A stretch of 64,000 nt of DNA from an uncultured Coriobacteriaceae bacterium (GTDB lineage: Bacteria > Actinomycetota > Coriobacteriia > Coriobacteriales > Coriobacteriaceae): positions 62,001 to 126,000 of the forward strand of contig CALUIM010000002.1 of the NCBI GenBank assembly GCA_944320725.1, in the 5' to 3' direction. The notes beneath the pieces are model-generated. The model saw only the letters and a program-made list of their open reading frames with translations, ran no database searches and was not told where the DNA came from. A program made the position numbers and the translations under genes. Each line of letters begins with the position of its first letter. The first letter of the stretch is position 1. Positions 1 through 64,000 of the stretch are shown one piece after another.

Positions 1-2
1 AG

Positions 3-611
3 CTCAAGTACGAGCAGGCGCAAGATGAGCTCGCCGAGGTGCGCCGCAAGCTTGCCGAGGCTGAGGAGGTGCGCGAGAGCGCCGATGCGCGCGTGCAGGA
101 GGCGCAGGACCGTGCCCAGCGCCTGCAGGCCGATTGGGAGAACTATCGTCGGCGCACCGCTGCCGAGCGCATTGCCGAGCGCGAGCGCGCTACCGAGAAG
201 CTCGTCTGTGCCCTGCTTCCGGTGATCGATGACATCGAGCGCGCGATTGACCATGCGCGCTCGCAAGAGATGTCCGACGACATGAGCCAGTTTGTGGACG
301 GCGTTGATGCCGTGCACACCAAGATGCTCGATGTGCTGGTGCACGAGGGCGTCGAGCCGATCGACCCCAAGGGCGAGGCTTTCGATCCGCTCAAGCATCA
401 GGCGGTGGGTCGCGTCGAAGATCCCGATCAGTACGACGAGACCGTAAACGACGTCTACCAGAAGGGCTACCGCATGGCGGACCGTGTGCTGCGCGCTGCT
501 ATGGTCACGGTGACGTACGGAGGCGCCAAGCGTCCCGCACCCGAGCCCGAGGAGGCGGACGGCGAGGATGCCGCTGCTCAGGAGCAGGCGGCGTCGGAGC
601 CGCAGGAGTAA
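3..611 (+). CDS. grpE: GrpE nucleotide exchange factor, 5'-truncated
   Basis: This is the C-terminal part of GrpE, the exchange factor that releases ADP from DnaK. The frame is open from the left window edge, so the true start lies outside. About 202 residues are visible: a charged coiled-coil (roughly residues 1-60) rich in Glu, Arg and Ala, then the GrpE head with a block reading VLVHEGVEPIDP and a terminal beta segment ending VMVTVTYGG-like. A low-complexity acidic tail rich in Ala/Glu closes the protein. dnaJ and hspR follow on the same strand, so this is the distal part of a dnaK-grpE-dnaJ-hspR operon; dnaK itself is not in the window. Confidence 0.95.
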   Translation, partial: LKYEQAQDELAEVRRKLAEAEEVRESADARVQEAQDRAQRLQADWENYRRRTAAERIAERERATEKLVCALLPVIDDIERAIDHARSQEMSDDMSQFVDGVDAVHTKMLDVLVHEGVEPIDPKGEAFDPLKHQAVGRVEDPDQYDETVNDVYQKGYRMADRVLRAAMVTVTYGGAKRPAPEPEEADGEDAAAQEQAASEPQE

Positions 612-617
612 CGAACA

Positions 618-640
618 GGGCCTCGGAAACCGGGGCCCTT
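618..640 (+). terminator. Hairpin between grpE and dnaJ
   Basis: A 9-bp stem (618-626 pairing with 630-638, one G-U pair) with an AAA loop is followed by only two T residues. It may be a weak attenuator or an mRNA-processing hairpin in the chaperone operon rather than a full terminator. Confidence 0.45.
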
Positions 641-707
641 ATCATCTAGGGTGCCGATTGCTGTGTTGCGCAGCGCGGTGCCACAAGCAACGAAAGGGGG
701 CAGTTCG

Positions 708-1667
708 ATGCCACAGGCGAAGAATTTCTATGATGTCCTCGGCGTGAAGCGCGACGCCTCCGACAAAGAGATCAAAACGGCGTTTCGCAAGCTCGCCCAG
801 AAGTACCACCCCGACGCGGGCGGCGACGAGCAGAAGTTTAAAGAGATCAGCGAGGCCTACGAGACGCTATCTGACCCCAAGAAGCGCAAAGAGTACGATC
901 AGCTGCTCATGTTTGGGGGCATGCCCGGTGCCGGCGGCCCGGGTGGCGGCGCGTACACCTATACCGGTGGTGCCGGAGCCGGCGGCTGGAGCGATATCTT
1001 CAGCAGCATCTTCAACGGCGATGGCGCGTTTGGCGGCGATTGGGCCCAGGGCTTTGGCGGCATGGGCGGCGCCCGTGCGGCGAACCGGCCCACCAAGGGC
1101 AGCGATCTTTCGCTCACCGTCGACGTGTCTGCCGAGGACGCGTTCCGCGGCACCACGCACAAGGTGACCTATCGCATTCCCTCAACGGGCGAGCAGCAGG
1201 TTATTACCGTATCGGTGCCGGCGGGTGCCGTCGATGGCGGTAAGCTCCGCTATAAGCGCAAGGGCGAGTACGGCCGCAACGGCGGCGAGCGCGGCGATTT
1301 GGTGGTTACCACGCACGTCGAGGAACATCCCATCTTCAAGCGCAAGGGCGCCGACGTCACGATGACGCTGCCCATCTCGGTTGCCGAGGCGGCGCTGGGT
1401 TGCCAGATCGATGTGCCTACGCCGGGCGGCAAGACGGTTCGTCTGAAGATTCCGTCGGGCACGCAGACCGGTAAAACCTTCCGCTTCAAAGAGATGGGCG
1501 CGCCCGATGTCAAACATCGCGGGCGCACGGGCGCCTTGCTGGTGACGGTGGAGGTGCGCGTGCCTACGCGTCTGTCTGCCGCTGAACGCGCAGCGTTCGA
1601 GAAGCTGCTTGACCTTGACGAGCGCGACTACCGCGCCGACGTGAATCGCTACCACGGAAAGATGTAG
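708..1667 (+). CDS. dnaJ: DnaJ-type co-chaperone lacking the zinc-finger domain
   Basis: This is a J-domain co-chaperone that delivers substrates to DnaK and stimulates its ATPase. The 319-residue protein has a J-domain at residues 1-65 with the HPD motif, a Gly/Phe-rich linker at about 70-130, and two beta-barrel substrate-binding domains (about 135-310). The four CxxCxGxG zinc repeats of a classical DnaJ are absent, which makes it a type II (DnaJ2/CbpA-like) protein. The ATG at 708 follows an AAAGGGGG ribosome site and gives the canonical N-terminus; upstream in-frame GTG starts would add residues unlike the family. hspR follows directly. Confidence 0.93.
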
Positions 1668-2090
1668 GTGACTATGATGGGCAAGGCAGATCGAGATAAG
1701 CCGTTGTACATGATCAGCGTGGCCGCAGAGCTCACGGGCATGCACCCGCAGACCCTGCGCGTGTACGAGTCGAAGGGGCTTGTGAACCCCAAGCGCTCGG
1801 GCGGCAATACGCGTCTGTACTCGCGCGCCGATATCGAACGCCTTGAGCTCATCAACCAGCTTACCGACGAGGGCATCAACCTCGCGGGCGTGGTGCGCAT
1901 CCTCGACATGAAGGAGCGCGCCGAAAAGCGCGAGGAGGAGATCGAGCGCTTGCGCGTGCGCGTGCGCGAGCTTGAGGATCAGGTTGCCGAGTACAAGGTG
2001 CAGAAGAAGATCACCGCGCTCGTGCCGCGCGGCGGCACCGCCGATCCCGAGCAGGTGCTGCGCGGGCTTCTGGGCGGTGGCGGTATCTAA
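1668..2090 (+). CDS. hspR: MerR-family heat-shock repressor HspR
   Basis: This is a 140-residue MerR-type regulator. The winged helix-turn-helix occupies residues 13-80, with a segment reading HPQTLRVYESKGLVNPKR that is typical of HspR. A Glu/Arg-rich coiled-coil covers about 85-118. HspR uses DnaK as co-repressor at HAIR operators in actinobacteria, and its place directly after dnaJ fits autoregulation. I saw no HAIR-type operator (CTTGAGT-N7-ACTCAAG) upstream of clpB here. The start is ambiguous: GTG 1668 abuts the dnaJ stop with GGAAAG six bases upstream, but ATG 1674 or 1677 are also possible. Confidence 0.9.
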   Translation: MTMMGKADRDKPLYMISVAAELTGMHPQTLRVYESKGLVNPKRSGGNTRLYSRADIERLELINQLTDEGINLAGVVRILDMKERAEKREEEIERLRVRVRELEDQVAEYKVQKKITALVPRGGTADPEQVLRGLLGGGGI

Positions 2091-2122
2091 TCGCCACGCA
2101 TCACATATATGAGGACGAGTCG

Positions 2123-2150
2123 AGAGGGGCGCTCACGCGCCCCTCTTTCT
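2123..2150 (+). terminator. Rho-independent terminator of the chaperone operon
   Basis: A perfect 10-bp stem (2123-2132 with 2137-2146) and a four-base loop are followed by TTTCT. It lies 33 bases after the hspR stop. Confidence 0.9.
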
Positions 2151-2171
2151 GTGTGTATGGCGTTACGCGTG

Positions 2172-2189
2172 TTACCGCTTTGCTGGTAA
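2172..2189. promoter_or_regulatory. Small dyad upstream of the cysteine hydrolase gene
   Basis: TTACC and GGTAA arms flank an 8-bp spacer, about 80 bp before the start at 2267. It could be an operator, but the arms are short and chance is possible. Confidence 0.2.
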
Positions 2190-2266
2190 TACGACTTTAT
2201 ACGTCTGAACGGCTCGTCATGCGATACAGTTTTGCCATCATGACCTTCAACCCGAAAGGGGAGACG

Positions 2267-2824
2267 ATGACTATCGACACGAAGAAAACCGCCCTGCTCG
2301 TTATCGACGCCATCGAGGCGGTGGCCGATGACTCCCTGTACGACCCCGATGCCGCAACCAAGGCGTATCGTGAGAACGTTGCCCGCGCCGTCGCGGCGGC
2401 ACATGCGGCAGGTATGCCGGTCATCTACTGCAACGATGCCCATGTTCCCGGCCTCGACCGCGAGCTCGAGCTATGGGGCGAGCACGGTGTCGCCGGCGGC
2501 ACGCGCGTGTTCCCCGAGATCGAGCAGGCAGTGAGCGATATCACCATCCCGAAGCGCCGCTACTCGGGTTTCTTCCAGACCGACCTTGACCTTACCCTGC
2601 GCGAGCTGGGCGTCACGACTGTTATCGCTGTGGGCGCCGACACCAATATCTGCGTTCTGCATACGCTGGCTGATGCCTACTTCAACAACTATGCTTCCAT
2701 CGTGGTGACCGATGCCACGATGACCTTCCTCTGCGGCACACAAGAAGGCGCGCTCGAGCATTGCGAGAAGTGCTACGGCTCCGAACTCGTGCCTATCGCC
2801 GAGCTTGAGGGCGCGCTCGCGTAG
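2267..2824 (+). CDS. Isochorismatase/nicotinamidase-family cysteine hydrolase
   Basis: This is a 185-residue single-domain cysteine hydrolase. The family triad is visible: Asp14 (in LLVIDAIE), Lys96 (in IPKRRYS) and Cys129 (in TNICVLHT). Members hydrolyse nicotinamide, isochorismate, ureas or other small amides, and the substrate cannot be told from sequence. The PncA metal-site motif is not obvious, so I do not call nicotinamidase. ATG 2267 has GAAAGGGGAG upstream; in-frame starts further upstream lack a ribosome site and add unconserved residues. It stands alone between a terminator and the xpt promoter. Confidence 0.85.
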   Translation: MTIDTKKTALLVIDAIEAVADDSLYDPDAATKAYRENVARAVAAAHAAGMPVIYCNDAHVPGLDRELELWGEHGVAGGTRVFPEIEQAVSDITIPKRRYSGFFQTDLDLTLRELGVTTVIAVGADTNICVLHTLADAYFNNYASIVVTDATMTFLCGTQEGALEHCEKCYGSELVPIAELEGALA

Positions 2825-2868
2825 TCAGAGATTCCACAAGCGCGCCCTGCTCGCTTATTGACGGTGCG

Positions 2869-2874
2869 TATAAT
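2869..2874 (+). promoter_or_regulatory. Candidate -10 box for xpt-pbuX
   Basis: A consensus TATAAT lies 49 bp upstream of the xpt start, with a TG four bases before it. No good -35 box sits at the right distance. The leader is too short for a purine riboswitch, and no aptamer-like core was seen. Confidence 0.45.
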
Positions 2875-2923
2875 CACATCAACAGGTGGTGCACGACATG
2901 CGGTTCGGAAGGGGAGAGGACGC

Positions 2924-3502
2924 ATGAAGGAGCTCGAGGACTACATCATCCAGCGTGGCACGGTGAAGGAGGGCGACGTTCTCAAGGTCGATGCCTTCCT
3001 GAATCATCAATGCGATGTGGGACTGTTCGACAGGATGGGCGAGGAGTGGGCGCGCCTGTTTGCCGGCAAGCGCGTCGACAAGATCCTGACCATTGAGGCT
3101 TCGGGCATTGGCATCGCGTGCGTTACGGCGCGTCATTTTGGCAGCGTGCCCGTGGTGTTTGCCAAGAAGTACCAATCCATCAACCTCGACGGCGAGCAGT
3201 ACTGCACCACCATCCACTCCTACACTAAGCAGACCGATTTTCACGTAATCGTGGGCAAGCGCTTCCTTACGCCGGGCGAGCACGTCATTATCATCGATGA
3301 CTTCTTGGCCAACGGCTGCGCGCTCAACGGCCTGATCGAGATCTGCGAGGCGGCCGGCGTGGTGATCGAAGGTATTGGCATCGCGATCGAGAAGGGCTTC
3401 CAAAACGGTGGCCGCGAGCTGCGGGAACGCGGCTACGACTTGCAATCGCTCGCTATCGTGGAGTCCATGGACGCCGCGACCGGCGCGATTGAGTTCCGCT
3501 GA
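2924..3502 (+). CDS. xpt: Xanthine phosphoribosyltransferase
   Basis: Xpt converts xanthine and PRPP to XMP in purine salvage. The 192-residue product has the Xpt fold; the PRPP-binding loop reads [12 protein letters not shown] (about residues 122-133) and an earlier segment reads [11 protein letters not shown] 2924 follows GGAAGGGGAGAGG. The stop overlaps the next gene's start as TGATG, so it is translationally coupled to the NCS2 permease. The xpt-pbuX pairing, known from Bacillus and other bacteria, supports xanthine as the substrate of both. Confidence 0.93.
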
Positions 3503-4878
3503 TGGCGGCCGAGAAACGACCCGGCGCATCCGGTACGGCGGAGGGCACAGACGCGATGGATATGGCGGCAGCGCTTCGCGATTTTCGCGCCAAGATTCCC
3601 GTTGCGCAGGGCATTCCGTATGGCCTGCAGCACGTGCTTGCCATGTTTGTGGCAAACCTCGCGCCTATCTCCATCGTTGCTGCGGCAGCGGGGATGGACC
3701 TTGCTCAGTCTGAGGCGCTCATTCAAAACGCGCTGCTCATGGCGGGCCTCGGCACCATTATTCAGCTGTTTCCGCTCTGGCGCGTAGGTGGGGCGCTGCC
3801 CATCGTTACGGGCATCAGCTTTACCTACGTGTCTGCTGTGGTTGCCATCGTGGCGACCCAGGGCTACAACGTGGCCGTGGGTGCCATCATCGCGGGCGGC
3901 CTGATCGAGGGCGCGCTCGGCCTTACGGTGCGCTGGTGGCGGCGCTTTGTGCCGTCTATCGTGTCGGCCGTCGTGGTGACATCGATTGGTTTTTCGCTGC
4001 TCTCGGTGGGTGCGGAGTCGTTCGGCGGCGGATCGGGCGCCGAGGACTTCGGCAGCTGGCAAAACCTGCTGCTGGCTTGCGTCTCGCTCGTGAGCTGCTT
4101 GGCGTTCCAGTGTCTTGCCAAAGGCACGAAGAAGCAGCTTTCGGTGTTGTTTGGCCTCGTGGTGGGCTACGTTGTTGCGCTCGTGATGGGTAAGGTCGAT
4201 CTCTCGGCGTTTGCCGGGCTCGAGATTGTGTCGATTCCGCAGGTGATGCCCTTCGCACCCGAGTTCGAGATTGGCGCGATCGTCTCGGTGGGGCTGCTCT
4301 ACCTCGTGAGTTCCGTTGAGGTCATGGGCAACACCACGGCGCTTGCCAAGGTGGGATTTGACCGCGAGCCCACCGACCGCGAGATGTCGGGTGCTATCAC
4401 CGCCGACGGCCTTGTTTCCTCGGTCGCCGGCATCTTTGGCTGTTTGCCCATTACGTCGTTCTCGCAAAACGTTGGCTTGGTGGCCATGACCCGCGTGGTG
4501 AACCGTCGTGTCATTGCTTGCGGCGGCGCCATTCTCATCCTTGCGGCGTTTGTGCCGGCTGTTGCCGCGGTATTCAACTCGTTGCCTGAGGCGGTGCTGG
4601 GCGGCTGCACCATCATGATGTTCGGCAACATCGTGCTCTCGGGCATGCAGATGATCGCCGACGCTGGCTTCACGCAGCGAAACGTGACTATCGCCGCGCT
4701 TGCGCTGGCATCGGGCATTGGCTTCACCCAGGTTTCGGGCGTGTTCGCGGCGTTTCCGCCGGTGGTGCAGTCGATCTTCGGGTCCAACTGCATCGCCGTG
4801 GCGTTTGTCGTGGCGGTTGTGGCGAACTTCCTGCTCCCGCACGACGCGGAGGAGCAAGAGCCCGAGACTGCAGCGTAG
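3502..4878 (+). CDS. pbuX: NCS2-family xanthine permease
   Basis: This is a 458-residue nucleobase:cation symporter-2 with about 12-14 hydrophobic segments. NCS2 features include the early LQHVLAMFVANLAPI segment (about residues 42-56), the central SSVEVMGNTTA motif with its conserved Glu (about 271-281) and the downstream ITSFSQNVGL substrate-site loop (about 313-322). It imports xanthine or uric acid with protons for the upstream phosphoribosyltransferase. It overlaps xpt by one base and is convergent with the LysR gene. Confidence 0.9.
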   Translation: MAAEKRPGASGTAEGTDAMDMAAALRDFRAKIPVAQGIPYGLQHVLAMFVANLAPISIVAAAAGMDLAQSEALIQNALLMAGLGTIIQLFPLWRVGGALPIVTGISFTYVSAVVAIVATQGYNVAVGAIIAGGLIEGALGLTVRWWRRFVPSIVSAVVVTSIGFSLLSVGAESFGGGSGAEDFGSWQNLLLACVSLVSCLAFQCLAKGTKKQLSVLFGLVVGYVVALVMGKVDLSAFAGLEIVSIPQVMPFAPEFEIGAIVSVGLLYLVSSVEVMGNTTALAKVGFDREPTDREMSGAITADGLVSSVAGIFGCLPITSFSQNVGLVAMTRVVNRRVIACGGAILILAAFVPAVAAVFNSLPEAVLGGCTIMMFGNIVLSGMQMIADAGFTQRNVTIAALALASGIGFTQVSGVFAAFPPVVQSIFGSNCIAVAFVVAVVANFLLPHDAEEQEPETAA

Positions 4879-4915
4879 GTGCTGCGAGGCGCTTCTAGTT
4901 ACTGCGTGTAGTGCG

Positions 4916-5800
4916 CTATGTTGCTCGAATGTGGCTCAAGAACCGTTGCGCGGCGTCGCCGAGGGGGACGCCGCGCTTCCATGCGAGATCGATGGTCGAG
5001 ACGAGCGGTGGGAAGAGCAGGCGGAACTCCAGCCCTGTGCCCGGACCCACGGTCGTGAGCCCGTCGAAGGTGAGCATGCGGCCCACGCCCTCGCGCACGA
5101 GCAGGGCGCCGTTGTAGGCGAGGTTGTATGTCGCTGCGATGTTGGCCTCGGCGGCCCGTTCCTCGAACCACGTGGCGAGAAGCCCGGTGAGCTTGTCTCC
5201 CTTGGCGTGGCGCTCCGGTACGATAAGCGGCGCGTCGAGAAGATCGACAGGACTCACGGCCTCACGCGCGACGAGTGGGTCGTCGTTGCGCATGAGCACG
5301 CCCCAGGCATCGGTGGGGTCGAGGCGCAGGTGGGCGTAGCGGTCCACATCCGGATAGCTCATGAGCACAGAGAAATCGTCAACGCCGTGCTCGAGGCGCT
5401 CGATGAGATCCGGCGCGTTGCCGCTGTGCAGGTGGAAGCGCACGCCTGGGTATTGCTCGCGAAAGGTGCGCACGTGGCGGGCGATGACGCGCAGTCCCTC
5501 CGATTCGCCGGCACCAATGAAGATGTCGCCCTCTACGATGTTTGCGCCATGCGTGAGTTCCGATGCGGTTTGGTCTGCAAGGCCGACGATCTCTTGCGCG
5601 CGACGCCGTAGATAGAGGCCTTGCTCGGTAGGCGTGACACTGCGGCTGTGGCGTTCGAGAAGCGGGGTCCCGAGCTCGCGCTCGAGCGCGGCAATCTGGC
5701 GCGACAGGGCCGGTTGTGTCACATGCAGCGCTTCGGCTGCGTGCGACATCGTTCCGTACTCGCACACCGCGAGGAAGTAGCGAAGGGTACGGAGTTCCAT
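4916..5800 (-). CDS. LysR-family transcriptional regulator
   Basis: This is a 294-residue LTTR. The N-terminal winged HTH (residues 1-60) reads MELRTLRYFLAVCEYG and then LHVTQPALSRQI; the remainder is a type 2 periplasmic-binding effector domain. The start at 5800 is set by GGGAGAG four bases upstream and by the family N-terminus; the open frame continues about 260 bases further upstream without support. It is divergent from the cyclophilin-like / aldo-keto reductase / CMD-cupin / flavodoxin cluster and probably controls it from the AT-rich intergenic region. The effector is unknown. Confidence 0.9.
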   Translation of the reverse strand: MELRTLRYFLAVCEYGTMSHAAEALHVTQPALSRQIAALERELGTPLLERHSRSVTPTEQGLYLRRRAQEIVGLADQTASELTHGANIVEGDIFIGAGESEGLRVIARHVRTFREQYPGVRFHLHSGNAPDLIERLEHGVDDFSVLMSYPDVDRYAHLRLDPTDAWGVLMRNDDPLVAREAVSPVDLLDAPLIVPERHAKGDKLTGLLATWFEERAAEANIAATYNLAYNGALLVREGVGRMLTFDGLTTVGPGTGLEFRLLFPPLVSTIDLAWKRGVPLGDAAQRFLSHIRAT

Positions 5801-5823
5801 ATACTCTCCCATAAGAAATATGA

Positions 5824-5835
5824 ATATTGCAATAT
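5824..5835. promoter_or_regulatory. AT-rich palindrome in the divergent LysR promoter region
   Basis: ATATTGCAATAT is a perfect 12-bp palindrome, 24 bp upstream of the lysR start and 82 bp upstream of the divergent gene. The A+T-rich island in a G+C-rich genome fits a LysR recognition site or overlapping promoters. Confidence 0.45.
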
Positions 5836-5916
5836 GCGATATAAGCAATTGTAGTACATCGCATCTCGGAAGAGAATGGAGACAGAAGGACAATCTCGTT
5901 ATCCCGGGAGGCGGAT

Positions 5917-6276
5917 GTGCAACTTGAGCTGCGGATAGGTGAGATTGTGGTGCCGGTGGAACTGAACGGGTCCGCCGCCGCGTGCACGCTCGCCGAACGG
6001 CTCCCGCAGGCACTTTCCATGAGCACCTCGAGCGTGGGATGCTGCGGGCAGCTGTCGTTTTCACTGCCGTGCGACGCGGCCGACGTTCACCCCGGCTGGT
6101 CAGATGGCGATCTCAACTACAAGCCCGAGGGCGACTGGCTTGCGCTCTTTTTCGATGATGAACGCAACTCCGCGCGTTATGGCGGTCAGGTCACGTTGGG
6201 CCACGCGGCAGGCTCCCTCGACGCGCTGCGCAAGCTTTCGGGAACCAACGATGCATCTATCACGATTCAAGCATAG
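5917..6276 (+). CDS. Cyclophilin-like fold protein
   Basis: This is a 119-residue protein resembling the small cyclophilin-like family (TM1367/DUF369-type). Recognisable segments are an N-terminal LRIGEIVVPVELNGSAAACTL strand-turn-helix and a GDLNYKPEGDWLALFFDD-type core (about residues 63-80), typical of proteins found beside flavodoxins and aldo-keto reductases. The biochemical function of the family is unclear. The start is GTG 5917, five bases after GGGAGG; an overlapping ATG at 5915 is out of frame. It opens a four-gene redox cluster. Confidence 0.78.
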   Translation: MQLELRIGEIVVPVELNGSAAACTLAERLPQALSMSTSSVGCCGQLSFSLPCDAADVHPGWSDGDLNYKPEGDWLALFFDDERNSARYGGQVTLGHAAGSLDALRKLSGTNDASITIQA

Positions 6277-6287
6277 GGAGGTAGGTC

Positions 6288-7307
6288 ATGCAGTACACGA
6301 CGCTTGGCCATTCAGGCATCGAGATTTCAAGGCTCTGCTTGGGCGGCATGAGTTTCGGTGCGCCCTCGACGGACTTCCACCAGTGGACCATCGGATCCGA
6401 CGACACGCGCACGGTCATCAAGCGCGCGTTCGATCTGGGCGTGAACTTCATCGACACGGCCAACTGCTACGCGCACGGCACAAGCGAGGAATATATCGGA
6501 GCCGCTTTGCGCGACTTGGGCGTAGCGCGTGACCAGGTGGTCCTTGCAAGCAAGGTTTTCTTCAACGAGGGCGGTCTCTCGCGCGAGGCGATCAACCGCG
6601 AGATCGACGGCACGCTCTCGCGCCTGGGTGCGGACTATCTGGATCTCTACATCATTCACCGTTTCGATTACGCGACGCCTATCGAGGAGACCATGGAGGC
6701 GCTCGACGGTCTCGTGCGCGCCGGCAAGGTGCGCGCCCTCGGCGCGAGCGCCATGTACGCCTACCAGCTCCACAACATGCAGGTCGCGGCGCAGCAAAAC
6801 GGCTGGACCCCGTTCACGAGCATGCAATGCCACTACAACCTGCTCTACCGCGAGGACGAGCGCGAGATGATCCCGGTGTGCCGCCAGTTCGACATGGCGC
6901 TCACGCCGTACAGCCCGCTTGCTTCGGGGCATCTGTGCCGCCCCACCTGGGACTCCGCGTCCAAACGCTCAACAACCGATGCAACAATGCGCAACAAGTA
7001 CGACGCCGACCGCGAGCGTGATATGCCCATTGTGGCACGCGTGGCCGAGCTGGCTGAGCGACGCGGCGTTCCCATGTCGCGCATTGCGCTCGCGTGGCAC
7101 TGGGCGCGCGGCGTGGAAGCGCCCATCGTCGGCTGCTCCAAGCCGGAGCGTGTAGACGATGCGGTGGCGGCGCTCGACATGGAACTCACGCCGGACGAGG
7201 TCAGCTACCTCGAGGAGCTGTATACCGCGCACGAGCTCGTGGGTCCGGCGGCGCGTCCCGGCGAGAAGCCGCTTGCGGGCACCACGAATCCCAACGCAAA
7301 GAAATAA
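6288..7307 (+). CDS. Aldo/keto reductase
   Basis: This is a 339-residue NADPH-dependent (beta/alpha)8 oxidoreductase. The catalytic tetrad is visible: Asp56 and Tyr61 (in FIDTANCYAHG), Lys89 (in LASKVF) and His124 (in YIIHRFD). A C-terminal cofactor motif reads IVGCSKPERVDDA. It resembles the YghZ/YajO-type branch, which reduces varied aldehydes; the true substrate is unknown. It starts 12 bases after the cyclophilin-like gene with AGGGAGG upstream, so it belongs to the same operon. Confidence 0.9.
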   Translation: MQYTTLGHSGIEISRLCLGGMSFGAPSTDFHQWTIGSDDTRTVIKRAFDLGVNFIDTANCYAHGTSEEYIGAALRDLGVARDQVVLASKVFFNEGGLSREAINREIDGTLSRLGADYLDLYIIHRFDYATPIEETMEALDGLVRAGKVRALGASAMYAYQLHNMQVAAQQNGWTPFTSMQCHYNLLYREDEREMIPVCRQFDMALTPYSPLASGHLCRPTWDSASKRSTTDATMRNKYDADRERDMPIVARVAELAERRGVPMSRIALAWHWARGVEAPIVGCSKPERVDDAVAALDMELTPDEVSYLEELYTAHELVGPAARPGEKPLAGTTNPNAKK

Positions 7308-7353
7308 CAAACAGCGGACACTCGGCAGCGTGTCCGGAGGAAAGGAGAGAAAC

Positions 7354-8103
7354 ATGGCGGTAAAGCAAACAGCGGGTCGCGACCAACTGGGCACGCTCGC
7401 GCCTACGTTCGCTCAGCTCAACGATGATGTGCTCTTTGGTGAAGTGTGGAGCCGCGAGGACGCGCTCAGCCTCAAGATGCGCTCGATCGTGACCGTGGTC
7501 ACGCTTGTGGCCAAGGGTATGGTGGACAGCTCATTCGAGTACCACATGGCCACAGCGCGCAAAAACGGTGTCACGCGCGAGGAGATGGCGGAGATTCTTA
7601 CCCATGAGGCGTTCTACGCCGGCTGGCCCAACGCGTGGGCGGCGTTCCGCGTGGCGCTTAAGGTGTATGCAGGCGATGCCGACAACGGCGACGATGCCGC
7701 GTTCTCGCCAATGTTTGGTTTGGGTATGCCCAATGATGCGTATGCCGCATATTTCGTGGGCCAGTCTTATCTCAACCCGCTGACCAGCGTGGATGCGTGT
7801 GGTGTCGGCCTTGTCAACGTGACCTTCGAGCCGGGCTGCCGCAACAACTGGCACATCCACCACGCCGACAAGGGAGGCGGGCAGATTCTCATCTGCACCG
7901 ACGGCCGCGGTTGGTATCAGGAGTGGGGCAAAGCGCCTCAGGAACTCACGCCAGGCACCGTCGTGGTAATTCCCGAGGGCGTCAAGCACTGGCATGGCGC
8001 CGCGCGCGACTCCTGGTTCTCCCATATCGCTTTCGAGGCGCCGGGCGAGAACGCCTCCAACGAATGGCTTGAGCCTGTCGCGGACGAAGCATATCCCGCG
8101 TAG
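7354..8103 (+). CDS. Carboxymuconolactone decarboxylase-like / cupin two-domain protein
   Basis: This is a 249-residue fusion. Residues about 15-105 form a CMD/AhpD-like helical domain (LKMRSIVTVVTL, then ILTHEAFYAGWPNAW) without the AhpD CxxC pair. Residues about 140-240 form a cupin with likely metal-binding histidines in NNWHIHHAD and in PEGVKHWHG. Such CMD-cupin proteins often accompany aldo-keto reductases and flavodoxins, and may act on quinone-like or lactone substrates. ATG 7354 follows AGGAAAGGAG; a longer open frame upstream merely overlaps the reductase gene. Confidence 0.87.
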   Translation: MAVKQTAGRDQLGTLAPTFAQLNDDVLFGEVWSREDALSLKMRSIVTVVTLVAKGMVDSSFEYHMATARKNGVTREEMAEILTHEAFYAGWPNAWAAFRVALKVYAGDADNGDDAAFSPMFGLGMPNDAYAAYFVGQSYLNPLTSVDACGVGLVNVTFEPGCRNNWHIHHADKGGGQILICTDGRGWYQEWGKAPQELTPGTVVVIPEGVKHWHGAARDSWFSHIAFEAPGENASNEWLEPVADEAYPA

Positions 8104-8157
8104 GAACGCTGCGCGCGATACGAGAATCTTTTTCATGCAGCGAGAAAGGAAGCAGAT

Positions 8158-8622
8158 ATGGGCAAGACGCTGGTGGCGTATTTCTCGGCAAGCGGTGTGA
8201 CGGCTCGAAAGGCGCAGGAAATCGCAGAAGCGACGGGCGCGGATCTGTATGAGATTGAGCCTGTCGAGCGCTATACCGCTGCCGATCTCGATTGGACGAA
8301 CAAGCAGAGCCGTAGCTCGCAGGAAATGGAAGACGATGCATGTCGTCCTGCGATTGCGAATACGTGTGCAGGAATGGATGCGTATGACACCGTGTTCGTG
8401 GGATTCCCCATATGGTGGTACGTGGAGCCGCGCATTATCGATACATTCCTCGAGACGTATGATTTTTCAGGCAAGACAGTGATTCCGTTTGCAACGTCGG
8501 GCAGCAGCGGTATCGGCGGAGCCGAGAAACGCATGGAAAGCGTTTGTCCCGCCGCTACCTGGAAGCCGGGCAAACTGCTGAACGGCATCGACGCGGGAGC
8601 ATGGGCGGCTGCTCGGGAGTAG
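8158..8622 (+). CDS. Flavodoxin
   Basis: This is a 154-residue flavodoxin, a one-electron carrier binding FMN. The N-terminal phosphate loop reads [12 protein letters not shown] (about residues 8-19), and later segments [14 protein letters not shown] and [10 protein letters not shown] surround the flavin. It starts 54 bases after the CMD-cupin gene with AGAAAGGAAG upstream. It is the last gene of the LysR-linked cluster and probably supplies low-potential electrons to a partner reaction. Confidence 0.9.
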
Positions 8623-8676
8623 TGCAACGCTCCCTGCCGAGCGTTTGGTCATAGAGCGCGGGTAGTTTAGGCGTTC

Positions 8677-8757
8677 GGGCATCGGCATGCCGGGACTCAG
8701 GCCCCTTCGGCATGGGTTCCGGCATGATACGACCCATGCCCAAAACAAGTTTTTTCT
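8677..8757 (+). terminator. Possible complex terminator after the flavodoxin gene
   Basis: Nested arms (GGGCAT at 8677 with ATGCCC at 8736; CATGCCGG at 8686 with CCGGCATG at 8719) are followed by a spacer and six T residues near 8751-8756. The T run is separated from the stem, so efficiency is doubtful. Confidence 0.4.
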
Positions 8758-8774
8758 CGAAAATGCTCAATAGG

Positions 8775-8954
8775 TGTCATTTAGTTCAGATTCCGGAGCG
8801 ATGAGGTGAATTCATTGCACCGTTGGTTTATCGTGACGGCATATCGCACGTATAAAGATATAAAACATGGAGCTATTATTCTACAGCAGGCAGGATTATG
8901 CCTTCCGAGGCGATGCGAAGCCAGGCAATGCTCCGGAATCTGAACTAAATGACA
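8775..8954. repeat. 180-bp cassette with perfect 25-bp terminal inverted repeats
   Basis: The left arm (8775-8799, beginning TGTCATTTAGTTCAG) and the right arm (8930-8954) are exact reverse complements over 25 bp and enclose 130 bp of relatively A+T-rich DNA. No coding sequence of credible length is inside, and no clear target-site duplication flanks it. The interior contains two TATAAA-like boxes (8851 and 8859). It is either a MITE-like non-autonomous element or an invertible promoter segment. It occupies most of the 411-bp gap between the flavodoxin and the Cys-rich gene. Confidence 0.7.
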
Positions 8955-9033
8955 AAAAGAGGCCGCGATTTCCAAAAAACTCAGGCCGCGCGTATCATCG
9001 TGCATGAAAAGCAGCTTGGACGGTTGGAGCATC

Positions 9034-9330
9034 ATGAGCACAATACCTCGGGAGACGCCCCAGGGGCGCTATCGGTTCTTCAACCATGCCGCATGCGAGT
9101 TTTACCCGTGCCACGACATGCCGGCAGACGAGCTCAACTGCCTGTTTTGCTTTTGCCCGCTGTATGCGCTCGGTCCCGATTGCGGCGGCAACTTTACATA
9201 CGTGGGCGAGCACAGTGACATCAAGGATTGCTCCGCGTGCATCGTGCCGCATCGGCGCGAGAACTACGACTACATCATGAGCAGGTTTGCCGATATCCAA
9301 AAGCTGGCGGAATCGCGCGATCAGGCGTGA
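9034..9330 (+). CDS. Cysteine-rich small-domain protein
   Basis: This is a 98-residue protein with a dense cysteine pattern: CEFYPCH, then NCLFCFCPLY, then DCGGNF and KDCSACIVPH. It matches the Cys-rich small domain family (PF04071-like), presumed to bind metal and of unknown function, sometimes seen near cobamide genes; none are visible here. ATG 9034 is preceded by TTGGAG; an ATG at 9004 would add ten residues without a ribosome site. It begins 80 bp after the inverted-repeat cassette, whose orientation could affect it if invertible. Confidence 0.75.
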   Translation: MSTIPRETPQGRYRFFNHAACEFYPCHDMPADELNCLFCFCPLYALGPDCGGNFTYVGEHSDIKDCSACIVPHRRENYDYIMSRFADIQKLAESRDQA

Positions 9331-9369
9331 TGAAGCTCGCCCTGCGGCTCGCGCAATGCGACCGATTGC

Positions 9370-10113
9370 CTATATCTCGCCAATCAACGTGTTCTTGGTG
9401 ATGGCGAGGCATTCGCGGAGGAGGTTGTTGGGGAGATACCACGGCAGCGAGTGAGCCGAGATGCCCCACACATCACGAAGCCCCTGCTTTTCGGCAATGC
9501 GCAACGCGCGGTAGAGGTGGAAGTTGTTGGTAACGATGCCGATGCTGGCGTCGTCGCGTCCGATGATCTTCTTCGAGAAGACGAGGTTTTCCACGGTGTC
9601 CGTGGAAGCGCCCTCTCGATGGATGCGCTGCTCGTCGATGCCGGCGCTCACGAGCCAGCTCGCCATGGCATCGGCCTCTGCGCACGGCTCGTTTGGCCCT
9701 TGTCCCCCCGATACAATTACCTGCGTATCGGGGTTCTCTTCGAGGTAATCGCGTGCGGCTTCAAGACGAAAACGTAAGCTGTTGGCGGGGGTTCCATCGG
9801 GTTTAACCTGCGCACCAAGGACGATGAGGTAATCAAGGTTGCGCGGGGGAGTTACATAGGTCGAGCTCATGATGATGCCACTGAGCGCGATCGTTCCCAC
9901 AAGACCGAGCGCAGCGCATACACTTACAACCATGCGGATGACTTTGATAGCGGTGTGGTCGGGCAGTGCGATCCCCGCCGCACCCGAACCGGCGAGCACG
10001 ATACCCATGGCATACCACACGAGGAAAAACGATGTTCCCGAGCTTGCAGCCATGATGGTGACACCGTAGTCGATGCACGCGATGCCTGCCAAGATGAGCA
10101 AACCGTTGAGCAC
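9370..10113 (-). CDS. YdcF/SanA-like DUF218 membrane protein
   Basis: This is a 247-residue protein with two to three N-terminal membrane segments (about residues 1-85) and a C-terminal DUF218 domain. That domain starts at YLIVLGAQV and continues through VIVSGGQGPNEPCAEADAM and SIGIVTNNFHLYRA, all family hallmarks. Relatives (ElyC, SanA, YdcF) act in envelope biogenesis by poorly known chemistry. GTG 10113 is preferred because AAAGGAGATT lies just upstream; the frame runs open about 290 bases further without support. Confidence 0.83.
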   Translation of the reverse strand: MLNGLLILAGIACIDYGVTIMAASSGTSFFLVWYAMGIVLAGSGAAGIALPDHTAIKVIRMVVSVCAALGLVGTIALSGIIMSSTYVTPPRNLDYLIVLGAQVKPDGTPANSLRFRLEAARDYLEENPDTQVIVSGGQGPNEPCAEADAMASWLVSAGIDEQRIHREGASTDTVENLVFSKKIIGRDDASIGIVTNNFHLYRALRIAEKQGLRDVWGISAHSLPWYLPNNLLRECLAITKNTLIGEI

Positions 10114-10221
10114 GCCAATCTCCTTTGGGAAGTGATGTAAATCGGCTCCATTATCATGCATCGCCGTCCGGTAGGGCATTTGGGTACAAGAATGACATCG
10201 GAGGCGGAGAGGGGAGCGAAG

Positions 10222-10377
10222 ATGGAGATGACAGGATTTGAATCGGCTGTTGTACTGGGTGCCTGCATATTGCCGTTGATCCGTTTGGTTGTCGCCGCGA
10301 TTGTGGGGTACTTCGTGGTCAAGAAGGCGGTGCTCGCCGCCCTGCGTGAACATGAGCGTAGCAAAGGACCTCAATAG
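10222..10377 (+). CDS. Small single-span membrane protein
   Basis: This is a 51-residue protein with a hydrophobic span at about residues 10-34 followed by a basic, charged tail (KKAVLAALREHERSK). ATG 10222 follows GAGGGGAG by five bases, which supports translation; ATG 10192 and 10156 are in frame but poorly preceded. I recognise no family. It lies divergent from the DUF218 gene and upstream of clpB. Confidence 0.5.
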   Translation: MEMTGFESAVVLGACILPLIRLVVAAIVGYFVVKKAVLAALREHERSKGPQ

Positions 10378-10422
10378 TATTACTGAGAAAATCTTATATA
10401 GAGACACTTAGATTTGTGTATA

Positions 10423-10466
10423 GGGTCGCATGTGGCGGGAACAATAGTGCCGAACACATGCGACCC
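10423..10466 (+). repeat. 12-bp perfect inverted repeat in the clpB leader
   Basis: GGGTCGCATGTG (10423-10434) and its exact complement (10455-10466) enclose 20 bases, and a smaller GCCC/GGGC hairpin follows. It lies 90-133 bp before the clpB start. It could terminate the small upstream gene, act as an operator, or fold in the leader mRNA. No HAIR, CIRCE or CtsR-type box was seen nearby. Confidence 0.6.
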
Positions 10467-10555
10467 GCCCCGTAGGGCGGCAGCAGGGCGACAAGCGGGA
10501 GACCGGTTACAACGTGCCACCCGCGTGGTCCTGCGACACAAGAGAGGTGATTCTC

Positions 10556-13177
10556 ATGAGAATCGACAAGCTGGCGATGACATCGCGCGAGGCGCTCCAG
10601 ACCGCAATTGGCATCGCAGGTGACGCCGAGGCCGGGGCGGTTGAGCCCATTCATCTGCTTTCGGCGCTGCTGATCGGTGGCGAGCGCAACATCTCCGTCA
10701 TCATCGAGCGTATCGGTGCCGATCCGGCACAGCTTGCGCGCGCGACAACCGAGGCAATTGAGCATGCCCCGAAGGTGTCGGGCGAAGGCCGCGAGATTGG
10801 GCTTTCGCGCGATTTGGTGCGCGTGCTCGAGCGTGCCGAGAAGCAGGCATCCAAGATGGAGGACAACTTCGTTGTCACCGAGCATCTGCTCATGGCGCTT
10901 GCCGAGGATAGGGGCGACGCCGGGCGCGTGCTCAAGGATGCGGGCGTTACTCGTGAGCGCATCGAGGAAGTCTATCAGGAGCTGCGCGGCGATGACCGCG
11001 TGACCTCGGCCGACGCCAAGCCGCAGTACGAGGCGCTCGAGCAGTATGGCCGCAACGTGTGCGATTTGGCGCGTGCCGGCAAGCTCGACCCCATCATCGG
11101 CCGTAACGACGAGATCCGCCGCACCATCCAGGTGCTTTCCCGTCGCACGAAGAACAACCCCGTGCTCATCGGCGAGCCGGGCGTGGGTAAGACCGCGATT
11201 GTCGAGGGCATCGCCCAGCGCATCGTGGCGGGCGACGTACCCTCGACGCTCAAGGATCGCGACCTTATCGAGCTCGATATGAGCGCGCTCGTGGCGGGCG
11301 CCAAGTACCGCGGCGAGTTCGAGGATCGTCTGAAGGCGGTGCTCAAGGAGGTCGAGAAGTCCGACGGCAAGGTCATTCTGTTCATCGACGAGCTGCACAC
11401 CATCGTGGGCGCTGGTGCCACCGAGGGCTCCATGGACGCGGGCAACATCTTGAAGCCGGCGCTCGCCCGCGGCACCCTGCATGCCATCGGTGCGACCACG
11501 CTCGACGAATACCGCAAGTACATCGAGAAGGACGCAGCGCTCGCCAGGCGTTTCCAGACGGTCTTTGTGGGCGAGCCCTCCGTCGAGGACACCATTTCGA
11601 TCCTGCGTGGCTTGAAGGAGAAGTACGAGATCTTCCACGGCGTGCACATCACCGATGGCGCGCTCGTGGCGGCCGCCGATCTTTCCGACCGCTACATCGC
11701 CGATCGTTTCCTGCCCGACAAGGCCATCGATTTGGTAGACGAGGCGGCAAGCCGTCTGCGCATGGAGCTCGACTCCATGCCGGTGGAGATCGACCAGACG
11801 CAGCGCAAGCTTACCCAGATGCAGATCGAGGAGCAGGCGCTCATGAAGGAGACCGACGAGGCCTCTGCCGAGCGGCTGGAAGCGCTTCGCCAGGAGATCG
11901 CCGAGATTCAGGAGAAGCTCAACGTCGAGAAGGCCGGATGGCTCAACCAGAAGAACGCCATCGACCGCGTCCAGGACCTCAAAGGTCAGCTCGATGATGC
12001 CCGCGGCGAGCTGGAGCGCGCAACGCGCGACGGCAACTTCGAGCGCGCGGGCGAGCTGCGCTTCTCGGTGATTCCCGCGCTTGAGCAGCAGGTACGCGAT
12101 GGTGAGGCGGAGATCGAGGCGCAGAAGACCGAAGGCGGCTTGCAGGAGCAGGTCACCTCGGACGAGATCGCCGAGGTCGTGTCGTCGTGGACGGGCGTGC
12201 CGGTGGCCAAGATGATGCAGGGTGAGCTCGAGAAGCTCCAGGGTCTCGAGGACGAGCTGCATAAGCGCGTCATTGGTCAGGACGAGGCGGTTCGCGCTGT
12301 TGCCTCGGCGGTCCGTCGCAGCCGCGCGGGCCTTGCTGATCCCGATCAACCCATCGGCAGCTTCTTCTTCCTCGGCCCCACCGGCGTGGGTAAGACCGAG
12401 CTCGCGAAGGCGCTTGCCGAATGCCTCTTCGACGACGAACGCGCGCTCGTGCGCATCGACATGTCCGAGTACATGGAGAAGTTCTCGGTCCAGCGCCTCA
12501 TTGGCGCGCCTCCGGGATACGTGGGCTACGACGAGGGCGGCCAGCTCACCGAGGCGGTGCGTAGGCGTCCGTACAGCGTCATTCTGCTCGATGAGATGGA
12601 AAAGGCGCATCCGGACGTGTTCAACGTGCTGCTGCAGGTGCTCGACGATGGCCGGCTTACCGATGGCCAGGGTCGCCAGGTCTCGTTCAAGAACACGATC
12701 ATCATCATGACGTCGAACGTGGGTAGCCAGGCAATCGCCGAGTACTCGGGCAAGGACGAGGAGGCCATGCGCCGTGCGGTCGACGAGGCCATGCGCGCAA
12801 CGTTCCGACCGGAGTTCTTGAACCGTATCGACGACATCGTGGTCTTCCACCCGCTCGGCATGGCGCAGATCGAGCAGATCGTCGATATCCAGCTCGAGCA
12901 CGTGCGCGAGCGTCTGGCGAAGAACCGCATGACGCTTACGATCACGCCCGGTGCCAAGCAGATGCTCGCCGTGGGTGGCCTCGATCCGGTCTTCGGTGCA
13001 CGTCCGCTGAAGCGCCTTATCCAGAGCGAGGTCGTGGACTGCATCGCGCGCGCCATCATCGACGGCACGGTGCGCGAGGGCGACCAGGTCACCATCGATG
13101 TCGATGCAAACGGCCAGTTCTTCGTTGCCGCCGACGCCACGGGTCCTGCGCCCACCTACGAGGTTCCCGAGGAGTAG
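10556..13177 (+). CDS. clpB: ClpB disaggregase
   Basis: ClpB is a hexameric AAA+ unfoldase that rescues aggregates with DnaK/DnaJ/GrpE. The 873-residue protein has an N-domain (about 1-145), NBD1 with Walker A GEPGVGKT at 206-213, the middle coiled-coil (about 400-530, Glu/Gln-rich), and NBD2 with GPTGVGKT near 605 followed by the D2 small domain. The length matches bacterial ClpB. ATG 10556 follows GAGGTG by seven bases; a longer frame from 10514 lacks a ribosome site. Confidence 0.97.
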
Positions 13178-13221
13178 CGACGGATAGAAGCCAGGCACGC
13201 CTATAGCGTCATCAAACATGC

Positions 13222-13262
13222 AGCGGGCCGCACAGCTCAATCGCTGTGCGGCCCGCTCGTTC
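13222..13262. terminator. Strong hairpin between convergent clpB and aguA
   Basis: A perfect 15-bp G+C-rich stem (13222-13236 with 13243-13257) and a six-base loop sit between two convergent genes. The T tract is poor on the plus strand, but the position fits a shared bidirectional terminator. Confidence 0.8.
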
Positions 13263-13311
13263 GTAAAAGCCCGCAGCGCCTTGCATGGATGCGCTCCGGC
13301 CTTCAAGCAAC

Positions 13312-14433
13312 TTACTTCACGCGTGCCTTGGGCTGTTGCTGGGTGATGCAGTGGATGTTGCCGCCACCGTAGATCACCTCGCGCGTCATGATGCCGATGA
13401 CCTCGCGATCGGGGTAGGCGGCCTGGATGTCGCGCAGCGCCTGCTCGTCGTTCACGTCGCCAAATTGCGGCACCAGCACCGCGCCGTTGATGGGCAGAAA
13501 GTTGAGGTAGCTGGGTTCAAAGGCGTCCTCCGGCGTGCGGGGCAGGCTGCCCTCGACCAGGTCGATCGTCGACGCCTCTTCCTCGGTCATGTAAACCGAC
13601 TGGCTCGGCATGATCACCTTGTGAATCTTGAGCTTGCGACCGCGCGCGTCGGTTGCCTCGGAGAGCGTCTTGTACGCCTCCTGGCACTCCTTGTAGAACT
13701 TGTGGTTGGGATCGTCGGTCCACATGCAGCACACCTCGCCGGGCGCGCTGAAGCATGCCACGTCGTCCACGTGGCCGTTGGTCTCAAACGGGTCGATGCC
13801 GTCTTTGATCCAGATGACCTTTTCGATGCCGAGGTACTCGCCCAGCAGCTCTTCGATCTGCTCCTTGGTGTACTGCGGATTGCGGTCCTCGTTGAGCAGG
13901 CACATCTCGGTGGTCACCACGGTGCCCTGACCGTCGCAGTTGAACGAACCACCCTCGAGGATGTAGTCGTCGGGACGATACCGCGTGACGCCCTCGATCT
14001 GACTGATCTGCAGGCCAAGCGAGGCGTCCTTGTCCCACGGGAAGTACAGGCCGTCGATGAAGCCGCCGTAGGCGTTGAAGTGGAAGTGCGAAAGCGCGAC
14101 TTCGCCCTTGTCGTTTACCAGAAACGCCGGACCCGGATCGCGGATCCAGGAGTCGTTGTACTCCATGAGCAGCACGCGTACGTTCTCGACGTTGTCGAAG
14201 AGCTCGCATACCGCCGGGTAGTCTTCGGAGTTCACGCCCACGGTGATGGGCTGGAAGCGCGCGACGGTACGGATGATCTCGGCGAAGACCTTCTGCGCGG
14301 GCTTGGCGCCGTTGCGCCAAACGTCGGAGCGGTGCGGCCACAAAATCCAGGTGCGCTCCTGCTCCTCATATTCGCCGGGCATGTAGAAGCCGTCGGCCTT
14401 GGGCGTGGATTGGGACTGGTAGATGGTGCTCAT
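13312..14433 (-). CDS. aguA: Agmatine deiminase
   Basis: AguA hydrolyses agmatine to N-carbamoylputrescine and ammonia. The 373-residue protein is a five-bladed GME-fold deiminase with the family signatures WIRDPGP, EGGSFNCDGQG, NGHVDD and, at the C-terminus, GGGNIHC with catalytic Cys362. Its length is normal. The ATG at 14433 follows GGAAAGGATG on the minus strand. No putrescine carbamoyltransferase, carbamate kinase or antiporter neighbours it, so it is not part of a complete AgDI operon. A LuxR-type regulator is divergent. Confidence 0.93.
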   Translation of the reverse strand: MSTIYQSQSTPKADGFYMPGEYEEQERTWILWPHRSDVWRNGAKPAQKVFAEIIRTVARFQPITVGVNSEDYPAVCELFDNVENVRVLLMEYNDSWIRDPGPAFLVNDKGEVALSHFHFNAYGGFIDGLYFPWDKDASLGLQISQIEGVTRYRPDDYILEGGSFNCDGQGTVVTTEMCLLNEDRNPQYTKEQIEELLGEYLGIEKVIWIKDGIDPFETNGHVDDVACFSAPGEVCCMWTDDPNHKFYKECQEAYKTLSEATDARGRKLKIHKVIMPSQSVYMTEEEASTIDLVEGSLPRTPEDAFEPSYLNFLPINGAVLVPQFGDVNDEQALRDIQAAYPDREVIGIMTREVIYGGGNIHCITQQQPKARVK

Positions 14434-14542
14434 GGCTGCATCCTTTCCTCGCTGGCGAAGCGCGGTGACGCTGTGCATCGGCATCCCGTGGGGGGTGATG
14501 GGGCGCGGGCCGCGATATTCGCACGATGACCATGGCTTTATC

Positions 14543-14568
14543 TTGCGCCTGAGAAGCTGCAGGCGCAA
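14543..14568. promoter_or_regulatory. Dyad in the aguA/luxR divergent region
   Basis: TTGCGCCTG and CAGGCGCAA form perfect 9-bp arms around eight bases, roughly 110 bp upstream of aguA. It is a plausible operator for the divergent LuxR-type regulator or an aguA leader hairpin. Confidence 0.45.
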
Positions 14569-14655
14569 TTGCCCCATGCGGCATTTCAGCACCCATCTGT
14601 TCTGGTAACCTGACCAAAAGTTCTATTCGTCTGTCGAGCGAGACGTACCGCTGGG

Positions 14656-14661
14656 TATACT
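14656..14661 (+). promoter_or_regulatory. Candidate -10 box of the LuxR-type gene
   Basis: TATACT lies 58 bp before the start at 14719. No convincing -35 hexamer was seen at the correct spacing, which may mean the gene needs an activator. Confidence 0.35.
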
Positions 14662-14718
14662 CAGCTCGGCGCATGTTTGCGTTGGCGTATCGAGCGGATG
14701 AATTGAACGGAGCGGCGC

Positions 14719-15483
14719 ATGGGCGAGCCATTGAGCAACGAGATGTGGGAACGCCTGAACGAGCTGGCGCTTTGGATCCATGCGCAAGATGAGGTAAGCA
14801 CGATTCAGCGTGGTGTCGCCGATGCGCTTGCATCACTCGTGCCACACCGGGGCTCGATGTTCGATCTATGTCGTACGGCCGATGGTCGGATTGAGTGCTT
14901 CGATCCCGTAAGCGCCACGATCGCGCCCGAAGCGCTTGCGACCTACTATCGCACCTATGCCGCGCAGGACTACACCACGTGGAGCTTCACCTCCGAGCAT
15001 GCAGTGGCATACCGCGATTTCGACTTCATCGACCCCGCGGTTCGCGATACGACGCCCATCTACAAAGAATGGCTCGAGCCTCTTGGGTTCTACTACGGCA
15101 TGGGCTGTACCATCGTGGAAAATGGTGTGATTTATGGCTCGATCACCTTGTTTCGGGGACGCGATGACGGCGATTTCTCATCGGCCGAGGTTCGCCTGCT
15201 TGCTGAGCTGGGCCGGCACATAGGCGTTCGCTTCTCGCAACTAAGCCCTGGTGGCTTTGATGCCGAGGAATCTCCCGATGCGCTGGAGCGTTGGGCGCGC
15301 GATCTGGGGATTACGGGACGGGAAGGCGAGGTGCTCCGTCTCATGGCTGCGGGCGCCACCAACCGCGACATGGCGCGACAGCTCTTCATCTCGGAGTCCA
15401 CGCTGAAAAAGCACGTAAACGCGGTGTACCGCAAGCTTGGCGTGAAGAATCGTGTGCAGTTTGCGCGCATGCTTCTCGAGTAA
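14719..15483 (+). CDS. LuxR-family regulator with an N-terminal sensory domain
   Basis: This is a 254-residue regulator. Residues about 15-180 form a GAF/autoinducer-like sensory domain, and residues about 190-254 form a LuxR HTH with LGITGREGEVLRLMAAGATN and a LFISESTLKKHVNAVYRKLG recognition region. ATG 14719 follows GGAGCGGCGC. Its divergent arrangement with agmatine deiminase suggests control by agmatine or a related signal; this is inference from position only. Confidence 0.85.
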   Translation: MGEPLSNEMWERLNELALWIHAQDEVSTIQRGVADALASLVPHRGSMFDLCRTADGRIECFDPVSATIAPEALATYYRTYAAQDYTTWSFTSEHAVAYRDFDFIDPAVRDTTPIYKEWLEPLGFYYGMGCTIVENGVIYGSITLFRGRDDGDFSSAEVRLLAELGRHIGVRFSQLSPGGFDAEESPDALERWARDLGITGREGEVLRLMAAGATNRDMARQLFISESTLKKHVNAVYRKLGVKNRVQFARMLLE

Positions 15484-15674
15484 GCCCAGCCTGCACGGCC
15501 TTGCGGGCCCAACCAGCAAATCGATGTTTCGCAGTTTTTCAGCAACGCAATGGTTGGTGCCCATGTTGCTGAGTAGCCCTTCACAGCAGAAATTAAACTT
15601 GCACGTAGTAGGGTTGCGCTAGATGACAATGTGCCGTTGCAACATGGGAGAGCCGGCTTAAACCATTGCATAGC

Positions 15675-15708
15675 GGAAAAAGGCGGTCCGAAGCTCGTCC
15701 GGACCGCC
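15675..15708 (-). terminator. Rho-independent terminator of the membrane-protein gene
   Basis: On the minus strand a 9-bp stem (15700-15708 with 15682-15690) is followed by TTTTT at 15681-15677. It lies 36 bases after the stop at 15744. Confidence 0.85.
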
Positions 15709-15743
15709 GCATGTGGGGCTTGCTGTGGGCGCTTGTTGCGGGG

Positions 15744-16718
15744 TTACTCGGCGCGTGCCATGGCCTGCTCGAAGTCGCGGGTGCCGCGGAAGACTTCCTG
15801 CTTATAGGGATTCACGCCGAGTTTCTTGGCGCGATAGGTGATGTAAGCGAGTGCCGCGATGTTCACCACGAGGGCCGCAACAGAAACCGCGAGGTTGACG
15901 GCGGGGTCGTTCACCGAGTTGGTCGAGAACACCGAGTAATCTTGGAACATGGGGAAGACCTGCGCGAACATGCACCAGAGCGCAAGCGTGTTGGCGCGAT
16001 TCTGGATCCAGCCGCCCTTGTTCCAGAAGAAGTTTGCCACCGTGGGTGCCAGCAGCAGCGCAAGGCCGCAGTACCACGCGTGCGTGGGCAGGCAGTTGTA
16101 GGTGTAGCAGAAGTTCCAGATGTCGTAGGCGATGATGTAGACCCATGTCATGTCGGGCCACAGCATGTCGTGCTTGTCGCGCGAGACGTAAATGCCCCAC
16201 CAGCCGGTCATGCAGAGGATGTTGATGATGCCGGCGAGACCGTTGAAGACGTTATGCCATCCGCCCATCAGGGTTATGCCCTCGCTCGAGACCCAGGTGG
16301 TGCCCCATGCGTTGATGGCGCTCTCGAAATCGGACGCTACGGCGATGAGGATATTGATAGCCACGATCACGAACGGATATGCCTTGAACCAGTGGCTCTT
16401 GCCGATGGAGCCCCACCGATACTTGAGCACCATAAAGCCAATGCACCCGGCGGTTGCCGCGTAGAGTTTGGCGTAGTGGAACCATCCGTTCATATGGATG
16501 TACGTGGGATTGTTGAGTGCCCACTCCATGCCAGCGCCGGCGCAGACATAGATGGCGATGAAATAAGCGGTGAGAATCGCCGGAATCACAAAGAAGCAGA
16601 AGATGCCGCCCGCCTTCGAGCGCCGTGCAACCTCGTTTGCGAGAATGAGGCAGACAAACACCGCAATCCAGCCGATCCATTGGTAGAGCGCATTGGGACC
16701 ATAGACATCGAACAGCAT
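15744..16718 (-). CDS. Polytopic membrane protein, DUF5692-like
   Basis: This is a 324-residue integral membrane protein with about eight to nine hydrophobic segments. It is rich in Trp/Tyr and reads, for example, WTRIDE-free loops such as GGWHNVFNGLAGI and YDIWNFCYTYNCLPTHAWYCG. It resembles the DUF5692 family, for which I know no established function. ATG 16718 is preceded by AGGAGGAGCC on the minus strand. It is divergent from hypB, and a duplicated 15-bp dyad lies between them, so both units may share a regulator. A nickel or hydrogenase-related role is only suggested by position. Confidence 0.7.
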   Translation of the reverse strand: MLFDVYGPNALYQWIGWIAVFVCLILANEVARRSKAGGIFCFFVIPAILTAYFIAIYVCAGAGMEWALNNPTYIHMNGWFHYAKLYAATAGCIGFMVLKYRWGSIGKSHWFKAYPFVIVAINILIAVASDFESAINAWGTTWVSSEGITLMGGWHNVFNGLAGIINILCMTGWWGIYVSRDKHDMLWPDMTWVYIIAYDIWNFCYTYNCLPTHAWYCGLALLLAPTVANFFWNKGGWIQNRANTLALWCMFAQVFPMFQDYSVFSTNSVNDPAVNLAVSVAALVVNIAALAYITYRAKKLGVNPYKQEVFRGTRDFEQAMARAE

Positions 16719-16765
16719 GGCTCCTCCTATCGATGCGAACAGCCAGTTGACCGATTTCAGTCTTG

Positions 16766-16771
16766 TATACT
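16766..16771 (+). promoter_or_regulatory. Candidate -10 box upstream of hypB
   Basis: TATACT ends one base before the first copy of the 15-bp operator-like dyad. TTGACC at 16747 is only 13 bp away, so a normal -35 element is missing. Confidence 0.35.
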
Positions 16772-16772
16772 A

Positions 16773-16809
16773 TTGATGAAACGTCAACATGTAATTGATG
16801 AAGCGTCAA
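16773..16809. promoter_or_regulatory. Tandem 15-bp operator-like dyads
   Basis: TTGATGAAACGTCAA (16773-16787) and TTGATGAAGCGTCAA (16795-16809) differ by one base, each is a near-palindrome (TTGAyG-N3-CGTCAA), and they repeat every 22 bp, about two helical turns. They lie in the divergent region between the membrane-protein gene and hypB. This is a strong candidate for cooperative repressor binding, possibly by the TetR-family protein encoded at 21101. Confidence 0.65.
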
Positions 16810-16878
16810 TATCAGTCGACAGACGGCGGCATGCGGGGGCGTTGTGCGCTCGGCGGCGCGAGAAGAAAGGCGGCAGCG

Positions 16879-17562
16879 GTGGCAGACATTCGCGTGATCG
16901 AAGTGAAGGAAAGCGTTTTCGCCGATAACGACCGCAAGGCAGATGAGCTGCGTGCGCGTCTGCGCCGCGAAGGCATGTTTTTGCTCAACCTCATGTCGAG
17001 TCCGGGTTCGGGCAAGACCACGACGCTGCTGCGCACCGCCGAGGCGCTGCGCGACGAGCTCTCGCTTGCGGTCATGGAGGCCGATATCGACTCCGATGTC
17101 GATGCGCGTACCATGGTGGATGCCGGCGTGCGCTCCATACAGGTCCACACCGGCGGTATGTGCCACCTCGATGCTGCGATGACCGAGCAGGGGCTTGATG
17201 CGCTCGTGGCAACGGGCGGACCGGTTGACCTTGCCATTCTCGAGAACGTGGGCAACTTGGTGTGCCCAGCGGAGTTCGATACCGGCGCCTCGGCAAACGC
17301 CATGATCCTCTCGGTGCCCGAGGGCGATGACAAGCCGCTCAAGTATCCGCTCATGTTCTCGATCTGCGATGTCGTGCTCATCAACAAGATCGATGCCATG
17401 CCCATCTTCGATTTCGACCTCGCGCGCGCAACGGAGAACATCCATCTACGCAATCCGCGCGCCGAGGTTATTCCCATCTGCGCTAAAACCGGCGAGGGCA
17501 TCGAGGCGTGGGCCGCATGGCTGCGCCGCGCCGTTGCAGCGTGGAAGGGCGATGCCGCGTAA
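16879..17562 (+). CDS. hypB: HypB-type nickel-insertion GTPase
   Basis: HypB supplies nickel to [NiFe]-hydrogenase with HypA, using GTP. The 227-residue protein has a P-loop SSPGSGKTT (about residues 40-48), the EADIDSDVDA switch region, the metal-site segment reading GGMCHLDAAM, and a guanine-specificity NKID motif. It lacks the N-terminal His-rich nickel store or CCxGC motif of some HypB proteins. GTG 16879 follows AAAGG at eight bases; the frame stays open upstream to the operator repeats. The gene heads an operon with an Fe-S flavoprotein and hypA, with no hydrogenase subunit visible. Confidence 0.9.
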   Translation: MADIRVIEVKESVFADNDRKADELRARLRREGMFLLNLMSSPGSGKTTTLLRTAEALRDELSLAVMEADIDSDVDARTMVDAGVRSIQVHTGGMCHLDAAMTEQGLDALVATGGPVDLAILENVGNLVCPAEFDTGASANAMILSVPEGDDKPLKYPLMFSICDVVLINKIDAMPIFDFDLARATENIHLRNPRAEVIPICAKTGEGIEAWAAWLRRAVAAWKGDAA

Positions 17563-17610
17563 GAGTCGAGACGCACACGCGCTCTGTCAGACGGATCCAG
17601 AGGAGGACCC

Positions 17611-20403
17611 ATGGACATCAACGCTCCCGGCCTGTCGTATTCCGAACCCGATATCGGCGCGGAGTTCGTCCCGCCGCTGCCCGAGCACCCGCGCGAGAAG
17701 ATTGTGGCGCTCTGCAAGCACCTTACCAACCGCACGCTGGGTAAAGGCAATCTGCTTGCCTACGAGTACTGGGCGTTTGAGAGCGTCACCACCGACGAGA
17801 TGGCCGACGTGCTCTTGAAGCTCAAGGTGCGCCGCCCCTATACGTTCGACGAGGTCCTTGCTGCAACCGGTGTGCCGGCAAAGCGCCTGCAGGAGCTGCT
17901 CGACGAGATGTCGGTCATCGGGCTTCTGGAGTACAACTGGGAGAATCCCACGCGCACCAAGCAATGGGTGAGTCCCATTCTGGTGCCAGGATCGGCTGAG
18001 TTTCTCAACATGCGCTGGAGCCAGATGAACGAGCATCCGGCAACAGCCAAGTTCTTCGAGCAGGCATCGAAAGGCCCGCTCTCGCGCATCACGCCCATGG
18101 TGCCGCCGGGTGGTGCGGGTATTGGCATGCATGTCATCCCCGTCGAACAGGCTATCGAGACCGAGAACCAGAGCGTGTCGATCGAGCACATCAGCCATTG
18201 GCTCGACAAATATGAGGGCAAGTTCGCGGCGAGCCCCTGCAGCTGCCGTATGAGCCGTGCGGTGCTGGGCGAGGCGTGCGGCGACGATCCGGCCGACTGG
18301 TGCATCGCCGTGGGCGACATGGCCGACTACGTGGTTGAGACCGACAAAGGCGGGCGCTACATCACGCGCGAGGAGGCGCTCGAGATTTTGCAGCGCGCCG
18401 AGGATAACGGCTTCGTGCATCAGATCACCAACATCGATGGTGAAAACAAGATCTTCGCCATCTGCAACTGCAACGTGAACGTGTGCTACGCGCTGCGCAC
18501 CTCGCAGCTGTTCAACACGCCCAATCTGTCGCGCTCGGCCTATGTGGCGCGGACCGAGGCCGAGAAGTGCGTTGCCTGCGGCCGCTGCGTCGAGGTGTGC
18601 CCGGCGGGCGCGGTCAAATTGGGGCAGAAGCTCTGCCTGGCAGATGGCAGCGCGGTCGCATACCCCAAGCAGGAGCTGCCCGATGCGGTGAGCTGGGGTC
18701 CCGAGAAGTGGTCGCCCGATTATCGCAACAAGAATCGCATCGAGACCTACGATACCGGCACCGCGCCGTGCAAGACGGCATGCCCGGCGCATATCGCGGT
18801 GCAGGGGTACCTCAAGCTGGCGGCGCAGGGGCGCTACACCGAGGCGCTCGCCCTCATCAAGCGCGAGAACCCGCTGCCGGCTATCTGCGGGCGCATCTGC
18901 AACCGCCGCTGCGAGGACGCTTGTACGCGCGGCCGCGTCGACCATGCGGTGGCCATCGACGAGGTTAAGAAGTTCATTGCCGAGCGCGATCTCGATGCCG
19001 CGACGCGCTATATCCCGCCGAAGGTTGTGCCGCGTGTGCAAGGTGAGTTCGACGAGAAGATTGCGATTGTGGGCGCTGGCCCCGCGGGCCTGTCCTGCGC
19101 GTTCTACCTCGCCGAGAAGGGCTATCGCCCCGTGGTGTTCGAACGTCATGCGCGCCCGGGCGGCATGCTTGCCTACGGCGTGCCCTCGTATAAGCTTTCC
19201 CGCGCAACCATCCAGGCCGAGGTCGATGTCATCGAGGCCATGGGTGTCGAATTCCGCTACGGCGTCGAGGTGGGCCGCGATGTGACGCTCGATGAGCTGC
19301 GTGAGGAGGGCTTCCGTGCGTTCTACGTTGCTATCGGCTGCCAGGCGGGGCGGCTTCCCGGTATCCCGGGCGAAGACGCGCCCGGCGCCGAGACGGCCGT
19401 CTCGTTTTTGCGTCGCGTCTCCGAGCAGGAGGCGGCGGACGAGATGGCGCTGCTTGCGGGCCGTACCATCGTCGTGGGCGGCGGCAACGTTGCCATCGAT
19501 GCGGCGCGCTGCGCGGCGCGTCTAGGTTCTGAGCATGTCGAGATGTTCTGTCTCGAGAACGAGGCGGAGATGCCGGCGAGTGCCGAGGAGGCACGCGAGG
19601 CAACCGAGGACGGCGTGCATATCAGCCATGGCTGGGGTCCTGTCGCGGTGCGTTGCGGCGAGGATGGCCGTGTGAGCGAGGTCGAGTTCAAGCGCTGTGT
19701 GCGCGTGTTTAACGACGAGGGGCGCTTCGCGCCGGTCTATGACGAGGACGAAACACGTACGGTTGCGGCCGACCGCGTGATTTTCTCCATTGGACAGGCG
19801 GTGCAGTGGGGCGAGCTGCTTGCTGGCAGCGCGGTGAAGCTCGGCTCGGGCCAGGGAGCTGTTGCCGACCCCGTGACGTACCAGACCGCCGAGTCCGATA
19901 TCTTCGTGGGTGGCGACGTCTACACCGGTCCCAAGTTCGCCATCGATGCCATCGCGGCCGGCCATGAGGCCGCCGTCTCAATCCATCGCTTTGTGCAGGG
20001 GGCAACGCTCACCATCGGGCGCAATCCACGGCGCTATCGCGAGCTCGACAAGGAGAACATCGCGCTGGCGAGCTATGACACCGCTTCGCGCCAAGAGCCA
20101 GCGATCGAGGAGGGCATGGGGCGCACGACGGCACCGTTTGCCGAGTACGTGCGCACCTTCACCGAGGAGCAGGTACGCACCGAGACCGCTCGCTGTCTGG
20201 GCTGCGGTGCAAGCGTGGTCGATGAGAACAAGTGCATTGGCTGCGGTCTGTGCACCACCAAGTGCGCGTTCGATGCTATCCATCTGCATCGCGAGCATCC
20301 CGAGGCGAGCACGATGATCAAGTACGAGGACAAGCTGCCTGCAATTGGCAAGTACGCCCTCAAGCGCGCCATCAAGATCAAGTTCGGGGGCAAGGGGAAG
20401 TAG
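17611..20403 (+). CDS. Multi-domain Fe-S flavoprotein oxidoreductase (glutamate-synthase small-subunit-like)
   Basis: This is a 930-residue fusion. Residues 1-310 contain a family-specific domain with cysteines 210, 212, 223, 231 and then 285, 287, 292. Residues 320-330 carry a 4Fe-4S motif CVACGRCVEVC. Residues 380-460 hold the CKTACPAHI...CGRICNRRCEDAC motifs of GltD-like proteins. An FAD site GAGPAG is at 488-493 and an NAD(P)H site GGGNVA at 623-628. The C-terminus has CLGCG and CIGCGLCTTKC (875-885). It should pass electrons between NAD(P)H and a low-potential carrier. It lies between hypB and hypA, so it may serve or be served by a nickel enzyme; the partner is unknown. Confidence 0.85.
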   Translation: MDINAPGLSYSEPDIGAEFVPPLPEHPREKIVALCKHLTNRTLGKGNLLAYEYWAFESVTTDEMADVLLKLKVRRPYTFDEVLAATGVPAKRLQELLDEMSVIGLLEYNWENPTRTKQWVSPILVPGSAEFLNMRWSQMNEHPATAKFFEQASKGPLSRITPMVPPGGAGIGMHVIPVEQAIETENQSVSIEHISHWLDKYEGKFAASPCSCRMSRAVLGEACGDDPADWCIAVGDMADYVVETDKGGRYITREEALEILQRAEDNGFVHQITNIDGENKIFAICNCNVNVCYALRTSQLFNTPNLSRSAYVARTEAEKCVACGRCVEVCPAGAVKLGQKLCLADGSAVAYPKQELPDAVSWGPEKWSPDYRNKNRIETYDTGTAPCKTACPAHIAVQGYLKLAAQGRYTEALALIKRENPLPAICGRICNRRCEDACTRGRVDHAVAIDEVKKFIAERDLDAATRYIPPKVVPRVQGEFDEKIAIVGAGPAGLSCAFYLAEKGYRPVVFERHARPGGMLAYGVPSYKLSRATIQAEVDVIEAMGVEFRYGVEVGRDVTLDELREEGFRAFYVAIGCQAGRLPGIPGEDAPGAETAVSFLRRVSEQEAADEMALLAGRTIVVGGGNVAIDAARCAARLGSEHVEMFCLENEAEMPASAEEAREATEDGVHISHGWGPVAVRCGEDGRVSEVEFKRCVRVFNDEGRFAPVYDEDETRTVAADRVIFSIGQAVQWGELLAGSAVKLGSGQGAVADPVTYQTAESDIFVGGDVYTGPKFAIDAIAAGHEAAVSIHRFVQGATLTIGRNPRRYRELDKENIALASYDTASRQEPAIEEGMGRTTAPFAEYVRTFTEEQVRTETARCLGCGASVVDENKCIGCGLCTTKCAFDAIHLHREHPEASTMIKYEDKLPAIGKYALKRAIKIKFGGKGK

Positions 20404-20419
20404 GGCAGGCAAGCTTTTG

Positions 20420-20472
20420 GCACCCGGGTGTCACGCAGCGTTTCGTCTCCTTCGCGCGTGACGCCCGGGTGC
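20420..20472 (+). repeat. Large hairpin between the flavoprotein gene and hypA
   Basis: A 17-bp stem with one mismatch (20420-20436 with 20456-20472) and a 19-base loop lies 30 bases before hypA. There is no T tract, so it is more likely an intercistronic mRNA-stability or processing element than a terminator. Confidence 0.7.
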
Positions 20473-20502
20473 AAGCCCCTGCGCCTGTGAAGGGAAACGC
20501 CT

Positions 20503-21060
20503 ATGCACGAGCTTGGCATCGTGTTCTACATCATCCGGCGCGTCGAAGACGTTGCTCGGGAGCACGGGGTGCGCGGTGTCTCCGCCGTGACGATTCAGCT
20601 TGGCGAGGTATCGGGCGTTATTCCGAACTACTTGCAGGACGCATGGCGATGGGCTGCCGATAAGCACGAGCTTACGCAAGGTGCCGAGCTGATTGTCGAG
20701 GATATTCCCGCCATCACGCTGTGCGAAGCCTGCGGCGCGCGCTATGGTACGGTGGAACACGGACGTATCTGCCCTGCCTGCGGAAGCGAGCGAACGGTGC
20801 TCGTGAGCGGGCAGGAAGTGCTGATTAAGGAGATTGCCGTGCCCGACGAGAAGCCCGAGATGGAGCATGAACCTGCGGAAGCTGCAGCGCGTGCGGAGAC
20901 TGGCGCATCTACGCCCCCTGCGCCGTCGCGGGGACCTGCGCGGCCTCGTGAGGATGACCCTTATGTGCGTGCCGAGAACGAAGATGACGACGGCTACGAT
21001 CCCTATTCAGATCGCAGGTCCGAGCCGGAGCCGCTGTTCGAGCGCGATCCCTGGCGGTAA
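20503..21060 (+). CDS. hypA: HypA nickel metallochaperone with long acidic C-terminal tail
   Basis: HypA binds nickel through its N-terminal Met-His-Glu and delivers it with HypB. The MHE start and the zinc-site cysteines 74, 77, 90 and 93 are all present. Residues 1-112 match a normal HypA of about 115 residues. Residues about 113-185 are an extra low-complexity tail rich in Glu, Asp, Pro, Ala and Arg, predicted disordered. ATG 20503 follows GAAGGGAAAC. It closes the hypB-flavoprotein-hypA operon. Confidence 0.9.
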   Translation: MHELGIVFYIIRRVEDVAREHGVRGVSAVTIQLGEVSGVIPNYLQDAWRWAADKHELTQGAELIVEDIPAITLCEACGARYGTVEHGRICPACGSERTVLVSGQEVLIKEIAVPDEKPEMEHEPAEAAARAETGASTPPAPSRGPARPREDDPYVRAENEDDDGYDPYSDRRSEPEPLFERDPWR

Positions 21061-21100
21061 GCTCGGATAGGTGAGATGTGATGCGCTGCGCGCGAAGCGC

Positions 21101-21733
21101 TTAGCGCTCGGGACGGCGCTCGGGGTATTTGCTTGTATAGCCCTCGATGTGCAGCGTGCTTGCGATGATGTCCTTGATGACCGTTGTCTTAACGGTGGGA
21201 TGCTCGCGAATGTAGAGAATCAGGCCGCTGATAAGCACGTAGAACGTCTCAAAGACATGGTCGATGAGAATCTCGTGGTAGCGGGCGAAGTCGATGACCG
21301 TCGATTCGCACATGTAGCGCGCGCAGCGCTCGGCGACACGGTGGACGAAGGCACTGTAGAGCACAGCGTCGCCGTCGGCGGCGATGGATTTGGGCAAATC
21401 GGGCGTTTCGAGCACCATGGAGCGCAGCAGCACCGAGATGCTATCGAGCGCACCTTCGATATCGCCGCGGACGCGGCTGGCGTTCCACGCGCGCAGCCGC
21501 TCGATAAACGCATCGATGGTGTAGTCGAGCGCGGCCTCGAGCGCGGCCTCCTTGTTGGGGAAGTAATGGTAGAAGAGCGAGCGGGTGCAGCCTACGCGCT
21601 CGGTGATGCCCGAGACCGAAAGGCGGCTGATGCCCTCTTCAGAGCATACGGAAATCACGGCGTGAAGAATCTCCTCACGACGGTGATCGTGGGTGTGGCG
21701 TTCGCGATGCGCAGGGGTGTGAACGTCTGCCAT
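21101..21733 (-). CDS. TetR-family transcriptional regulator
   Basis: This is a 210-residue repressor with an N-terminal HTH at about residues 17-65 (RREEILHAVISVCSEEG, then TRSLFYHYFPNKEAA) and an all-helical ligand domain. An N-terminal stretch rich in His and Arg (residues 5-18) is unusual and could sense metal. ATG 21733 follows GAGGTACCCC. It is convergent with hypA; candidate targets are itself and the hyp/membrane-protein divergent promoter. Confidence 0.87.
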   Translation of the reverse strand: MADVHTPAHRERHTHDHRREEILHAVISVCSEEGISRLSVSGITERVGCTRSLFYHYFPNKEAALEAALDYTIDAFIERLRAWNASRVRGDIEGALDSISVLLRSMVLETPDLPKSIAADGDAVLYSAFVHRVAERCARYMCESTVIDFARYHEILIDHVFETFYVLISGLILYIREHPTVKTTVIKDIIASTLHIEGYTSKYPERRPER

Positions 21734-21749
21734 GGGGTACCTCGTTTCG

Positions 21750-21767
21750 CGTACGGGTGCTCGTACG
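21750..21767. promoter_or_regulatory. Repeated CGTACG boxes upstream of the TetR gene
   Basis: Two palindromic CGTACG hexamers lie 12 bp apart, just upstream of the TetR gene start. They could form an autoregulatory operator. Confidence 0.35.
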
Positions 21768-21877
21768 GATAGTGCAAGTTTTTACCATGGTGCCAGCTAC
21801 GTCAATGGTGTGTTTACATAATACCCAGATTAACCCTCATCCCTTACCTGTTGGTTCATGCTAAAATCTATCCGCGC

Positions 21878-21953
21878 GCCTCCGTAGCTCAGGGGATAGA
21901 GCACCGCTCTCCTAAAGCGGGTGTCGATGGTTCGAATCCATTCGGGGGCACCA
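21878..21953 (+). tRNA. tRNA-Arg (anticodon CCU)
   Basis: This is a 76-nt cloverleaf. The acceptor stem GCCTCCG pairs with CGGGGGC (one G-U pair) and the CCA end is encoded. The anticodon arm is CCGCT / CTCCTAA / AGCGG, giving anticodon CCU, which reads AGG. The T loop is TTCGAAT. It lies between the TetR gene and the PASTA kinase gene, and no integrase is nearby. Confidence 0.96.
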
Positions 21954-21963
21954 GGGATATGTG

Positions 21964-22003
21964 CGGGTCGGCAGAGAATATGCTGCCGACCCGTTTTGCG
22001 TTT
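21964..22003 (+). terminator. Terminator after tRNA-Arg
   Basis: A perfect 11-bp stem (21964-21974... with 21983-21993) is followed by TTTTGCGTTT, starting 11 bases after the tRNA 3' end. Confidence 0.9.
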
Positions 22004-22023
22004 GAAGACGACAAGGCCGGCAG

Positions 22024-22067
22024 GTAAAGAGAAAGCCCCGCGTGACTCGCTTGGAATCACGCGGGGC
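22024..22067 (-). terminator. Terminator of the pknB operon
   Basis: On the minus strand an 11-bp stem (22057-22067 with 22035-22045) is followed by TTTCTCTTT. It lies 25 bases after the pknB stop at 22092. Confidence 0.88.
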
Positions 22068-22091
22068 CCTCAGTGCATGTGTGACACGTTG

Positions 22092-24044
22092 TTACTGGCC
22101 GTCGCCCTCCTCGGGGATGTTGCCAGCGCTCGCGCCGGGACCGCCCGAGATGATGAGCTTGATCGTGGTACCGATCTCCTGCTCGCCGTCGGGGGAGTAC
22201 GAGATGACCTCACCCTCGGGCACACTGCTGCTCGATTGCACAACGCTGTTGTAGCGGAAGCCAGCGTTGGCAATCTCCTTCTCGGCGGCCGACTGCTCCA
22301 TGCCGGTCACGTTGGGCACCTTGGCGGTGGGCTCGGGCTCGGGGCCGAGCGAGATAACAAGGCCAATCTCGGTGCCGGGCTTCTGGTGGCCAGCGGGATC
22401 GTAGCTAATAACGCAGCCCTCGTCGATTGAATCGCTGTAGCTGCTGCCGGTGACGGTCACGCCAAAGCCCGCCTTGGAGAGGATGCTCGTGGCGCGCGAT
22501 TGGCTGTAGCCTGTGACATCGGGGACTTCCTCCGTGCCGGGGCCGGTGGACACCTTGTACTCCACGGTGCCGCCCGCCTCGATCTGCTCGCCCGCCTTCG
22601 GGGACTGGTCAAAGACCGTGCCCTCGTCGGCGTCGTTCTCCTCTTCGGTGGCAGAGCCCTTAAGGCCGAGCTCGGCGAGCGCTGCCTCCGCCTCATCGGC
22701 GGTCTTGCCGGAGAGGTCGGGGACTTCCTTGTACTCGATGGGCTGCGGCCCGCGCGAGATCACGATATCGATCTCGGTGCCCTTGGCCTCCATGCTGCCG
22801 CCCTGCGGGGTCTGGTCCATGACCTCGCCCTCGTCGAACTCATCGGAGTAGTTGGGCGTGATGTCGCCCACCTTGAAGCCGGCGTCCTCGATGGCCGCGA
22901 CGGCGTCTTCCTGTGCCTGACCAATCACGTTGGGCACCGCCGCCTGACCGCCGTCGGTGAGCATGCCGGAGGCAAAGACGGCTACGGCGGCGATCACCGC
23001 GATGACGGCGATGACCGCGGCAACGATTTTGCCCTTGCCGCCGCCCTTCTCCTCGTCATCGGTGTTGTACGAACCGGTGCTGCCCGAGATGCTCGTGCGC
23101 TGCGCGCGCTTCGTATCGACCGCGGGGCGCACCATAGCCTGCGTGGCATCGCTCATAACGCGCGTCTCGGTGGCGCCCGTGCCGCCACTCGCGCTGATCA
23201 CGCGCGTGGGCTCGGGAACGTCGATCGTGTGGCCCGCGAGGTAGCTGTTGAGCACCTGGCGCAGCTCGTCGGCCGTTTGGAAGCGGTTGGCGGGATCCTT
23301 CTCCATGCAGCGCAGGATGATGCGCTCAAGATCGGCATCGACGCCCGGGTTGATCTGGCTCGGCGGCACGGGAATCTCGTTCACCTGCTTGAGCGCCACA
23401 GAGATGGCGTCGTCGCCGTCGAAGGGAACCTGGCCGGTGGCGCACTCGTACATCACCACGCCCAGCGAGTAGATGTCGGAGGTGGGGCCGAGCTCCTGCC
23501 CGCGCGTCTGCTCGGGGCTCACGTAGTGCGCCGTACCGAGCACATTGTTATCCTGCGTGAGGTGGCTGTTCTTGGCGCGCGCGATGCCAAAGTCCATCAC
23601 CTTGATGTTGCCGTCGGGCAGCACCATGATGTTCTGCGGCTTGATGTCGCGGTGGATGATCTCGTGCTTATGCGCTACCGAGAGCGCGCCGCAAATCTGG
23701 CTGCCAATCTGCGCGACCTTCTTGGGATCGAGCGCGCCGTGGCTGCGGACGCCGCTTTTGAGGTCGGTGCCGCGCAGGTACTCCATGACAATGTAGTACG
23801 TGTCGCCATCTTTGCCCCAGTCGTAGACCCCAACGATATACGGGCTCGAAAGGCCGGCCGCCGCCTGCGCCTCCTGCTTGAAGCGCGCGGCAAACGTGGC
23901 ATCCGCCGCATACTGCGGCAGCATGATCTTCACCGCTACCGTGCGGTCGAGAACCTGGTCCTGGGCGCGGTACACGGTTGCCATGCCACCGGAACCCACC
24001 TTATCCCTGAGGAGGTACCTTCCCCCGAGGACGCGTTGATCCAT
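22092..24044 (-). CDS. pknB: PASTA-domain serine/threonine kinase (PknB/StkP type)
   Basis: This is a 650-residue membrane kinase that senses peptidoglycan fragments and controls wall synthesis. The kinase domain (residues 10-270) has GSGGMAT, Lys39, HRDIKPQN with Asp133, and DFG 151-153. A single membrane span lies at about 340-361. The outside part holds four PASTA repeats, each opening with a VPNVIG-, VPDLSG-, VPDVTG- or VPNVTG-like segment. It is the last gene of the minus-strand operon with PP2C, FHA and RodA-PBP genes, an arrangement like actinobacterial pknB loci. ATG 24044 follows GGGAG. Confidence 0.96.
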   Translation of the reverse strand: MDQRVLGGRYLLRDKVGSGGMATVYRAQDQVLDRTVAVKIMLPQYAADATFAARFKQEAQAAAGLSSPYIVGVYDWGKDGDTYYIVMEYLRGTDLKSGVRSHGALDPKKVAQIGSQICGALSVAHKHEIIHRDIKPQNIMVLPDGNIKVMDFGIARAKNSHLTQDNNVLGTAHYVSPEQTRGQELGPTSDIYSLGVVMYECATGQVPFDGDDAISVALKQVNEIPVPPSQINPGVDADLERIILRCMEKDPANRFQTADELRQVLNSYLAGHTIDVPEPTRVISASGGTGATETRVMSDATQAMVRPAVDTKRAQRTSISGSTGSYNTDDEEKGGGKGKIVAAVIAVIAVIAAVAVFASGMLTDGGQAAVPNVIGQAQEDAVAAIEDAGFKVGDITPNYSDEFDEGEVMDQTPQGGSMEAKGTEIDIVISRGPQPIEYKEVPDLSGKTADEAEAALAELGLKGSATEEENDADEGTVFDQSPKAGEQIEAGGTVEYKVSTGPGTEEVPDVTGYSQSRATSILSKAGFGVTVTGSSYSDSIDEGCVISYDPAGHQKPGTEIGLVISLGPEPEPTAKVPNVTGMEQSAAEKEIANAGFRYNSVVQSSSSVPEGEVISYSPDGEQEIGTTIKLIISGGPGASAGNIPEEGDGQ

Positions 24045-24158
24045 CTTAGTGCTCCCTCACAAACGCTACTCTTTCAAACTCACTGCTACCCGCAAGACGC
24101 TGCCTGCGGAATTGTTGCCAACGTACGGCTGGCGCCGCGCATCGTCGTTGCACCCGCA

Positions 24159-27062
24159 TCACGACCCTTGTGCGGAGAGTGCGGCCTGAATGACCGTTCC
24201 CGCAATCTCGGCTGCCGAGATATCGTGGTCGTAATAGTTCTCGATCACGACCGAAATCGCGACCGTGGGGGTGTCGTACGGAGCGAAGCCAATGAACGTC
24301 GAGTTGGCGTTCTCCTTCGAGGTCTCGCCGGTGCCGGTCTTGCCCGCCACCTCGACGCCGCGGATCTGGGCATGGTAGCCTGAGCCGTTCTCAACGACCT
24401 CGAGCATGGCCTCCTTGACCTGCTCGACCACCTCGGCGCTCACCGACTGGCCGAGCGCACGCGGCTCGGTCTGCTTCACCACGGTGCCGTCGGGGGCTAG
24501 GACCTGCGAGACCACGTAGGGGTTCATCGCGATGCCGCCGTTGGCGATTGCGCCGGCAATGACCGCGCCCTGCATGCAGGTGGCCTGCGGGCCGGGTTCG
24601 TGCCCTTGGCCCACCGGCTGGCCGGCGCCCGCCCAGGCGAGCTCCCACTCGGTCATCTCGGCGGGGTCGGGCATGATGGACGGCGTGGTGGAGAAGTCAA
24701 GGCCAAGCGACTGCCCAAAGCCGAAGGCACGTGCGTACTGCACGAGCGTGTCGGCCCCGAGCTGCGTGGCAACCTGGCCAAACGCCACGTTCGAGGACTG
24801 CGCGAAGGCCTCCAAGAGGCTGATGTCGCCAAAGTTGGCGTCGTTGACGTTCGTGACGTCGGCACCGCCGATCTCCATGCTGGAAGGTGCCTCGTAGACG
24901 CTGTCGAGCGAGGCGAGGCCTGTTTCGAGCGCGGCAGAGAGCGTCACCGTCTTGAAGATGGAGCCGGGGGTGTAGAGCGCCTGCGTGGCGCGGTCGTAGA
25001 GACCCGATCCCGAGCTGTCCGAGAGCGCCGCTTCGGCATTGGTGTTGTCGTACGACGGCGAGCTCGCCTTTGCAAGCACGGCGCCGGTGCGCGGGTCGGT
25101 GACCACAATGGCGCCGGTGAGCCCGTTGCTCTCGAGGGCGTTCTCGGCCGCCTTCTGGATACGCGAGTCGATGGTGAGCATGACCGAGTTGCCCGGTTGC
25201 GACACGCCGGCGAGCGACTGCAGTGCGTTCTCCCAGCTCGAGTAGTCCTCAGAGCCGGTAAGCGTATCGTTTTGCGAGTTCTCGATACCCGTCGAACCAT
25301 AGCGCTGCGAGTAGTAGCCCACGGTATGCGCCGCGAGGTTGCCGTTGGGGTAGGAACGGGTGTAGGTGCCATCCTCCTGGCGGACCGACTCGGCGAGCGT
25401 GAGGCCGTCGGACGTGATAATCGAGCCGCGCTGGATATAGGCTTGGCGCGCGATGGTGTGGTTGTTCGAGGGCATGCTCTGGTACTCGTCGGCCACCACG
25501 ATCTGGAGATAGGTGAGGTTGCCAATGAGCACAGCGAAGAGCGCCGTGAACAAAAACACCATGCGGGTGAGGCGCTTGGCAAGCGCCACGCGGCCGAGCA
25601 CGCCGCTCTCGGGCGTGTCGAGCAGGCGGCGACGCATGCGCGAACCGGGGCGCGCATGGCTGCCGCCGGCGCTATGGCTGCCTGCGCCCTTAAACGCACC
25701 GGAGAAGATGCGCGTGCCCACCGAGGTGAGGCTCGGGGCGGCGGCGGGCTCGTCTTCCGGCAGCGCGGCCATGACGCCGGTGCCGGTGAGCTCGGCTCCA
25801 CGGCCCGTTGCCTCGTCGCCGGCGCGCAGCAAGAGCGCCACCACGATGAAGCTTGCCAGCAGCGACGAGCCGCCCTGGCTCATGAACGGCAGGGTCACGC
25901 CCGTGAGCGGGATGAGCCGGGTCACGCCGCCCACGATGAGGAACGCCTGGAACGAGATGGAGGCCGTGAGGCCGGTGGCCGAGAACGCGGCGAGGTCGCT
26001 CTTGGCGCGCGCTGCGGTCGTGAGGCCGCGTACTGCGAAGAGCATGAACAACAGCAGCACACCCGAGGCGCCCAAGAGGCCCATCTCCTCGCCGATGGTG
26101 GCGAAGATGAAGTCCGATTCCACAACGGGGATGCTATCGGACATGCCGCGGCCGATACCCGTGCCCACCAGGCCGCCGTCTGCGAGCGAGTACAGCGACT
26201 GCACGAGCTGGTAGCCCGAGCCCTGTGCGTCGGCAAAGGGGTCCATCCAAATCTGGAAGCGCGTGCGCACGTGCGCCATGACCTGATAGGCGCCAAAGCC
26301 ACCGATGGCCAGAAGCCCGATGCCAATGATCACATACGAGATGCGGCCCGTAGCCACGTAGAGCATGATAAGGAAGATGGTGTAGAACAAGAGCGCGCTG
26401 CCGAGGTCGCGCTCGAACGCAACGATGATAAGGCAGATGCCCCACACCACAAAGAGCGGTGCCAGAAGGCGTAGCCGCGGAATCTTGAGACCAAGAACGC
26501 TGTGGTTGGAGATGGAGAGCAGCTCGCGGTTCTCGGCCAGATAGCCGGCGAGGAACAGCACGATGAGCACCTTGGCGAACTCGCCAGGCTGGATGCTGAA
26601 CAGCCCAAAGAAGTTGATCCAAAGCTTGGAGCCGCTCTGCTCGGTACCAATGAAGATGGGGAGGATAAGCAGGATGATGCCCGCTAGGCCCAGCGTGTAC
26701 TTGTAGCGCCGCACGATATCGAGGTTCTTCACGAGGGCGAGCGTGCCCACCATGAGCGCCACGGCGATGAACAGATACACGAGCTGGTTGATAGCGAGGT
26801 TGGCGTTAAGCCTGGTTACAAAGGTGATGCCGATGCCCGAGAGTACGAAGACCACCGGGAGGATGGCCGGATCGGCGCCGGGCGCCAAGAAGCGCACGGC
26901 GATATGGGCCGCTGCGAAGGCCGCGAACAGGCCCAGCGGCACGGCGAGCGTGGTAAACGAAATCGCTGCGCCCGTGGTAACCACGTAGAGCGCGTAGAGG
27001 AGCGTCACCGGGAACGCGGACGCGATCAGGAGCATGAGCTCGGTGTTGCGGCGACTGCTCAT
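24159..27062 (-). CDS. RodA/FtsW glycosyltransferase fused to a penicillin-binding transpeptidase
   Basis: This is one 967-residue polypeptide containing both halves of a SEDS-PBP wall synthase. Residues 1-413 form a RodA/FtsW polytopic domain with SIQPGEFAK (about 156-164) and WMDPFAD (272-278), the conserved Asp region needed for polymerase activity. A flexible linker (414-500) follows. Residues about 501-520 are a membrane span and 521-967 a PBP with SIFK (Ser701, Lys704), SSN (756-758) and KTG (908-910). In most actinobacteria rodA and pbpA are separate adjacent genes. No stop or frameshift separates the halves. It overlaps the PP2C stop by four bases. Confidence 0.94.
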
Positions 27063-28783
27063 GAGGCATCGCCTCCTTCGGTTGGGGCGACGGTATCGGC
27101 GAGCGTGCCGCCGGTCGTCGCGGGGTCAGCTGCCGGAGCGTCGGCGTCGGTTGCGGGGTCGCTCGCCACGCCTGCCGCCTCGGCCTCTTGGGTGCTGTTG
27201 CGGATAGCTTCGGCGTTTTCCACCTGCTGGGTTTGCTCGGCGTCGATTTGCCGGCGGTACTGGGTCACCGTGTCGCGCGCGCTATCCAGGCTTTGCTGAG
27301 GGATGCCCGCGCGCAGGCGGTTCTGGGTGTCCTCGGGCAGGTCGTCGAGCGAGATGGTGGTCTCGTCGCGCACCCAGTGCAAATCGATCCCTAGGACCGA
27401 TTCGGGGATGCCCGTGTAGATGGCCACGCAATCGTTATGAACGCCCAGGTAGAACGAGTTGTTAATCGAGATGACGCCGGCGGCGATGGCAATCACGAGT
27501 GCGGCGACGAGGGTTGCCGCGGCAATGAGGATGTTGCGCTTGTGCCGGCGCACCGTCTCGCGCATGCGGCCGTCGTCCACAAGGTCAACCACCACCACGG
27601 TCACGTTGTCGCCGCCGCCGGCGGCGAGCGCGGCATCGACCAGGTTGTCGGTGCAGATCTGCGCGGTGGAGGATTGCTGGGCGATGGTCTCGATCTCGCT
27701 ATCGGGAATCATGCTCGAGAGACCGTCCGAGCACAGGATGAGCCGGTCGCCCTCTTCGATGTTGAGCTGGAAGTGGTCGGCGTACATGGCCGGATCGGAG
27801 CCCAGCGCGCGGGTGATAACCGAGCGGTTTGGATGCACGCGGGCCTCGTCGGCGGTAATCTCGCCTGCGTCGACGAGCTCTTCCACATAGGAGTGGTCGC
27901 GCGTCACGCGGATGAGCGTGCCCTCGTGCACCAGGTAGGCGCGCGAATCGCCCACGTGCGCAATGGCGATCTTATCGCCCTCGATGTAGGCGCAGGTAGC
28001 GGTGCAGCCCATGCCGGGTTTGCCCAAGCCGTTCGCTGCGGCCTCGATAACGGCGGCGTTGGCCGCCTCGACCGCGCGGGCAAGCAGCGCCGGGTCGGCC
28101 GATTTGGGCCCGAGCTTCGCGATGGTCTCGACCGCGATGGACGAGGCAACCTCGCCCGCGGCATGGCCGCCCATGCCGTCGCACACGCAGAAGAGCGGCG
28201 ACTGCACGAGGTAGGAGTCTTCGTTATGCTCGCGTACGCAGCCCACGTCGGAGCGAGCGCCCCACATGAGCATCGTGGTGGTGCCAGCGTCGTAGGTGGA
28301 GTCGGTGTCGATGCGTTCTTCGGGCAGCGCCTCGAAGCTCTGGGTGGAGCCGGGGTCGCTGAGCTTCGCCTCGATGGCGTCGACGTCGATCTCGGCCGTG
28401 GTGGCAGGGGAGTGCGTGCCCTCGGGCGCCGCCTCCACCTCCTGTGCCTCATCGGTTGCGGGCTCGGCATCCGCTGGAGCAGGCGCTTCGGGTGCCATGG
28501 CGGCAAAGAGCGCGTCCTCGCCGTCGTCTGACATCTCAGCGGCGGCGATGGGCTCCGCAGCGTCCATCCCGGCTTCGGCCTCGACCGGTTCCGCGGGCGC
28601 CGCATGCGCACCGAGCGGCTCGGCAGCGGCCTCCTCAGCATGAAGCGGAACCTCTGCCGGCTCGGGCGCCTCAGGCTGCGACGGCGCCGCATGGGCCGGG
28701 ACGAACGAGGCGTCCGGTGTGCGGGGCGCATCCTGGGCGGGCGCCGCGTGCGCGGGTACGAAGGTGTTCTCCTCGCCCGTCAT
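27059..28783 (-). CDS. PP2C-family serine/threonine phosphatase with Ala/Pro-rich extension
   Basis: This is the phosphatase that opposes the PASTA kinase (PstP/PrpC-like). The 574-residue protein starts with an unusual 165-residue Ala/Pro/Glu-rich region carrying FVPAHAAP twice (residues 8-15 and 27-34). The PP2C domain follows (about 172-402), with EHNEDSY, CDGMGGH (Asp202), GDSRAYL (Asp278), CSDGLSS (Asp353) and GGGDNVT (Asp392). A membrane span lies at about 417-440, then an outside tail ending in an Ala/Asp-rich stretch. ATG 28783 overlaps the upstream FHA gene stop as ATGA. Confidence 0.93.
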
Positions 28784-29193
28784 CGGCGATTCACTTTCAT
28801 GACTACATCGCCAATCTGCACCTCATCGCCCTCACGCAGGGTTGCGGGCTCCACGAGCATACGGCCGTTTACGAGCGTGCCGTTGAGCGAGTTGAGGTCT
28901 TCGATCACAAGCGCCGGGCCCTGCAGCGAGAAGCGCGCATGCGAGGCCGAGACGAAGGGCTCGTTGATGCAGATGTCGGACGAGGGCGAGCGGCCCACGA
29001 TTACGGGGCCGAGCATGTCGACATGGATGCCGCGGATGCCGCGGGGACCCTTGTCGACGTCGATGGTCCAGATCGCAGAGTCGCGGCGCTGGCCGCGCAC
29101 CAGCCCCACGCCGGTTTTCATGACGGCGAACAGGAAGATGTACAGCAGCACCACCAGGACGATGCGACCTATGAACAAAACGATATCGATCAC
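28780..29193 (-). CDS. Membrane-anchored FHA-domain protein (FhaB/FipA-like)
   Basis: This is a 137-residue protein with an N-terminal membrane span (about 5-25) and a C-terminal FHA domain (about 60-135) that binds phosphothreonine. FHA signatures are IVGRSPSSDICI, VSASHARF and NSLNGTLVNG. In related loci FhaB recruits phosphorylated wall proteins. The start is GTG 29193, five bases after the FhaA-like stop. The stop overlaps the PP2C start. Confidence 0.92.
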   Translation of the reverse strand: MIDIVLFIGRIVLVVLLYIFLFAVMKTGVGLVRGQRRDSAIWTIDVDKGPRGIRGIHVDMLGPVIVGRSPSSDICINEPFVSASHARFSLQGPALVIEDLNSLNGTLVNGRMLVEPATLREGDEVQIGDVVMKVNRR

Positions 29194-29198
29194 GTGGA

Positions 29199-30215
29199 TC
29201 AGCCCCTAAACTCGAAGGTGGAGAGGCCAAAGGTGAGCAGGTCGCCGTCGCGCAGCGGGCAGCGCGTGATGCGGCGGTTGTTGACCATCGTGCCATTGGT
29301 GGAGCGCAGGTCCTCGATCGACCAATCCTGGCCGGTAAAGGTGAGCTGCGCATGGCGGCGCGAGACGTTGGGGTCGCGCAGGACCACGTTGGATGCGGCG
29401 CGCTCGCGGCCGATGATGCACTGCGAGCCGTTCACCTCGTGCACGTCGCCCGTGACCACGTCGACAAGCTGGGCGTGCGGCTGGGCCGGCGCGGCGTTGC
29501 GCGTGCCTGCCATGTTCGCGGCGATGCTTGCGGCGGCACCCATGGCTGCTCCCGTGGCGGCCGCGCCGCCCATGCCGGCGATCTGCTCGCGCATGATGGT
29601 CTTAGGCACCGGGATGGGTGCGGCGGCGGGATCGGGCATGCTGGGCGCGAAGGGATCGGCCGCGGCGTCATCTGCGAGGTCGGGTGCCACAGCGGGCACG
29701 CGGCTGCTCGCGAGCTGGGCGCTTGCGCGCGGCGCGGGCTCGGGCTGGCTGGGAACCGAGATGGGCATCGGGGCCGATTGGCGGCGCGACTGCGCGGGCA
29801 TGCTCTGCGAGAGGCCCTGCTGGTAGGCGCGCTCCTCCTCGTACAGGCGCCCCAAGGTGGGGGCGTCGACGTTTTCGGCAAACACCGAGAACTTACCGCT
29901 CTTGAGCGACGGGTCGATCATAAAGCGGACAAGCGGCTCGCCCACGAAGACGTAGCGCTTCTTCTCGGCCTGGGCCTTCACAAACTCGCTGATCTCGCGC
30001 GAGAGCTCCGGGTAGTACGGGGCCATGAGCGGGTCGTCGTCGTTGGCGATGAGGATGGTATAGAGGGCCGGTGCGGTGTTAACACCGTTGATCACCAGCG
30101 TCTGATCCTCCATCTCCCGCGCCGCCTGCTTGGCGAGCTTCTTAAAGGAGAACGGGGCTCGGGTAGCACCGAAGATGCCCGCCACGTGGTCCTCAAAGAT
30201 ATTCAGGAAATTCAC
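29199..30215 (-). CDS. FhaA-type DUF3662/FHA-domain protein
   Basis: This is a 338-residue cytoplasmic protein. Residues 1-125 form the DUF3662 domain, reading FEDHVAGIFGATRAPFSFKKLA at the N-terminus. A long Pro/Ala/Met-rich linker (about 130-260) follows, then an FHA domain (about 262-338) with IIGRERAASNVV, VSRRHAQL and RSTNGTMVNN. FhaA is a substrate and scaffold of PknB in mycobacteria. GTG 30215 overlaps the stop of the upstream kinase gene as GTGA, so translation is coupled. Confidence 0.92.
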   Translation of the reverse strand: MNFLNIFEDHVAGIFGATRAPFSFKKLAKQAAREMEDQTLVINGVNTAPALYTILIANDDDPLMAPYYPELSREISEFVKAQAEKKRYVFVGEPLVRFMIDPSLKSGKFSVFAENVDAPTLGRLYEEERAYQQGLSQSMPAQSRRQSAPMPISVPSQPEPAPRASAQLASSRVPAVAPDLADDAAADPFAPSMPDPAAAPIPVPKTIMREQIAGMGGAAATGAAMGAAASIAANMAGTRNAAPAQPHAQLVDVVTGDVHEVNGSQCIIGRERAASNVVLRDPNVSRRHAQLTFTGQDWSIEDLRSTNGTMVNNRRITRCPLRDGDLLTFGLSTFEFRG

Positions 30216-32053
30216 GAACGATCAGCCTCCGCTAGTTCTTTTCTATATCCGAGCAATTTTACACATATACAAAGCAGTATAGAGGAAAGGGTGCCTACGC
30301 CGAGGGCTATGGCGGGCGTTGGGCTGCTCACGCTGGCAATTTCCATAGGGTTTGCAAGACAGAGCAGCAAAACAACCATAATTCCCGGAGTAAGGCAGCA
30401 TATGGGAAACAGCTTGGTTCCGCGGGCGTCGAGCACATTGCGCCAGAGACGCCTGAGCAGCATGCTCGCTGCTACGGCAATAAGGACGGCGATTGCAGCG
30501 CCCACGATGAAGCGCAGGCTCACCAGCGCGGAGAGGGCCTCGAGCGAGCTGAGTGTGCCCGCTGCACCAACCGCCGTCTCGAAGAGCCGCGAGAAGATGA
30601 GACCTACCGCCACCGATGCCGCTGCGCTCACGGGGGAGAGGAAGTACCCCGCAACGGCGGCGATGGGGCCGGCAAGCAGCACGGTGTCACCGGTGAGCGC
30701 GCCGGCGGCAACGCATGCTGTCATAACCGCGCTCGTTGCGGGGTTGGTGCGGCCCCAGGCATACCACCATCCCGCCATCACGGCGAGGAAAAGCGATGCG
30801 ATGGCCAACACGCCCAGCAAATCGGTGGAGGTGAGAATCATCATCATGAAACCCGTGGCGACAAGCGCCGAGCCCAGCTGCGGGGCCACGCCCGCCGCCA
30901 CGCCGATTGCCAGCGCGGCAATAACGCCGCCGAGCACGCCCGAAAGCCCCATCGTTTCAAGGAGCGCGTACGTTCCCACGGCAACGGATGCCCCCGCGAG
31001 CACACCCACCACGGCCCGACGCGCCTGCGGGTACCGGCTGCCCAGATAGCCTTCGGCAGGATCAAGTTCCCATACGCGCCCCTGGCCGCAGGTGCCGTCG
31101 GCCTCGTCGTCAAGGTCGTCGGCGGTGAGCTCGGCGATGATGCGGGCGAGGCTCGCCCGCCCCGCCCGCGGGTTGCCCAGCCGCTCGAGGAAACGGTCGC
31201 CAAAGTCGTCGACAGTGGCGGGGCGGTCGTCGGGGTGGGGTGCGAGGGCGCCTTCCAGGGTGAGCTCGGAGAGCTCGGGGATATCGGGAAGCAGCTGCGA
31301 GGGCTGGATGACGCCCTGATTGATGCGTTTAATTGAATCGGCCGGCGTACCGGCGCGGAAGGGTGCGGTACCGCAGAGCGATTCGTAGAGCACGGCGCCC
31401 AGAGAGAAGATGTCGGCGCGCTCGTCCACTGCGGCGCCGATAATCTGCTCGGGCGGCATGTAGCCCACGGTGCCGCCGCGCGCGTCACCATAGCCCGCCG
31501 CCATGCTGAGCGTCGCCATGCCAAAGTCGGTGAGCTTAACGTGCCCGCTGCGGTCGATAAGCACGTTGGCAGGCTTGATATCGAGGTGGAGCACGCCGTT
31601 TTCATGTGCGAAGGAGAGCGCCTGAACAAGTGCGTCGCCAATGCAGGCGGCTTCGTCGTAGGTGAGCGAATGACCGTCTACCTGCGCTAAAAACTCCTCG
31701 AGCGACATGCCGTCGACGTACTCCATGACAAGGTAGGCATATGCGTCGTCGTAGGTGAAGTCGATCACGGAGACGATGTTAGGGTGCTGCAGCATGCTTG
31801 CGGTGCGCGCCTCGGCAAGTGCGGTTTCGCGCGTCTCGGCGGGTTCGGTGCTCGTGCGCGTGGCAAGCGGCATGCGCTTGATCGCAACGCGTCGCTGCAG
31901 CCGCGCATCGAGGCAGATTTCCACGCTGCCAAAGCCGCCGGTGGCGCGTGTCTCGAGTGGACGGTACCGCTTGAGCAGGGTAGCGCCGCCCGCCCCGTGC
32001 GCCGTAGCGCCCGGGTACGATGAACTCGGGGTATGTTGCGAGAATAGCGGCAT
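30212..32053 (-). CDS. Ser/Thr protein kinase with polytopic membrane C-terminal domain
   Basis: This is a 613-residue second kinase of the locus. Residues about 28-290 form the kinase domain: ATGGFGSV glycine loop, Lys59, catalytic-loop HLDIKPANV with Asp158, and DFG 176-178. The usual HRD arginine is Leu157, so it is a non-RD kinase. Residues about 345-605 contain eight to ten hydrophobic segments rather than PASTA repeats, a rare layout that I do not recognise from a characterised family. ATG 32053 follows AAGGA. It is the first gene of the coupled kinase-FHA-FHA-PP2C-RodA/PBP-pknB series. Confidence 0.88.
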   Translation of the reverse strand: MPLFSQHTPSSSYPGATAHGAGGATLLKRYRPLETRATGGFGSVEICLDARLQRRVAIKRMPLATRTSTEPAETRETALAEARTASMLQHPNIVSVIDFTYDDAYAYLVMEYVDGMSLEEFLAQVDGHSLTYDEAACIGDALVQALSFAHENGVLHLDIKPANVLIDRSGHVKLTDFGMATLSMAAGYGDARGGTVGYMPPEQIIGAAVDERADIFSLGAVLYESLCGTAPFRAGTPADSIKRINQGVIQPSQLLPDIPELSELTLEGALAPHPDDRPATVDDFGDRFLERLGNPRAGRASLARIIAELTADDLDDEADGTCGQGRVWELDPAEGYLGSRYPQARRAVVGVLAGASVAVGTYALLETMGLSGVLGGVIAALAIGVAAGVAPQLGSALVATGFMMMILTSTDLLGVLAIASLFLAVMAGWWYAWGRTNPATSAVMTACVAAGALTGDTVLLAGPIAAVAGYFLSPVSAAASVAVGLIFSRLFETAVGAAGTLSSLEALSALVSLRFIVGAAIAVLIAVAASMLLRRLWRNVLDARGTKLFPICCLTPGIMVVLLLCLANPMEIASVSSPTPAIALGVGTLSSILLCICVKLLGYRKELAEADRS

Positions 32054-32186
32054 GGCGGTCCTTGGGTGCGTTTATGGTTCGTATGCGCGATGCCCGGCAT
32101 CGGGCGCGCCTCACCGGGATAGGTGAATGCGGCACGCAGCCGATGCTGCGCATACCATGGTATCACGTGCGGCAAGCCCGCTTGGC

Positions 32187-32702
32187 TTACGAGCTGCGTG
32201 ACGACAAAAACGTCTCGAAATCCTCGGCGGTTCCTTGGATGAACGATGCCCGCGGCACCACGAGCCCCTCTTCGCCAAAGATGAGAACAAACATGAGGTC
32301 GTCGGCGAGCACGCGCTCGAGCTTCTCGAACGGGAAGTACCGCGAGCGGCCGTCGCGCGCGAAGACCATGGCGCCGTCCGACGAGACCGCGATGCGGCGG
32401 AATCGGTTGCCAAAACTGCCCGTATCCTGCTCGATTGCGTCGATGTAGTGGCGAGCGAGACGATGATGCAGGCCCTGTTGATACCACAGACAGAACAACC
32501 CCACGGCAGCCAGCATAACGCCTGCCCATCCAAAGAGATGTCCCGATGCAACGATGGCAGCTCCTATCAGCACAAACACCACGCCCGCAACAACCATGGC
32601 CTTGCGCTGGCCCGATTGCGCCTGGAGCCGCGCGAAATTGGTGAGCAGGTCATTCTCATAGAGATATTCGTTCATGAACAGGATGTCGTTCGAAGCGTCC
32701 AT
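32187..32702 (-). CDS. YcxB-like two-span membrane protein
   Basis: This is a 171-residue protein with two adjacent hydrophobic spans (about residues 35-78), then a soluble domain with VSSDGAMVFARDGRSRYFPFEKLERV and LVVPRASF segments that resemble YcxB-family proteins. The function is unknown. ATG 32702 is set by AGGAGG six bases upstream. It precedes the kinase gene by 133 bp on the same strand and may share its regulation; its upstream region contains the 21-bp inverted-repeat cassette. Confidence 0.7.
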   Translation of the reverse strand: MDASNDILFMNEYLYENDLLTNFARLQAQSGQRKAMVVAGVVFVLIGAAIVASGHLFGWAGVMLAAVGLFCLWYQQGLHHRLARHYIDAIEQDTGSFGNRFRRIAVSSDGAMVFARDGRSRYFPFEKLERVLADDLMFVLIFGEEGLVVPRASFIQGTAEDFETFLSSRSS

Positions 32703-32861
32703 CGCATGCCTCCTGATGGGATTGGCTGTCGTAATTGTACGCTTTCGCGCCAATTGCGGGTCGATTGACGCTGCGTTGCAAATATGGAGCAGTTTTTACA
32801 AGGTTTGAAGTACGTTTCATCGCAAGTTCTTTGAGCTTTCTGCGATTTTGGCGCTGCGTAT

Positions 32862-32988
32862 AAGATTTGTTCGTTTCAAAGGTCATGCCGCCACGTATGC
32901 AAAAAAGGTCCAAGCGTTCTACCTGCGGAATCTTTGCAACAAATGTTGTGTATATATGGGGGACCACCCTTTGAAACGAACAAATCTT
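32862..32988. repeat. 127-bp cassette with perfect 21-bp inverted repeats
   Basis: The arm at 32862-32882 (beginning AAGATTTGTTCGTTTCAAAG) is the exact reverse complement of 32968-32988, enclosing 85 bp. The interior includes AT-rich TATATATG near 32951 and could hold a promoter. An 8-base AAGATTTG fragment recurs at about 33043. No gene lies in the 397-bp gap 32703-33099 apart from this. It is a candidate invertible promoter or MITE; its arms differ from those of the 8775 cassette. Confidence 0.68.
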
Positions 32989-33099
32989 TATGAGGCGTTG
33001 GATTTTTAGAAATCAGAGGGCAGAGGGTATCATTAGGACCACAAAGATTTGCTGAAAATGGGCGATCTTCGGGGCTCGTGACGGAGAGGAGAGGCGCCG

Positions 33100-33294
33100 A
33101 TGGCCGATGCCGAGCGTTTGAGATCATATGAGGCGTTTGCTGCGCAGGCACGTGCCGAACTTGCCGACGTTACGCAGCGTATGGACGCGCTTCGTGCCGA
33201 GAACAAGGTGAAGACCGCCACGTATCGCCAGCTGTTCGCAACGCGCATGACACTCAAGGACATTGATCGCAGGCTTGCCGAGCACGGGCTGTAG
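33100..33294 (+). CDS. Small helical protein upstream of dnaX
   Basis: This is a 64-residue, charged, probably all-helical protein (QARAELADVTQRMDALRAEN coiled-coil segment). GAGAGGAG precedes ATG 33100, which supports translation. It lies 77 bp upstream of dnaX on the same strand and probably shares its transcript. I recognise no family. Confidence 0.6.
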   Translation: MADAERLRSYEAFAAQARAELADVTQRMDALRAENKVKTATYRQLFATRMTLKDIDRRLAEHGL

Positions 33295-33371
33295 CGCCTG
33301 CGGGGCAACGGGGCGCTGGGCAGCCTGTGCGGTAATGCGCCGAGGTGAATGATTCGATAGCGAGGAGACAC

Positions 33372-35912
33372 ATGGAATCGCTCTACAGGAAATACCGTCC
33401 GCTCACGTTTGAGAGCGTGGTGGGCCAGCAGCATATCGTTTCCACCCTCGAGCACGCAGTGACCGAGGGGCGACTCTCCCATGCCTACCTGTTCTGCGGT
33501 CCGCGCGGCACGGGCAAGACCACGATGGCACGCATCCTCGCGAAGGCACTGTTGTGCGAGCGCGCTGCTGCCGCTCGCGCCGAGGGAGCTGCTGGGTGCA
33601 TGCCCGACGGTACCTGCGCCGAGTGCGAGCAAATCGCCGAGGGCACGCATCCAGATGTCTACGAGCTCGACGCTGCGAGCCGCACCGGCGTGGATAACGT
33701 GCGCGAGGAGATCATTGGATCGGTGAACTTTGCTCCGGTGCGCGGCGCGTACAAGATCTATATCATCGACGAGGTGCACATGCTCACCACGGCGGCGTTC
33801 AACGCGCTGCTCAAGACGCTCGAAGAACCACCGAGCCACGTGGTGTTCGTGCTATGCACGACCGACCCTCAAAAGATTCCCGAGACCATTTTGAGCCGCT
33901 GTCAGCGCTTCGATTTTCACCGCATTGGCAACGACGACATTGTGGGCCGGCTCGCCTACATCTGCGCGCAGGAGGGCTTTGACTACGACGACGAGGCGCT
34001 TCAGATTGTCGCCAAGCACGCTCGCGGCGGCATGCGCGACGCGCTTTCCACGCTCGAGCAGCTTTCGGTGTTTGGCAATGGCGCGGTGCATGCCGATGAT
34101 GCCCGGTCGCTGTTGGGCGAGGTGGCCGGCTCGGTGCTTGCCGAGTTTAGCCGCGCAATCGCCGCGCGCGATGTGGCGGGCCTGTTTGGGCTGGTACGCG
34201 CACAAGTTGAAGATGGCGGCGACCTCATGGAGCTCACGCGCGACCTTGTTGCGCACATGCGCGATGTGTACATGGTGCGCGTGGCGGGCGCCCGTCGCGA
34301 GGTGCTCGATGCCACGCCCGAAGAGCTGGCGCTGCTTGAAGAGGAGGCGGCGCAGTTCAAGGGTGCCGACCGCTTGGCGCGCGTCCTTACGGTGCTCGAT
34401 GATGCAGCGCTCGAGATGCGCGCTGCCGCCGACACGCGTCTGGTGCTCGAGATTGCACTCACGCGGCTTGCGCGCCCCGAGGCCGACCTCACGCTTGAGG
34501 CGCTGGCAGAGCGTTTGGACCGCATCGAGGCACAGCTTGCCGCCGGCGTGCCGTCGGCGCCGATGAGCGCGCACGATGTCGCCGCGATGACCGGGGCGAA
34601 AACCGGCGCCTCCAAGCCTGCCGTTGCGGCACCTGCCGCCACGACGCCCGTTGCCGAGCGAGTTGCGGCGACGCCGGCTGCGGTACCCGCCGCTGTAACG
34701 CCGGCCGCGCCCCAGAAAACCGAAGATGCTGCGCCGGTGCATACGAAAGCCGCTGCTACGGCTTCTACCGCTGCCGCACAGCCGGCGCCGCGCCCCGCGC
34801 CCGCGTCGGCTGCACCCGTGCAGCCAGCGGCATCCCAGGCTGCTGCAAAGCCGCCCGTGCAGGCGAAACAGCCTGCTGAGCAATCCACGCCGTCTGCCGC
34901 TCCCGCGCAGCAGCCGTCGGCACAGCCGGAGGCTGCCTCACCTGCGGCCCATACTCCCGTGAGCGACCAGGGTGATCTGCAGCGCAAGTGGGCGGAAGTC
35001 GTGAAGCACGTTACCGCGGCGCAGCCATCGCGCGGCGCGCTGCTGCAGAGTGCGCGCGCCCAAAGTGATGACGGCGACACGCTCACGGTTGCGTTTCCAG
35101 CCGGCTCGAGCTTCGCGGTCAAGATGCTCGGCCGCGCCGATTCGCAGGCGGTGGTGCTCCCGCAGGTGGCGGCGGTCTTCGGCCAACGCTCGCTTGCCTT
35201 TGTGATGGGCGATGCGCCTGTGTCGAAGCCGGCGGCGCCAAAGCCGACGGCACAGACGGCGGCGGTTCCAGAGCCCACGGCCAATGCGACCCAAACCCCT
35301 GCGGCATCTACACCCGCACCCGCGCCTCAGGCGCCCGCAACTCCGGCCGAGCCCACCCCTCAGGTGCATGCCAGGCATGAGGCCCAACCCCAGCCTGAGC
35401 CCGCGCCGGTAGCCCAGACATCCGCGCCTGCGCCCGCACCGGCGTCGGTCGATCAGACGAGCGGTCCCACCGTGGTGCCCGAGGCCGATGTCGAGGCGGA
35501 TCGCCGGGCCTGGGAGGACGAGGCCGTGCCGTATGACGATGCGTTTATCGCAACGTATGCCGAGGAAGACGACCTGCCGCCCTTCGACATGCCCGAGGCG
35601 GGCAGCGTCGCTTCGGGTGCAAGCCCCGCACCTGCAGCGCCGGCGCCCCGTGAGTCGACGTCCACCACTCAGCCGGCTCCGGCTGCGTCAGCCGTGGCTC
35701 CCTCGCCGAGTCCCGTGCCTGCTCAGGCTCCAGCCGCCGCGCCGGCCGCGCAGCCTGCGCCCCCCGCTTCACCCGCGCCCGCCTTCGATGCCGCGCCGTT
35801 TGGTACGGCGGATGCCGGCGAGGTGATCCCACAGTCGAGCGAGGAGCAAAAGGAGATGCTCTCCAACATCTTCGGGGCTACCACGGTCTTCAAGATGGAA
35901 GGTGGCCAGTAG
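33372..35912 (+). CDS. dnaX: DNA polymerase III subunit gamma/tau
   Basis: This is the clamp-loader ATPase, 846 residues. The AAA+ domain has Walker A GPRGTGKT (43-50), zinc-site cysteines 62, 76, 82 and 85, Walker B IIDEVHML and a sensor SRCQRFDF. Domain III ends at about 365. The remainder is an exceptionally Ala/Pro-rich tail, interrupted by a folded block at about 545-625 (LQRKWAEVVKHV to RSLAFVMG) and a conserved-looking terminal NIFGATTVFKME. ATG 33372 follows GAGGAG. I saw no A-AAA-AAG slippery site for a shorter gamma form. ybaB-recR, its usual neighbours, lie 7.4 kb downstream. Confidence 0.95.
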   Translation: MESLYRKYRPLTFESVVGQQHIVSTLEHAVTEGRLSHAYLFCGPRGTGKTTMARILAKALLCERAAAARAEGAAGCMPDGTCAECEQIAEGTHPDVYELDAASRTGVDNVREEIIGSVNFAPVRGAYKIYIIDEVHMLTTAAFNALLKTLEEPPSHVVFVLCTTDPQKIPETILSRCQRFDFHRIGNDDIVGRLAYICAQEGFDYDDEALQIVAKHARGGMRDALSTLEQLSVFGNGAVHADDARSLLGEVAGSVLAEFSRAIAARDVAGLFGLVRAQVEDGGDLMELTRDLVAHMRDVYMVRVAGARREVLDATPEELALLEEEAAQFKGADRLARVLTVLDDAALEMRAAADTRLVLEIALTRLARPEADLTLEALAERLDRIEAQLAAGVPSAPMSAHDVAAMTGAKTGASKPAVAAPAATTPVAERVAATPAAVPAAVTPAAPQKTEDAAPVHTKAAATASTAAAQPAPRPAPASAAPVQPAASQAAAKPPVQAKQPAEQSTPSAAPAQQPSAQPEAASPAAHTPVSDQGDLQRKWAEVVKHVTAAQPSRGALLQSARAQSDDGDTLTVAFPAGSSFAVKMLGRADSQAVVLPQVAAVFGQRSLAFVMGDAPVSKPAAPKPTAQTAAVPEPTANATQTPAASTPAPAPQAPATPAEPTPQVHARHEAQPQPEPAPVAQTSAPAPAPASVDQTSGPTVVPEADVEADRRAWEDEAVPYDDAFIATYAEEDDLPPFDMPEAGSVASGASPAPAAPAPRESTSTTQPAPAASAVAPSPSPVPAQAPAAAPAAQPAPPASPAPAFDAAPFGTADAGEVIPQSSEEQKEMLSNIFGATTVFKMEGGQ

Positions 35913-36057
35913 GGGGCTCAGCGTCTTCGCAGGCGGATAACACCATGGTTTATGTCGTAGTTTCGTGGTGCAAAGATGTGCCACGACGGGGATGGCATTT
36001 TGGCCGAATAATGGTACATTATGATGATTAGCTCATAAGAACCACATAGGATCGTCT

Positions 36058-36819
36058 ATGCCACTTGTTGACCGAAACATCAAAGTCCCGCTGCACTATC
36101 AGATGTATCTCGATCTGCTCAAGCGCATCCAGTCCGGCGCGCTCGCACCTGGCGATAAGCTTCCGCCCGAACCGCAACTCGAAAAGATTTACGACGTCAG
36201 CCGCATTACGGTCCGCCGAGCGGTGGAGATGCTCGCGCAGGAAGGCTTCGTCGAGAAATACCGCGGCAAGCGCGGCACCATCGTGTCGGGTTCGAAGCAT
36301 GATTTCGATATCGCCAAGCTCACGAGCTTCACCGATGATGCCCAGCTCTACGGCGACCGCCCAAGTTCCGAGCTTGTCGATTTCGAGCTCGTGGCGCCCG
36401 AGGAACACGTCGCCGAGGCGCTCGGCGTGAAGCCGGGGGAGAGCGTCTACCTCATCGCGCGCAAGCGCTTCCGCTCCAACGCGGTCGTGGGTTTTCATCG
36501 CGCCTACATCAAGCGCATCGGCGACCTTGATCTTGCACCCAACGAGTTCACGCCCGATGCCTCGCTTTACGCGCTTCTCGAAATGCGCGGTATTGTGCCG
36601 GCATCGGCATCCGAGGTCCTCGAGGTGCGCGTACCCTCCGAGCGCGTGCTTGAGATATTGGGCCTCGACCCGGGCACCGCGGTGTTTTATAAAGAGCGCG
36701 TGACGCGTACGGCAGACAACGAGCCGTTCGAGTATGTCGAGATGTTCTACAACCCAAACTACTACCGCTATAAGGTTGAACTCCAGCTGGCAGACAGCCC
36801 GCATCTCACGAGACCATAG
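36058..36819 (+). CDS. GntR/HutC-family regulator of the PTS cassette
   Basis: This is a 253-residue repressor. An N-terminal winged HTH (about 8-75, LPPEPQLEKIYDVSRITVRRAV) precedes a UTRA effector domain (about 95-240) typical of sugar-phosphate-responsive HutC-type proteins. ATG 36058 follows AGGATCG. It lies 198 bp upstream of the amidohydrolase-PTS operon, whose promoter is overlapped by a 14-bp palindrome, so it probably represses that operon until a sugar phosphate is made. Confidence 0.92.
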   Translation: MPLVDRNIKVPLHYQMYLDLLKRIQSGALAPGDKLPPEPQLEKIYDVSRITVRRAVEMLAQEGFVEKYRGKRGTIVSGSKHDFDIAKLTSFTDDAQLYGDRPSSELVDFELVAPEEHVAEALGVKPGESVYLIARKRFRSNAVVGFHRAYIKRIGDLDLAPNEFTPDASLYALLEMRGIVPASASEVLEVRVPSERVLEILGLDPGTAVFYKERVTRTADNEPFEYVEMFYNPNYYRYKVELQLADSPHLTRP

Positions 36820-36896
36820 CTTCACGTGTTTTTGACAATTGTGCTAAATGTGTTGACGGCGTGCAGATAATGCGCGTCGTCATGCGTTGTGTGCGC

Positions 36897-36928
36897 TGAC
36901 CGTTTACCTCGAAAAAATGACCGTTTAC
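36897..36928 (+). promoter_or_regulatory. Direct repeats upstream of the PTS promoter
   Basis: TGACCGTTTAC occurs at 36897-36907 and 36918-36928, 21 bp apart (two helical turns), about 22 bp upstream of the -35 box. The phasing suggests an activator site. Confidence 0.5.
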
Positions 36929-36949
36929 GAGCGTTTGTCGCAACGCTAC

Positions 36950-36978
36950 TTGACGCATGCCGCGTTTCAACATATTAA
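36950..36978 (+). promoter_or_regulatory. Promoter of the amidohydrolase-PTS operon
   Basis: A near-consensus -35 TTGACG (36950-36955) and a -10 TATTAA (36973-36978) are separated by exactly 17 bp, 40 bp upstream of the first gene. Confidence 0.75.
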
Positions 36979-36980
36979 AG

Positions 36981-36994
36981 TTATAACGTTATAA
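36981..36994. promoter_or_regulatory. Palindromic operator, probably for the GntR regulator
   Basis: TTATAACGTTATAA is a perfect 14-bp palindrome directly downstream of the -10 box, where a repressor would block transcription. Its form fits GntR-family operators. Confidence 0.7.
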
Positions 36995-37017
36995 TCTAAT
37001 AATGAAAAGGAGGGAGC

Positions 37018-37764
37018 ATGGGCAAGGATTATCTCATCTACGATATCCACTCCCATCTGGGCAAGACGAGCTCGGGAGAGGAGAACACGCCCGAAGAGCT
37101 GCTGGCCGACCTCAACGAGTACGGCATCACCAAGGTGGGGATCAGCAGCCTCTCGGGTATTTCGATGCACGACCAGAACAACCTGGTCCACCGCGCCAAA
37201 GCGGCGCATCCCGATGAGATCCGTAACTATGCCTTCATCAATCCCAAGGCACCGGATGCGATCGACGAGGTGCATCGCTGCTTGGGCGAACTCAAGATGG
37301 ATGGCATCAAGTTCCACTCGTGGAAGCACGGCTTCTATCCCGATAACACGCCCGCGCTCCAGGGTATCTTCGAGGCAATCGAGCCCTATGGCAAGCACGT
37401 GCAAATGCACGTGGGCACCGCGCCCTTCTCTACGCCCTACACCTGGGCCGTGTGGGCCAAGCGCTTCCCCAAGATCGACTTTTTGTTCACGCATATCGGC
37501 TACTACGAGTTCGGCCAGTCCACCATCGAGGCCGTGCGCGACCTGCCCAACGTGTGGGTCGAGACCTCCGGCCAGATGGATGTCGACGTACTGCTGCGCG
37601 CGATCGACGTGCTGGGCGAGCGCCGCGTGTGCTTTGGCACCGACTGGCCCTATAAGCCGGTGAACATCGAGGTCGAGAAATTCTTCGAGCTGGGAATTCC
37701 GAGCGAAAAGCTCGAGTTCATCTTCCATCGCAACGCCGAGTACCTATGGAGAATGGAGGGCTAA
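37018..37764 (+). CDS. Amidohydrolase-2 family metal-dependent hydrolase
   Basis: This is a 248-residue TIM-barrel hydrolase. The metal ligands are intact: DIHSH (Asp9, His11, His13), a mid-barrel HVQMHVG, THIGYYE, and the C-terminal FGTDWPY Asp. Family members decarboxylate, hydrate or hydrolyse lactones and sugars. ATG 37018 follows AAAAGGAGGGAG. It is the first gene of the PTS operon, and its stop overlaps the EIIA start by one base, so it acts in the same pathway. Confidence 0.85.
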   Translation: MGKDYLIYDIHSHLGKTSSGEENTPEELLADLNEYGITKVGISSLSGISMHDQNNLVHRAKAAHPDEIRNYAFINPKAPDAIDEVHRCLGELKMDGIKFHSWKHGFYPDNTPALQGIFEAIEPYGKHVQMHVGTAPFSTPYTWAVWAKRFPKIDFLFTHIGYYEFGQSTIEAVRDLPNVWVETSGQMDVDVLLRAIDVLGERRVCFGTDWPYKPVNIEVEKFFELGIPSEKLEFIFHRNAEYLWRMEG

Positions 37765-38159
37765 TGATCAAGATCCTTTTGACGTCCCACGGCGGCATGG
37801 CCGAGGGCATGGTGCAGTCGGTCAAGATGCTCATCGGCGAGCAAGAGCACCTCGAGGCGATCACCTTTGCCGAGGACATGGGAGCCGACCAGCTGGAAGA
37901 GGTCTTCCAGGAGCGGCTCGCCGCCGCCGGCCCCGATGAGCAATGGCTCGTATTCTGCGACCTCAAGGGCGGCACGCCCTTCAACGTGGTCTCCAAGTGC
38001 TCGTTCAAAAATGACGACATCGCCGTGATCTACGGCATGAACCTGCCCACGGTGATCGAGGCGCTCGTGCTTTCGGCACCGCAGGCGCTCACGCTCGCCG
38101 AGCTGGTCGAAGACATCGCGTCCAAGGCGCCGGAAAGCATTGGGCTCAGCCCCATCTAG
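37764..38159 (+). CDS. PTS mannose-family EIIA
   Basis: This is a 131-residue EIIA of the mannose/fructose/sorbose (Man) superfamily. The phosphorylated His9 is in LLTSHGGMAEGM, and DLKGGTPFNVV is a hallmark. It accepts phosphate from HPr and passes it to EIIB. ATG 37764 overlaps the previous stop as TAATG, with GGAGGG upstream. EIIA and EIIB are separate genes here, in contrast to the E. coli ManX fusion. Confidence 0.94.
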   Translation: MIKILLTSHGGMAEGMVQSVKMLIGEQEHLEAITFAEDMGADQLEEVFQERLAAAGPDEQWLVFCDLKGGTPFNVVSKCSFKNDDIAVIYGMNLPTVIEALVLSAPQALTLAELVEDIASKAPESIGLSPI

Positions 38160-38251
38160 TGGTCATGCGGGCGCAGGATTGCCGGCGAACGTTCGCAGAC
38201 GCATGAGGGGATGCGCCGCGCGAGCAACCGGATCTGCCGCCCGATACAACA

Positions 38252-38290
38252 TGGGGGCTCTGCCCCGCAGGCAGGGGGCTGGGCCCCCGG
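38252..38290 (+). other. G+C-rich intercistronic hairpins
   Basis: Two small hairpins (GGGGC/GCCCC near 38254-38266 and GGGGGC/GCCCCC at 38274-38288) lie in the 145-bp gap between EIIA and EIIB. There is no T tract; they may mark an mRNA processing or stability site. Confidence 0.45.
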
Positions 38291-38304
38291 AAAGGAAGGT
38301 CAAC

Positions 38305-38793
38305 ATGCAGGTAGGAGTCTTCCGTATCGACGATCGCCTCATTCATGGTCAGGTTGTCACCGCGTGGATCGCACACGCCGATGCCAACACCGTCGTCGTG
38401 GCCGACGACAAGGCGGCCGGCGATGAGTTCCAGCGCACGCTGCTGCAGATGGCGACCCCCAACACCGTCGAGCTCAAGGTGCTCACGGTCGAGGAGGCCA
38501 AGGCGCTCATCACCGACGACAGCGTTCCCGGACGCGCCCTTCTGCTGGTGCGCGGCCCGCAGCAGGCGCTCGAGCTCGTGCGCGCCGGCGTGAAGGATCA
38601 CACCATCAACGTTGGCAACATGAACATGAAGAAGGGCAAGACCAAGATCCTGGGCAACTTCTGGGTGTTCCCCGAGGACGTGGATACCTTCAAAGAGATC
38701 TACGCCGAGGGCGTTTCCGCCGAGGTCCGCGCCGTTCCCAACGAGCACAGCCAAGACGTCATGGACCTGCTCAAGAAAAACGGCCTTGCCTAA
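38305..38793 (+). CDS. PTS mannose-family EIIB
   Basis: This is a 162-residue EIIB. The active-site His14 is in FRIDDRLIHGQVV, and VGNMNMKKGK is a typical downstream loop. It transfers phosphate to the sugar entering through EIIC/EIID. ATG 38305 is preceded by GGAAAGGAAGG; a longer open frame upstream crosses the intercistronic hairpins and is not conserved. Confidence 0.94.
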   Translation: MQVGVFRIDDRLIHGQVVTAWIAHADANTVVVADDKAAGDEFQRTLLQMATPNTVELKVLTVEEAKALITDDSVPGRALLLVRGPQQALELVRAGVKDHTINVGNMNMKKGKTKILGNFWVFPEDVDTFKEIYAEGVSAEVRAVPNEHSQDVMDLLKKNGLA

Positions 38794-38821
38794 GCCTTAG
38801 GCATTTCTATGGAGGTGTGAG

Positions 38822-39568
38822 ATGAGTTTATTTCTCCAGGCGCTGCTCGTCGCGATTTTCGTGACCATCGCCTTCATCGATTCGCATACAACGCAAACGC
38901 ATATCTTCCGTCCTATCGTGGTGGGCCCGGTGGTTGGCCTCATCATGGGTAACGTCGAGATCGGCTTCACCGTGGGCATCATGGTCGAGATGATGTTCCT
39001 CGCCGTTATCTTCGTGGGTACCGCGAATCCGCCCGATCCCACCATCTCGACGGCTATCGCTACCGGCATCGCCATCCTGGGTGGCGGCGGCACCGAGACT
39101 GCCGTGGCAACCGCTCTTGCCGTCTCCGTTATCGGCCAGATGGCAACCACGTTCCAGAACTCCATCATCAACGTGTTCTTCATGCACCGGGTGGAAGCGG
39201 CGGTCGAGAAGCTCGATCGCAGGGGCATCGTGCTCAACAACACCATCCTGCCCATGGCCTTCAACGCCGTCCTCTACGGTCTGCCCACGTTCCTCGCCAT
39301 CTATCTGGGCGCCAACTACGTGCAGGGCATCATCGACGCCATCCCCGATCAGATCATCACCGGCCTCTCCGTGGGCGGCAACATGATCGGCGCCGTCGGC
39401 TTCGCGCTGCTGCTCTCCTCGATCAAGGCGCGTAAGTTCTGGCCGTTCTTCCTGCTTGGCTTCATCTGCGCCGCGTACTTCGGCATGAACATGGTGGGCA
39501 TCGCGCTCATCGCCGTGGTCGGCGTTGCCATGTACTACTACTTCGTGCTCGCGAACGACAAGAACTAG
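38822..39568 (+). CDS. PTS mannose-family EIIC
   Basis: This is a 248-residue polytopic EIIC, with hydrophobic helices and a GPVVGLIMGNVEIGFTVG motif (about 39-56) and GTANPPDP loop (about 70-77) typical of Man-family channels. It forms the translocation path with EIID. GGAGGTGTGAG precedes ATG 38822. Confidence 0.93.
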   Translation: MSLFLQALLVAIFVTIAFIDSHTTQTHIFRPIVVGPVVGLIMGNVEIGFTVGIMVEMMFLAVIFVGTANPPDPTISTAIATGIAILGGGGTETAVATALAVSVIGQMATTFQNSIINVFFMHRVEAAVEKLDRRGIVLNNTILPMAFNAVLYGLPTFLAIYLGANYVQGIIDAIPDQIITGLSVGGNMIGAVGFALLLSSIKARKFWPFFLLGFICAAYFGMNMVGIALIAVVGVAMYYYFVLANDKN

Positions 39569-39582
39569 AAAGGAGCGCACCC

Positions 39583-40443
39583 ATGTCTGAAGAGATCAAG
39601 ACGGCTCAAACCGCCCCCGAGCAGGTCGAAGAGCAGCCCCACCTCACCAAGAAGGAACTGTGGCGCGTCTTTCGCAACCAGCTTACCATCCGCTGCGCCA
39701 ACAACTACGAGCGTCAGCAGAACGCAGGTTTCACCCAGGCCATGATGCCGGTCATCGAGAAGTACTACGACGATCCCGAGGATAAGCGCGAGGCATACGA
39801 GCGCCATATGGAGTACTTCCTCACCAACGACATCACGTCGGCGATCCCCGTGGGCGTTGCGGCTGCCATGGAGGAGCGCTACGCCACGCAGCGCGACGTT
39901 GATCCCGAGTCGATCAACGCCATCAAGACCGCCCTCATGGGCCCGCTTGCCGGCCTGGGCGACTCGCTGCTCAACGGCACCGCGCGCCCGATTCTCGCCG
40001 GCCTCGCCATCTCGTTCATCCAGGCGGGTCTTGGCTGGTTTGGCGTGCTGTTCTTCGTCATTGGCATGAGCATCGTTTCGCTCGGCGTGCGCTACTTCGG
40101 CGTATTCCAGGGCTACACCCAGGGCGTCAAGCTCGTTGCCAAGATTCAGTCGAGCGGCCTTATCGACAAGGTCTCCGACCTCGCCGCCATCGCAGCCTAC
40201 ACCATCGTCGGCGGCTTCATCCCCGGCCTCGTGATCATCAACATCCCCATCGAGATTGGCAGCGGCGACTCGGTGCTGAACATTCAGCAGACCCTCGACG
40301 GCCTCGTTCCTGGTCTTCTGGGCGTCCTCTACACGCTGCTCATGTACTGGCTCATCACCAAGAAGAAGATCTCGGCGGTGAAGCTCATCCTCATCACGAT
40401 GGTCATTGGTATCGCAGGCGTCTACGTTGGCATCCTGGGCTAG
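39583..40443 (+). CDS. PTS mannose-family EIID
   Basis: This is a 286-residue EIID. The N-terminal half holds QNAGFTQAMMPVIEKYY and HMEYFLTND; MGPLAGLGDSLLNGTARPI is the family signature, and membrane helices close the C-terminus. It partners EIIC. GAAAGGAG precedes ATG 39583. Confidence 0.94.
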   Translation: MSEEIKTAQTAPEQVEEQPHLTKKELWRVFRNQLTIRCANNYERQQNAGFTQAMMPVIEKYYDDPEDKREAYERHMEYFLTNDITSAIPVGVAAAMEERYATQRDVDPESINAIKTALMGPLAGLGDSLLNGTARPILAGLAISFIQAGLGWFGVLFFVIGMSIVSLGVRYFGVFQGYTQGVKLVAKIQSSGLIDKVSDLAAIAAYTIVGGFIPGLVIINIPIEIGSGDSVLNIQQTLDGLVPGLLGVLYTLLMYWLITKKKISAVKLILITMVIGIAGVYVGILG

Positions 40444-40459
40444 AAGTAGGTTGACGACC

Positions 40460-41218
40460 ATGATTATCGACATTCATGCGCACATCAGGCGAAATCCTGA
40501 TGACCAAGCGGCCGAAGAGGCAGCGCTGCTCGCCGATATGGAGCGCAACGGCATCGGCCGGCGCGTGGTCTCGGCGCTGGACGGTTGGGGCATCGAGGAG
40601 GGCAACGTCTATATCTCCGACCTCGTGAGCCGTCATCCCGATGTGCTGGTGGGCTGTGCCGTGGTGAATCCCAAGGAGCCCGGTGCCGCCGAGGCAGCCG
40701 AGCGCGCGCTTTCGCTTCCCGGTATGGGCATGCTCGAGCTCAACTCGCTTGAGCACGGCTACTATCCCGATTTTTGCCCGGGCGTCGAGGATGTGCTCGC
40801 GGTGGCCGAGCGCCACGGCGTGCCGGTGAAGGTTTTTACCGGTATTGGCTCGCGCTCCATGCCGCAGCAGTGGATGGGGCATGTGCGCCAGCATCCGGCG
40901 ACACCGTTCGTGTTCCTCCACATGGGCTGCTTCGACTACGGGTACGGCTGCATCGATCTGGCCTCGGAGGTGGACAACCTCTATCTCGAGACCTCCAACC
41001 AGTACGAGATGCAGATCCTGCGCAAGGCGGTGAATTCCGCGCCGCCCGAGCGCCTCGTGTTTGGCTCCATGTGGCCCGAGCGTCTCACGCGCTGCTCGCT
41101 CGACGAGTTTGAGACCGTTGGCGTGACCGACGAGTTTCGCACGCTCACGTTCGAGAAGAACGGTGCGCGCCTGCTCAAGATCGCGGATGCGGCGATTGCC
41201 GCGGCAAAGGAGGGATAG
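40460..41218 (+). CDS. Degenerate amidohydrolase-2 paralog
   Basis: This is a 252-residue paralog of the amidohydrolase at 37018. The N-terminal DIHAH is kept (Asp4, His6, His8), as is a central LHMGCFDYG His. The mid-barrel His region reads KVFTGIGS instead of QMHVGT, and the C-terminal catalytic FGTDWP is replaced by FGSMWP, so the metal-binding Asp is Met. It may have changed chemistry, be inactive, or pair with the first enzyme. The ribosome site is weak (AGTAGG, 11 bases away). Confidence 0.78.
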   Translation: MIIDIHAHIRRNPDDQAAEEAALLADMERNGIGRRVVSALDGWGIEEGNVYISDLVSRHPDVLVGCAVVNPKEPGAAEAAERALSLPGMGMLELNSLEHGYYPDFCPGVEDVLAVAERHGVPVKVFTGIGSRSMPQQWMGHVRQHPATPFVFLHMGCFDYGYGCIDLASEVDNLYLETSNQYEMQILRKAVNSAPPERLVFGSMWPERLTRCSLDEFETVGVTDEFRTLTFEKNGARLLKIADAAIAAAKEG

Positions 41219-41220
41219 CC

Positions 41221-42222
41221 GTGAACGTAGCTGAGGTACGGGCCCTGCTGCCCGACGAGGTGCTGCCCTCCTTCGACGGCATCGTCGACCAGAGCATTCT
41301 CGGTGCAAGTAAGCACATTGCGCTTATTGGTGACATGATTGAGGCCATCGCTCGCAAGGGCGAGCGGGAGTGCCGCCCCTCGGCACAGACCGTGGCCGAT
41401 ATCCATACCGTGGCGCAGTTCTTCATCGAGACGCGCGGCGAGGCGAGCCAGGCCGTGAGCAACGCCATCCTCATCATGGTGCGCGGGATCGATGACGCTG
41501 CGGCGCTCGATCCCGCCGAGGCGGCGAAGCTCATCATTGCAGCGAAGGACGCCTATTCAACGCAGGCGGCCGAGGCCATTGCAACCTGTGTGGGGTATTC
41601 GGTGGCGCTCGCGCGTTCCATGAAGCGCGTGTTCGTGTACGACTACTCGAGCACCGTCGAGAAGTTCCTCCGCGGCATCGCGGTGGATGGCCCCCGCGAG
41701 GTGGTTATCCCCGAGAGCCGTATCATCGACGGCGGCAAGCCCTTCGTGCAGGCGTGCCTTGATTGCGGCCACAAGGTGACGTTCATCCCCGAAGCGGCGA
41801 TGATGTATTTCCTCAAAGACTGCGATGCCGCCTTCATGGGTGCTGAGACCTTCTATCCCGACGGCACCGGTTTCAACACCACAGGCTCGGATATCGTGGG
41901 CGTGCTCTGCCAACATCTCGGCGTGCCGCTCTACTTCCTCACGCCCATGATCAAGCTGGATACGCGTCCGGTATACGGCGGCGGCAAGAAGCTCGTCTAC
42001 GACGACCTCACCGCCAAGATGTCCGCATCGTGGGGCGAGGAGCTCTCGGCCGAGGGCATCGAGTTCACCGTTCCCGAGCTCATTGGCGTGCCGCCCGAGC
42101 AGATTCGCGCCTTTGTGACCGAGCAGGGCATCATCCCCGCGACTCAGATGTACGCCCCCGCCATGGAGTACAGCGCTTACCTGCACGAGGCGAGCGGTAC
42201 TGCATCGAAAGGAAGTGAGTAA
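41221..42222 (+). CDS. eIF-2B alpha/beta/delta-like protein (isomerase-type)
   Basis: This is a 333-residue member of the eIF-2B/MtnA/ribose-1,5-bisphosphate isomerase superfamily (PF01008-like). The C-terminal Rossmann half reads VFVYDYSSTVEKFL, VVIPESRI, KVTFIPEAAMMYFLKDCDAAFMGAETFYPDG and GSDIVGVLCQHLGVPLYFL, matching the family nucleotide/sugar-phosphate fold. Bacterial relatives isomerise aldose-1-phosphates. GTG 41221 follows AAAGGAGGG and starts two bases after the previous stop. The exact reaction is unknown; in this operon it probably handles the phosphorylated PTS product. Confidence 0.75.
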   Translation: MNVAEVRALLPDEVLPSFDGIVDQSILGASKHIALIGDMIEAIARKGERECRPSAQTVADIHTVAQFFIETRGEASQAVSNAILIMVRGIDDAAALDPAEAAKLIIAAKDAYSTQAAEAIATCVGYSVALARSMKRVFVYDYSSTVEKFLRGIAVDGPREVVIPESRIIDGGKPFVQACLDCGHKVTFIPEAAMMYFLKDCDAAFMGAETFYPDGTGFNTTGSDIVGVLCQHLGVPLYFLTPMIKLDTRPVYGGGKKLVYDDLTAKMSASWGEELSAEGIEFTVPELIGVPPEQIRAFVTEQGIIPATQMYAPAMEYSAYLHEASGTASKGSE

Positions 42223-42223
42223 G

Positions 42224-43027
42224 ATGGCCGAAACCACGGCGACCCCGCGCGTACTGGCGCGGAGCGAGAAGATTATCTTCTCGATGATTCAGCCCGAGCC
42301 GCTGCCCGGTAGCTACCGGCACCGCGATATGAAGATCGACGAGATTGTCGACCGCGCGCTGCGCGAGACCGAGATGGTGGCCAACAACGGCTTCGACGGC
42401 ATCATCGTCCAGAACATGAACGACATGCCCATCAAGCAGATTGCCAAGCCCGAGGCCATTGCGTACATGACGCGCATCGCCCACGAGATCCGCGTGCGCT
42501 TCCCCGAGCTCGTCATGGGCATCCTCATGAACTGGGACGGCGTGGCCGGCCTTTCGGTGGCCGACGCCGTGGGCGCCGATTTCGTGCGCATCGAGCATCT
42601 GTTCACGGGTGCGAGCGTCACGAGCGCCGGTATTTTGCAGGCGCAGTGCGTCGATATCGCCGAGCTGCGCAAGCGCACCGGTAGCACCGTGCCGGTCTTT
42701 GCCGACATCTACGAGGTGCACGGTACGCCCATCTGCCCCAAGCCCGTCGACGCGGCGGCGTGGGAGTGCGTGCATGAGGCGTTTGCCGACGGCCTGTTTA
42801 TGTCGGGTAAGACCCCCGAGGAGAGCATCCAGATGGTCGAGGCGGCGCGCAAGCGCGTGCCCAACACGCCCATCTTCCTGGGCGGCGGTGCCACCGGTGA
42901 CAATGTCCGCGAGCTTATGAAGTACTACGACGGCGTCTCGGTTGCCACCTGGATCAAGAACGGCGATATGAAGAACCCCATCGACCCCGAGCGTGCCCGC
43001 ATCTTCCTTGAGCAGGCAAAGGGCTAG
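42224..43027 (+). CDS. BtpA/SgcQ-family TIM-barrel protein
   Basis: This is a 267-residue BtpA-like protein related to E. coli SgcQ of the sgc sugar locus. It reads IFSMIQPEPLPGSY, ANNGFDGIIVQNMND, ILMNWDGVAGLSVADAVGADFVRIEH and FLGGGATGDNV. The family has no settled reaction, though a TIM barrel in sugar operons suggests an aldolase, lyase or epimerase. ATG 42224 is eight bases after AAAGGAAG; an earlier GTG at 42215 is too close to that site. It is the last gene of the PTS operon. Confidence 0.83.
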   Translation: MAETTATPRVLARSEKIIFSMIQPEPLPGSYRHRDMKIDEIVDRALRETEMVANNGFDGIIVQNMNDMPIKQIAKPEAIAYMTRIAHEIRVRFPELVMGILMNWDGVAGLSVADAVGADFVRIEHLFTGASVTSAGILQAQCVDIAELRKRTGSTVPVFADIYEVHGTPICPKPVDAAAWECVHEAFADGLFMSGKTPEESIQMVEAARKRVPNTPIFLGGGATGDNVRELMKYYDGVSVATWIKNGDMKNPIDPERARIFLEQAKG

Positions 43028-43074
43028 CGTTTTCCTGACATCACGTTGGTGTTCAGACCATACCTTTCCGAGTG

Positions 43075-43127
43075 CGCCCCGGACCCATGCGAGCCGGGGC
43101 GTTCTGCTTGCCATCCTCAGCAAGCAG
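43075..43127 (+). terminator. Tandem hairpins ending the PTS operon
   Basis: CGCCCCGG (43075-43082) pairs with CCGGGGCG (43094-43101), followed by TTCTGCTT; a second perfect 8-bp hairpin (43104-43111 with 43120-43127) overlaps the tail. Confidence 0.7.
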
Positions 43128-43138
43128 CGTAAAGACAT

Positions 43139-43250
43139 CGGCGGAGGGGCACCCTCCACGCGCAGTTCCGCAGGCGAGCGAAGCGAGCCGAGGACTGTCT
43201 GAGCAGGGAGGGTTATGCCCCTCCGCATCCGTGCCGTTTTAGCTTGAACG
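43139..43250 (+). ncRNA. Long structured hairpin between the PTS cassette and ybaB
   Basis: A roughly 85-nt imperfect hairpin is closed by a perfect 10-bp stem (CGGAGGGGCA near 43141 with TGCCCCTCCG near 43220) and continued by CCCTCC/GGGAGG, CAGTTCC/GGACTG and an apical GGC...GCC with GAGCGAAGCGAG. It is followed by TGCCGTTTT. It could be a terminator-like repeat, a small RNA or an attenuator for ybaB-recR. It lacks the conserved SRP RNA apex, so I do not call ffs. The 311-bp gap holds nothing else. Confidence 0.45.
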
Positions 43251-43338
43251 CGTGCCCACGCGACCCCGCTGCACGCTATCGGGTATCATGGTCCCCGGAA
43301 TACCCGTCGCGATATTCGCGCAACCAAGGAGACCATCC

Positions 43339-43659
43339 ATGGCAAACATGAACATGCAGCAGATGATGAAGCAGGCCCGCAAGATGCAGGAGCAGCTCGC
43401 GGCCGTGCAGGAGAACCTCGCCGAGACCACCGTCGACGCTTCCGCAGGCGGTGGCATGGTCAAGGTGACCGCCCGTGGCGACATGCAGATCACCTCGCTC
43501 AAGATCGACCCCGAGGCCATCGATCCCGAGGACGTCGAGATGCTCGAGGACATGGTCATGGCTGCCGTGAACGAGGCCATCCGCGGCGTCATGGACGTCA
43601 CCAACCGCCAGATGGGTGCCATCACCGGCGGTCTCAACATCCCGGGCATGCCGTTCTAG
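43339..43659 (+). CDS. ybaB: YbaB/EbfC nucleoid-associated protein
   Basis: This is a 106-residue small DNA-binding protein. It has the Met-rich N-terminus (MNMQQMMKQARKMQEQ), GGGMVKVTARGDMQI core and a helical C-terminus. It is normally co-transcribed with dnaX and recR; here recR follows at 27 bp, but dnaX is 7.4 kb upstream. AAGGAG precedes ATG 43339. Confidence 0.94.
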   Translation: MANMNMQQMMKQARKMQEQLAAVQENLAETTVDASAGGGMVKVTARGDMQITSLKIDPEAIDPEDVEMLEDMVMAAVNEAIRGVMDVTNRQMGAITGGLNIPGMPF

Positions 43660-43686
43660 CGCTGCTCCACCTGAACCGAGGCTACC

Positions 43687-44283
43687 GTGGCAACCGATCA
43701 TGATTTGCAGCGCCTGCTCGATGAGCTGGGGAGACTCCCGGGCATCGGGCCAAAATCGGCGCAGCGCATCGCGTATCACCTGCTCGAGGCAGACGCCGAA
43801 GAGGCGCGTCGCCTGGCGCAGGCCATTCTCGACGTGAAGGAGCACGTGCATTTTTGCCGTCGCTGCTTCAACTACGCCACAGCCGAGGAATGCCCCATCT
43901 GTCGCGACGGCTCGCGCGACCATACGCGCATCTGCGTGGTCTCCGAGCCGCGCGACGTAACCGCCATCGAGCGCACCGGGTCCTACCACGGGCTCTACCA
44001 TGTGCTCGGCGGCGTGATCAGCCCCATGGATAAGATTGGGCCCGAGCAGCTCCATGTGCGCGAGCTGCTTGCGCGCCTGGCAGAAGAGGGGACCGAAGAG
44101 GTCATCCTCGCCACGAATCCCAATGTGGAGGGCGAGGCCACAGCGAGTTACCTCGCCCTCACCATCAAGCCGCTCGGCGTTGCCGTGAGCCGCTTGGCAA
44201 GCGGCCTTCCCGTGGGCGGCGATTTGGAATACGCCGACGAGCTCACCCTCGGCCGCGCAATCGAGGCGCGCCGCACGCTGTAA
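43687..44283 (+). CDS. recR: Recombination protein RecR
   Basis: This is a 198-residue RecFOR-pathway protein. It has an N-terminal HhH ([17 protein letters not shown]), a four-Cys zinc motif [16 protein letters not shown], a Toprim domain with VVSEPRDV and the C-terminal Walker-like segment GGDLEYADE. The start is GTG 43687. The length is normal. Confidence 0.96.
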
Positions 44284-44374
44284 ATCGCAATCCCGAACGG
44301 TGGGAATGCGTCTTCGAACGGTTGCAGGGGATGCATTTCCGGCTCCCCCGCACTGCGTTTCGCATACCTTGGAG

Positions 44375-44812
44375 CTACTTCACCACGAGGATGTCGCACT
44401 CGGAGCTGCGCAGCAAGAACGTCGAGATGGAGCCAAGCAGCGCGTACTTAATCGACGATAGCCCGCGTGCGCCGCACATGACGAGGTCGGGCTGAATGAC
44501 ATCAAGCATCTCGTCCTTGAGGGTCTCGCGAATGCGCCCGGCGCGAATGATGACCTCCACCTCGGGGATGTCCTCAGATGCCTTGGCCTCCTCGACCTGG
44601 GCGGCGATGGACTCTCTGAACGCGGCTTCGAGGCCGTTGACAAGATCGAGCGGATACACCCCCGCCGACTCCAGCGCGGTGGAATCGATGACATGGCCGA
44701 TGTAGAGCTTGGCCTTGTTGTTCGCCGCAACCTTGATGGCGCGCGCCAACACGAAATCCTGCTGCTCGGTTCCGTCGAGTGCTACGAATACCTTGGAATA
44801 GCCTTCGTTCAT
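44375..44812 (-). CDS. Universal stress protein (UspA family)
   Basis: This is a 145-residue Usp protein with N-terminal KVFVALDGTEQQDFVL and C-terminal VMCGARGLSSIKYALLGSISTFLLRSSECDILVV. The ATP-binding G-x2-G-x9-G(S/T) motif is altered (GARGLSSIKYALLGS is close). Roles are stress survival and signalling. GAGGAGG precedes ATG 44812. It is convergent with recR and divergent from uppP. Confidence 0.9.
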   Translation of the reverse strand: MNEGYSKVFVALDGTEQQDFVLARAIKVAANNKAKLYIGHVIDSTALESAGVYPLDLVNGLEAAFRESIAAQVEEAKASEDIPEVEVIIRAGRIRETLKDEMLDVIQPDLVMCGARGLSSIKYALLGSISTFLLRSSECDILVVK

Positions 44813-45014
44813 GAATGCCTCCTCTACCCGGGTTTCGGCGGCGCGCCTTTTCGGCGCCCACGTCTTTGCGATAGTTATACCCATGCGCCGCGTGGGCGGT
44901 CTTTGTGATTCTGTGAACGCACCCGTTTTTCCCACGGGCTCAGGCTGGGTGCTTGATAATGGCGGGGGTGCATCTCTTTGCACCCGTATGAACGCATTTC
45001 GTCAGGGAGGAACC

Positions 45015-45986
45015 TTGGACGTAATTGAACTGTTGAAATCGGCGTTCCTCGGTCTCGTCGAGGGTATTACCGAGTGGCTGCCCATCTCATCGACCGGTCA
45101 CATGATTCTGGTCGATGAATTCATTCACCTCAACGTGAGCCAGGAATTCTGGAATATGTTCCAGGTGGTTATTCAACTTGGCGCCATTCTGGCGGTGTGC
45201 GTGCTCTTCTTCCACCAGCTCAACCCGTTTAGTCCGTCGAAGGGTCGTGACGGCCGTCGCGCCACGTGGAAGCTGTGGGGCAAGATCGTGCTGGCATGCA
45301 TTCCCGCGGCGGCGATTGGTATCCCGCTCGACGACTTCATGGAGGAGCACCTGTATAGCGCGCCGGTTGTGGCGATGGCGCTCATTGTGTACGGCATCGC
45401 GTTCATCATCATCGAGCGTTGGAGGGCAACGCGCCTGGAGGCGCGTGTTGCGGCCGAGGGCATGGTGCCGGGAAGCCGTCCGGCGGGTGCGCACTTTGCG
45501 CGCAGCGCCGCGGCTGCGGAGCCCACGCCCGACGGCGATTTCGGTGCCATCACCACGATCGATGAACTTTCCTGGAAGGTGGCGCTCGGTATCGGCGTCT
45601 TCCAGGTGCTCTCGCTCGTTCCCGGCACCTCTCGTTCTGGATCGACCATCATCGGCGGCTTGTTGCTGGGCACCACGCGTTCGGTTGCCGCGGAGTTCAC
45701 GTTCTTCCTGGCGATTCCGGTCATGTTCGGCGCGAGCGCGCTCAAGCTGGTGAAGTACGTCGTGCTGGATGGCGGCACGTTTGGCACCAACGAGATTGCG
45801 ATCATGGCGGTTGGCTGCCTCGTGGCCTTCGTGGTTTCGATGGTCGCTATCAAGTGGCTCATGGGCTTCGTGCGTCGCCATACGTTCACGGCGTTTGGCG
45901 TCTACCGCATCATCTTGGGTGTGGCCGTGCTCGCGTTCTTCTTTGTGATCGCGCCCGCGCTGGGTATCACCACGTCGCTTTCGTAG
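45015..45986 (+). CDS. uppP: Undecaprenyl-diphosphatase UppP/BacA
   Basis: This integral membrane enzyme recycles the undecaprenyl lipid carrier for wall synthesis and confers bacitracin tolerance. The two signatures are EGITEWLPISSTGHM (about 18-32) and PGTSRSGSTIIGG (about 205-217). At 323 residues it is about 50 longer than E. coli BacA because of a hydrophilic insert (about 135-175). The start is a TTG at 45015, four bases after GGGAGG; ATG 44988 upstream lacks a ribosome site. Confidence 0.92.
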   Translation: MDVIELLKSAFLGLVEGITEWLPISSTGHMILVDEFIHLNVSQEFWNMFQVVIQLGAILAVCVLFFHQLNPFSPSKGRDGRRATWKLWGKIVLACIPAAAIGIPLDDFMEEHLYSAPVVAMALIVYGIAFIIIERWRATRLEARVAAEGMVPGSRPAGAHFARSAAAAEPTPDGDFGAITTIDELSWKVALGIGVFQVLSLVPGTSRSGSTIIGGLLLGTTRSVAAEFTFFLAIPVMFGASALKLVKYVVLDGGTFGTNEIAIMAVGCLVAFVVSMVAIKWLMGFVRRHTFTAFGVYRIILGVAVLAFFFVIAPALGITTSLS

Positions 45987-46034
45987 GTATACCGTCCTGA
46001 GGGGATGGCAACCCGCCAATCTTCCCTTGTATGC

Positions 46035-46085
46035 AAAACCGACCGCTCAGATGCCCTTTCACAGGCCCTGGGCGGTCGGTTTTTA
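46035..46085 (+). terminator. Terminator of uppP
   Basis: AACCGACCGC pairs with GCGGTCGGTT across a 25-base loop and runs into TTTTT; AAAA precedes the stem, so it could also work on the other strand. Confidence 0.85.
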
Positions 46086-46104
46086 CCAGCGCGGTATGTG
46101 CGAG

Positions 46105-46137
46105 CATCCTGCCGGCGAGCGGCTCGCTGGCAGGATG
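46105..46137 (-). terminator. Hairpin after deoC
   Basis: CATCCTGCC (46105-46113) and GGCAGGATG (46129-46137) are perfect 9-bp arms, seven bases beyond the deoC stop on the minus strand. No T tract follows. Confidence 0.6.
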
Positions 46138-46143
46138 AGGATG

Positions 46144-46815
46144 TTACTCGGCGACCTCGTTTAGAATCGCGACGGCGGCCGAGACGCCCAGGCGGTTCGC
46201 GCCGGCCTCGATCATGGCCTCGGCGTCGGCGAGCGTGCGGATGCCGCCCGATGCCTTAACGCCGAAGTCCGGGCCAACCTCTTCGCGCATGAGGGCAATG
46301 TCGGCAACGGTGGCGCCGCCGGTGGAGAAACCCGTGGAGGTCTTAACGTAGTCGGCACCCGCGGCAACGGTGAACTGGCAGGCGCGGCGCTTCTCCTCGT
46401 CGGTGAGCAAGCAGGTCTCGATGATGACCTTGAGCAGCGCACCACCGGCATGTGCAGCCTCGGCAACGGCGGCGATGTCGGCGCGAACGGCGTCATCGTT
46501 GCCGCCCTTGAGCTCGCCCACGTTGATCACCATATCGACCTCATCGGCACCAGCCTCGATGGCATCACGTGTCTCGGCGACCTTGGCGGCGGTCGAGGTG
46601 GCGCCCAGCGGGAAGCCAATCACGGTGCAGGTCTTGACATCGGTCCCGGCGAGTCCGGCGGCAACGCGGGGAACCCAGTACGGATTCACGCAAATCGACG
46701 CCGTGTCGAGGCGTTTTGCCTCCTCGATCACGCGATCGATGTCGCTCGCGGTGGATTCCGGCTTAAGCAGCGTGTGATCCATGAACTTGGCAAGTGCCTG
46801 CTTCGTGAGGTGCAT
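46144..46815 (-). CDS. deoC: Deoxyribose-phosphate aldolase
   Basis: DeoC cleaves 2-deoxyribose-5-phosphate to glyceraldehyde-3-phosphate and acetaldehyde. The 223-residue class I aldolase has [24 protein letters not shown], the Schiff-base Lys in YVKTSTGF and VKASGGI. ATG 46815 follows AAAGGGG; ATG 46839 upstream is less well placed. No other deo genes adjoin. Confidence 0.95.
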
Positions 46816-46962
46816 GAGGTCCCCTTTCGTGTCGACCATGTCGCCGCGGAATGCGGATGCACCGTGATTCTACCGCCCGTTCAGATGCGGGGCAAACATC
46901 ATGCGGTTCACGACCGCGCGGCGTGAGACAATTTCAGCATCGAAGCGAGTAAGGAGATCGAT

Positions 46963-47586
46963 ATGACAACGCCGAAGGACCGTGCCGTGGTGCGCATCGC
47001 GACGGTGCAGGACGCCCCGCGCCTGCACGAAATCTATGCGCCCTATGTGCGTGATACGGCAGTGACCTTTGAGTACGAGCCGCCAACGCTCGAGGCGTTC
47101 ACCGAGCGGCTCGAGCGCACACTCGAGCGCTACCCCTATCTCGTGGCAGAGCGCAGCATGCCGGACGGTACGACGCGCATCGTGGGCTATGTCTACGCGA
47201 GTCCGTTTAAGGATCGGCCCGCCTACGATTGGGCGGTCGAGACCTCGATCTATGTCGATCGCGATGAGCGGCGCAGCGGCGTAGGCCGCATCCTGCACGA
47301 TGCGCTCGAGTGTTCCCTTCGCGAGCAGGGGATCCTCAACATGGAGGCGTGCATCGCGACCACGCGCACGCCCGACGAGCACCTCACCAACGACAGCATG
47401 TATTTCCATGAGCACATGGGGTACCGGCTGGTGGGCGAGTTTAGAGCGTGCGGCTACAAATACGGCCGCTGGTACGACATGGTGTGGATGGAGAAACACA
47501 TCGCGCCCCACGAGGCAACCCATGCGCACCCCACGCCGTTTCCGCAGGTGCGCGAGCTGCTCGCCGAGCGGTATGGGATAGCGTGA
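46963..47586 (+). CDS. GNAT-family acetyltransferase
   Basis: This is a 207-residue protein resembling phosphinothricin-type N-acetyltransferases, with VRIATVQDAPRLHEIYAPYV at the N-terminus, an acetyl-CoA loop RDERRSGVGRILHDAL, and CGYKYGRWYDMVWMEK at the end. The substrate is unknown. Its stop overlaps the possible GTG start of recQ, so the two genes are coupled. Confidence 0.88.
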   Translation: MTTPKDRAVVRIATVQDAPRLHEIYAPYVRDTAVTFEYEPPTLEAFTERLERTLERYPYLVAERSMPDGTTRIVGYVYASPFKDRPAYDWAVETSIYVDRDERRSGVGRILHDALECSLREQGILNMEACIATTRTPDEHLTNDSMYFHEHMGYRLVGEFRACGYKYGRWYDMVWMEKHIAPHEATHAHPTPFPQVRELLAERYGIA

Positions 47587-47588
47587 TC

Positions 47589-49562
47589 ATGATGAGCGCC
47601 ATGCAGGGCAACCACGCAGCCATGGCCTCGGCGCACGAGGCGCTGGCAACCTATTTTGGCTATCGGTCGTTCAGGCCGGGGCAGGAGCGCCTGGTCGAGG
47701 CGATTCTCTCGGGGCGCGATGCCTTAGGCGTCATGCCAACCGGCGCGGGCAAGTCGATCTGCTATCAGGTTCCTTCGCTTGTAATGGGCGGCATCACGCT
47801 CGTGGTGAGCCCGCTTGTCTCGCTCATGGCCGATCAAGTCCGGGCGCTCAAGGCGGCGGGCGCGCGTCCGAGCTACCTGAATTCGAGTCTCACGCCGGCG
47901 CAGCAAAACACCGTGCTCAAGCGCGCTCGCGAGGGCTGGTACCAGATTATGTACGTGGCACCCGAGCGTCTCAACGACGAACGCTTCATGGCATTCGCGC
48001 AAGCAGCGTCGGCGCCCGGCGGAGTTGGCCTGCCGCTGGTGGCGGTCGATGAGGCCCACTGCATCTCGCAGTGGGGACAGGATTTCAGACGATCGTATCT
48101 CAACATCGCTTCATTTGTTGCGGCGCTTCCCGTCCGCCCGGTAGTGGCGGCGTTCACGGCGACAGCCACCGAGCGCGTGCGCGCCGATATTGTGCAGATG
48201 CTGGGATTGCAGCGTCCAGAAACCGTGGTGACCGGGTTCGACCGGGACAATCTCTACTTTGGTGTTGAGGAGATGAGCGATAAGGCGAAGGCCGCCTGGA
48301 TTCGCGACTTTGCGCTCGAGCACGCCGATGAATCGGGCATCATCTATTGCTCGACGCGCAAGGCAACCGACGAGCTGGCGCTTGCGCTCGACCGCGCGCT
48401 GGGGCCGCATGGCATCCGCGTGGGACGCTACCATGCGGGCATGACAGCTGCCGAGCGAGCCGAGAACCAGGCGCTGTTCATCGACGATACCGTGCCGATT
48501 ATCGTGGCAACCAACGCGTTTGGTATGGGCATCGACAAGCCCAACGTGCGCTACGTCATCCATCATAACGTGCCCGAGAGCATCGAGGCGTATTACCAGG
48601 AGGCGGGCCGCGCGGGGCGCGACGGCGATCCGGCGACGTGCATGCTGTTGTGGAACGGCAACGATTTCAGGCTGCGCCGTTATCTCATCGATCGCGGCGA
48701 CGACGATGCCGCGCTCGACGATGCGGCGCGCGAGCAGGCTCGGCAGCGGCGGTATCGGCTGCTTGCGGCCATGGAGGGCTATTGCGAGACCACGGGCTGC
48801 TTGCACGAGTACATCTTGCGCTACTTTGGCGATGAGGGAGCGCTTGGCGTTGCGGTAAAGGCAACGGGGTGCGGCAGGTGCTCAAACTGCGCCGGCGGCA
48901 CCGAGGCCGAGGACGTAACTCCTATCGCCCGTGCCGCACTCAATCTGGTGCGCGAGATAAACGGGCGGTTTGGCCGTGCGCTTGTGGCCGAGGTCCTGCA
49001 CGGGGCGAACACCGAGCGTATCAGGTCATACCGACTCGATGAGACAGGTGGCTACGGTGCGCTCGCCGACGTGCCCGCAGCGCAGATCAAAGATGTGTTG
49101 GCGCAGCTGGTGGGCCGTGGGTACTTGGTGCAGTCGCAGGGGCAGTATCCCGTGATTGGCTTAGGCCCGCGCGCTGCAGAGACACTGGCCGAGACACCCG
49201 AGCAGCCATTTCGCTTCACGATGAAGTGCCGTGCGGCAACGCGGGCGAAGACCGCACGTGCGCGCCGGGCGGTTGATCTTGTGCGTGATGAAGCGGCGCT
49301 CGATGCGCGCCCGCGCATAGGCGACGACGCCAAGCTCTTCGAACGGTTGCGTGATCTGCGGCGCGAGTACGCCATCGAGCGCGCCTGGGCGCCGTATATG
49401 ATCTGCAGCGACAAAGCGCTGCGCGGCATGTGCCGTCGCCGCCCGCGCACCCTCGACGAGCTGCTGGAGGTTCCCGGTATCGGCGAGAAGAAGGCCGAGG
49501 ACTTTGGCGCGGCGTTTCTGCAGGCCATCGCCTCGTTTGAGGACGAGGAAGCTGCTCGGTAA
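47589..49562 (+). CDS. recQ: ATP-dependent DNA helicase RecQ
   Basis: This is a 657-residue 3'-5' helicase. Motif I is PTGAGKSICYQ, motif II DEAHCISQWG, motif VI QEAGRAGRDG. The zinc-binding RQC part has YCETTGCLHEY and TGCGRCSNC, and an HRDC domain ends the protein (about 570-650, LLEVPGIGEKKAEDFG). ATG 47589 or a GTG at 47583 overlapping the previous stop are the likely starts; a longer open frame lies inside the acetyltransferase gene. Confidence 0.94.
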   Translation: MMSAMQGNHAAMASAHEALATYFGYRSFRPGQERLVEAILSGRDALGVMPTGAGKSICYQVPSLVMGGITLVVSPLVSLMADQVRALKAAGARPSYLNSSLTPAQQNTVLKRAREGWYQIMYVAPERLNDERFMAFAQAASAPGGVGLPLVAVDEAHCISQWGQDFRRSYLNIASFVAALPVRPVVAAFTATATERVRADIVQMLGLQRPETVVTGFDRDNLYFGVEEMSDKAKAAWIRDFALEHADESGIIYCSTRKATDELALALDRALGPHGIRVGRYHAGMTAAERAENQALFIDDTVPIIVATNAFGMGIDKPNVRYVIHHNVPESIEAYYQEAGRAGRDGDPATCMLLWNGNDFRLRRYLIDRGDDDAALDDAAREQARQRRYRLLAAMEGYCETTGCLHEYILRYFGDEGALGVAVKATGCGRCSNCAGGTEAEDVTPIARAALNLVREINGRFGRALVAEVLHGANTERIRSYRLDETGGYGALADVPAAQIKDVLAQLVGRGYLVQSQGQYPVIGLGPRAAETLAETPEQPFRFTMKCRAATRAKTARARRAVDLVRDEAALDARPRIGDDAKLFERLRDLRREYAIERAWAPYMICSDKALRGMCRRRPRTLDELLEVPGIGEKKAEDFGAAFLQAIASFEDEEAAR

Positions 49563-49675
49563 ACAACTGCGAACGCCGCGCGATCGTGTCCGTCGATTTG
49601 CGCGCCCCCACCGCGTGCGAAGGTATACTGTAAGCCGTCGCCAACATAGGCGATGGCGCCAACCAAGGAGGGCAC

Positions 49676-50797
49676 ATGCTTCGCACCGCTTCACGTCCCA
49701 TCGATTCTGCTTCGGGCTCTGCTGCCGCCTATGCAGCCGTGAAAAACAAGCCGTTCCCCAAGGACATCTTCACCGCTCCCAAGCTGCGGTGGGCAGTGAT
49801 TGGCTGCGGCGTGATTGCCAACCAGATGGCGCAGGTTTTCGAGCTGGCCGGCAGGCATCTCGCGGGTGTTGCCAACCGCACGCCCGAGAAGGCTCGTGCC
49901 TTCGCCGAGCGCTACCATGTGGAGCGCGTGTATGAGTCGTTCGACGAGCTCTACGCCGACCCGTCGATCGATGCCGTCTACATCACCACACCGCACAACA
50001 CCCACATCGACTTCTTGCGCCGTGCCCTTGCGGCGGGCAAGCACGTGCTGTGCGAGAAGTCCATTACGCTCAACAGCGCCGAGCTCGATGAGGCTCGCGA
50101 GCTTGCGCGTGCGCACAACGTGGTGCTCATGGACGCCACGACCATCCTGCATATGCCGCTGTATCAGGAGGTTCGCCGCCGTGCAGACGCGGGCGAGTTT
50201 GGCCGCCTCAACCTGGCACAGGTGAACTTCGGCAGCTATAAGGAGTATGGCGACCTTACGAACCGCTTCTTCAATCCCAAGCTCGCTGGTGGCGCCATGC
50301 TCGACATCGGCGTGTATGCCATCTCCATCGCGCGCTTGTTCATGGCGAGCCAGCCCACCGAGATTGTTTCGCTTGCCAACCGTGCCACCACCGGCGTGGA
50401 CGAGTCCAGCGGCTTTGTTACGCGCAATGCCGAGGGCCAGCTGGGCGTGTTCTCACTCACGCTCCATTCCAAGCAGCCCAAGCGCGCCATGCTGAGCTTC
50501 GACAAGTGCTATATCGAGGTTATGGACTACCCGCGCGCCGATAGGCTTGAAATCGTATGGACCGCCGACGGCCATCGTGAGATCGTGGAGCGCGGTGTCG
50601 AAGGGTACGCGCTCGCGTACGAGGTCGCCGACCTCGAGGCTGCCGTTGCTGGTGACGAGTCCAAGCTCGCGCTTATCGACTACGCGGCTGATGTCATGGA
50701 AATTATGACGAAGCTGCGCTACGCGTGGGGCATCTACTACCCCGAGGAGCGCGCGCTTGCCGAGGCGGCCGGAGTGAAGGTCGCAGGGGAGGAATAA
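49676..50797 (+). CDS. Gfo/Idh/MocA-family oxidoreductase
   Basis: This is a 373-residue NAD(P)-dependent dehydrogenase. The Rossmann domain has VIGCGVIANQMAQ (about 41-53), AVYITTPHNTHID and the EKS triplet (CEKSITLN), followed by GGAMLDIGVYAISIA of the C-terminal domain. It resembles dihydrodiol/sugar dehydrogenase-like members. An N-terminal extension of 35 residues precedes the fold. AAGGAGGG precedes ATG 49676. Its stop abuts metA. Confidence 0.88.
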   Translation: MLRTASRPIDSASGSAAAYAAVKNKPFPKDIFTAPKLRWAVIGCGVIANQMAQVFELAGRHLAGVANRTPEKARAFAERYHVERVYESFDELYADPSIDAVYITTPHNTHIDFLRRALAAGKHVLCEKSITLNSAELDEARELARAHNVVLMDATTILHMPLYQEVRRRADAGEFGRLNLAQVNFGSYKEYGDLTNRFFNPKLAGGAMLDIGVYAISIARLFMASQPTEIVSLANRATTGVDESSGFVTRNAEGQLGVFSLTLHSKQPKRAMLSFDKCYIEVMDYPRADRLEIVWTADGHREIVERGVEGYALAYEVADLEAAVAGDESKLALIDYAADVMEIMTKLRYAWGIYYPEERALAEAAGVKVAGEE

Positions 50798-51745
50798 ATG
50801 CCCATCCGTATTCCCGACGCGCTGCCCGCCACCGCGGCGCTCGAGCACGAGAACATCTTCGTGATGACCGAGTACCGGGCGCTGCATCAGGACATCCGTC
50901 CGCTGCGGGTGCTCATCTTGAATCTCATGCCCACCAAGATCGCTACCGAGACGCAGATCATGCGCAAGCTCTCCAACACGCCGCTGCAGATCGAGGTCGA
51001 GCTGCTACGCACCGAGAGTCACGATGCCAAGAACGTCTCGGCCCAGCATCTCGAGACGTTCTATCGTACGTTCGACGAGGTGCGCTACGACCACTTCGAC
51101 GGGCTTATCATCACGGGCGCGCCGGTGGAGCAGCTTGATTTCGAGGATGTGGACTACTGGGACGAGCTCGAGCGCATCATGGATTGGTCGCAGGAGAACG
51201 TGCATTCAACGCTGCATATTTGCTGGGGCGCGCAGGCCGGGCTCTACCATCACTACGGCATTCAAAAATACGAGCTGCCCCGGAAGCTCTCCGGTGTGTA
51301 CGAGCATCGCTTGGTGAAGCGTTCGTCGCCGCTGGTGCGCGGCTTCGACGACCGCTTCTTCGCGGTGCACTCGCGCTATACCGAGGTGCGTGAACAGGAC
51401 GTGCAGGCATGCGACGAGCTCGAGATCGTGGCGGTCTCGGATGAAGCGGGCCTGTATATCGTGAAGAGCCGCGATAGTCGCCAGTTCTTCGTGTTCGGCC
51501 ATCCCGAGTACGATACCGACACGCTGCGCCTCGAGTACGAGCGCGATCTGGAGCGCGGCATCGACCCCGAGATTCCCGTGAACTACTTCCCCAACAACGA
51601 CCCCGCGCAAGAGCCGCTCAACACCTGGTGCAGCCAGGCGCAGCTGCTCTACACCAACTGGCTCAACTACTACGTCTACCAGACCACGCCCTACGACATT
51701 CGCTTAGCGGGCCGTCTCGCCCGCGCCCAAGCAGGGTTGGTGTAG
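50798..51745 (+). CDS. metA: Homoserine O-acyltransferase MetA, probably acetyl-CoA specific
   Basis: MetA activates homoserine for methionine synthesis. The 315-residue protein has Cys142 (HICWGAQAG), His235 and Glu237 (GHPEYD). Position 111 is Glu (TGAPVEQL), the residue linked in MetA proteins to acetyl-CoA use; succinyl-using enzymes have Gly. So it is probably a homoserine O-acetyltransferase despite the family name. GGGGAGG precedes ATG 50798, which directly follows the oxidoreductase stop. Confidence 0.93.
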
Positions 51746-51770
51746 CGCCCATCCCTTCATGGGTATGTGC

Positions 51771-52040
51771 TGACTTCTGCGTTGCGCCGCTTACGAAGAG
51801 CTTATTTGCGCACGGTATATGGACAAGCGCCGTGTGGTAATCTGTGAGCATCACGGTGTTATTGGCGGTTTGGGTAGCGCGGTCGCCGAGGTGCTCGCAG
51901 AGCACGGCATTTCCGTGCCATTCAGGCGCCATGGCGTTGTGGAGCGCTTCGGTCAGGTTGGTTCCCCTCACTTCCTGCAGAAGGAGTACGGTCTCACAGC
52001 AGAGGCCGTATGCGCCACGGTCCGTGGGCTTCTTGGGTAA
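51771..52040 (+). pseudogene. Transketolase C-terminal domain remnant
   Basis: The frame reads EELICARYMDKRRVVICEHH and then IGGLGSAVAEVLAEHG, FGQVGSPHFLQKEYGLTAEAV, a clear match to the last 85 residues of transketolase (Transketolase_C). Homology extends upstream of the only ATG (51819), which has no ribosome site, and the rest of the enzyme is missing; metA occupies the preceding DNA. It ends 23 bp before an FSA/transaldolase gene, suggesting a lost transketolase-transaldolase operon. It is the only coding trace in the 318-bp gap. Confidence 0.75.
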
Positions 52041-52063
52041 CGTTTGTGAGAGAAAGGCACACC

Positions 52064-52744
52064 ATGAAATTCTTCATCGATACCGCCGACCTCGACGAGA
52101 TTGCCGAGGCTAAGAGCTGGGGCTGCCTGGCTGGCGTGACCACCAACCCGACGCTGTATGCGCGCACCGGCGGCAAGCTGGCCGACTTCGAGCCGCACAT
52201 GCTCAAGATTGCCGAGCTTTGCGAGGGGCTTCCCGTTTCCGCTGAGTCGACCGCAAACACCGCTGAAGGCATGATCGAGGAGGGCCGCCGTCTCGCCGCG
52301 CTCGCTCCCAACATCGTGGTCAAGCTTCCGGTGTGCGAGGCCGGTCTCGCTGCGTGCCGCACCCTTGCCGACGAGGGCATTCGCATCAACATGACGCTTG
52401 TCTTCTCCGCGCCCCAGGCCCTCATGGCCGCCAACGCTGGCGCGCGTTACATCTCCCCGTTCGTGGGCCGTTTCGACGACATCGCCGAGGACGGCATCTC
52501 CCAGCTGGCCGACGTGGTGGCTTGCATCGGCAACTACGACTGGACCGGCAAGAACGTCGACGACGAGGTCGAGATCATCACCGCGTCGGTGCGCACGCCC
52601 AACCATGTGACCCAGGCCGCGCTGCTTGGCGCCGACATCGCCACCGTACCGTTCGCCGCACTCAAGAAGTGCCTCAAGCACCCGCTGACCGACCAGGGTC
52701 TCGCCTCCTTCGAGGCCGACTGGGCAAAGGTTGTGAACGCCTAA
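52064..52744 (+). CDS. Transaldolase-like / fructose-6-phosphate aldolase-family protein (copy 1)
   Basis: This is a 226-residue FSA/TalC-family class I aldolase with MKFFIDTADLDEI at the start, GVTTNPTL and the Schiff-base Lys87 in NIVVKLPV. It also has ISPFVGRFDD. Small TIM-barrel members act as transaldolases or fructose-6-phosphate aldolases. GAGAGAAAGG precedes ATG 52064. The preceding transketolase remnant supports a pentose-phosphate role. Confidence 0.9.
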   Translation: MKFFIDTADLDEIAEAKSWGCLAGVTTNPTLYARTGGKLADFEPHMLKIAELCEGLPVSAESTANTAEGMIEEGRRLAALAPNIVVKLPVCEAGLAACRTLADEGIRINMTLVFSAPQALMAANAGARYISPFVGRFDDIAEDGISQLADVVACIGNYDWTGKNVDDEVEIITASVRTPNHVTQAALLGADIATVPFAALKKCLKHPLTDQGLASFEADWAKVVNA

Positions 52745-52745
52745 C

Positions 52746-52815
52746 AACTTGGGGACAGGTTAAAACTTGTCATTGAGAAAGGCCGTCGGCGTGATAGCGC
52801 GTCGACGGCCTTTTC
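52746..52815 (+). terminator. Repeat half-element plus terminator after transaldolase copy 1
   Basis: GGGGACAGGTTAAAACTTGT (52751-52770) matches the left arm of the intergenic hairpins at 58052 and 61565. A separate 11-bp terminator stem (52778-52788 with 52803-52813) running into TTTT follows. Confidence 0.75.
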
Positions 52816-52925
52816 TGGCTCGAGTGGTGCTGCACAGGCATTGCTCGGCTGTGCGCGCTCCTCTCATGTGCCAAGGGTTCACTCTCCGCCAAGGCCACCT
52901 TGCCTTTCTCAGCGTACCTCCAACT

Positions 52926-53018
52926 TTGCCAAACAGACCGTTAATGCAAAACTGCCCGCTAAATGTGCTTTTGAGGGGCACTTAGCGGGCAGTTTTGCAT
53001 TATCGTCACGTTTGGCAA
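52926..53018. repeat. Nested palindromic element between the two transaldolase genes
   Basis: A perfect 21-bp stem (52942-52962 with 52982-53002, core AAAACTGCCCGC) encloses a 19-base loop that itself pairs (GTGC/GCAC). Outside an internal loop, a second perfect 9-bp pair TTGCCAAAC (52926-52934) / GTTTGGCAA (53010-53018) extends the structure to 93 bp. It could form a cruciform, a strong bidirectional terminator or a small transposable remnant. Little else is in the 417-bp gap. Confidence 0.75.
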
Positions 53019-53094
53019 GCGCATGTCCGGTGCAGCGGTGACGGAATGAATCGCGAGCGAGGGGCGTCGTCCGCAATGCATCATGCGCCGAAAC

Positions 53095-53128
53095 AACGTA
53101 GAAGGACCCATATGGGTCCTTCTACGTT
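53095..53128. terminator. Perfect 34-bp palindrome after transaldolase copy 2
   Basis: A 15-bp stem beginning AACGTAGAAGGACCC with an ATAT turn is exactly self-complementary from 53095 to 53128. It lies 33 bases past the stop of the minus-strand aldolase gene and probably ends its transcript. Confidence 0.65.
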
Positions 53129-53161
53129 ACGTGGTGTGTTTGAGATTCGTATTGCCGCAGA

Positions 53162-53830
53162 CTAAGCCCGCAGCGTGGAGCGCCCGTACGCTTGCTCCCA
53201 AGCAACGCTGAACTCATCGACCGCGATGGGCGTACCGGGATGGTCGACCATGTTCTTGAGGACCTCGGGCGGTACGGTAACAGCCTCGATGCCGGCGACA
53301 ATGAGGTCATGCACCTGCTGAACGCTCTTGAACGAGGCGGCTACGATCTTGGTGGGCAGGCCGTGCACGGTGAGCATGCGTTGCAGGTCGATCACCTGTC
53401 CCACGCCGTCGCCGAAGTTGCACATACGGTTCACGTAGGGCGCCAGGTAATCCGCGCCGTTCATCGCAGCAAGAAAGCCGGTGTCGGGGGAGTAGATCGA
53501 AGTGGCGAGCACCTTGATGCCCTCCTGCTTGACGAGCTTGATGGCACGCAGACCCTCGCGCGTCACCGGAATCTTGGCATACATGTTCTCGGGCCGAAGC
53601 GACGCGATGTAACGTGCTTCCTCAACGATGCCCTCGACGGTAGTTTGCACGGTTTGCACGAAGAGTTTCTGCTCGGGGCGCAGGTAGTCGATGAGCTCGG
53701 CGAGCGCGGTTTCGGGCTCCTTGCCGGTCTTGGTAATGATGGAGGGGTTGGTGGTCACGCCGGAAACGGTGAGCAGCTCGTCGTACTCCTTGATGGCGTT
53801 CAGGTCGGCAGTGTCGAGAATGAGTTCCAT
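53162..53830 (-). CDS. Fructose-6-phosphate aldolase / transaldolase-like protein (copy 2)
   Basis: This is a 222-residue FSA-type aldolase with MELILDTADLNAI, GVTTNPSIITK and Schiff-base Lys86 in MYAKIPVT. The YSPDTGFLAAMNGADYLAPYVNRM segment is typical of fructose-6-phosphate aldolase or short transaldolase. It differs clearly from copy 1, so the pair is an old paralog set rather than a recent duplication. AAGGAGGAAC precedes ATG 53830. Confidence 0.9.
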   Translation of the reverse strand: MELILDTADLNAIKEYDELLTVSGVTTNPSIITKTGKEPETALAELIDYLRPEQKLFVQTVQTTVEGIVEEARYIASLRPENMYAKIPVTREGLRAIKLVKQEGIKVLATSIYSPDTGFLAAMNGADYLAPYVNRMCNFGDGVGQVIDLQRMLTVHGLPTKIVAASFKSVQQVHDLIVAGIEAVTVPPEVLKNMVDHPGTPIAVDEFSVAWEQAYGRSTLRA

Positions 53831-53956
53831 GTTCGTTCCTCCTTGGGGCAGCAGGATGGATGGGCCACACGTGCGGCTATCTTTACTGTAGCGACGACAT
53901 GCCGTCCCCGACAAGCATCACCCGTTTCCCAGCTCGATGCGTTGCGTGATTGCCTC

Positions 53957-56953
53957 CTATGCCCCTAACAGGTCGATGACGTTCCAGCCAGCATCACTCG
54001 CCTCGATGATCTCGCGACCGCCGAACACGCATCGCGGCGCCTCGACAGCAACGCGGCTCACGTCGTCGCCGAGTGCGCGCAGCGCCTCCGGTGTCGCGGC
54101 GAGCATCTCCGCGCGCAGTTGCTCGCGGAACGACGCGGGCCGCTGCGAGAAGTATTCGGAATTGCGGCGCTTGGTCAGGGCGTAGGGCTTCACGGGGGCG
54201 TCGTGGCCCGCGACCGTGGAGACGATGAACCCCTCGAAGGTTGCCTGGTCGACATCGAGTTCGCCCAGCCAGGTGCCCGCGCGCTCGATGCGCTCGATTG
54301 ACGGATCGATTGCGGGATCGCGGTAGGTATAGAACGCCAGCTGGCGGTCGGGCACCGCGCGGAACCCACAGCCGTAGGCGCCGCCCTTCACGCGAATCTC
54401 GTTCCACAGGTAGTCGTACGAAAGCGCGTTGGCGGCAACGCGCCAGGTGCCGTTCGTTGTGATGCCCAACGCGCGCGGGTCCGTTGCGGCGGCGAGATAG
54501 CTCACATCACTGGGGACCACAAACGCCTCGTGTTTGTCTTCAGGAGCGGGAACGTAGAGCTCCTTGGCCGGTGCGGTGCGCGGTGCAAGCCCCAGTGTGC
54601 CGGCGGCAGCCCAATAGCGCTGGTAATCCTCGGCCGAGCCGGTGAAGCTTGCCATGGTGCCCGTCGAGGTGAAGATGCGCATTTGCAGATCGCGCAGCTT
54701 CGACACGAGCTCATCCGCCCGCTCGTCGAAGTGGTCGACCAAATCTTTCAGGAACAGGTAGAAGTCGATGCCGCCCAGCTGCTCGTGCACCACGCCCGCC
54801 GGCGAGACATAGGAGATGGCGCGGGCGAGCGCTGCCTGGTGGCCTGCGGTGATGAACACCTGCTCCATACCGATCTTTATCTGCGTGAGCACATTGCGCA
54901 TGCGATCGGTGTCCTCGAACACGGTCTCGCTCCACACCTCGCGCGGGATGTCTGCGAGCGCCTCGATCTTCTCGGAGAGTGCGCCGGCGGACACGCAGAG
55001 CATGGGTCGCGCGAGTCGCCAGTTCTCATCTTGGTAGAAAACCTCGGGGGTAAAGGCGAGGAAGCCGAGGTTCGAGCCTATGTAGCTGTCGAGCTCGGCG
55101 GCGCTATGGCGCTTGGTTGCCAGCTGCTGCATCAGGCGGCAGAGAATCTTTGCGTACGGAAGCTCGGTGTAGCTCAGGTGGCTCAGGTCAAAGTAGGTGA
55201 GCGCGTAGGCGAGCCGATGGGTGGGAATGTCGTGGACGAGGCAGGGGATGGGCGCCGTGGTATCGATGGTGAGCGGATCCTCGGGGCGCGCCGGTCCAAT
55301 GTCCGAGACGCGCAGTCTGGGCAGCGTCGCCTTCGCATCGGGTGAATCCTCAGCCTCCTGCGCGGCGCGCAGGGTGGCGACGTTTTCGATGATGTGGGTG
55401 AGTTCATCGTCGCCCATGGTGTCTTTGAGCGCCTGCAACCGCGCGCTCTCGGCATCCTCGTTCGACGCGGCGTCGGTGGGGACAAGCTCAACGAGGGCAT
55501 GGTGCTCGCTATCAAGCACGAGCTCGCGCAGCAGAGTTTCAAAGAAGTCGCCGTTGAGTGCTGCGCGTAGCTTGGCGTACACAGTCCCGTACTCAAGCGC
55601 GTCGGTCGCTGCGTCGTCGCTGTAGAGCCAGGTGTTGAGCGCCTCGCAGGCAAAGACCACGCCGTCTGCTGTGCCCGTGTCGCGCTGGCGCAGAACGTAC
55701 TCGTTGTTTGAGATTACGGCCTCCAGGCGGTCGCGCGGTACGCCGTGCTCCACAAGGTCGCGGCAGGTATCTTCGATCACCTGACGAAACGCGCGTGCAG
55801 CATCGGGTTTCGCGCTCTGGAGGATGATCATCTCGTAGGGCTGGGCGCAGGTTGCGGCGGTGTAGCTCAGCACATTACCGCCCAGATCAGCCTCGATGAT
55901 GGCCTTCTTTACCGGTGCCTCATTCGAGCCCAAGAGCGCATCGAACAGTACATCCGCGGCGATGATGCGCTCGGTGTCGAGGGCATCGCCCAGCACGTAT
56001 GCCATGCCGGCGAGTGCGTTGTCGGGCGTCGTTGGCATCTCAACGCGTTCAAGTTCGCATACTACAGGCTTTTGGTATCCAAGCGCATTGGGGGCAAGTT
56101 CAAGCGTGTCATCGCCAGCGGGCGACGCGTTTTGGCCGACCCCCATCCTGTTGTTGAGGAAGGTGAGCTCGCGGCGAATATCGTCAAAGTCGCCATAGAG
56201 CGTGATGTAGCTGTTTGCCAGGTTGTAGTGGCGCGCGTGCGTGTCGAGGAAGCCCTCGTAGGTGAGGGTGGGGATGGCGCGCGGGTTGCCGCCCGACTCG
56301 TGAGCGTAGGCGGTGTCGGGGAACAGCGCGCGCATGATGGCGTTGTCGAGCACGTCCATGGGGTCGGAGAGCGCGCCTTTCATCTCGTTGTAGACCACGC
56401 CGTTGATGCGCAGCGTGCCCTCGCGCGGCGCCGCACCATCGGGCACGTCGAGCTCGTAGTGCCAGCCTTCCTGTTCGAAGATCGCGCGCTTGGTGTAGAT
56501 GGCGGGGTGGAGCACAGCGTCCAGGTAAACGTCCATGAGGTTGAGTAGGTCTTGCTCGTTGGTGGACGCCACGGGATAGACCGTCTTGTCAGGGTAGGTC
56601 ATGGCGTTCAAAAACGTTTGCATCGAGCTCTTGATGAGGTCGACGAACGGCTCTTTTACGGGGAACGTATCGCTGCCGCAGAGCACCGAGTGCTCGAGGA
56701 TGTGGAAGACGCCGGTGTCATCTGCCGGCGGCGTTTTGAAGGCGATGGCAAACGCCTTGTTCTCGTCGTCGCAGGCAAGATACAGCAGGCGCGCACCTGT
56801 TGCGGTGTGGCGCAGCACGTAGCCGTCGGCATCGATGTCGGTGAGCGGGCGGGTGCGCTCTACGGTAAAGCCGCATACGGTGCTGCCTACGGTGAGGATC
56901 TGCGCCGCCTTCTCGCGCGGGGAGCGGGCGGTGTCGGCAGGGTGCTGGGTCAT
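53957..56953 (-). CDS. M16C-family zinc metalloprotease (presequence protease-like)
   Basis: This is a 998-residue pitrilysin-type protease with the inverted zinc motif HILEH (His84, Glu87, His88) and downstream Glu in RAIFEQEGWHYE. Four homologous domains and an M16C-associated central region make a closed chamber that degrades peptides. No signal peptide is visible, so it is probably cytoplasmic. AAAGGAG precedes ATG 56953. It is divergent from a DMT transporter. Confidence 0.93.
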   Translation of the reverse strand: MTQHPADTARSPREKAAQILTVGSTVCGFTVERTRPLTDIDADGYVLRHTATGARLLYLACDDENKAFAIAFKTPPADDTGVFHILEHSVLCGSDTFPVKEPFVDLIKSSMQTFLNAMTYPDKTVYPVASTNEQDLLNLMDVYLDAVLHPAIYTKRAIFEQEGWHYELDVPDGAAPREGTLRINGVVYNEMKGALSDPMDVLDNAIMRALFPDTAYAHESGGNPRAIPTLTYEGFLDTHARHYNLANSYITLYGDFDDIRRELTFLNNRMGVGQNASPAGDDTLELAPNALGYQKPVVCELERVEMPTTPDNALAGMAYVLGDALDTERIIAADVLFDALLGSNEAPVKKAIIEADLGGNVLSYTAATCAQPYEMIILQSAKPDAARAFRQVIEDTCRDLVEHGVPRDRLEAVISNNEYVLRQRDTGTADGVVFACEALNTWLYSDDAATDALEYGTVYAKLRAALNGDFFETLLRELVLDSEHHALVELVPTDAASNEDAESARLQALKDTMGDDELTHIIENVATLRAAQEAEDSPDAKATLPRLRVSDIGPARPEDPLTIDTTAPIPCLVHDIPTHRLAYALTYFDLSHLSYTELPYAKILCRLMQQLATKRHSAAELDSYIGSNLGFLAFTPEVFYQDENWRLARPMLCVSAGALSEKIEALADIPREVWSETVFEDTDRMRNVLTQIKIGMEQVFITAGHQAALARAISYVSPAGVVHEQLGGIDFYLFLKDLVDHFDERADELVSKLRDLQMRIFTSTGTMASFTGSAEDYQRYWAAAGTLGLAPRTAPAKELYVPAPEDKHEAFVVPSDVSYLAAATDPRALGITTNGTWRVAANALSYDYLWNEIRVKGGAYGCGFRAVPDRQLAFYTYRDPAIDPSIERIERAGTWLGELDVDQATFEGFIVSTVAGHDAPVKPYALTKRRNSEYFSQRPASFREQLRAEMLAATPEALRALGDDVSRVAVEAPRCVFGGREIIEASDAGWNVIDLLGA

Positions 56954-57037
56954 GGTGGTCTCCTTTGTGCGATGCAACGTGTTGGTTATACCCCTAACTT
57001 GCGGTACCGTGTACGGGGATCATGCGAAGGGAACGTG

Positions 57038-58042
57038 ATGGACGAGCAGATGTCGGAACAGGTTGTGCAGGAGCACGAGCGCGTCGCGAACGATGCGCGA
57101 TTTGGCAAGGACGCCAATGCCCGCGCGCGCAGGCGGCAACGTCGCACGGAGCGCAACGCCGCCCAGAGCCGCCGCCTTGCCATAGGCGTTGCGGTCACGC
57201 TTGCCGGCGGTATCTTCTGGGGTTTCTCTGGTACATGCGCGAGCTTTCTGTTCGAGCACTACGCGGTCGACACGCTCTGGCTTATGTGCACGCGCCAGCT
57301 CTGTTCGGGCGTGCTGTTCTTGGTACCCATCTTGCTGCGCGACCGCGATCGCTTCGTGGCGCTGTGGACCTGTCCGCGCGATCTGGCGGTCTTCGTGGCC
57401 TTCGCGTTGGGCGGTGTGCTGCTCAACCAGTTTGGCTACCTTTTGGCCGTTCGCCTCATGAATGCCGGAACGGCGACGGTGCTGCAGTGCTTGCAGCTCA
57501 TCTTCATCATGGTGTATGTGTGCATCACCACGCACCGGCCTCCGCGTAAGCGTGAGCTTGCAGGCGTGATCTTGGCACTCGCGGGCACCTATCTTATCGC
57601 CACGGGTGGCAACCCCGCTACGCTCACCATTCCGCCCGAGGGCCTTTTCATAGGCCTCGTGGCTGCGGTGGGTGCGGCTTGCATGTCGGTTATCCCCGTG
57701 AAGCTCCTGCCCAAGTACGGATCGTCGGTCATCACGGGCTCGGGCATGCTGGCATCGGGCATCGTGTCGAGTGTGTTTATTCAGCCGTGGTCGAACATGC
57801 CCGCCTTTGACGCAATGGGCTGGGGCGCGTTTGCCGTATTGGCGCTCGTGGGATCGTTTTTGGCATACTTTCTCTACATGCAGGGCGTGAAGGAGATTGG
57901 ATCGATGCGCGCAAGCCTCATCGGTACCGTCGAGCCGGTCTCGGCCACCATCACGAGCGCCCTGTTTTTGGGCACCGTGTTTGCCGGCACCGACCTTCTC
58001 GGCTTCGCGCTCATCATCGTGATGGTGTTCTTAACGGTCTAG
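57038..58042 (+). CDS. EamA/DMT-family transporter
   Basis: This is a 334-residue carrier with ten predicted helices in two EamA repeats, starting near residue 48 after a charged, Arg-rich N-terminal cytoplasmic stretch. GGIFWGFSGTCASFLFE opens the first repeat and SLIGTVEPVSATITSALFLG ends the second. Substrates are metabolites or amino acids and cannot be told. GAAGGGAACG precedes ATG 57038. Confidence 0.9.
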   Translation: MDEQMSEQVVQEHERVANDARFGKDANARARRRQRRTERNAAQSRRLAIGVAVTLAGGIFWGFSGTCASFLFEHYAVDTLWLMCTRQLCSGVLFLVPILLRDRDRFVALWTCPRDLAVFVAFALGGVLLNQFGYLLAVRLMNAGTATVLQCLQLIFIMVYVCITTHRPPRKRELAGVILALAGTYLIATGGNPATLTIPPEGLFIGLVAAVGAACMSVIPVKLLPKYGSSVITGSGMLASGIVSSVFIQPWSNMPAFDAMGWGAFAVLALVGSFLAYFLYMQGVKEIGSMRASLIGTVEPVSATITSALFLGTVFAGTDLLGFALIIVMVFLTV

Positions 58043-58106
58043 CAAGTTGAGGGCAGGTTGAAACTCGCTATGCACAGAACGCGACAAGTTTTGACCTGCC
58101 TTTTTT
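58043..58106 (+). terminator. Intergenic-repeat hairpin acting as terminator
   Basis: GGCAGGTTGAAACTCGC (58052-58068) pairs, with G-U pairs, with GACAAGTTTTGACCTGCC (58083-58100), followed by six Ts. The preceding CAAGTTGAGGGCAGGT is shared with 60063, and the loop GAACGCGAC with 61591. Confidence 0.85.
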
Positions 58107-58107
58107 A

Positions 58108-59967
58108 TTAGGGATCGAGTACGGTGAACGGATTGCCGTCGGGATTGCCGTTCATATCGAGACTCTCGGCAAAATTGCGCATGTCCTGGTACAGCCGTTG
58201 TTGACTAGAGTCGGATGAGTCGTACTGAAGATCGGTTGGCATCCAGACCACGAATTTCTTGTCTTCGCTTGTGCCTGCAACCTGTGCTGTGGGGATTTCG
58301 GTGTACGAGTTGTCGCCCCAATCGTATGCCGCGAGGGTAAAGACCAGGCCGTTTTGTCCGGAATTGCGTGCGTCGGTGCAGTAGAACTCGATGGTGAGCG
58401 TGCTGTTGGGATAGACGGTCCACTCACCGCCCATGCCGTTCGTTGCGCCTAGGGGAAGCGTGAAGTGCGAGGTGGTGAGCACGGTTGTACCGCCGGTCGA
58501 GTGCATCTCAATAGCCTCAGCGATATCGTAGATATCTTCCGTCGTGCTACCCACGAAGGGACGGTCGGGTGTTGCTTCGTCGGGGTCGTCGGTGGTTGCA
58601 CCGCTTGAACTTGAGGAACGGCTAGAGTTCGATGAGCGACTGCTCGAGGATAAGTCGTCGTTTTCGTCATCCAAGCTGGTGCCGCCCACCTCGACGTCGA
58701 AGTCCTCGTATTCGAAATCATCTTCGATATCCACCACGGTGATCTCATCGCCGTTTATGGTGTAGTAGAGATAGCGCCCTTCGATGCGCCCATAGGGCTC
58801 GCCGCGGAAGATCGCGACCCCCAGGTTCTCGTCGTCATCATCGCCCGAGTGGCGGAACTCGTCGCCCCCGTCGCCCTCGTAGAAGATGTCGCCGTCGTAG
58901 AACATCAGTTTCGAGGTGTCGCCGATGGGGTGTTCGAGACCCGCCTCCTCGAGGGTCCCGTCCTCGATGCGCATGAGCTCCTGCTCGGAGCCGACGAGGT
59001 AGACCGTGCCGTCCTCGTAGGCGAAGCTCGAGTACTCGTCCGCCGAGCCGATGTCCTCGGCATCGCCGGTCGCAAGATCGATCGTCGCGACCTCGCCGTC
59101 CTCGTCCAGGGCGTAGGCGCATGTCTTGTCGAGCCCGAAGGCGCGGATGTCCGAGGCCAGGGTCTCGGGGTCGTCGCCCTTGGAGTCCGTGTAGACGAGC
59201 TCGCCGTCGGCCAGGTAGACGATGCCGTCATCGGCGAGCCAGAAGTGCTCGAAGCCGTCCGCGTCGATAATCTTGGTCGCCTCGTCGGGGGTGTTCTCCA
59301 CATCGACGAGCCAGACGGTGTCTTGCGTGTTCACGTAGAGGTCGCTGCCGTTCGCGGCGACGAGGTCGACCGTGTCGTCGAACTCGATGAGCTGATCCAT
59401 GTTGTCGATTGCGCCACCGTCGATCTCGGCGCACAAGAGGCATTCGTCGCGGCCCCAGTAGAGCATGCTGTCCACGATGTCGAGCTTCGAGGCGACGACG
59501 GGACCCTTATCGAACGATCTCTGCGTAAACGTTTCGTCATCGTCTTCGTCGTCCTCGGGTTGCTCGGTGGCGGGCGGGCGCTCGAGGGCGCTTTCGGGTT
59601 CGGGATCGGAGGAGTCCGAGAGCGCCGAGGAGAGGACGATGCCGCCTACGACGAGCACCACGATGGCAGCGACGGCGATGGCGAGCACCTTCTTGTTGAG
59701 GGTGAGGGTGATGCTCGAGCTCTTCGCCGTGCTGGGCGGGGTGTTCGTGGGCGCGCTGTCGATGACGCGCTTTCGGACGGGTTCTTCAGCCTCCTGCGCG
59801 GGCGGGTTCTCGACGGGCTCGGGAGTGGACGGCTCCTCGAAAGGCGGCGGGGGCATGTGGGCGGTATCCCCCTGCCAGTTCGAGAACGCGTCGACGTGGG
59901 AGTCGTTGGGATGGGAGTCGTTGTCGGGGGAGATGTTGGTTGCGGAGTGGTTGTCGGAATCGCTCAT
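58108..59967 (-). CDS. Acidic membrane-anchored surface protein
   Basis: This is a 619-residue single-pass protein. A Pro/Glu-rich inside stretch (1-90) precedes a membrane span (about 94-116) and an acidic, Asp-rich outside domain (about 150-425) with repeating strand units such as DGIVYLADGELVYTDSKGD and DGTVYLVGSEQELMRIEDG, suggesting a beta-propeller. A Ser-rich linker (SSSSRSSNSSRSSSSSG, about 443-460) leads to a C-terminal domain containing GGEWTVYPNSTLTIEFY. I recognise no defined function. AAAGGGG precedes ATG 59967. Confidence 0.75.
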   Translation of the reverse strand: MSDSDNHSATNISPDNDSHPNDSHVDAFSNWQGDTAHMPPPPFEEPSTPEPVENPPAQEAEEPVRKRVIDSAPTNTPPSTAKSSSITLTLNKKVLAIAVAAIVVLVVGGIVLSSALSDSSDPEPESALERPPATEQPEDDEDDDETFTQRSFDKGPVVASKLDIVDSMLYWGRDECLLCAEIDGGAIDNMDQLIEFDDTVDLVAANGSDLYVNTQDTVWLVDVENTPDEATKIIDADGFEHFWLADDGIVYLADGELVYTDSKGDDPETLASDIRAFGLDKTCAYALDEDGEVATIDLATGDAEDIGSADEYSSFAYEDGTVYLVGSEQELMRIEDGTLEEAGLEHPIGDTSKLMFYDGDIFYEGDGGDEFRHSGDDDDENLGVAIFRGEPYGRIEGRYLYYTINGDEITVVDIEDDFEYEDFDVEVGGTSLDDENDDLSSSSRSSNSSRSSSSSGATTDDPDEATPDRPFVGSTTEDIYDIAEAIEMHSTGGTTVLTTSHFTLPLGATNGMGGEWTVYPNSTLTIEFYCTDARNSGQNGLVFTLAAYDWGDNSYTEIPTAQVAGTSEDKKFVVWMPTDLQYDSSDSSQQRLYQDMRNFAESLDMNGNPDGNPFTVLDP

Positions 59968-60062
59968 GGCAGCCCCTTTACCGCGGCGGTGCATCACGTT
60001 CATCGTAGCAATGCGAGGGGATTGTTCCGGAAACGCTTCGGTTAAACGGTTGATTAAAGCGG

Positions 60063-60110
60063 CAAGTTGAGGGCAGGTCGAACCGCGTCACGCGCGGAGC
60101 GCGAGGAGCT
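60063..60110. repeat. Diverged copy of the intergenic hairpin repeat
   Basis: CAAGTTGAGGGCAGGTCGAA matches the 58043 copy for 16 bases, followed by GCGTCACGCGCGGAGCGCGA. The matching right arm ending GACCTGCC is missing, so this copy is partial. Confidence 0.6.
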
Positions 60111-60141
60111 CCGGCGTGCCACCGGTTTACGCGTCTCCGTT

Positions 60142-61482
60142 TTATTCCAAGAGCCATTTCCATGCGGGAATCTGCATGATGGTTTTATCGCCGTTTCTCA
60201 GCACCTCTGACGTGCCGTTTCCCACGATGAGAATCCCGGTATCCTGCTTGCTTTGATCGAGTGCTTCCCAGAGTGCGCGCACTTCTCGCCGGTGTGTTGC
60301 GGCATCCGAGGTGTCAGCAGAGACCTGATAGAGCTCGTAGACCTCTCCGCTCAAAGCGTCTCCGATAACGAAGTCGACCTCATATCCATGTTTTTTGGTG
60401 CGTAGCGATGAGATCGTGTCTCGCCGCATGCCAACCGTTCTTCTGCGGAGTTCGAGATACACGGCGTCTTCAAGTCGTTGTCCCTCATCGCTTGCATGGG
60501 CGGTACCGCAGGCAAGCGCAAGCCCGGGATCGACGGCATAGATCTTTGGTTGGCTTGTGGTTGTTTGGGAGAGCGAGAAGGAAAGTTCTCTCATGGTGAA
60601 CACGAGATAAGCTTCTTGGAAATAGCCGAGAAGATCGCTGAGCGTTTCTTTTGTGGTTGGCAGCCCTGCAGCCTTAAGGTCACCGGCGGTTTTGCGCAGG
60701 GATAGCTGTCGTGCGTTGTGGCCGAGAAGCCGCTGGGAGAAAAGTGCGGCTACACGGGGCTGCTTCAAGTTGTGACGCTCAACAACATCGCGGGCAACCA
60801 CACGCTGCGTGTACGACTGCAGCAGGGCAATCGTTTGGCTTTGCGGCAGATCGAAGGTTGCGGGAAAACCACCTTCTTGCAAATAGGTGTCGCATGCGCG
60901 TTCAAGAAGAAGTCGCTCTTCGGTGGAATAACTCCCCCCATGCTCGAAATCTATATGGTGCGTCGCAACATATTCTCTAAAAGAAAACGGCAGCAACTCG
61001 AAATCAAGCGCGCGGCCCCGAAACTCTGTGGCTATTTCGCGCGAGAGCATTTTTGAAGATGAACCGCTTACATAGATGGTCGCCTTGCGCGTCGAGACGA
61101 TGCGTCTAAGCCATGTGCTCCAATCGGACATCTCCTGGAGCTCATCGAAAAAGAAATAGGCTCCGTCTGTGAGTGCTGCAGGGTTGAGCGTGTAGAACGT
61201 TTCGAGGACGGCATCTCCTGTTTTGGGGGTGATGGGCTTGAGGCGATCGTCATCGAAGTCAAAGTAGCAGATGCTGCGCCGGGCAACGCCAGACGCAAGG
61301 AGTCGATCAATTTCTTGGAGGAGGCGGTACGACTTGCCGCAGCGTCTGATTCCCGTGACAACTTTGACAAGGTTACCGATTCTTGGTGCGAGAGGTTCCC
61401 CCAGATCAAGTTCGCGTGCAAAAATGGGACGATAGGCGTCGAGTGAGAAATCGTTGAGCGTGGTCGCGATGGTCTCGTTCAT
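60142..61482 (-). CDS. AAA ATPase with DUF4143-type C-terminal domain
   Basis: This is a 446-residue protein with Walker A GIRRCGKS (44-51), Walker B YFFFDELQEM, sensor region YVSGSSSKMLSREIA, and a C-terminal domain (about 300-440) with KIYAVDPGLALA and HGYEVDFVIGD, which resembles the restriction-endonuclease-like DUF4143. These ATPases are widespread, patchily distributed and uncharacterised. ATG 61482 follows GGAG by six bases; 61494 is less likely. An elaborate inverted repeat covers its promoter. Confidence 0.85.
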   Translation of the reverse strand: MNETIATTLNDFSLDAYRPIFARELDLGEPLAPRIGNLVKVVTGIRRCGKSYRLLQEIDRLLASGVARRSICYFDFDDDRLKPITPKTGDAVLETFYTLNPAALTDGAYFFFDELQEMSDWSTWLRRIVSTRKATIYVSGSSSKMLSREIATEFRGRALDFELLPFSFREYVATHHIDFEHGGSYSTEERLLLERACDTYLQEGGFPATFDLPQSQTIALLQSYTQRVVARDVVERHNLKQPRVAALFSQRLLGHNARQLSLRKTAGDLKAAGLPTTKETLSDLLGYFQEAYLVFTMRELSFSLSQTTTSQPKIYAVDPGLALACGTAHASDEGQRLEDAVYLELRRRTVGMRRDTISSLRTKKHGYEVDFVIGDALSGEVYELYQVSADTSDAATHRREVRALWEALDQSKQDTGILIVGNGTSEVLRNGDKTIMQIPAWKWLLE

Positions 61483-61495
61483 GAGTGACTCCATA

Positions 61496-61550
61496 ATTGG
61501 CGGTGTAACTCTGCCAATTATAGCAAAATTGGCAGAGTCACACCGCCAAT
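61496..61550. promoter_or_regulatory. Four-half-site operator over the AAA ATPase promoter
   Basis: Arms of 24 bp (61496-61519 and 61527-61550, one mismatch) surround 7 bp. Each arm is itself a dyad, giving ATTGGC at 61496 and 61528 and GCCAAT at 61513 and 61545. On the minus strand an extended -10 (TGCTATAAT, 61517-61525) lies between the arms. Confidence 0.7.
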
Positions 61551-61564
61551 CCTGGCAGATTAGG

Positions 61565-61613
61565 GACGGGTCAAAACGTGTCACGCGCAGAACGCGACGC
61601 GTTTTGACCCGCC
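61565..61613. terminator. Intergenic-repeat hairpin after the carboxypeptidase gene
   Basis: GACGGGTCAAAACGTGTC (61565-61582) pairs with GACGCGTTTTGACCCGCC (61596-61613) around a GCGCAGAACGC-type loop shared with the 58052 copy. It sits seven bases beyond the minus-strand carboxypeptidase stop. Confidence 0.75.
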
Positions 61614-61619
61614 TTCATT

Positions 61620-63122
61620 TCACGAGAACTTGTTGACGAGGTAGCGGCAGTAGTACGAGGCGTCGAAGGGCGCGCCACAGGCATCGCGTACCAGCTGGGC
61701 GCCGTCGACGCTGCTGCCCCGACGCCACACGTGCTCACGCAGCCACGCGCGCACCGGGGTCAGATCACCCGAGGTGCAGGCGCCCTCAACATCAACGCCG
61801 GCGCGCGCCATGGCATCGAGGAACTGGGCGCCGTAGGCGCTTCCCAGCGCGTAGGCAGGGAAGTAGCCAAAGCTGCCGTCCGACCAATGGGTGTCCTGCA
61901 AGCAGCCGTGAGCGTTGTCCGGAACCTCGAGCCCCAGGTACTCACGGGTGAGCTTGTTCCACAGCGCGGGAATCTCGGATACACGCGCCTCGCCCGCAAA
62001 GAGCATGCGCTCGATGTCGTAGCGAATCATGATGTGCAACGGATAGGTGAGCTCGTCGGCATCCATGCGAATGAGGCCGGGTTTCGCATGGTTAACCACG
62101 CGGTAGAGCTCGTCTTCGGTTGCCGTGGCAAACGCTTCGGGTGCGTGCGCGCGCATGATGGAAAGCAGCTGCCCCATGAAGGCGCGCGAGCGGCCGATAT
62201 AGTTCTCAAAGAAGCGCGACTGGCTCTCGTGCACGCCCGACGAGGTGCCGCAGCCCAGGCAGGTGTAGGCATACGCCGGAGCGACGTTCTGCTCGTAGAT
62301 GGCATGGCCGCCCTCGTGCAGCACGGAGAACGCGCTGTTGAGCGCATCGTGCTCGTAGATGTGTGTGGTCACGCGGACATCGCCCGGTGCCACACCGTTC
62401 GAGAAGGGGTGCTCGACTTCGGCAAGTGCCAGACCGTCCATGTCGAGGCCTTCGAGCGCCAACAGGTCGCGTGCCTGCGCCAGCTGGGCCGCTGCCGGCA
62501 CATAGGCGGTGGCAAAGGCGGGCTTGGGTTCCTCCGGACGTGAGGCGATTTCGTGCACCACCGGCACGACGGCATCTTTCACCTGGGTAAAGAAGGCGTC
62601 GTACGCAGCGGCGTTCATGCCGCGTTCGAACTGATCGAGCATCACGTCGTAGGGGTCGCGCGTGCTGTCGAGATATCCGGCGCGACGCTTGACCCCGTCG
62701 ACCACGCGGGTGAGGTAGGGCTCGAACGATGTCCAGTCGTCCGCCACCTTGGCGGCGCGCCAGGCGTTGGTCGACTCGGCGGTAAGACGCGCCCATGCGG
62801 CCTCCTCCTCGGCGGGAATCGCGGTGGCCTCGCGCTGGTCGCGTGCGAATACGCGCAGTTCGTCGGTGGTTTGCTGGTCGAGTTCGCCGGCAGCTTGCGC
62901 CTCGGTGAGCGCGGCAACCAACTCACGCGCCGCGCCGTTCGTGAGCAGCTCGTGGCGCTCGGCGGCAAGCTCGCCCATGGCGTCGGCGCGCGCAGCAGCT
63001 CCCTTGGCGGGCGCCATGGTCTCGCCGTCAAACTCGACAACGCTCATCAGATAGTAGTTGCGGCACAGCTTGCGTTGCACATCTTTGAACGCAGAGATCT
63101 GGTTGGCGGTCGTGTCTGCCAT
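61620..63122 (-). CDS. M32-family metallocarboxypeptidase
   Basis: This is a 500-residue thermostable carboxypeptidase-1-like zinc enzyme. The HExxH motif reads HEGGH (269-273), and the family HPF, ESQSRF (299-304), RYDIERMLF and GYFPAYALGSAYGAQ motifs are present. It removes C-terminal amino acids in the cytoplasm. The length is normal. ATG 63122 follows GAAAGGACCGCT on the minus strand. Confidence 0.95.
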   Translation of the reverse strand: MADTTANQISAFKDVQRKLCRNYYLMSVVEFDGETMAPAKGAAARADAMGELAAERHELLTNGAARELVAALTEAQAAGELDQQTTDELRVFARDQREATAIPAEEEAAWARLTAESTNAWRAAKVADDWTSFEPYLTRVVDGVKRRAGYLDSTRDPYDVMLDQFERGMNAAAYDAFFTQVKDAVVPVVHEIASRPEEPKPAFATAYVPAAAQLAQARDLLALEGLDMDGLALAEVEHPFSNGVAPGDVRVTTHIYEHDALNSAFSVLHEGGHAIYEQNVAPAYAYTCLGCGTSSGVHESQSRFFENYIGRSRAFMGQLLSIMRAHAPEAFATATEDELYRVVNHAKPGLIRMDADELTYPLHIMIRYDIERMLFAGEARVSEIPALWNKLTREYLGLEVPDNAHGCLQDTHWSDGSFGYFPAYALGSAYGAQFLDAMARAGVDVEGACTSGDLTPVRAWLREHVWRRGSSVDGAQLVRDACGAPFDASYYCRYLVNKFS

Positions 63123-63176
63123 AGCGGTCCTTTCTCGTTGCGCGCGAATGCTTTTGAGGTCTCGACTATTGTTGCG

Positions 63177-63236
63177 AGTTTCGACCTTTTTTGCCAGTTT
63201 CGACTCCTAAGTTGACGAAATTGTAGAAATCGTCAA
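63177..63236 (+). promoter_or_regulatory. Repeats and dyad upstream of the amide hydrolase gene
   Basis: AGTTTCGAC occurs at 63177 and 63196, 19 bp apart. A dyad TTGACGA (63212-63218) / TCGTCAA (63230-63236) follows, 60 bp before the start. The TTGACG half resembles the twin operators at 16773 and may also act as a -35 box. Confidence 0.4.
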
Positions 63237-63295
63237 ATGCTGCGAGGGGTCTGCTAGGATGGTCCGCGCTCTATGGGACAAATGAAGGAGAATCC

Positions 63296-64000
63296 ATGGC
63301 AGGGAAACCCATGTCGCGCGCGAAAAGGGCGCTTGTTGGAGTTGCTGTCGCGCTTGTCGTGCTTGTTGTTGTGGCAGCTGCTGCGGTGTTCGCGCTCTTT
63401 GGGCACGAGCTCAAGACGCTTGGCTCAATCGAGAAGGTGAACGACTATCCGCTCTACACCATGATCTACGATGGCGACTACGGCATCGATGAGTTCATCG
63501 AGCAGGGTGGCGCTTCGAACGATAGCGAGCTCATCGAGTTCGTGGTGAACCGCATCATGAAGGGCCTGCCCATCACGATTGAGTTGCCCGACCTGGCCTG
63601 CTCGACGTTTAACGCCACCACGGCTGAAGGCGACGCGATCTTCGGGCGCAACTTCGACCTCGAGTATTCGCCGGGCATGCTTGTGCGCTGCGACCCCGAC
63701 GATGGCTACGCGAGCGTTTCGATGGTGAACCTCGGCTTTTTGGGCTATGGCGAGGACAAGATGCCCGATGACCTTATTTCGAGCCTGACGGCGCTTGCCG
63801 CGCCCTACGCGCCGCTCGATGGCGTGAACGAGGCGGGGCTTGCTGTGGGCGTGCTGCTCATCGATACCGAGCCCACGAACCAGGAGACCGACAAGGTTGA
63901 CATCACCACCACGACGGCCATCCGCATGATGCTCGACAGCTGCGCCACGGTGGACGAGGCGCTCGCGCTGCTTGCTCAATACGATATGCATTCGAGCGCG
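63296..64000 (+). CDS. Membrane-anchored Ntn linear-amide hydrolase (choloylglycine hydrolase-like), 3'-truncated
   Basis: The frame runs open to the window edge (235 residues visible). A basic N-terminus and one hydrophobic span (about 13-36) anchor it. After a propeptide-like stretch, Cys102 in LACSTFNATTAEGDAIFGRNFDLEY is the expected catalytic N-terminal nucleophile after autoprocessing, and Arg118 matches the conserved GRN(F)D arginine. APYAPLDGVNEAGLAVGVLL follows. Family members are bile salt hydrolases, penicillin acylases and ceramidase-like enzymes; an outside-facing anchored form is atypical of bile salt hydrolases. AAGGAG precedes ATG 63296. Confidence 0.82.
   Translation, partial: MAGKPMSRAKRALVGVAVALVVLVVVAAAAVFALFGHELKTLGSIEKVNDYPLYTMIYDGDYGIDEFIEQGGASNDSELIEFVVNRIMKGLPITIELPDLACSTFNATTAEGDAIFGRNFDLEYSPGMLVRCDPDDGYASVSMVNLGFLGYGEDKMPDDLISSLTALAAPYAPLDGVNEAGLAVGVLLIDTEPTNQETDKVDITTTTAIRMMLDSCATVDEALALLAQYDMHSSA

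Follow-up and report, generated by a model that had tools for sequence, protein, structure and literature searches.

A solitary copy of a paired-site repeat element in Coriobacteriaceae, probably read by a nuclease-like protein from another locus

The 180-bp cassette at positions 8775–8954 of the window, the whole 64,000-nucleotide stretch of Coriobacteriaceae DNA analysed here, is in our judgment likely to be a lone copy of an element made of paired sites, read by a dedicated nuclease-like protein whose gene lies elsewhere in the same genome. Sequence comparisons support the gene-repeat pairing well, and we read it as a REPIN-RAYT-like relationship apparently built on an unrelated nuclease family. 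The sequences themselves show how many copies there are, that their arms are paired, conserved and helically phased, that elements are linked to the gene and covary with its protein, and that putative catalytic residues are conserved, whereas binding, looping, cutting and mobilisation are inferred. This suggests that the family Coriobacteriaceae has a gene-plus-repeat system not yet described; searches of the open-access literature found no account of these elements or genes.

The cassette, its flanking tracts, and a second element in the window are arranged as follows.

8775–8954, no strand: element, two inverted arms and the 130 bp between them (from the sequence, and from an orthologous element, L090, in the sister species G001)
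8775–8799, + strand: left arm, putative recognition sequence of family A (9 paired copies in G000, the genome holding the window, and 10 in G001)
8930–8954, − strand: right arm, a perfect inverted copy (from the sequence)
8750–8755, no strand: T-tract ∼20 bp outside the left arm, common to the family (from the sequence and a logo of 38 arms)
8974–8979, no strand: A-tract ∼20 bp outside the right arm, mirroring the T-tract (from the sequence and the same logo of 38 arms)
32862–32988, no strand: another element of this broad type, 127 bp long; its perfect arms of 21 bp differ in sequence from those of the cassette, and ACCTGC lies close to its middle

The two cassette arms are 25 nt each and 100% complementary, as originally described, and a search of the window with up to three mismatches recovered these two arms alone (mean over 100 shuffles, 0.00). 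The interior was predicted to be A+T-richer than its surroundings, and it is, at 54.6% compared to 40.5% and 45.0% in the 200 bp on each side and 37.6% in the window as a whole. The TATAAA boxes are present at 8851 and 8859, and the element does lie upstream of a small Cys-rich gene, ∼50–80 bp before it. This gene is zf-like (PF04071) and on the + strand, as is a flavodoxin gene (Flavodoxin_4) that ends 153 bp before the cassette. Two short open reading frames overlap the cassette (8781–9041, minus; 8949–9218, plus), and neither is supported as a gene. Rfam reported no RNA family in the elements; the sole matches in these loci, a tRNA and an RNase P gene, lie outside them. The second window element is located upstream of a dnaX-like reading frame (named from its translation), and no gene was identified for it; a 61-bp hairpin with 21-bp perfect arms at 52942–53002 is perhaps a transcription terminator.

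The original prediction also proposed a search of the genome for further copies of the arm, and these exist. Paired elements number nine in the 2.07-Mb genome G000 (the window is on its contig 2) and ten in G001, with all arms being paired (18/18 and 20/20); the assemblies compared are draft and metagenome assemblies. No such pair is present in the other seven members of the genus at up to two mismatches. Eight element loci are orthologous between G000 and G001, and among these the 18-bp arm core has 0/288 substitutions, the interiors 334/1091 (31%), and the 150-bp flanks 508/2358. Element length is identical in six of these pairs and differs by 1 bp in two. The interior has the same orientation in seven of the eight; in the remaining pair, C12, it is inverted, with 83% identity in reverse and 61% forward, showing that inversion happens at least rarely. 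Interiors of different loci have only A+T-rich palindromes in common. One G001 element, L083, faces a short intergenic stretch in G000; this opposing site is messy and too diverged to reveal a duplication, and the comparison yielded neither a cleanly empty site nor a target duplication. At the C15 element, synteny between the two genomes breaks within ∼100–150 bp (L100 4001–4192 versus L089); the far flank in G001 maps to window position 44372 in G000, with a tyrosine recombinase gene ∼4 kb away in G000.

Matches to the arm elsewhere are few. Two single matches to the arm core in other phyla look like chance, as does a single arm at two mismatches in G038. The arm core is absent from viral contigs, where a second arm type (see below) gives single 17-mer matches only; plasmids yielded only 26-bp matches in unrelated organisms, and phages none. 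We also considered a full-length guide RNA, and this is unlikely because the genome holds no unpaired extra match to the arm 19-mer at up to two mismatches.

The spacing of the arms is strikingly regular. Family A elements have total lengths of 170–172, 180–181, 192–193 or 202–203 bp, and over 11 distinct loci the concentration at a period of 10.5 is 0.89, a value equalled by none of 20000 random sets. Length classes ∼10.5 bp apart indicate helical phasing, from which both arms are probably bound together, by a protein on one face of B-DNA. An inner A+T-rich palindrome is present in 12/19 copies, the window copy not being one of them, and its centre is phased to both arms at ∼80, 90, 101 or 112 bp. 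Those of L093, L098, L099, L084, L089 and L092 have a common A+T core and stems that differ, each being self-complementary. Elements with the second arm type number 12 in each of two other species, G005 and G006, with lengths of 145 bp in 11/12 and 156 bp in 1/12, and all 12 orthologous pairs between these genomes have equal length, a gap-free interior, and the same orientation. In the Collinsella-group genomes and G018, arm 14-mers lie 194–197 bp apart end to end in all of the exact pairs listed.

We note that several elements with unrelated arms (L234–L243 in G004, L156–L167 in G005, and window 32862–32988) carry CCTGC/GCAGG near the midpoint. By eye, this motif lies within 6 bp of the midpoint in 8/19 repeats of 127–185 bp; ACCTGC or GCAGGT is found in 8/12 G005 elements, and CCTGC/GCAGG is absent from family A. 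G004 is rich in inverted repeats (L234–L243, G004:C1:1–200000), with other families being 76 and 102–105 bp long with 28–48-bp arms.

The gene that we associate with family A encodes a 373-aa protein (G000:C1:108362–109480) and directly adjoins one of the elements. One large genus, the Collinsella group (a name that rests on one genome, G033, whose homolog has the coordinate 788690 in common with the annotated C. aerofaciens record NZ_OY725717), has a 375-aa gene between prs and pth; G000 has the same prs-gene-pth order, with one element, and its 373-aa product is 52% identical to the 375-aa protein. This ortholog is flanked by an element on one or both sides in 11 Collinsella-group genomes. 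A C. aerofaciens homolog (NZ_OY725717), annotated as a hypothetical protein, is followed after 39 bp by a 209-bp element, and a distant homolog directly adjoins one of the G005 elements. Using a profile of eight proteins, homologs were found in 64/65 genomes of the family at 2–12 per genome. The arm 14-mer is present in 21/65 family genomes, and is carried by 13/13 genomes with a close gene versus 8/52 others (Fisher test, 1.2e-8); genomes with elements and no close gene include G060, G061, G063, G028 and G071. In G001, the family A gene is split over reading frames (L361, L112; G001:C1:187112–187777), which may be real or an assembly error, and the arms are intact.

One Collinsella locus was examined for a rearrangement breakpoint at the element, and since the junction lies ∼70–100 bp outside it, there was no clean recombination at the arms. 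Comparison of L407 (G071) and L409 (G061) shows a ∼9.5-kb segment beside the element that is inverted and 99.7% identical, with flanks of ∼95% identity.

The association extends well beyond family A. An element is present at 25 of the 30 best homolog loci, 11 of the 30 being a single Collinsella ortholog group. Forty further homologs were picked by list order or genus, regardless of repeats, and at 29 of them an element lies no more than 700 bp away. Counting against the favoured explanation, five of the 30 and 11 of the 40 are without a detected element; the repeat finder requires fairly perfect arms. Control windows placed at random (in 200 kb of G003, in 200 kb of G004, and in samples of 20 kb from other genomes) contained an element in 21/400, 63/400 and 18/400 cases, respectively, or 102/1200 pooled. 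The 29/40 count exceeds the pooled control at p 2e-21 and G004 alone at 1e-13, albeit with loci that are not independent; the 40 include mutual orthologs (e.g. L379–L383) and hence overstate the number of independent events. Over 71 loci, in which one locus is included twice (L094 = L347), the element is downstream only at 29, on both sides at 19, upstream only at seven, and absent from 16. With elements being mostly downstream or two-sided, they are not simply promoter operators. The arms differ between subfamilies, and arm similarity tracks protein identity (Spearman 0.20, 0/2000 permutations), with the correlation being weak below ∼60% identity. The arm beside one G004 gene is also that of two dispersed G004 elements, and the arm beside one G018 gene is nearly identical to that of a dispersed G018 element.

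Structural modelling of the protein (pLDDT 91.3) predicts an AbiEi-like half and a Vsr-like half; an earlier model from an eight-row alignment (pLDDT 34.6) was discarded. Residues 1–218 of the model match AbiEi (6y8q_A; Z 6.7, rmsd 3.9, 121 aligned) and residues ∼220–345 match I-Bth0305I (3r3p; Z 6.3, rmsd 2.3, 94 aligned), both at middling Z values, and the C-terminal half also resembles Vsr (Z 5.1) and TnsA (Z 4.2). A PDB profile search likewise matched 3r3p, a 'mobile intron protein' (I-Bth0305I), at E 3.2e-4, while Foldseek returned no PDB match at E ≤ 0.001. Eight residues are invariant in 52 homologs (E131, S223, P224, E226, G240, D277, E288 and R306), among which E226, D277, E288 and R306 are putative active-site residues. 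The profile, the fold and the invariant residues together suggest that the C-terminal half is a Vsr/EDxHD-homing-endonuclease-like domain, all three being taken jointly because the Z values are middling. The N-terminal half may be AbiEi-like, a modest assignment from the model that is weaker than that of the nuclease. Among the 52 members, PADLOC assigned AbiEi to one, Pfam reported DUF559 for nine and MTES_1575 for five, and NCBIfam reported no families.

Both resemblances are informative about the predicted protein. AbiEi monomers are reported to bind two 23-bp inverted repeats and to bend the DNA (PMC7319586), and type IV toxin-antitoxin operators are similar in having ∼23-bp inverted-repeat pairs as sites, in addition to the modest N-terminal fold match; however, the repeats are reported to be 3–13 bp apart in AbiEi systems (PMC7319586) as opposed to ∼130 bp here. 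Other differences from AbiEi are that the elements are mostly downstream and dispersed, that the protein has an extra nuclease-like half, and that no toxin gene was noticed. The EDxHD endonuclease I-Bth0305I is reported to dimerise on a target almost 60 bp long (PMC3943268), and the likeness to it and to Vsr-like nucleases lies in the C-terminal profile and fold matches and in long recognition sites, which are putative here; unlike EDxHD homing endonucleases, there is no intron or intein, and the sites are paired and retained in the host genome. A protein with AbiEi-like and EDxHD-like domains is a reasonable candidate for reading two 25-bp sites set in helical phase.

The original prediction offered two identities for the cassette, a phase-variable promoter and a MITE, and the wider set of copies bears on both. 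The nine G000 elements lie between codirectional genes in four cases (sir2/folP, prs/373-aa gene, flavodoxin/Cys-rich, carA/carB), divergent genes in two, and convergent genes in three (pta/histidine kinase, radical SAM/Schlafen-like, amylase/histidine kinase); the names folP, prs, carA, carB and pta are read off translations and not from database matches. With contexts of all three kinds and one of eight interiors inverted, these data do not support promoter phase variation as the elements' general role. Mpi-type invertible promoters of Bacteroides fragilis likewise comprise many ∼180-bp segments that share a single inverted repeat. This likeness would fit a genome-wide set of promoters inverted by one invertase, as would the inverted C12 interior and the TATAAA boxes of the window copy. 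However, convergent genes flank 3/9 elements, leaving no gene to drive on either side, orientation is unchanged in 7/8 and 12/12 orthologous pairs, and a survey of tyrosine recombinases found no dedicated invertase, the two such genes in G001 both being closely matched in relatives; we regard this explanation as having a slim chance. The MITE proposal was right in spirit in seeing a repeat element, as the other arm copies show, and the copies are indeed short, intergenic and several, with inverted terminal repeats. It is nonetheless highly improbable that they are ordinary MITEs belonging to a known insertion-sequence family, as the interiors at different loci are not homologous beyond their A+T-rich palindromes, the arms are conserved in place, none of the 30 best gene-linked loci has a known transposase as partner, and the partner protein family matches no transposase in Pfam or NCBIfam. 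The sole candidate found for an autonomous unit with the same ends is the element-gene-element unit.

The main rival is that the elements are immobile host sites for regulation or chromosome architecture, with an AbiEi-like protein holding each pair in a phased loop and the dispersal being ancient. Arms that are unchanged in place in eight orthologous pairs, the helical phasing, and the reported binding and bending of 23-bp inverted-repeat pairs by AbiEi (PMC7319586) all agree with this. Strict arm conservation in place exceeds what slow mobility alone would predict, and it also fits a host function. Nevertheless we consider the rival unlikely, given gene contexts of every kind, element positions that vary from clade to clade, the G001 element that faces a short intergenic stretch in G000, and the invariance of the putative nuclease residues. 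That these are true REPINs moved by a RAYT, a Y1 transposase, has a negligible probability, as PF01797 is absent from G001 and G008, the arms by inspection are not palindromic REPs, and the linked gene is unrelated in sequence. REPIN copy numbers run into the hundreds whereas there are about ten copies here, with helix-phased spacing and, in place of a Y1 transposase, a protein that appears to be a Vsr-like nuclease. The resemblance to REPIN-RAYT systems is in layout, with dispersed, inverted doublets of ∼25-bp repeats between genes, a class-specific linked gene, and classes that vary by lineage (PMC3116915).

We therefore return to the explanation of a paired-site element with its own reader. 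Each element consists of an asymmetric ∼25-bp sequence present twice, the copies facing in opposite directions, and the 373-aa protein would recognise these arms in trans. Each subfamily keeps its own arm beside its gene, mostly downstream and often on both sides, with at least some also having dispersed solitary copies such as the window cassette. Protomers would bind both arms on the same helix face and join them in a short loop, and cutting by the nuclease could then drive copying or recombination in trans, spreading copies slowly, much as RAYTs have been proposed to spread REPINs (Bertels and Rainey 2011, PMC3116915). Slow mobilisation in trans is favoured because the copies are scattered, are not the same from clade to clade, and can occupy places where a relative has a short intergenic stretch. 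More tentatively, and with somewhat less than even confidence, the system may be a new class of mobile DNA in which a Vsr-like nuclease with an AbiEi-like module spreads phased pairs of ∼25-bp sites in trans, each protein lineage evolving its own site.

If this is so, the REPIN-RAYT lifestyle would have arisen a second time independently, and genomes throughout the Coriobacteriaceae, those of Collinsella among them, would each carry several gene-site pairs. A gene family that is widespread but unannotated in gut Coriobacteriaceae would thereby be tied to its probable DNA sites, providing a second, unrelated case in which single genes go with paired repeats scattered over the genome. With two independent systems, the long retention of such repeats in bacteria becomes comparable across them, and protein-site pairs that diverge in step may constitute a natural set of long-sequence DNA readers.
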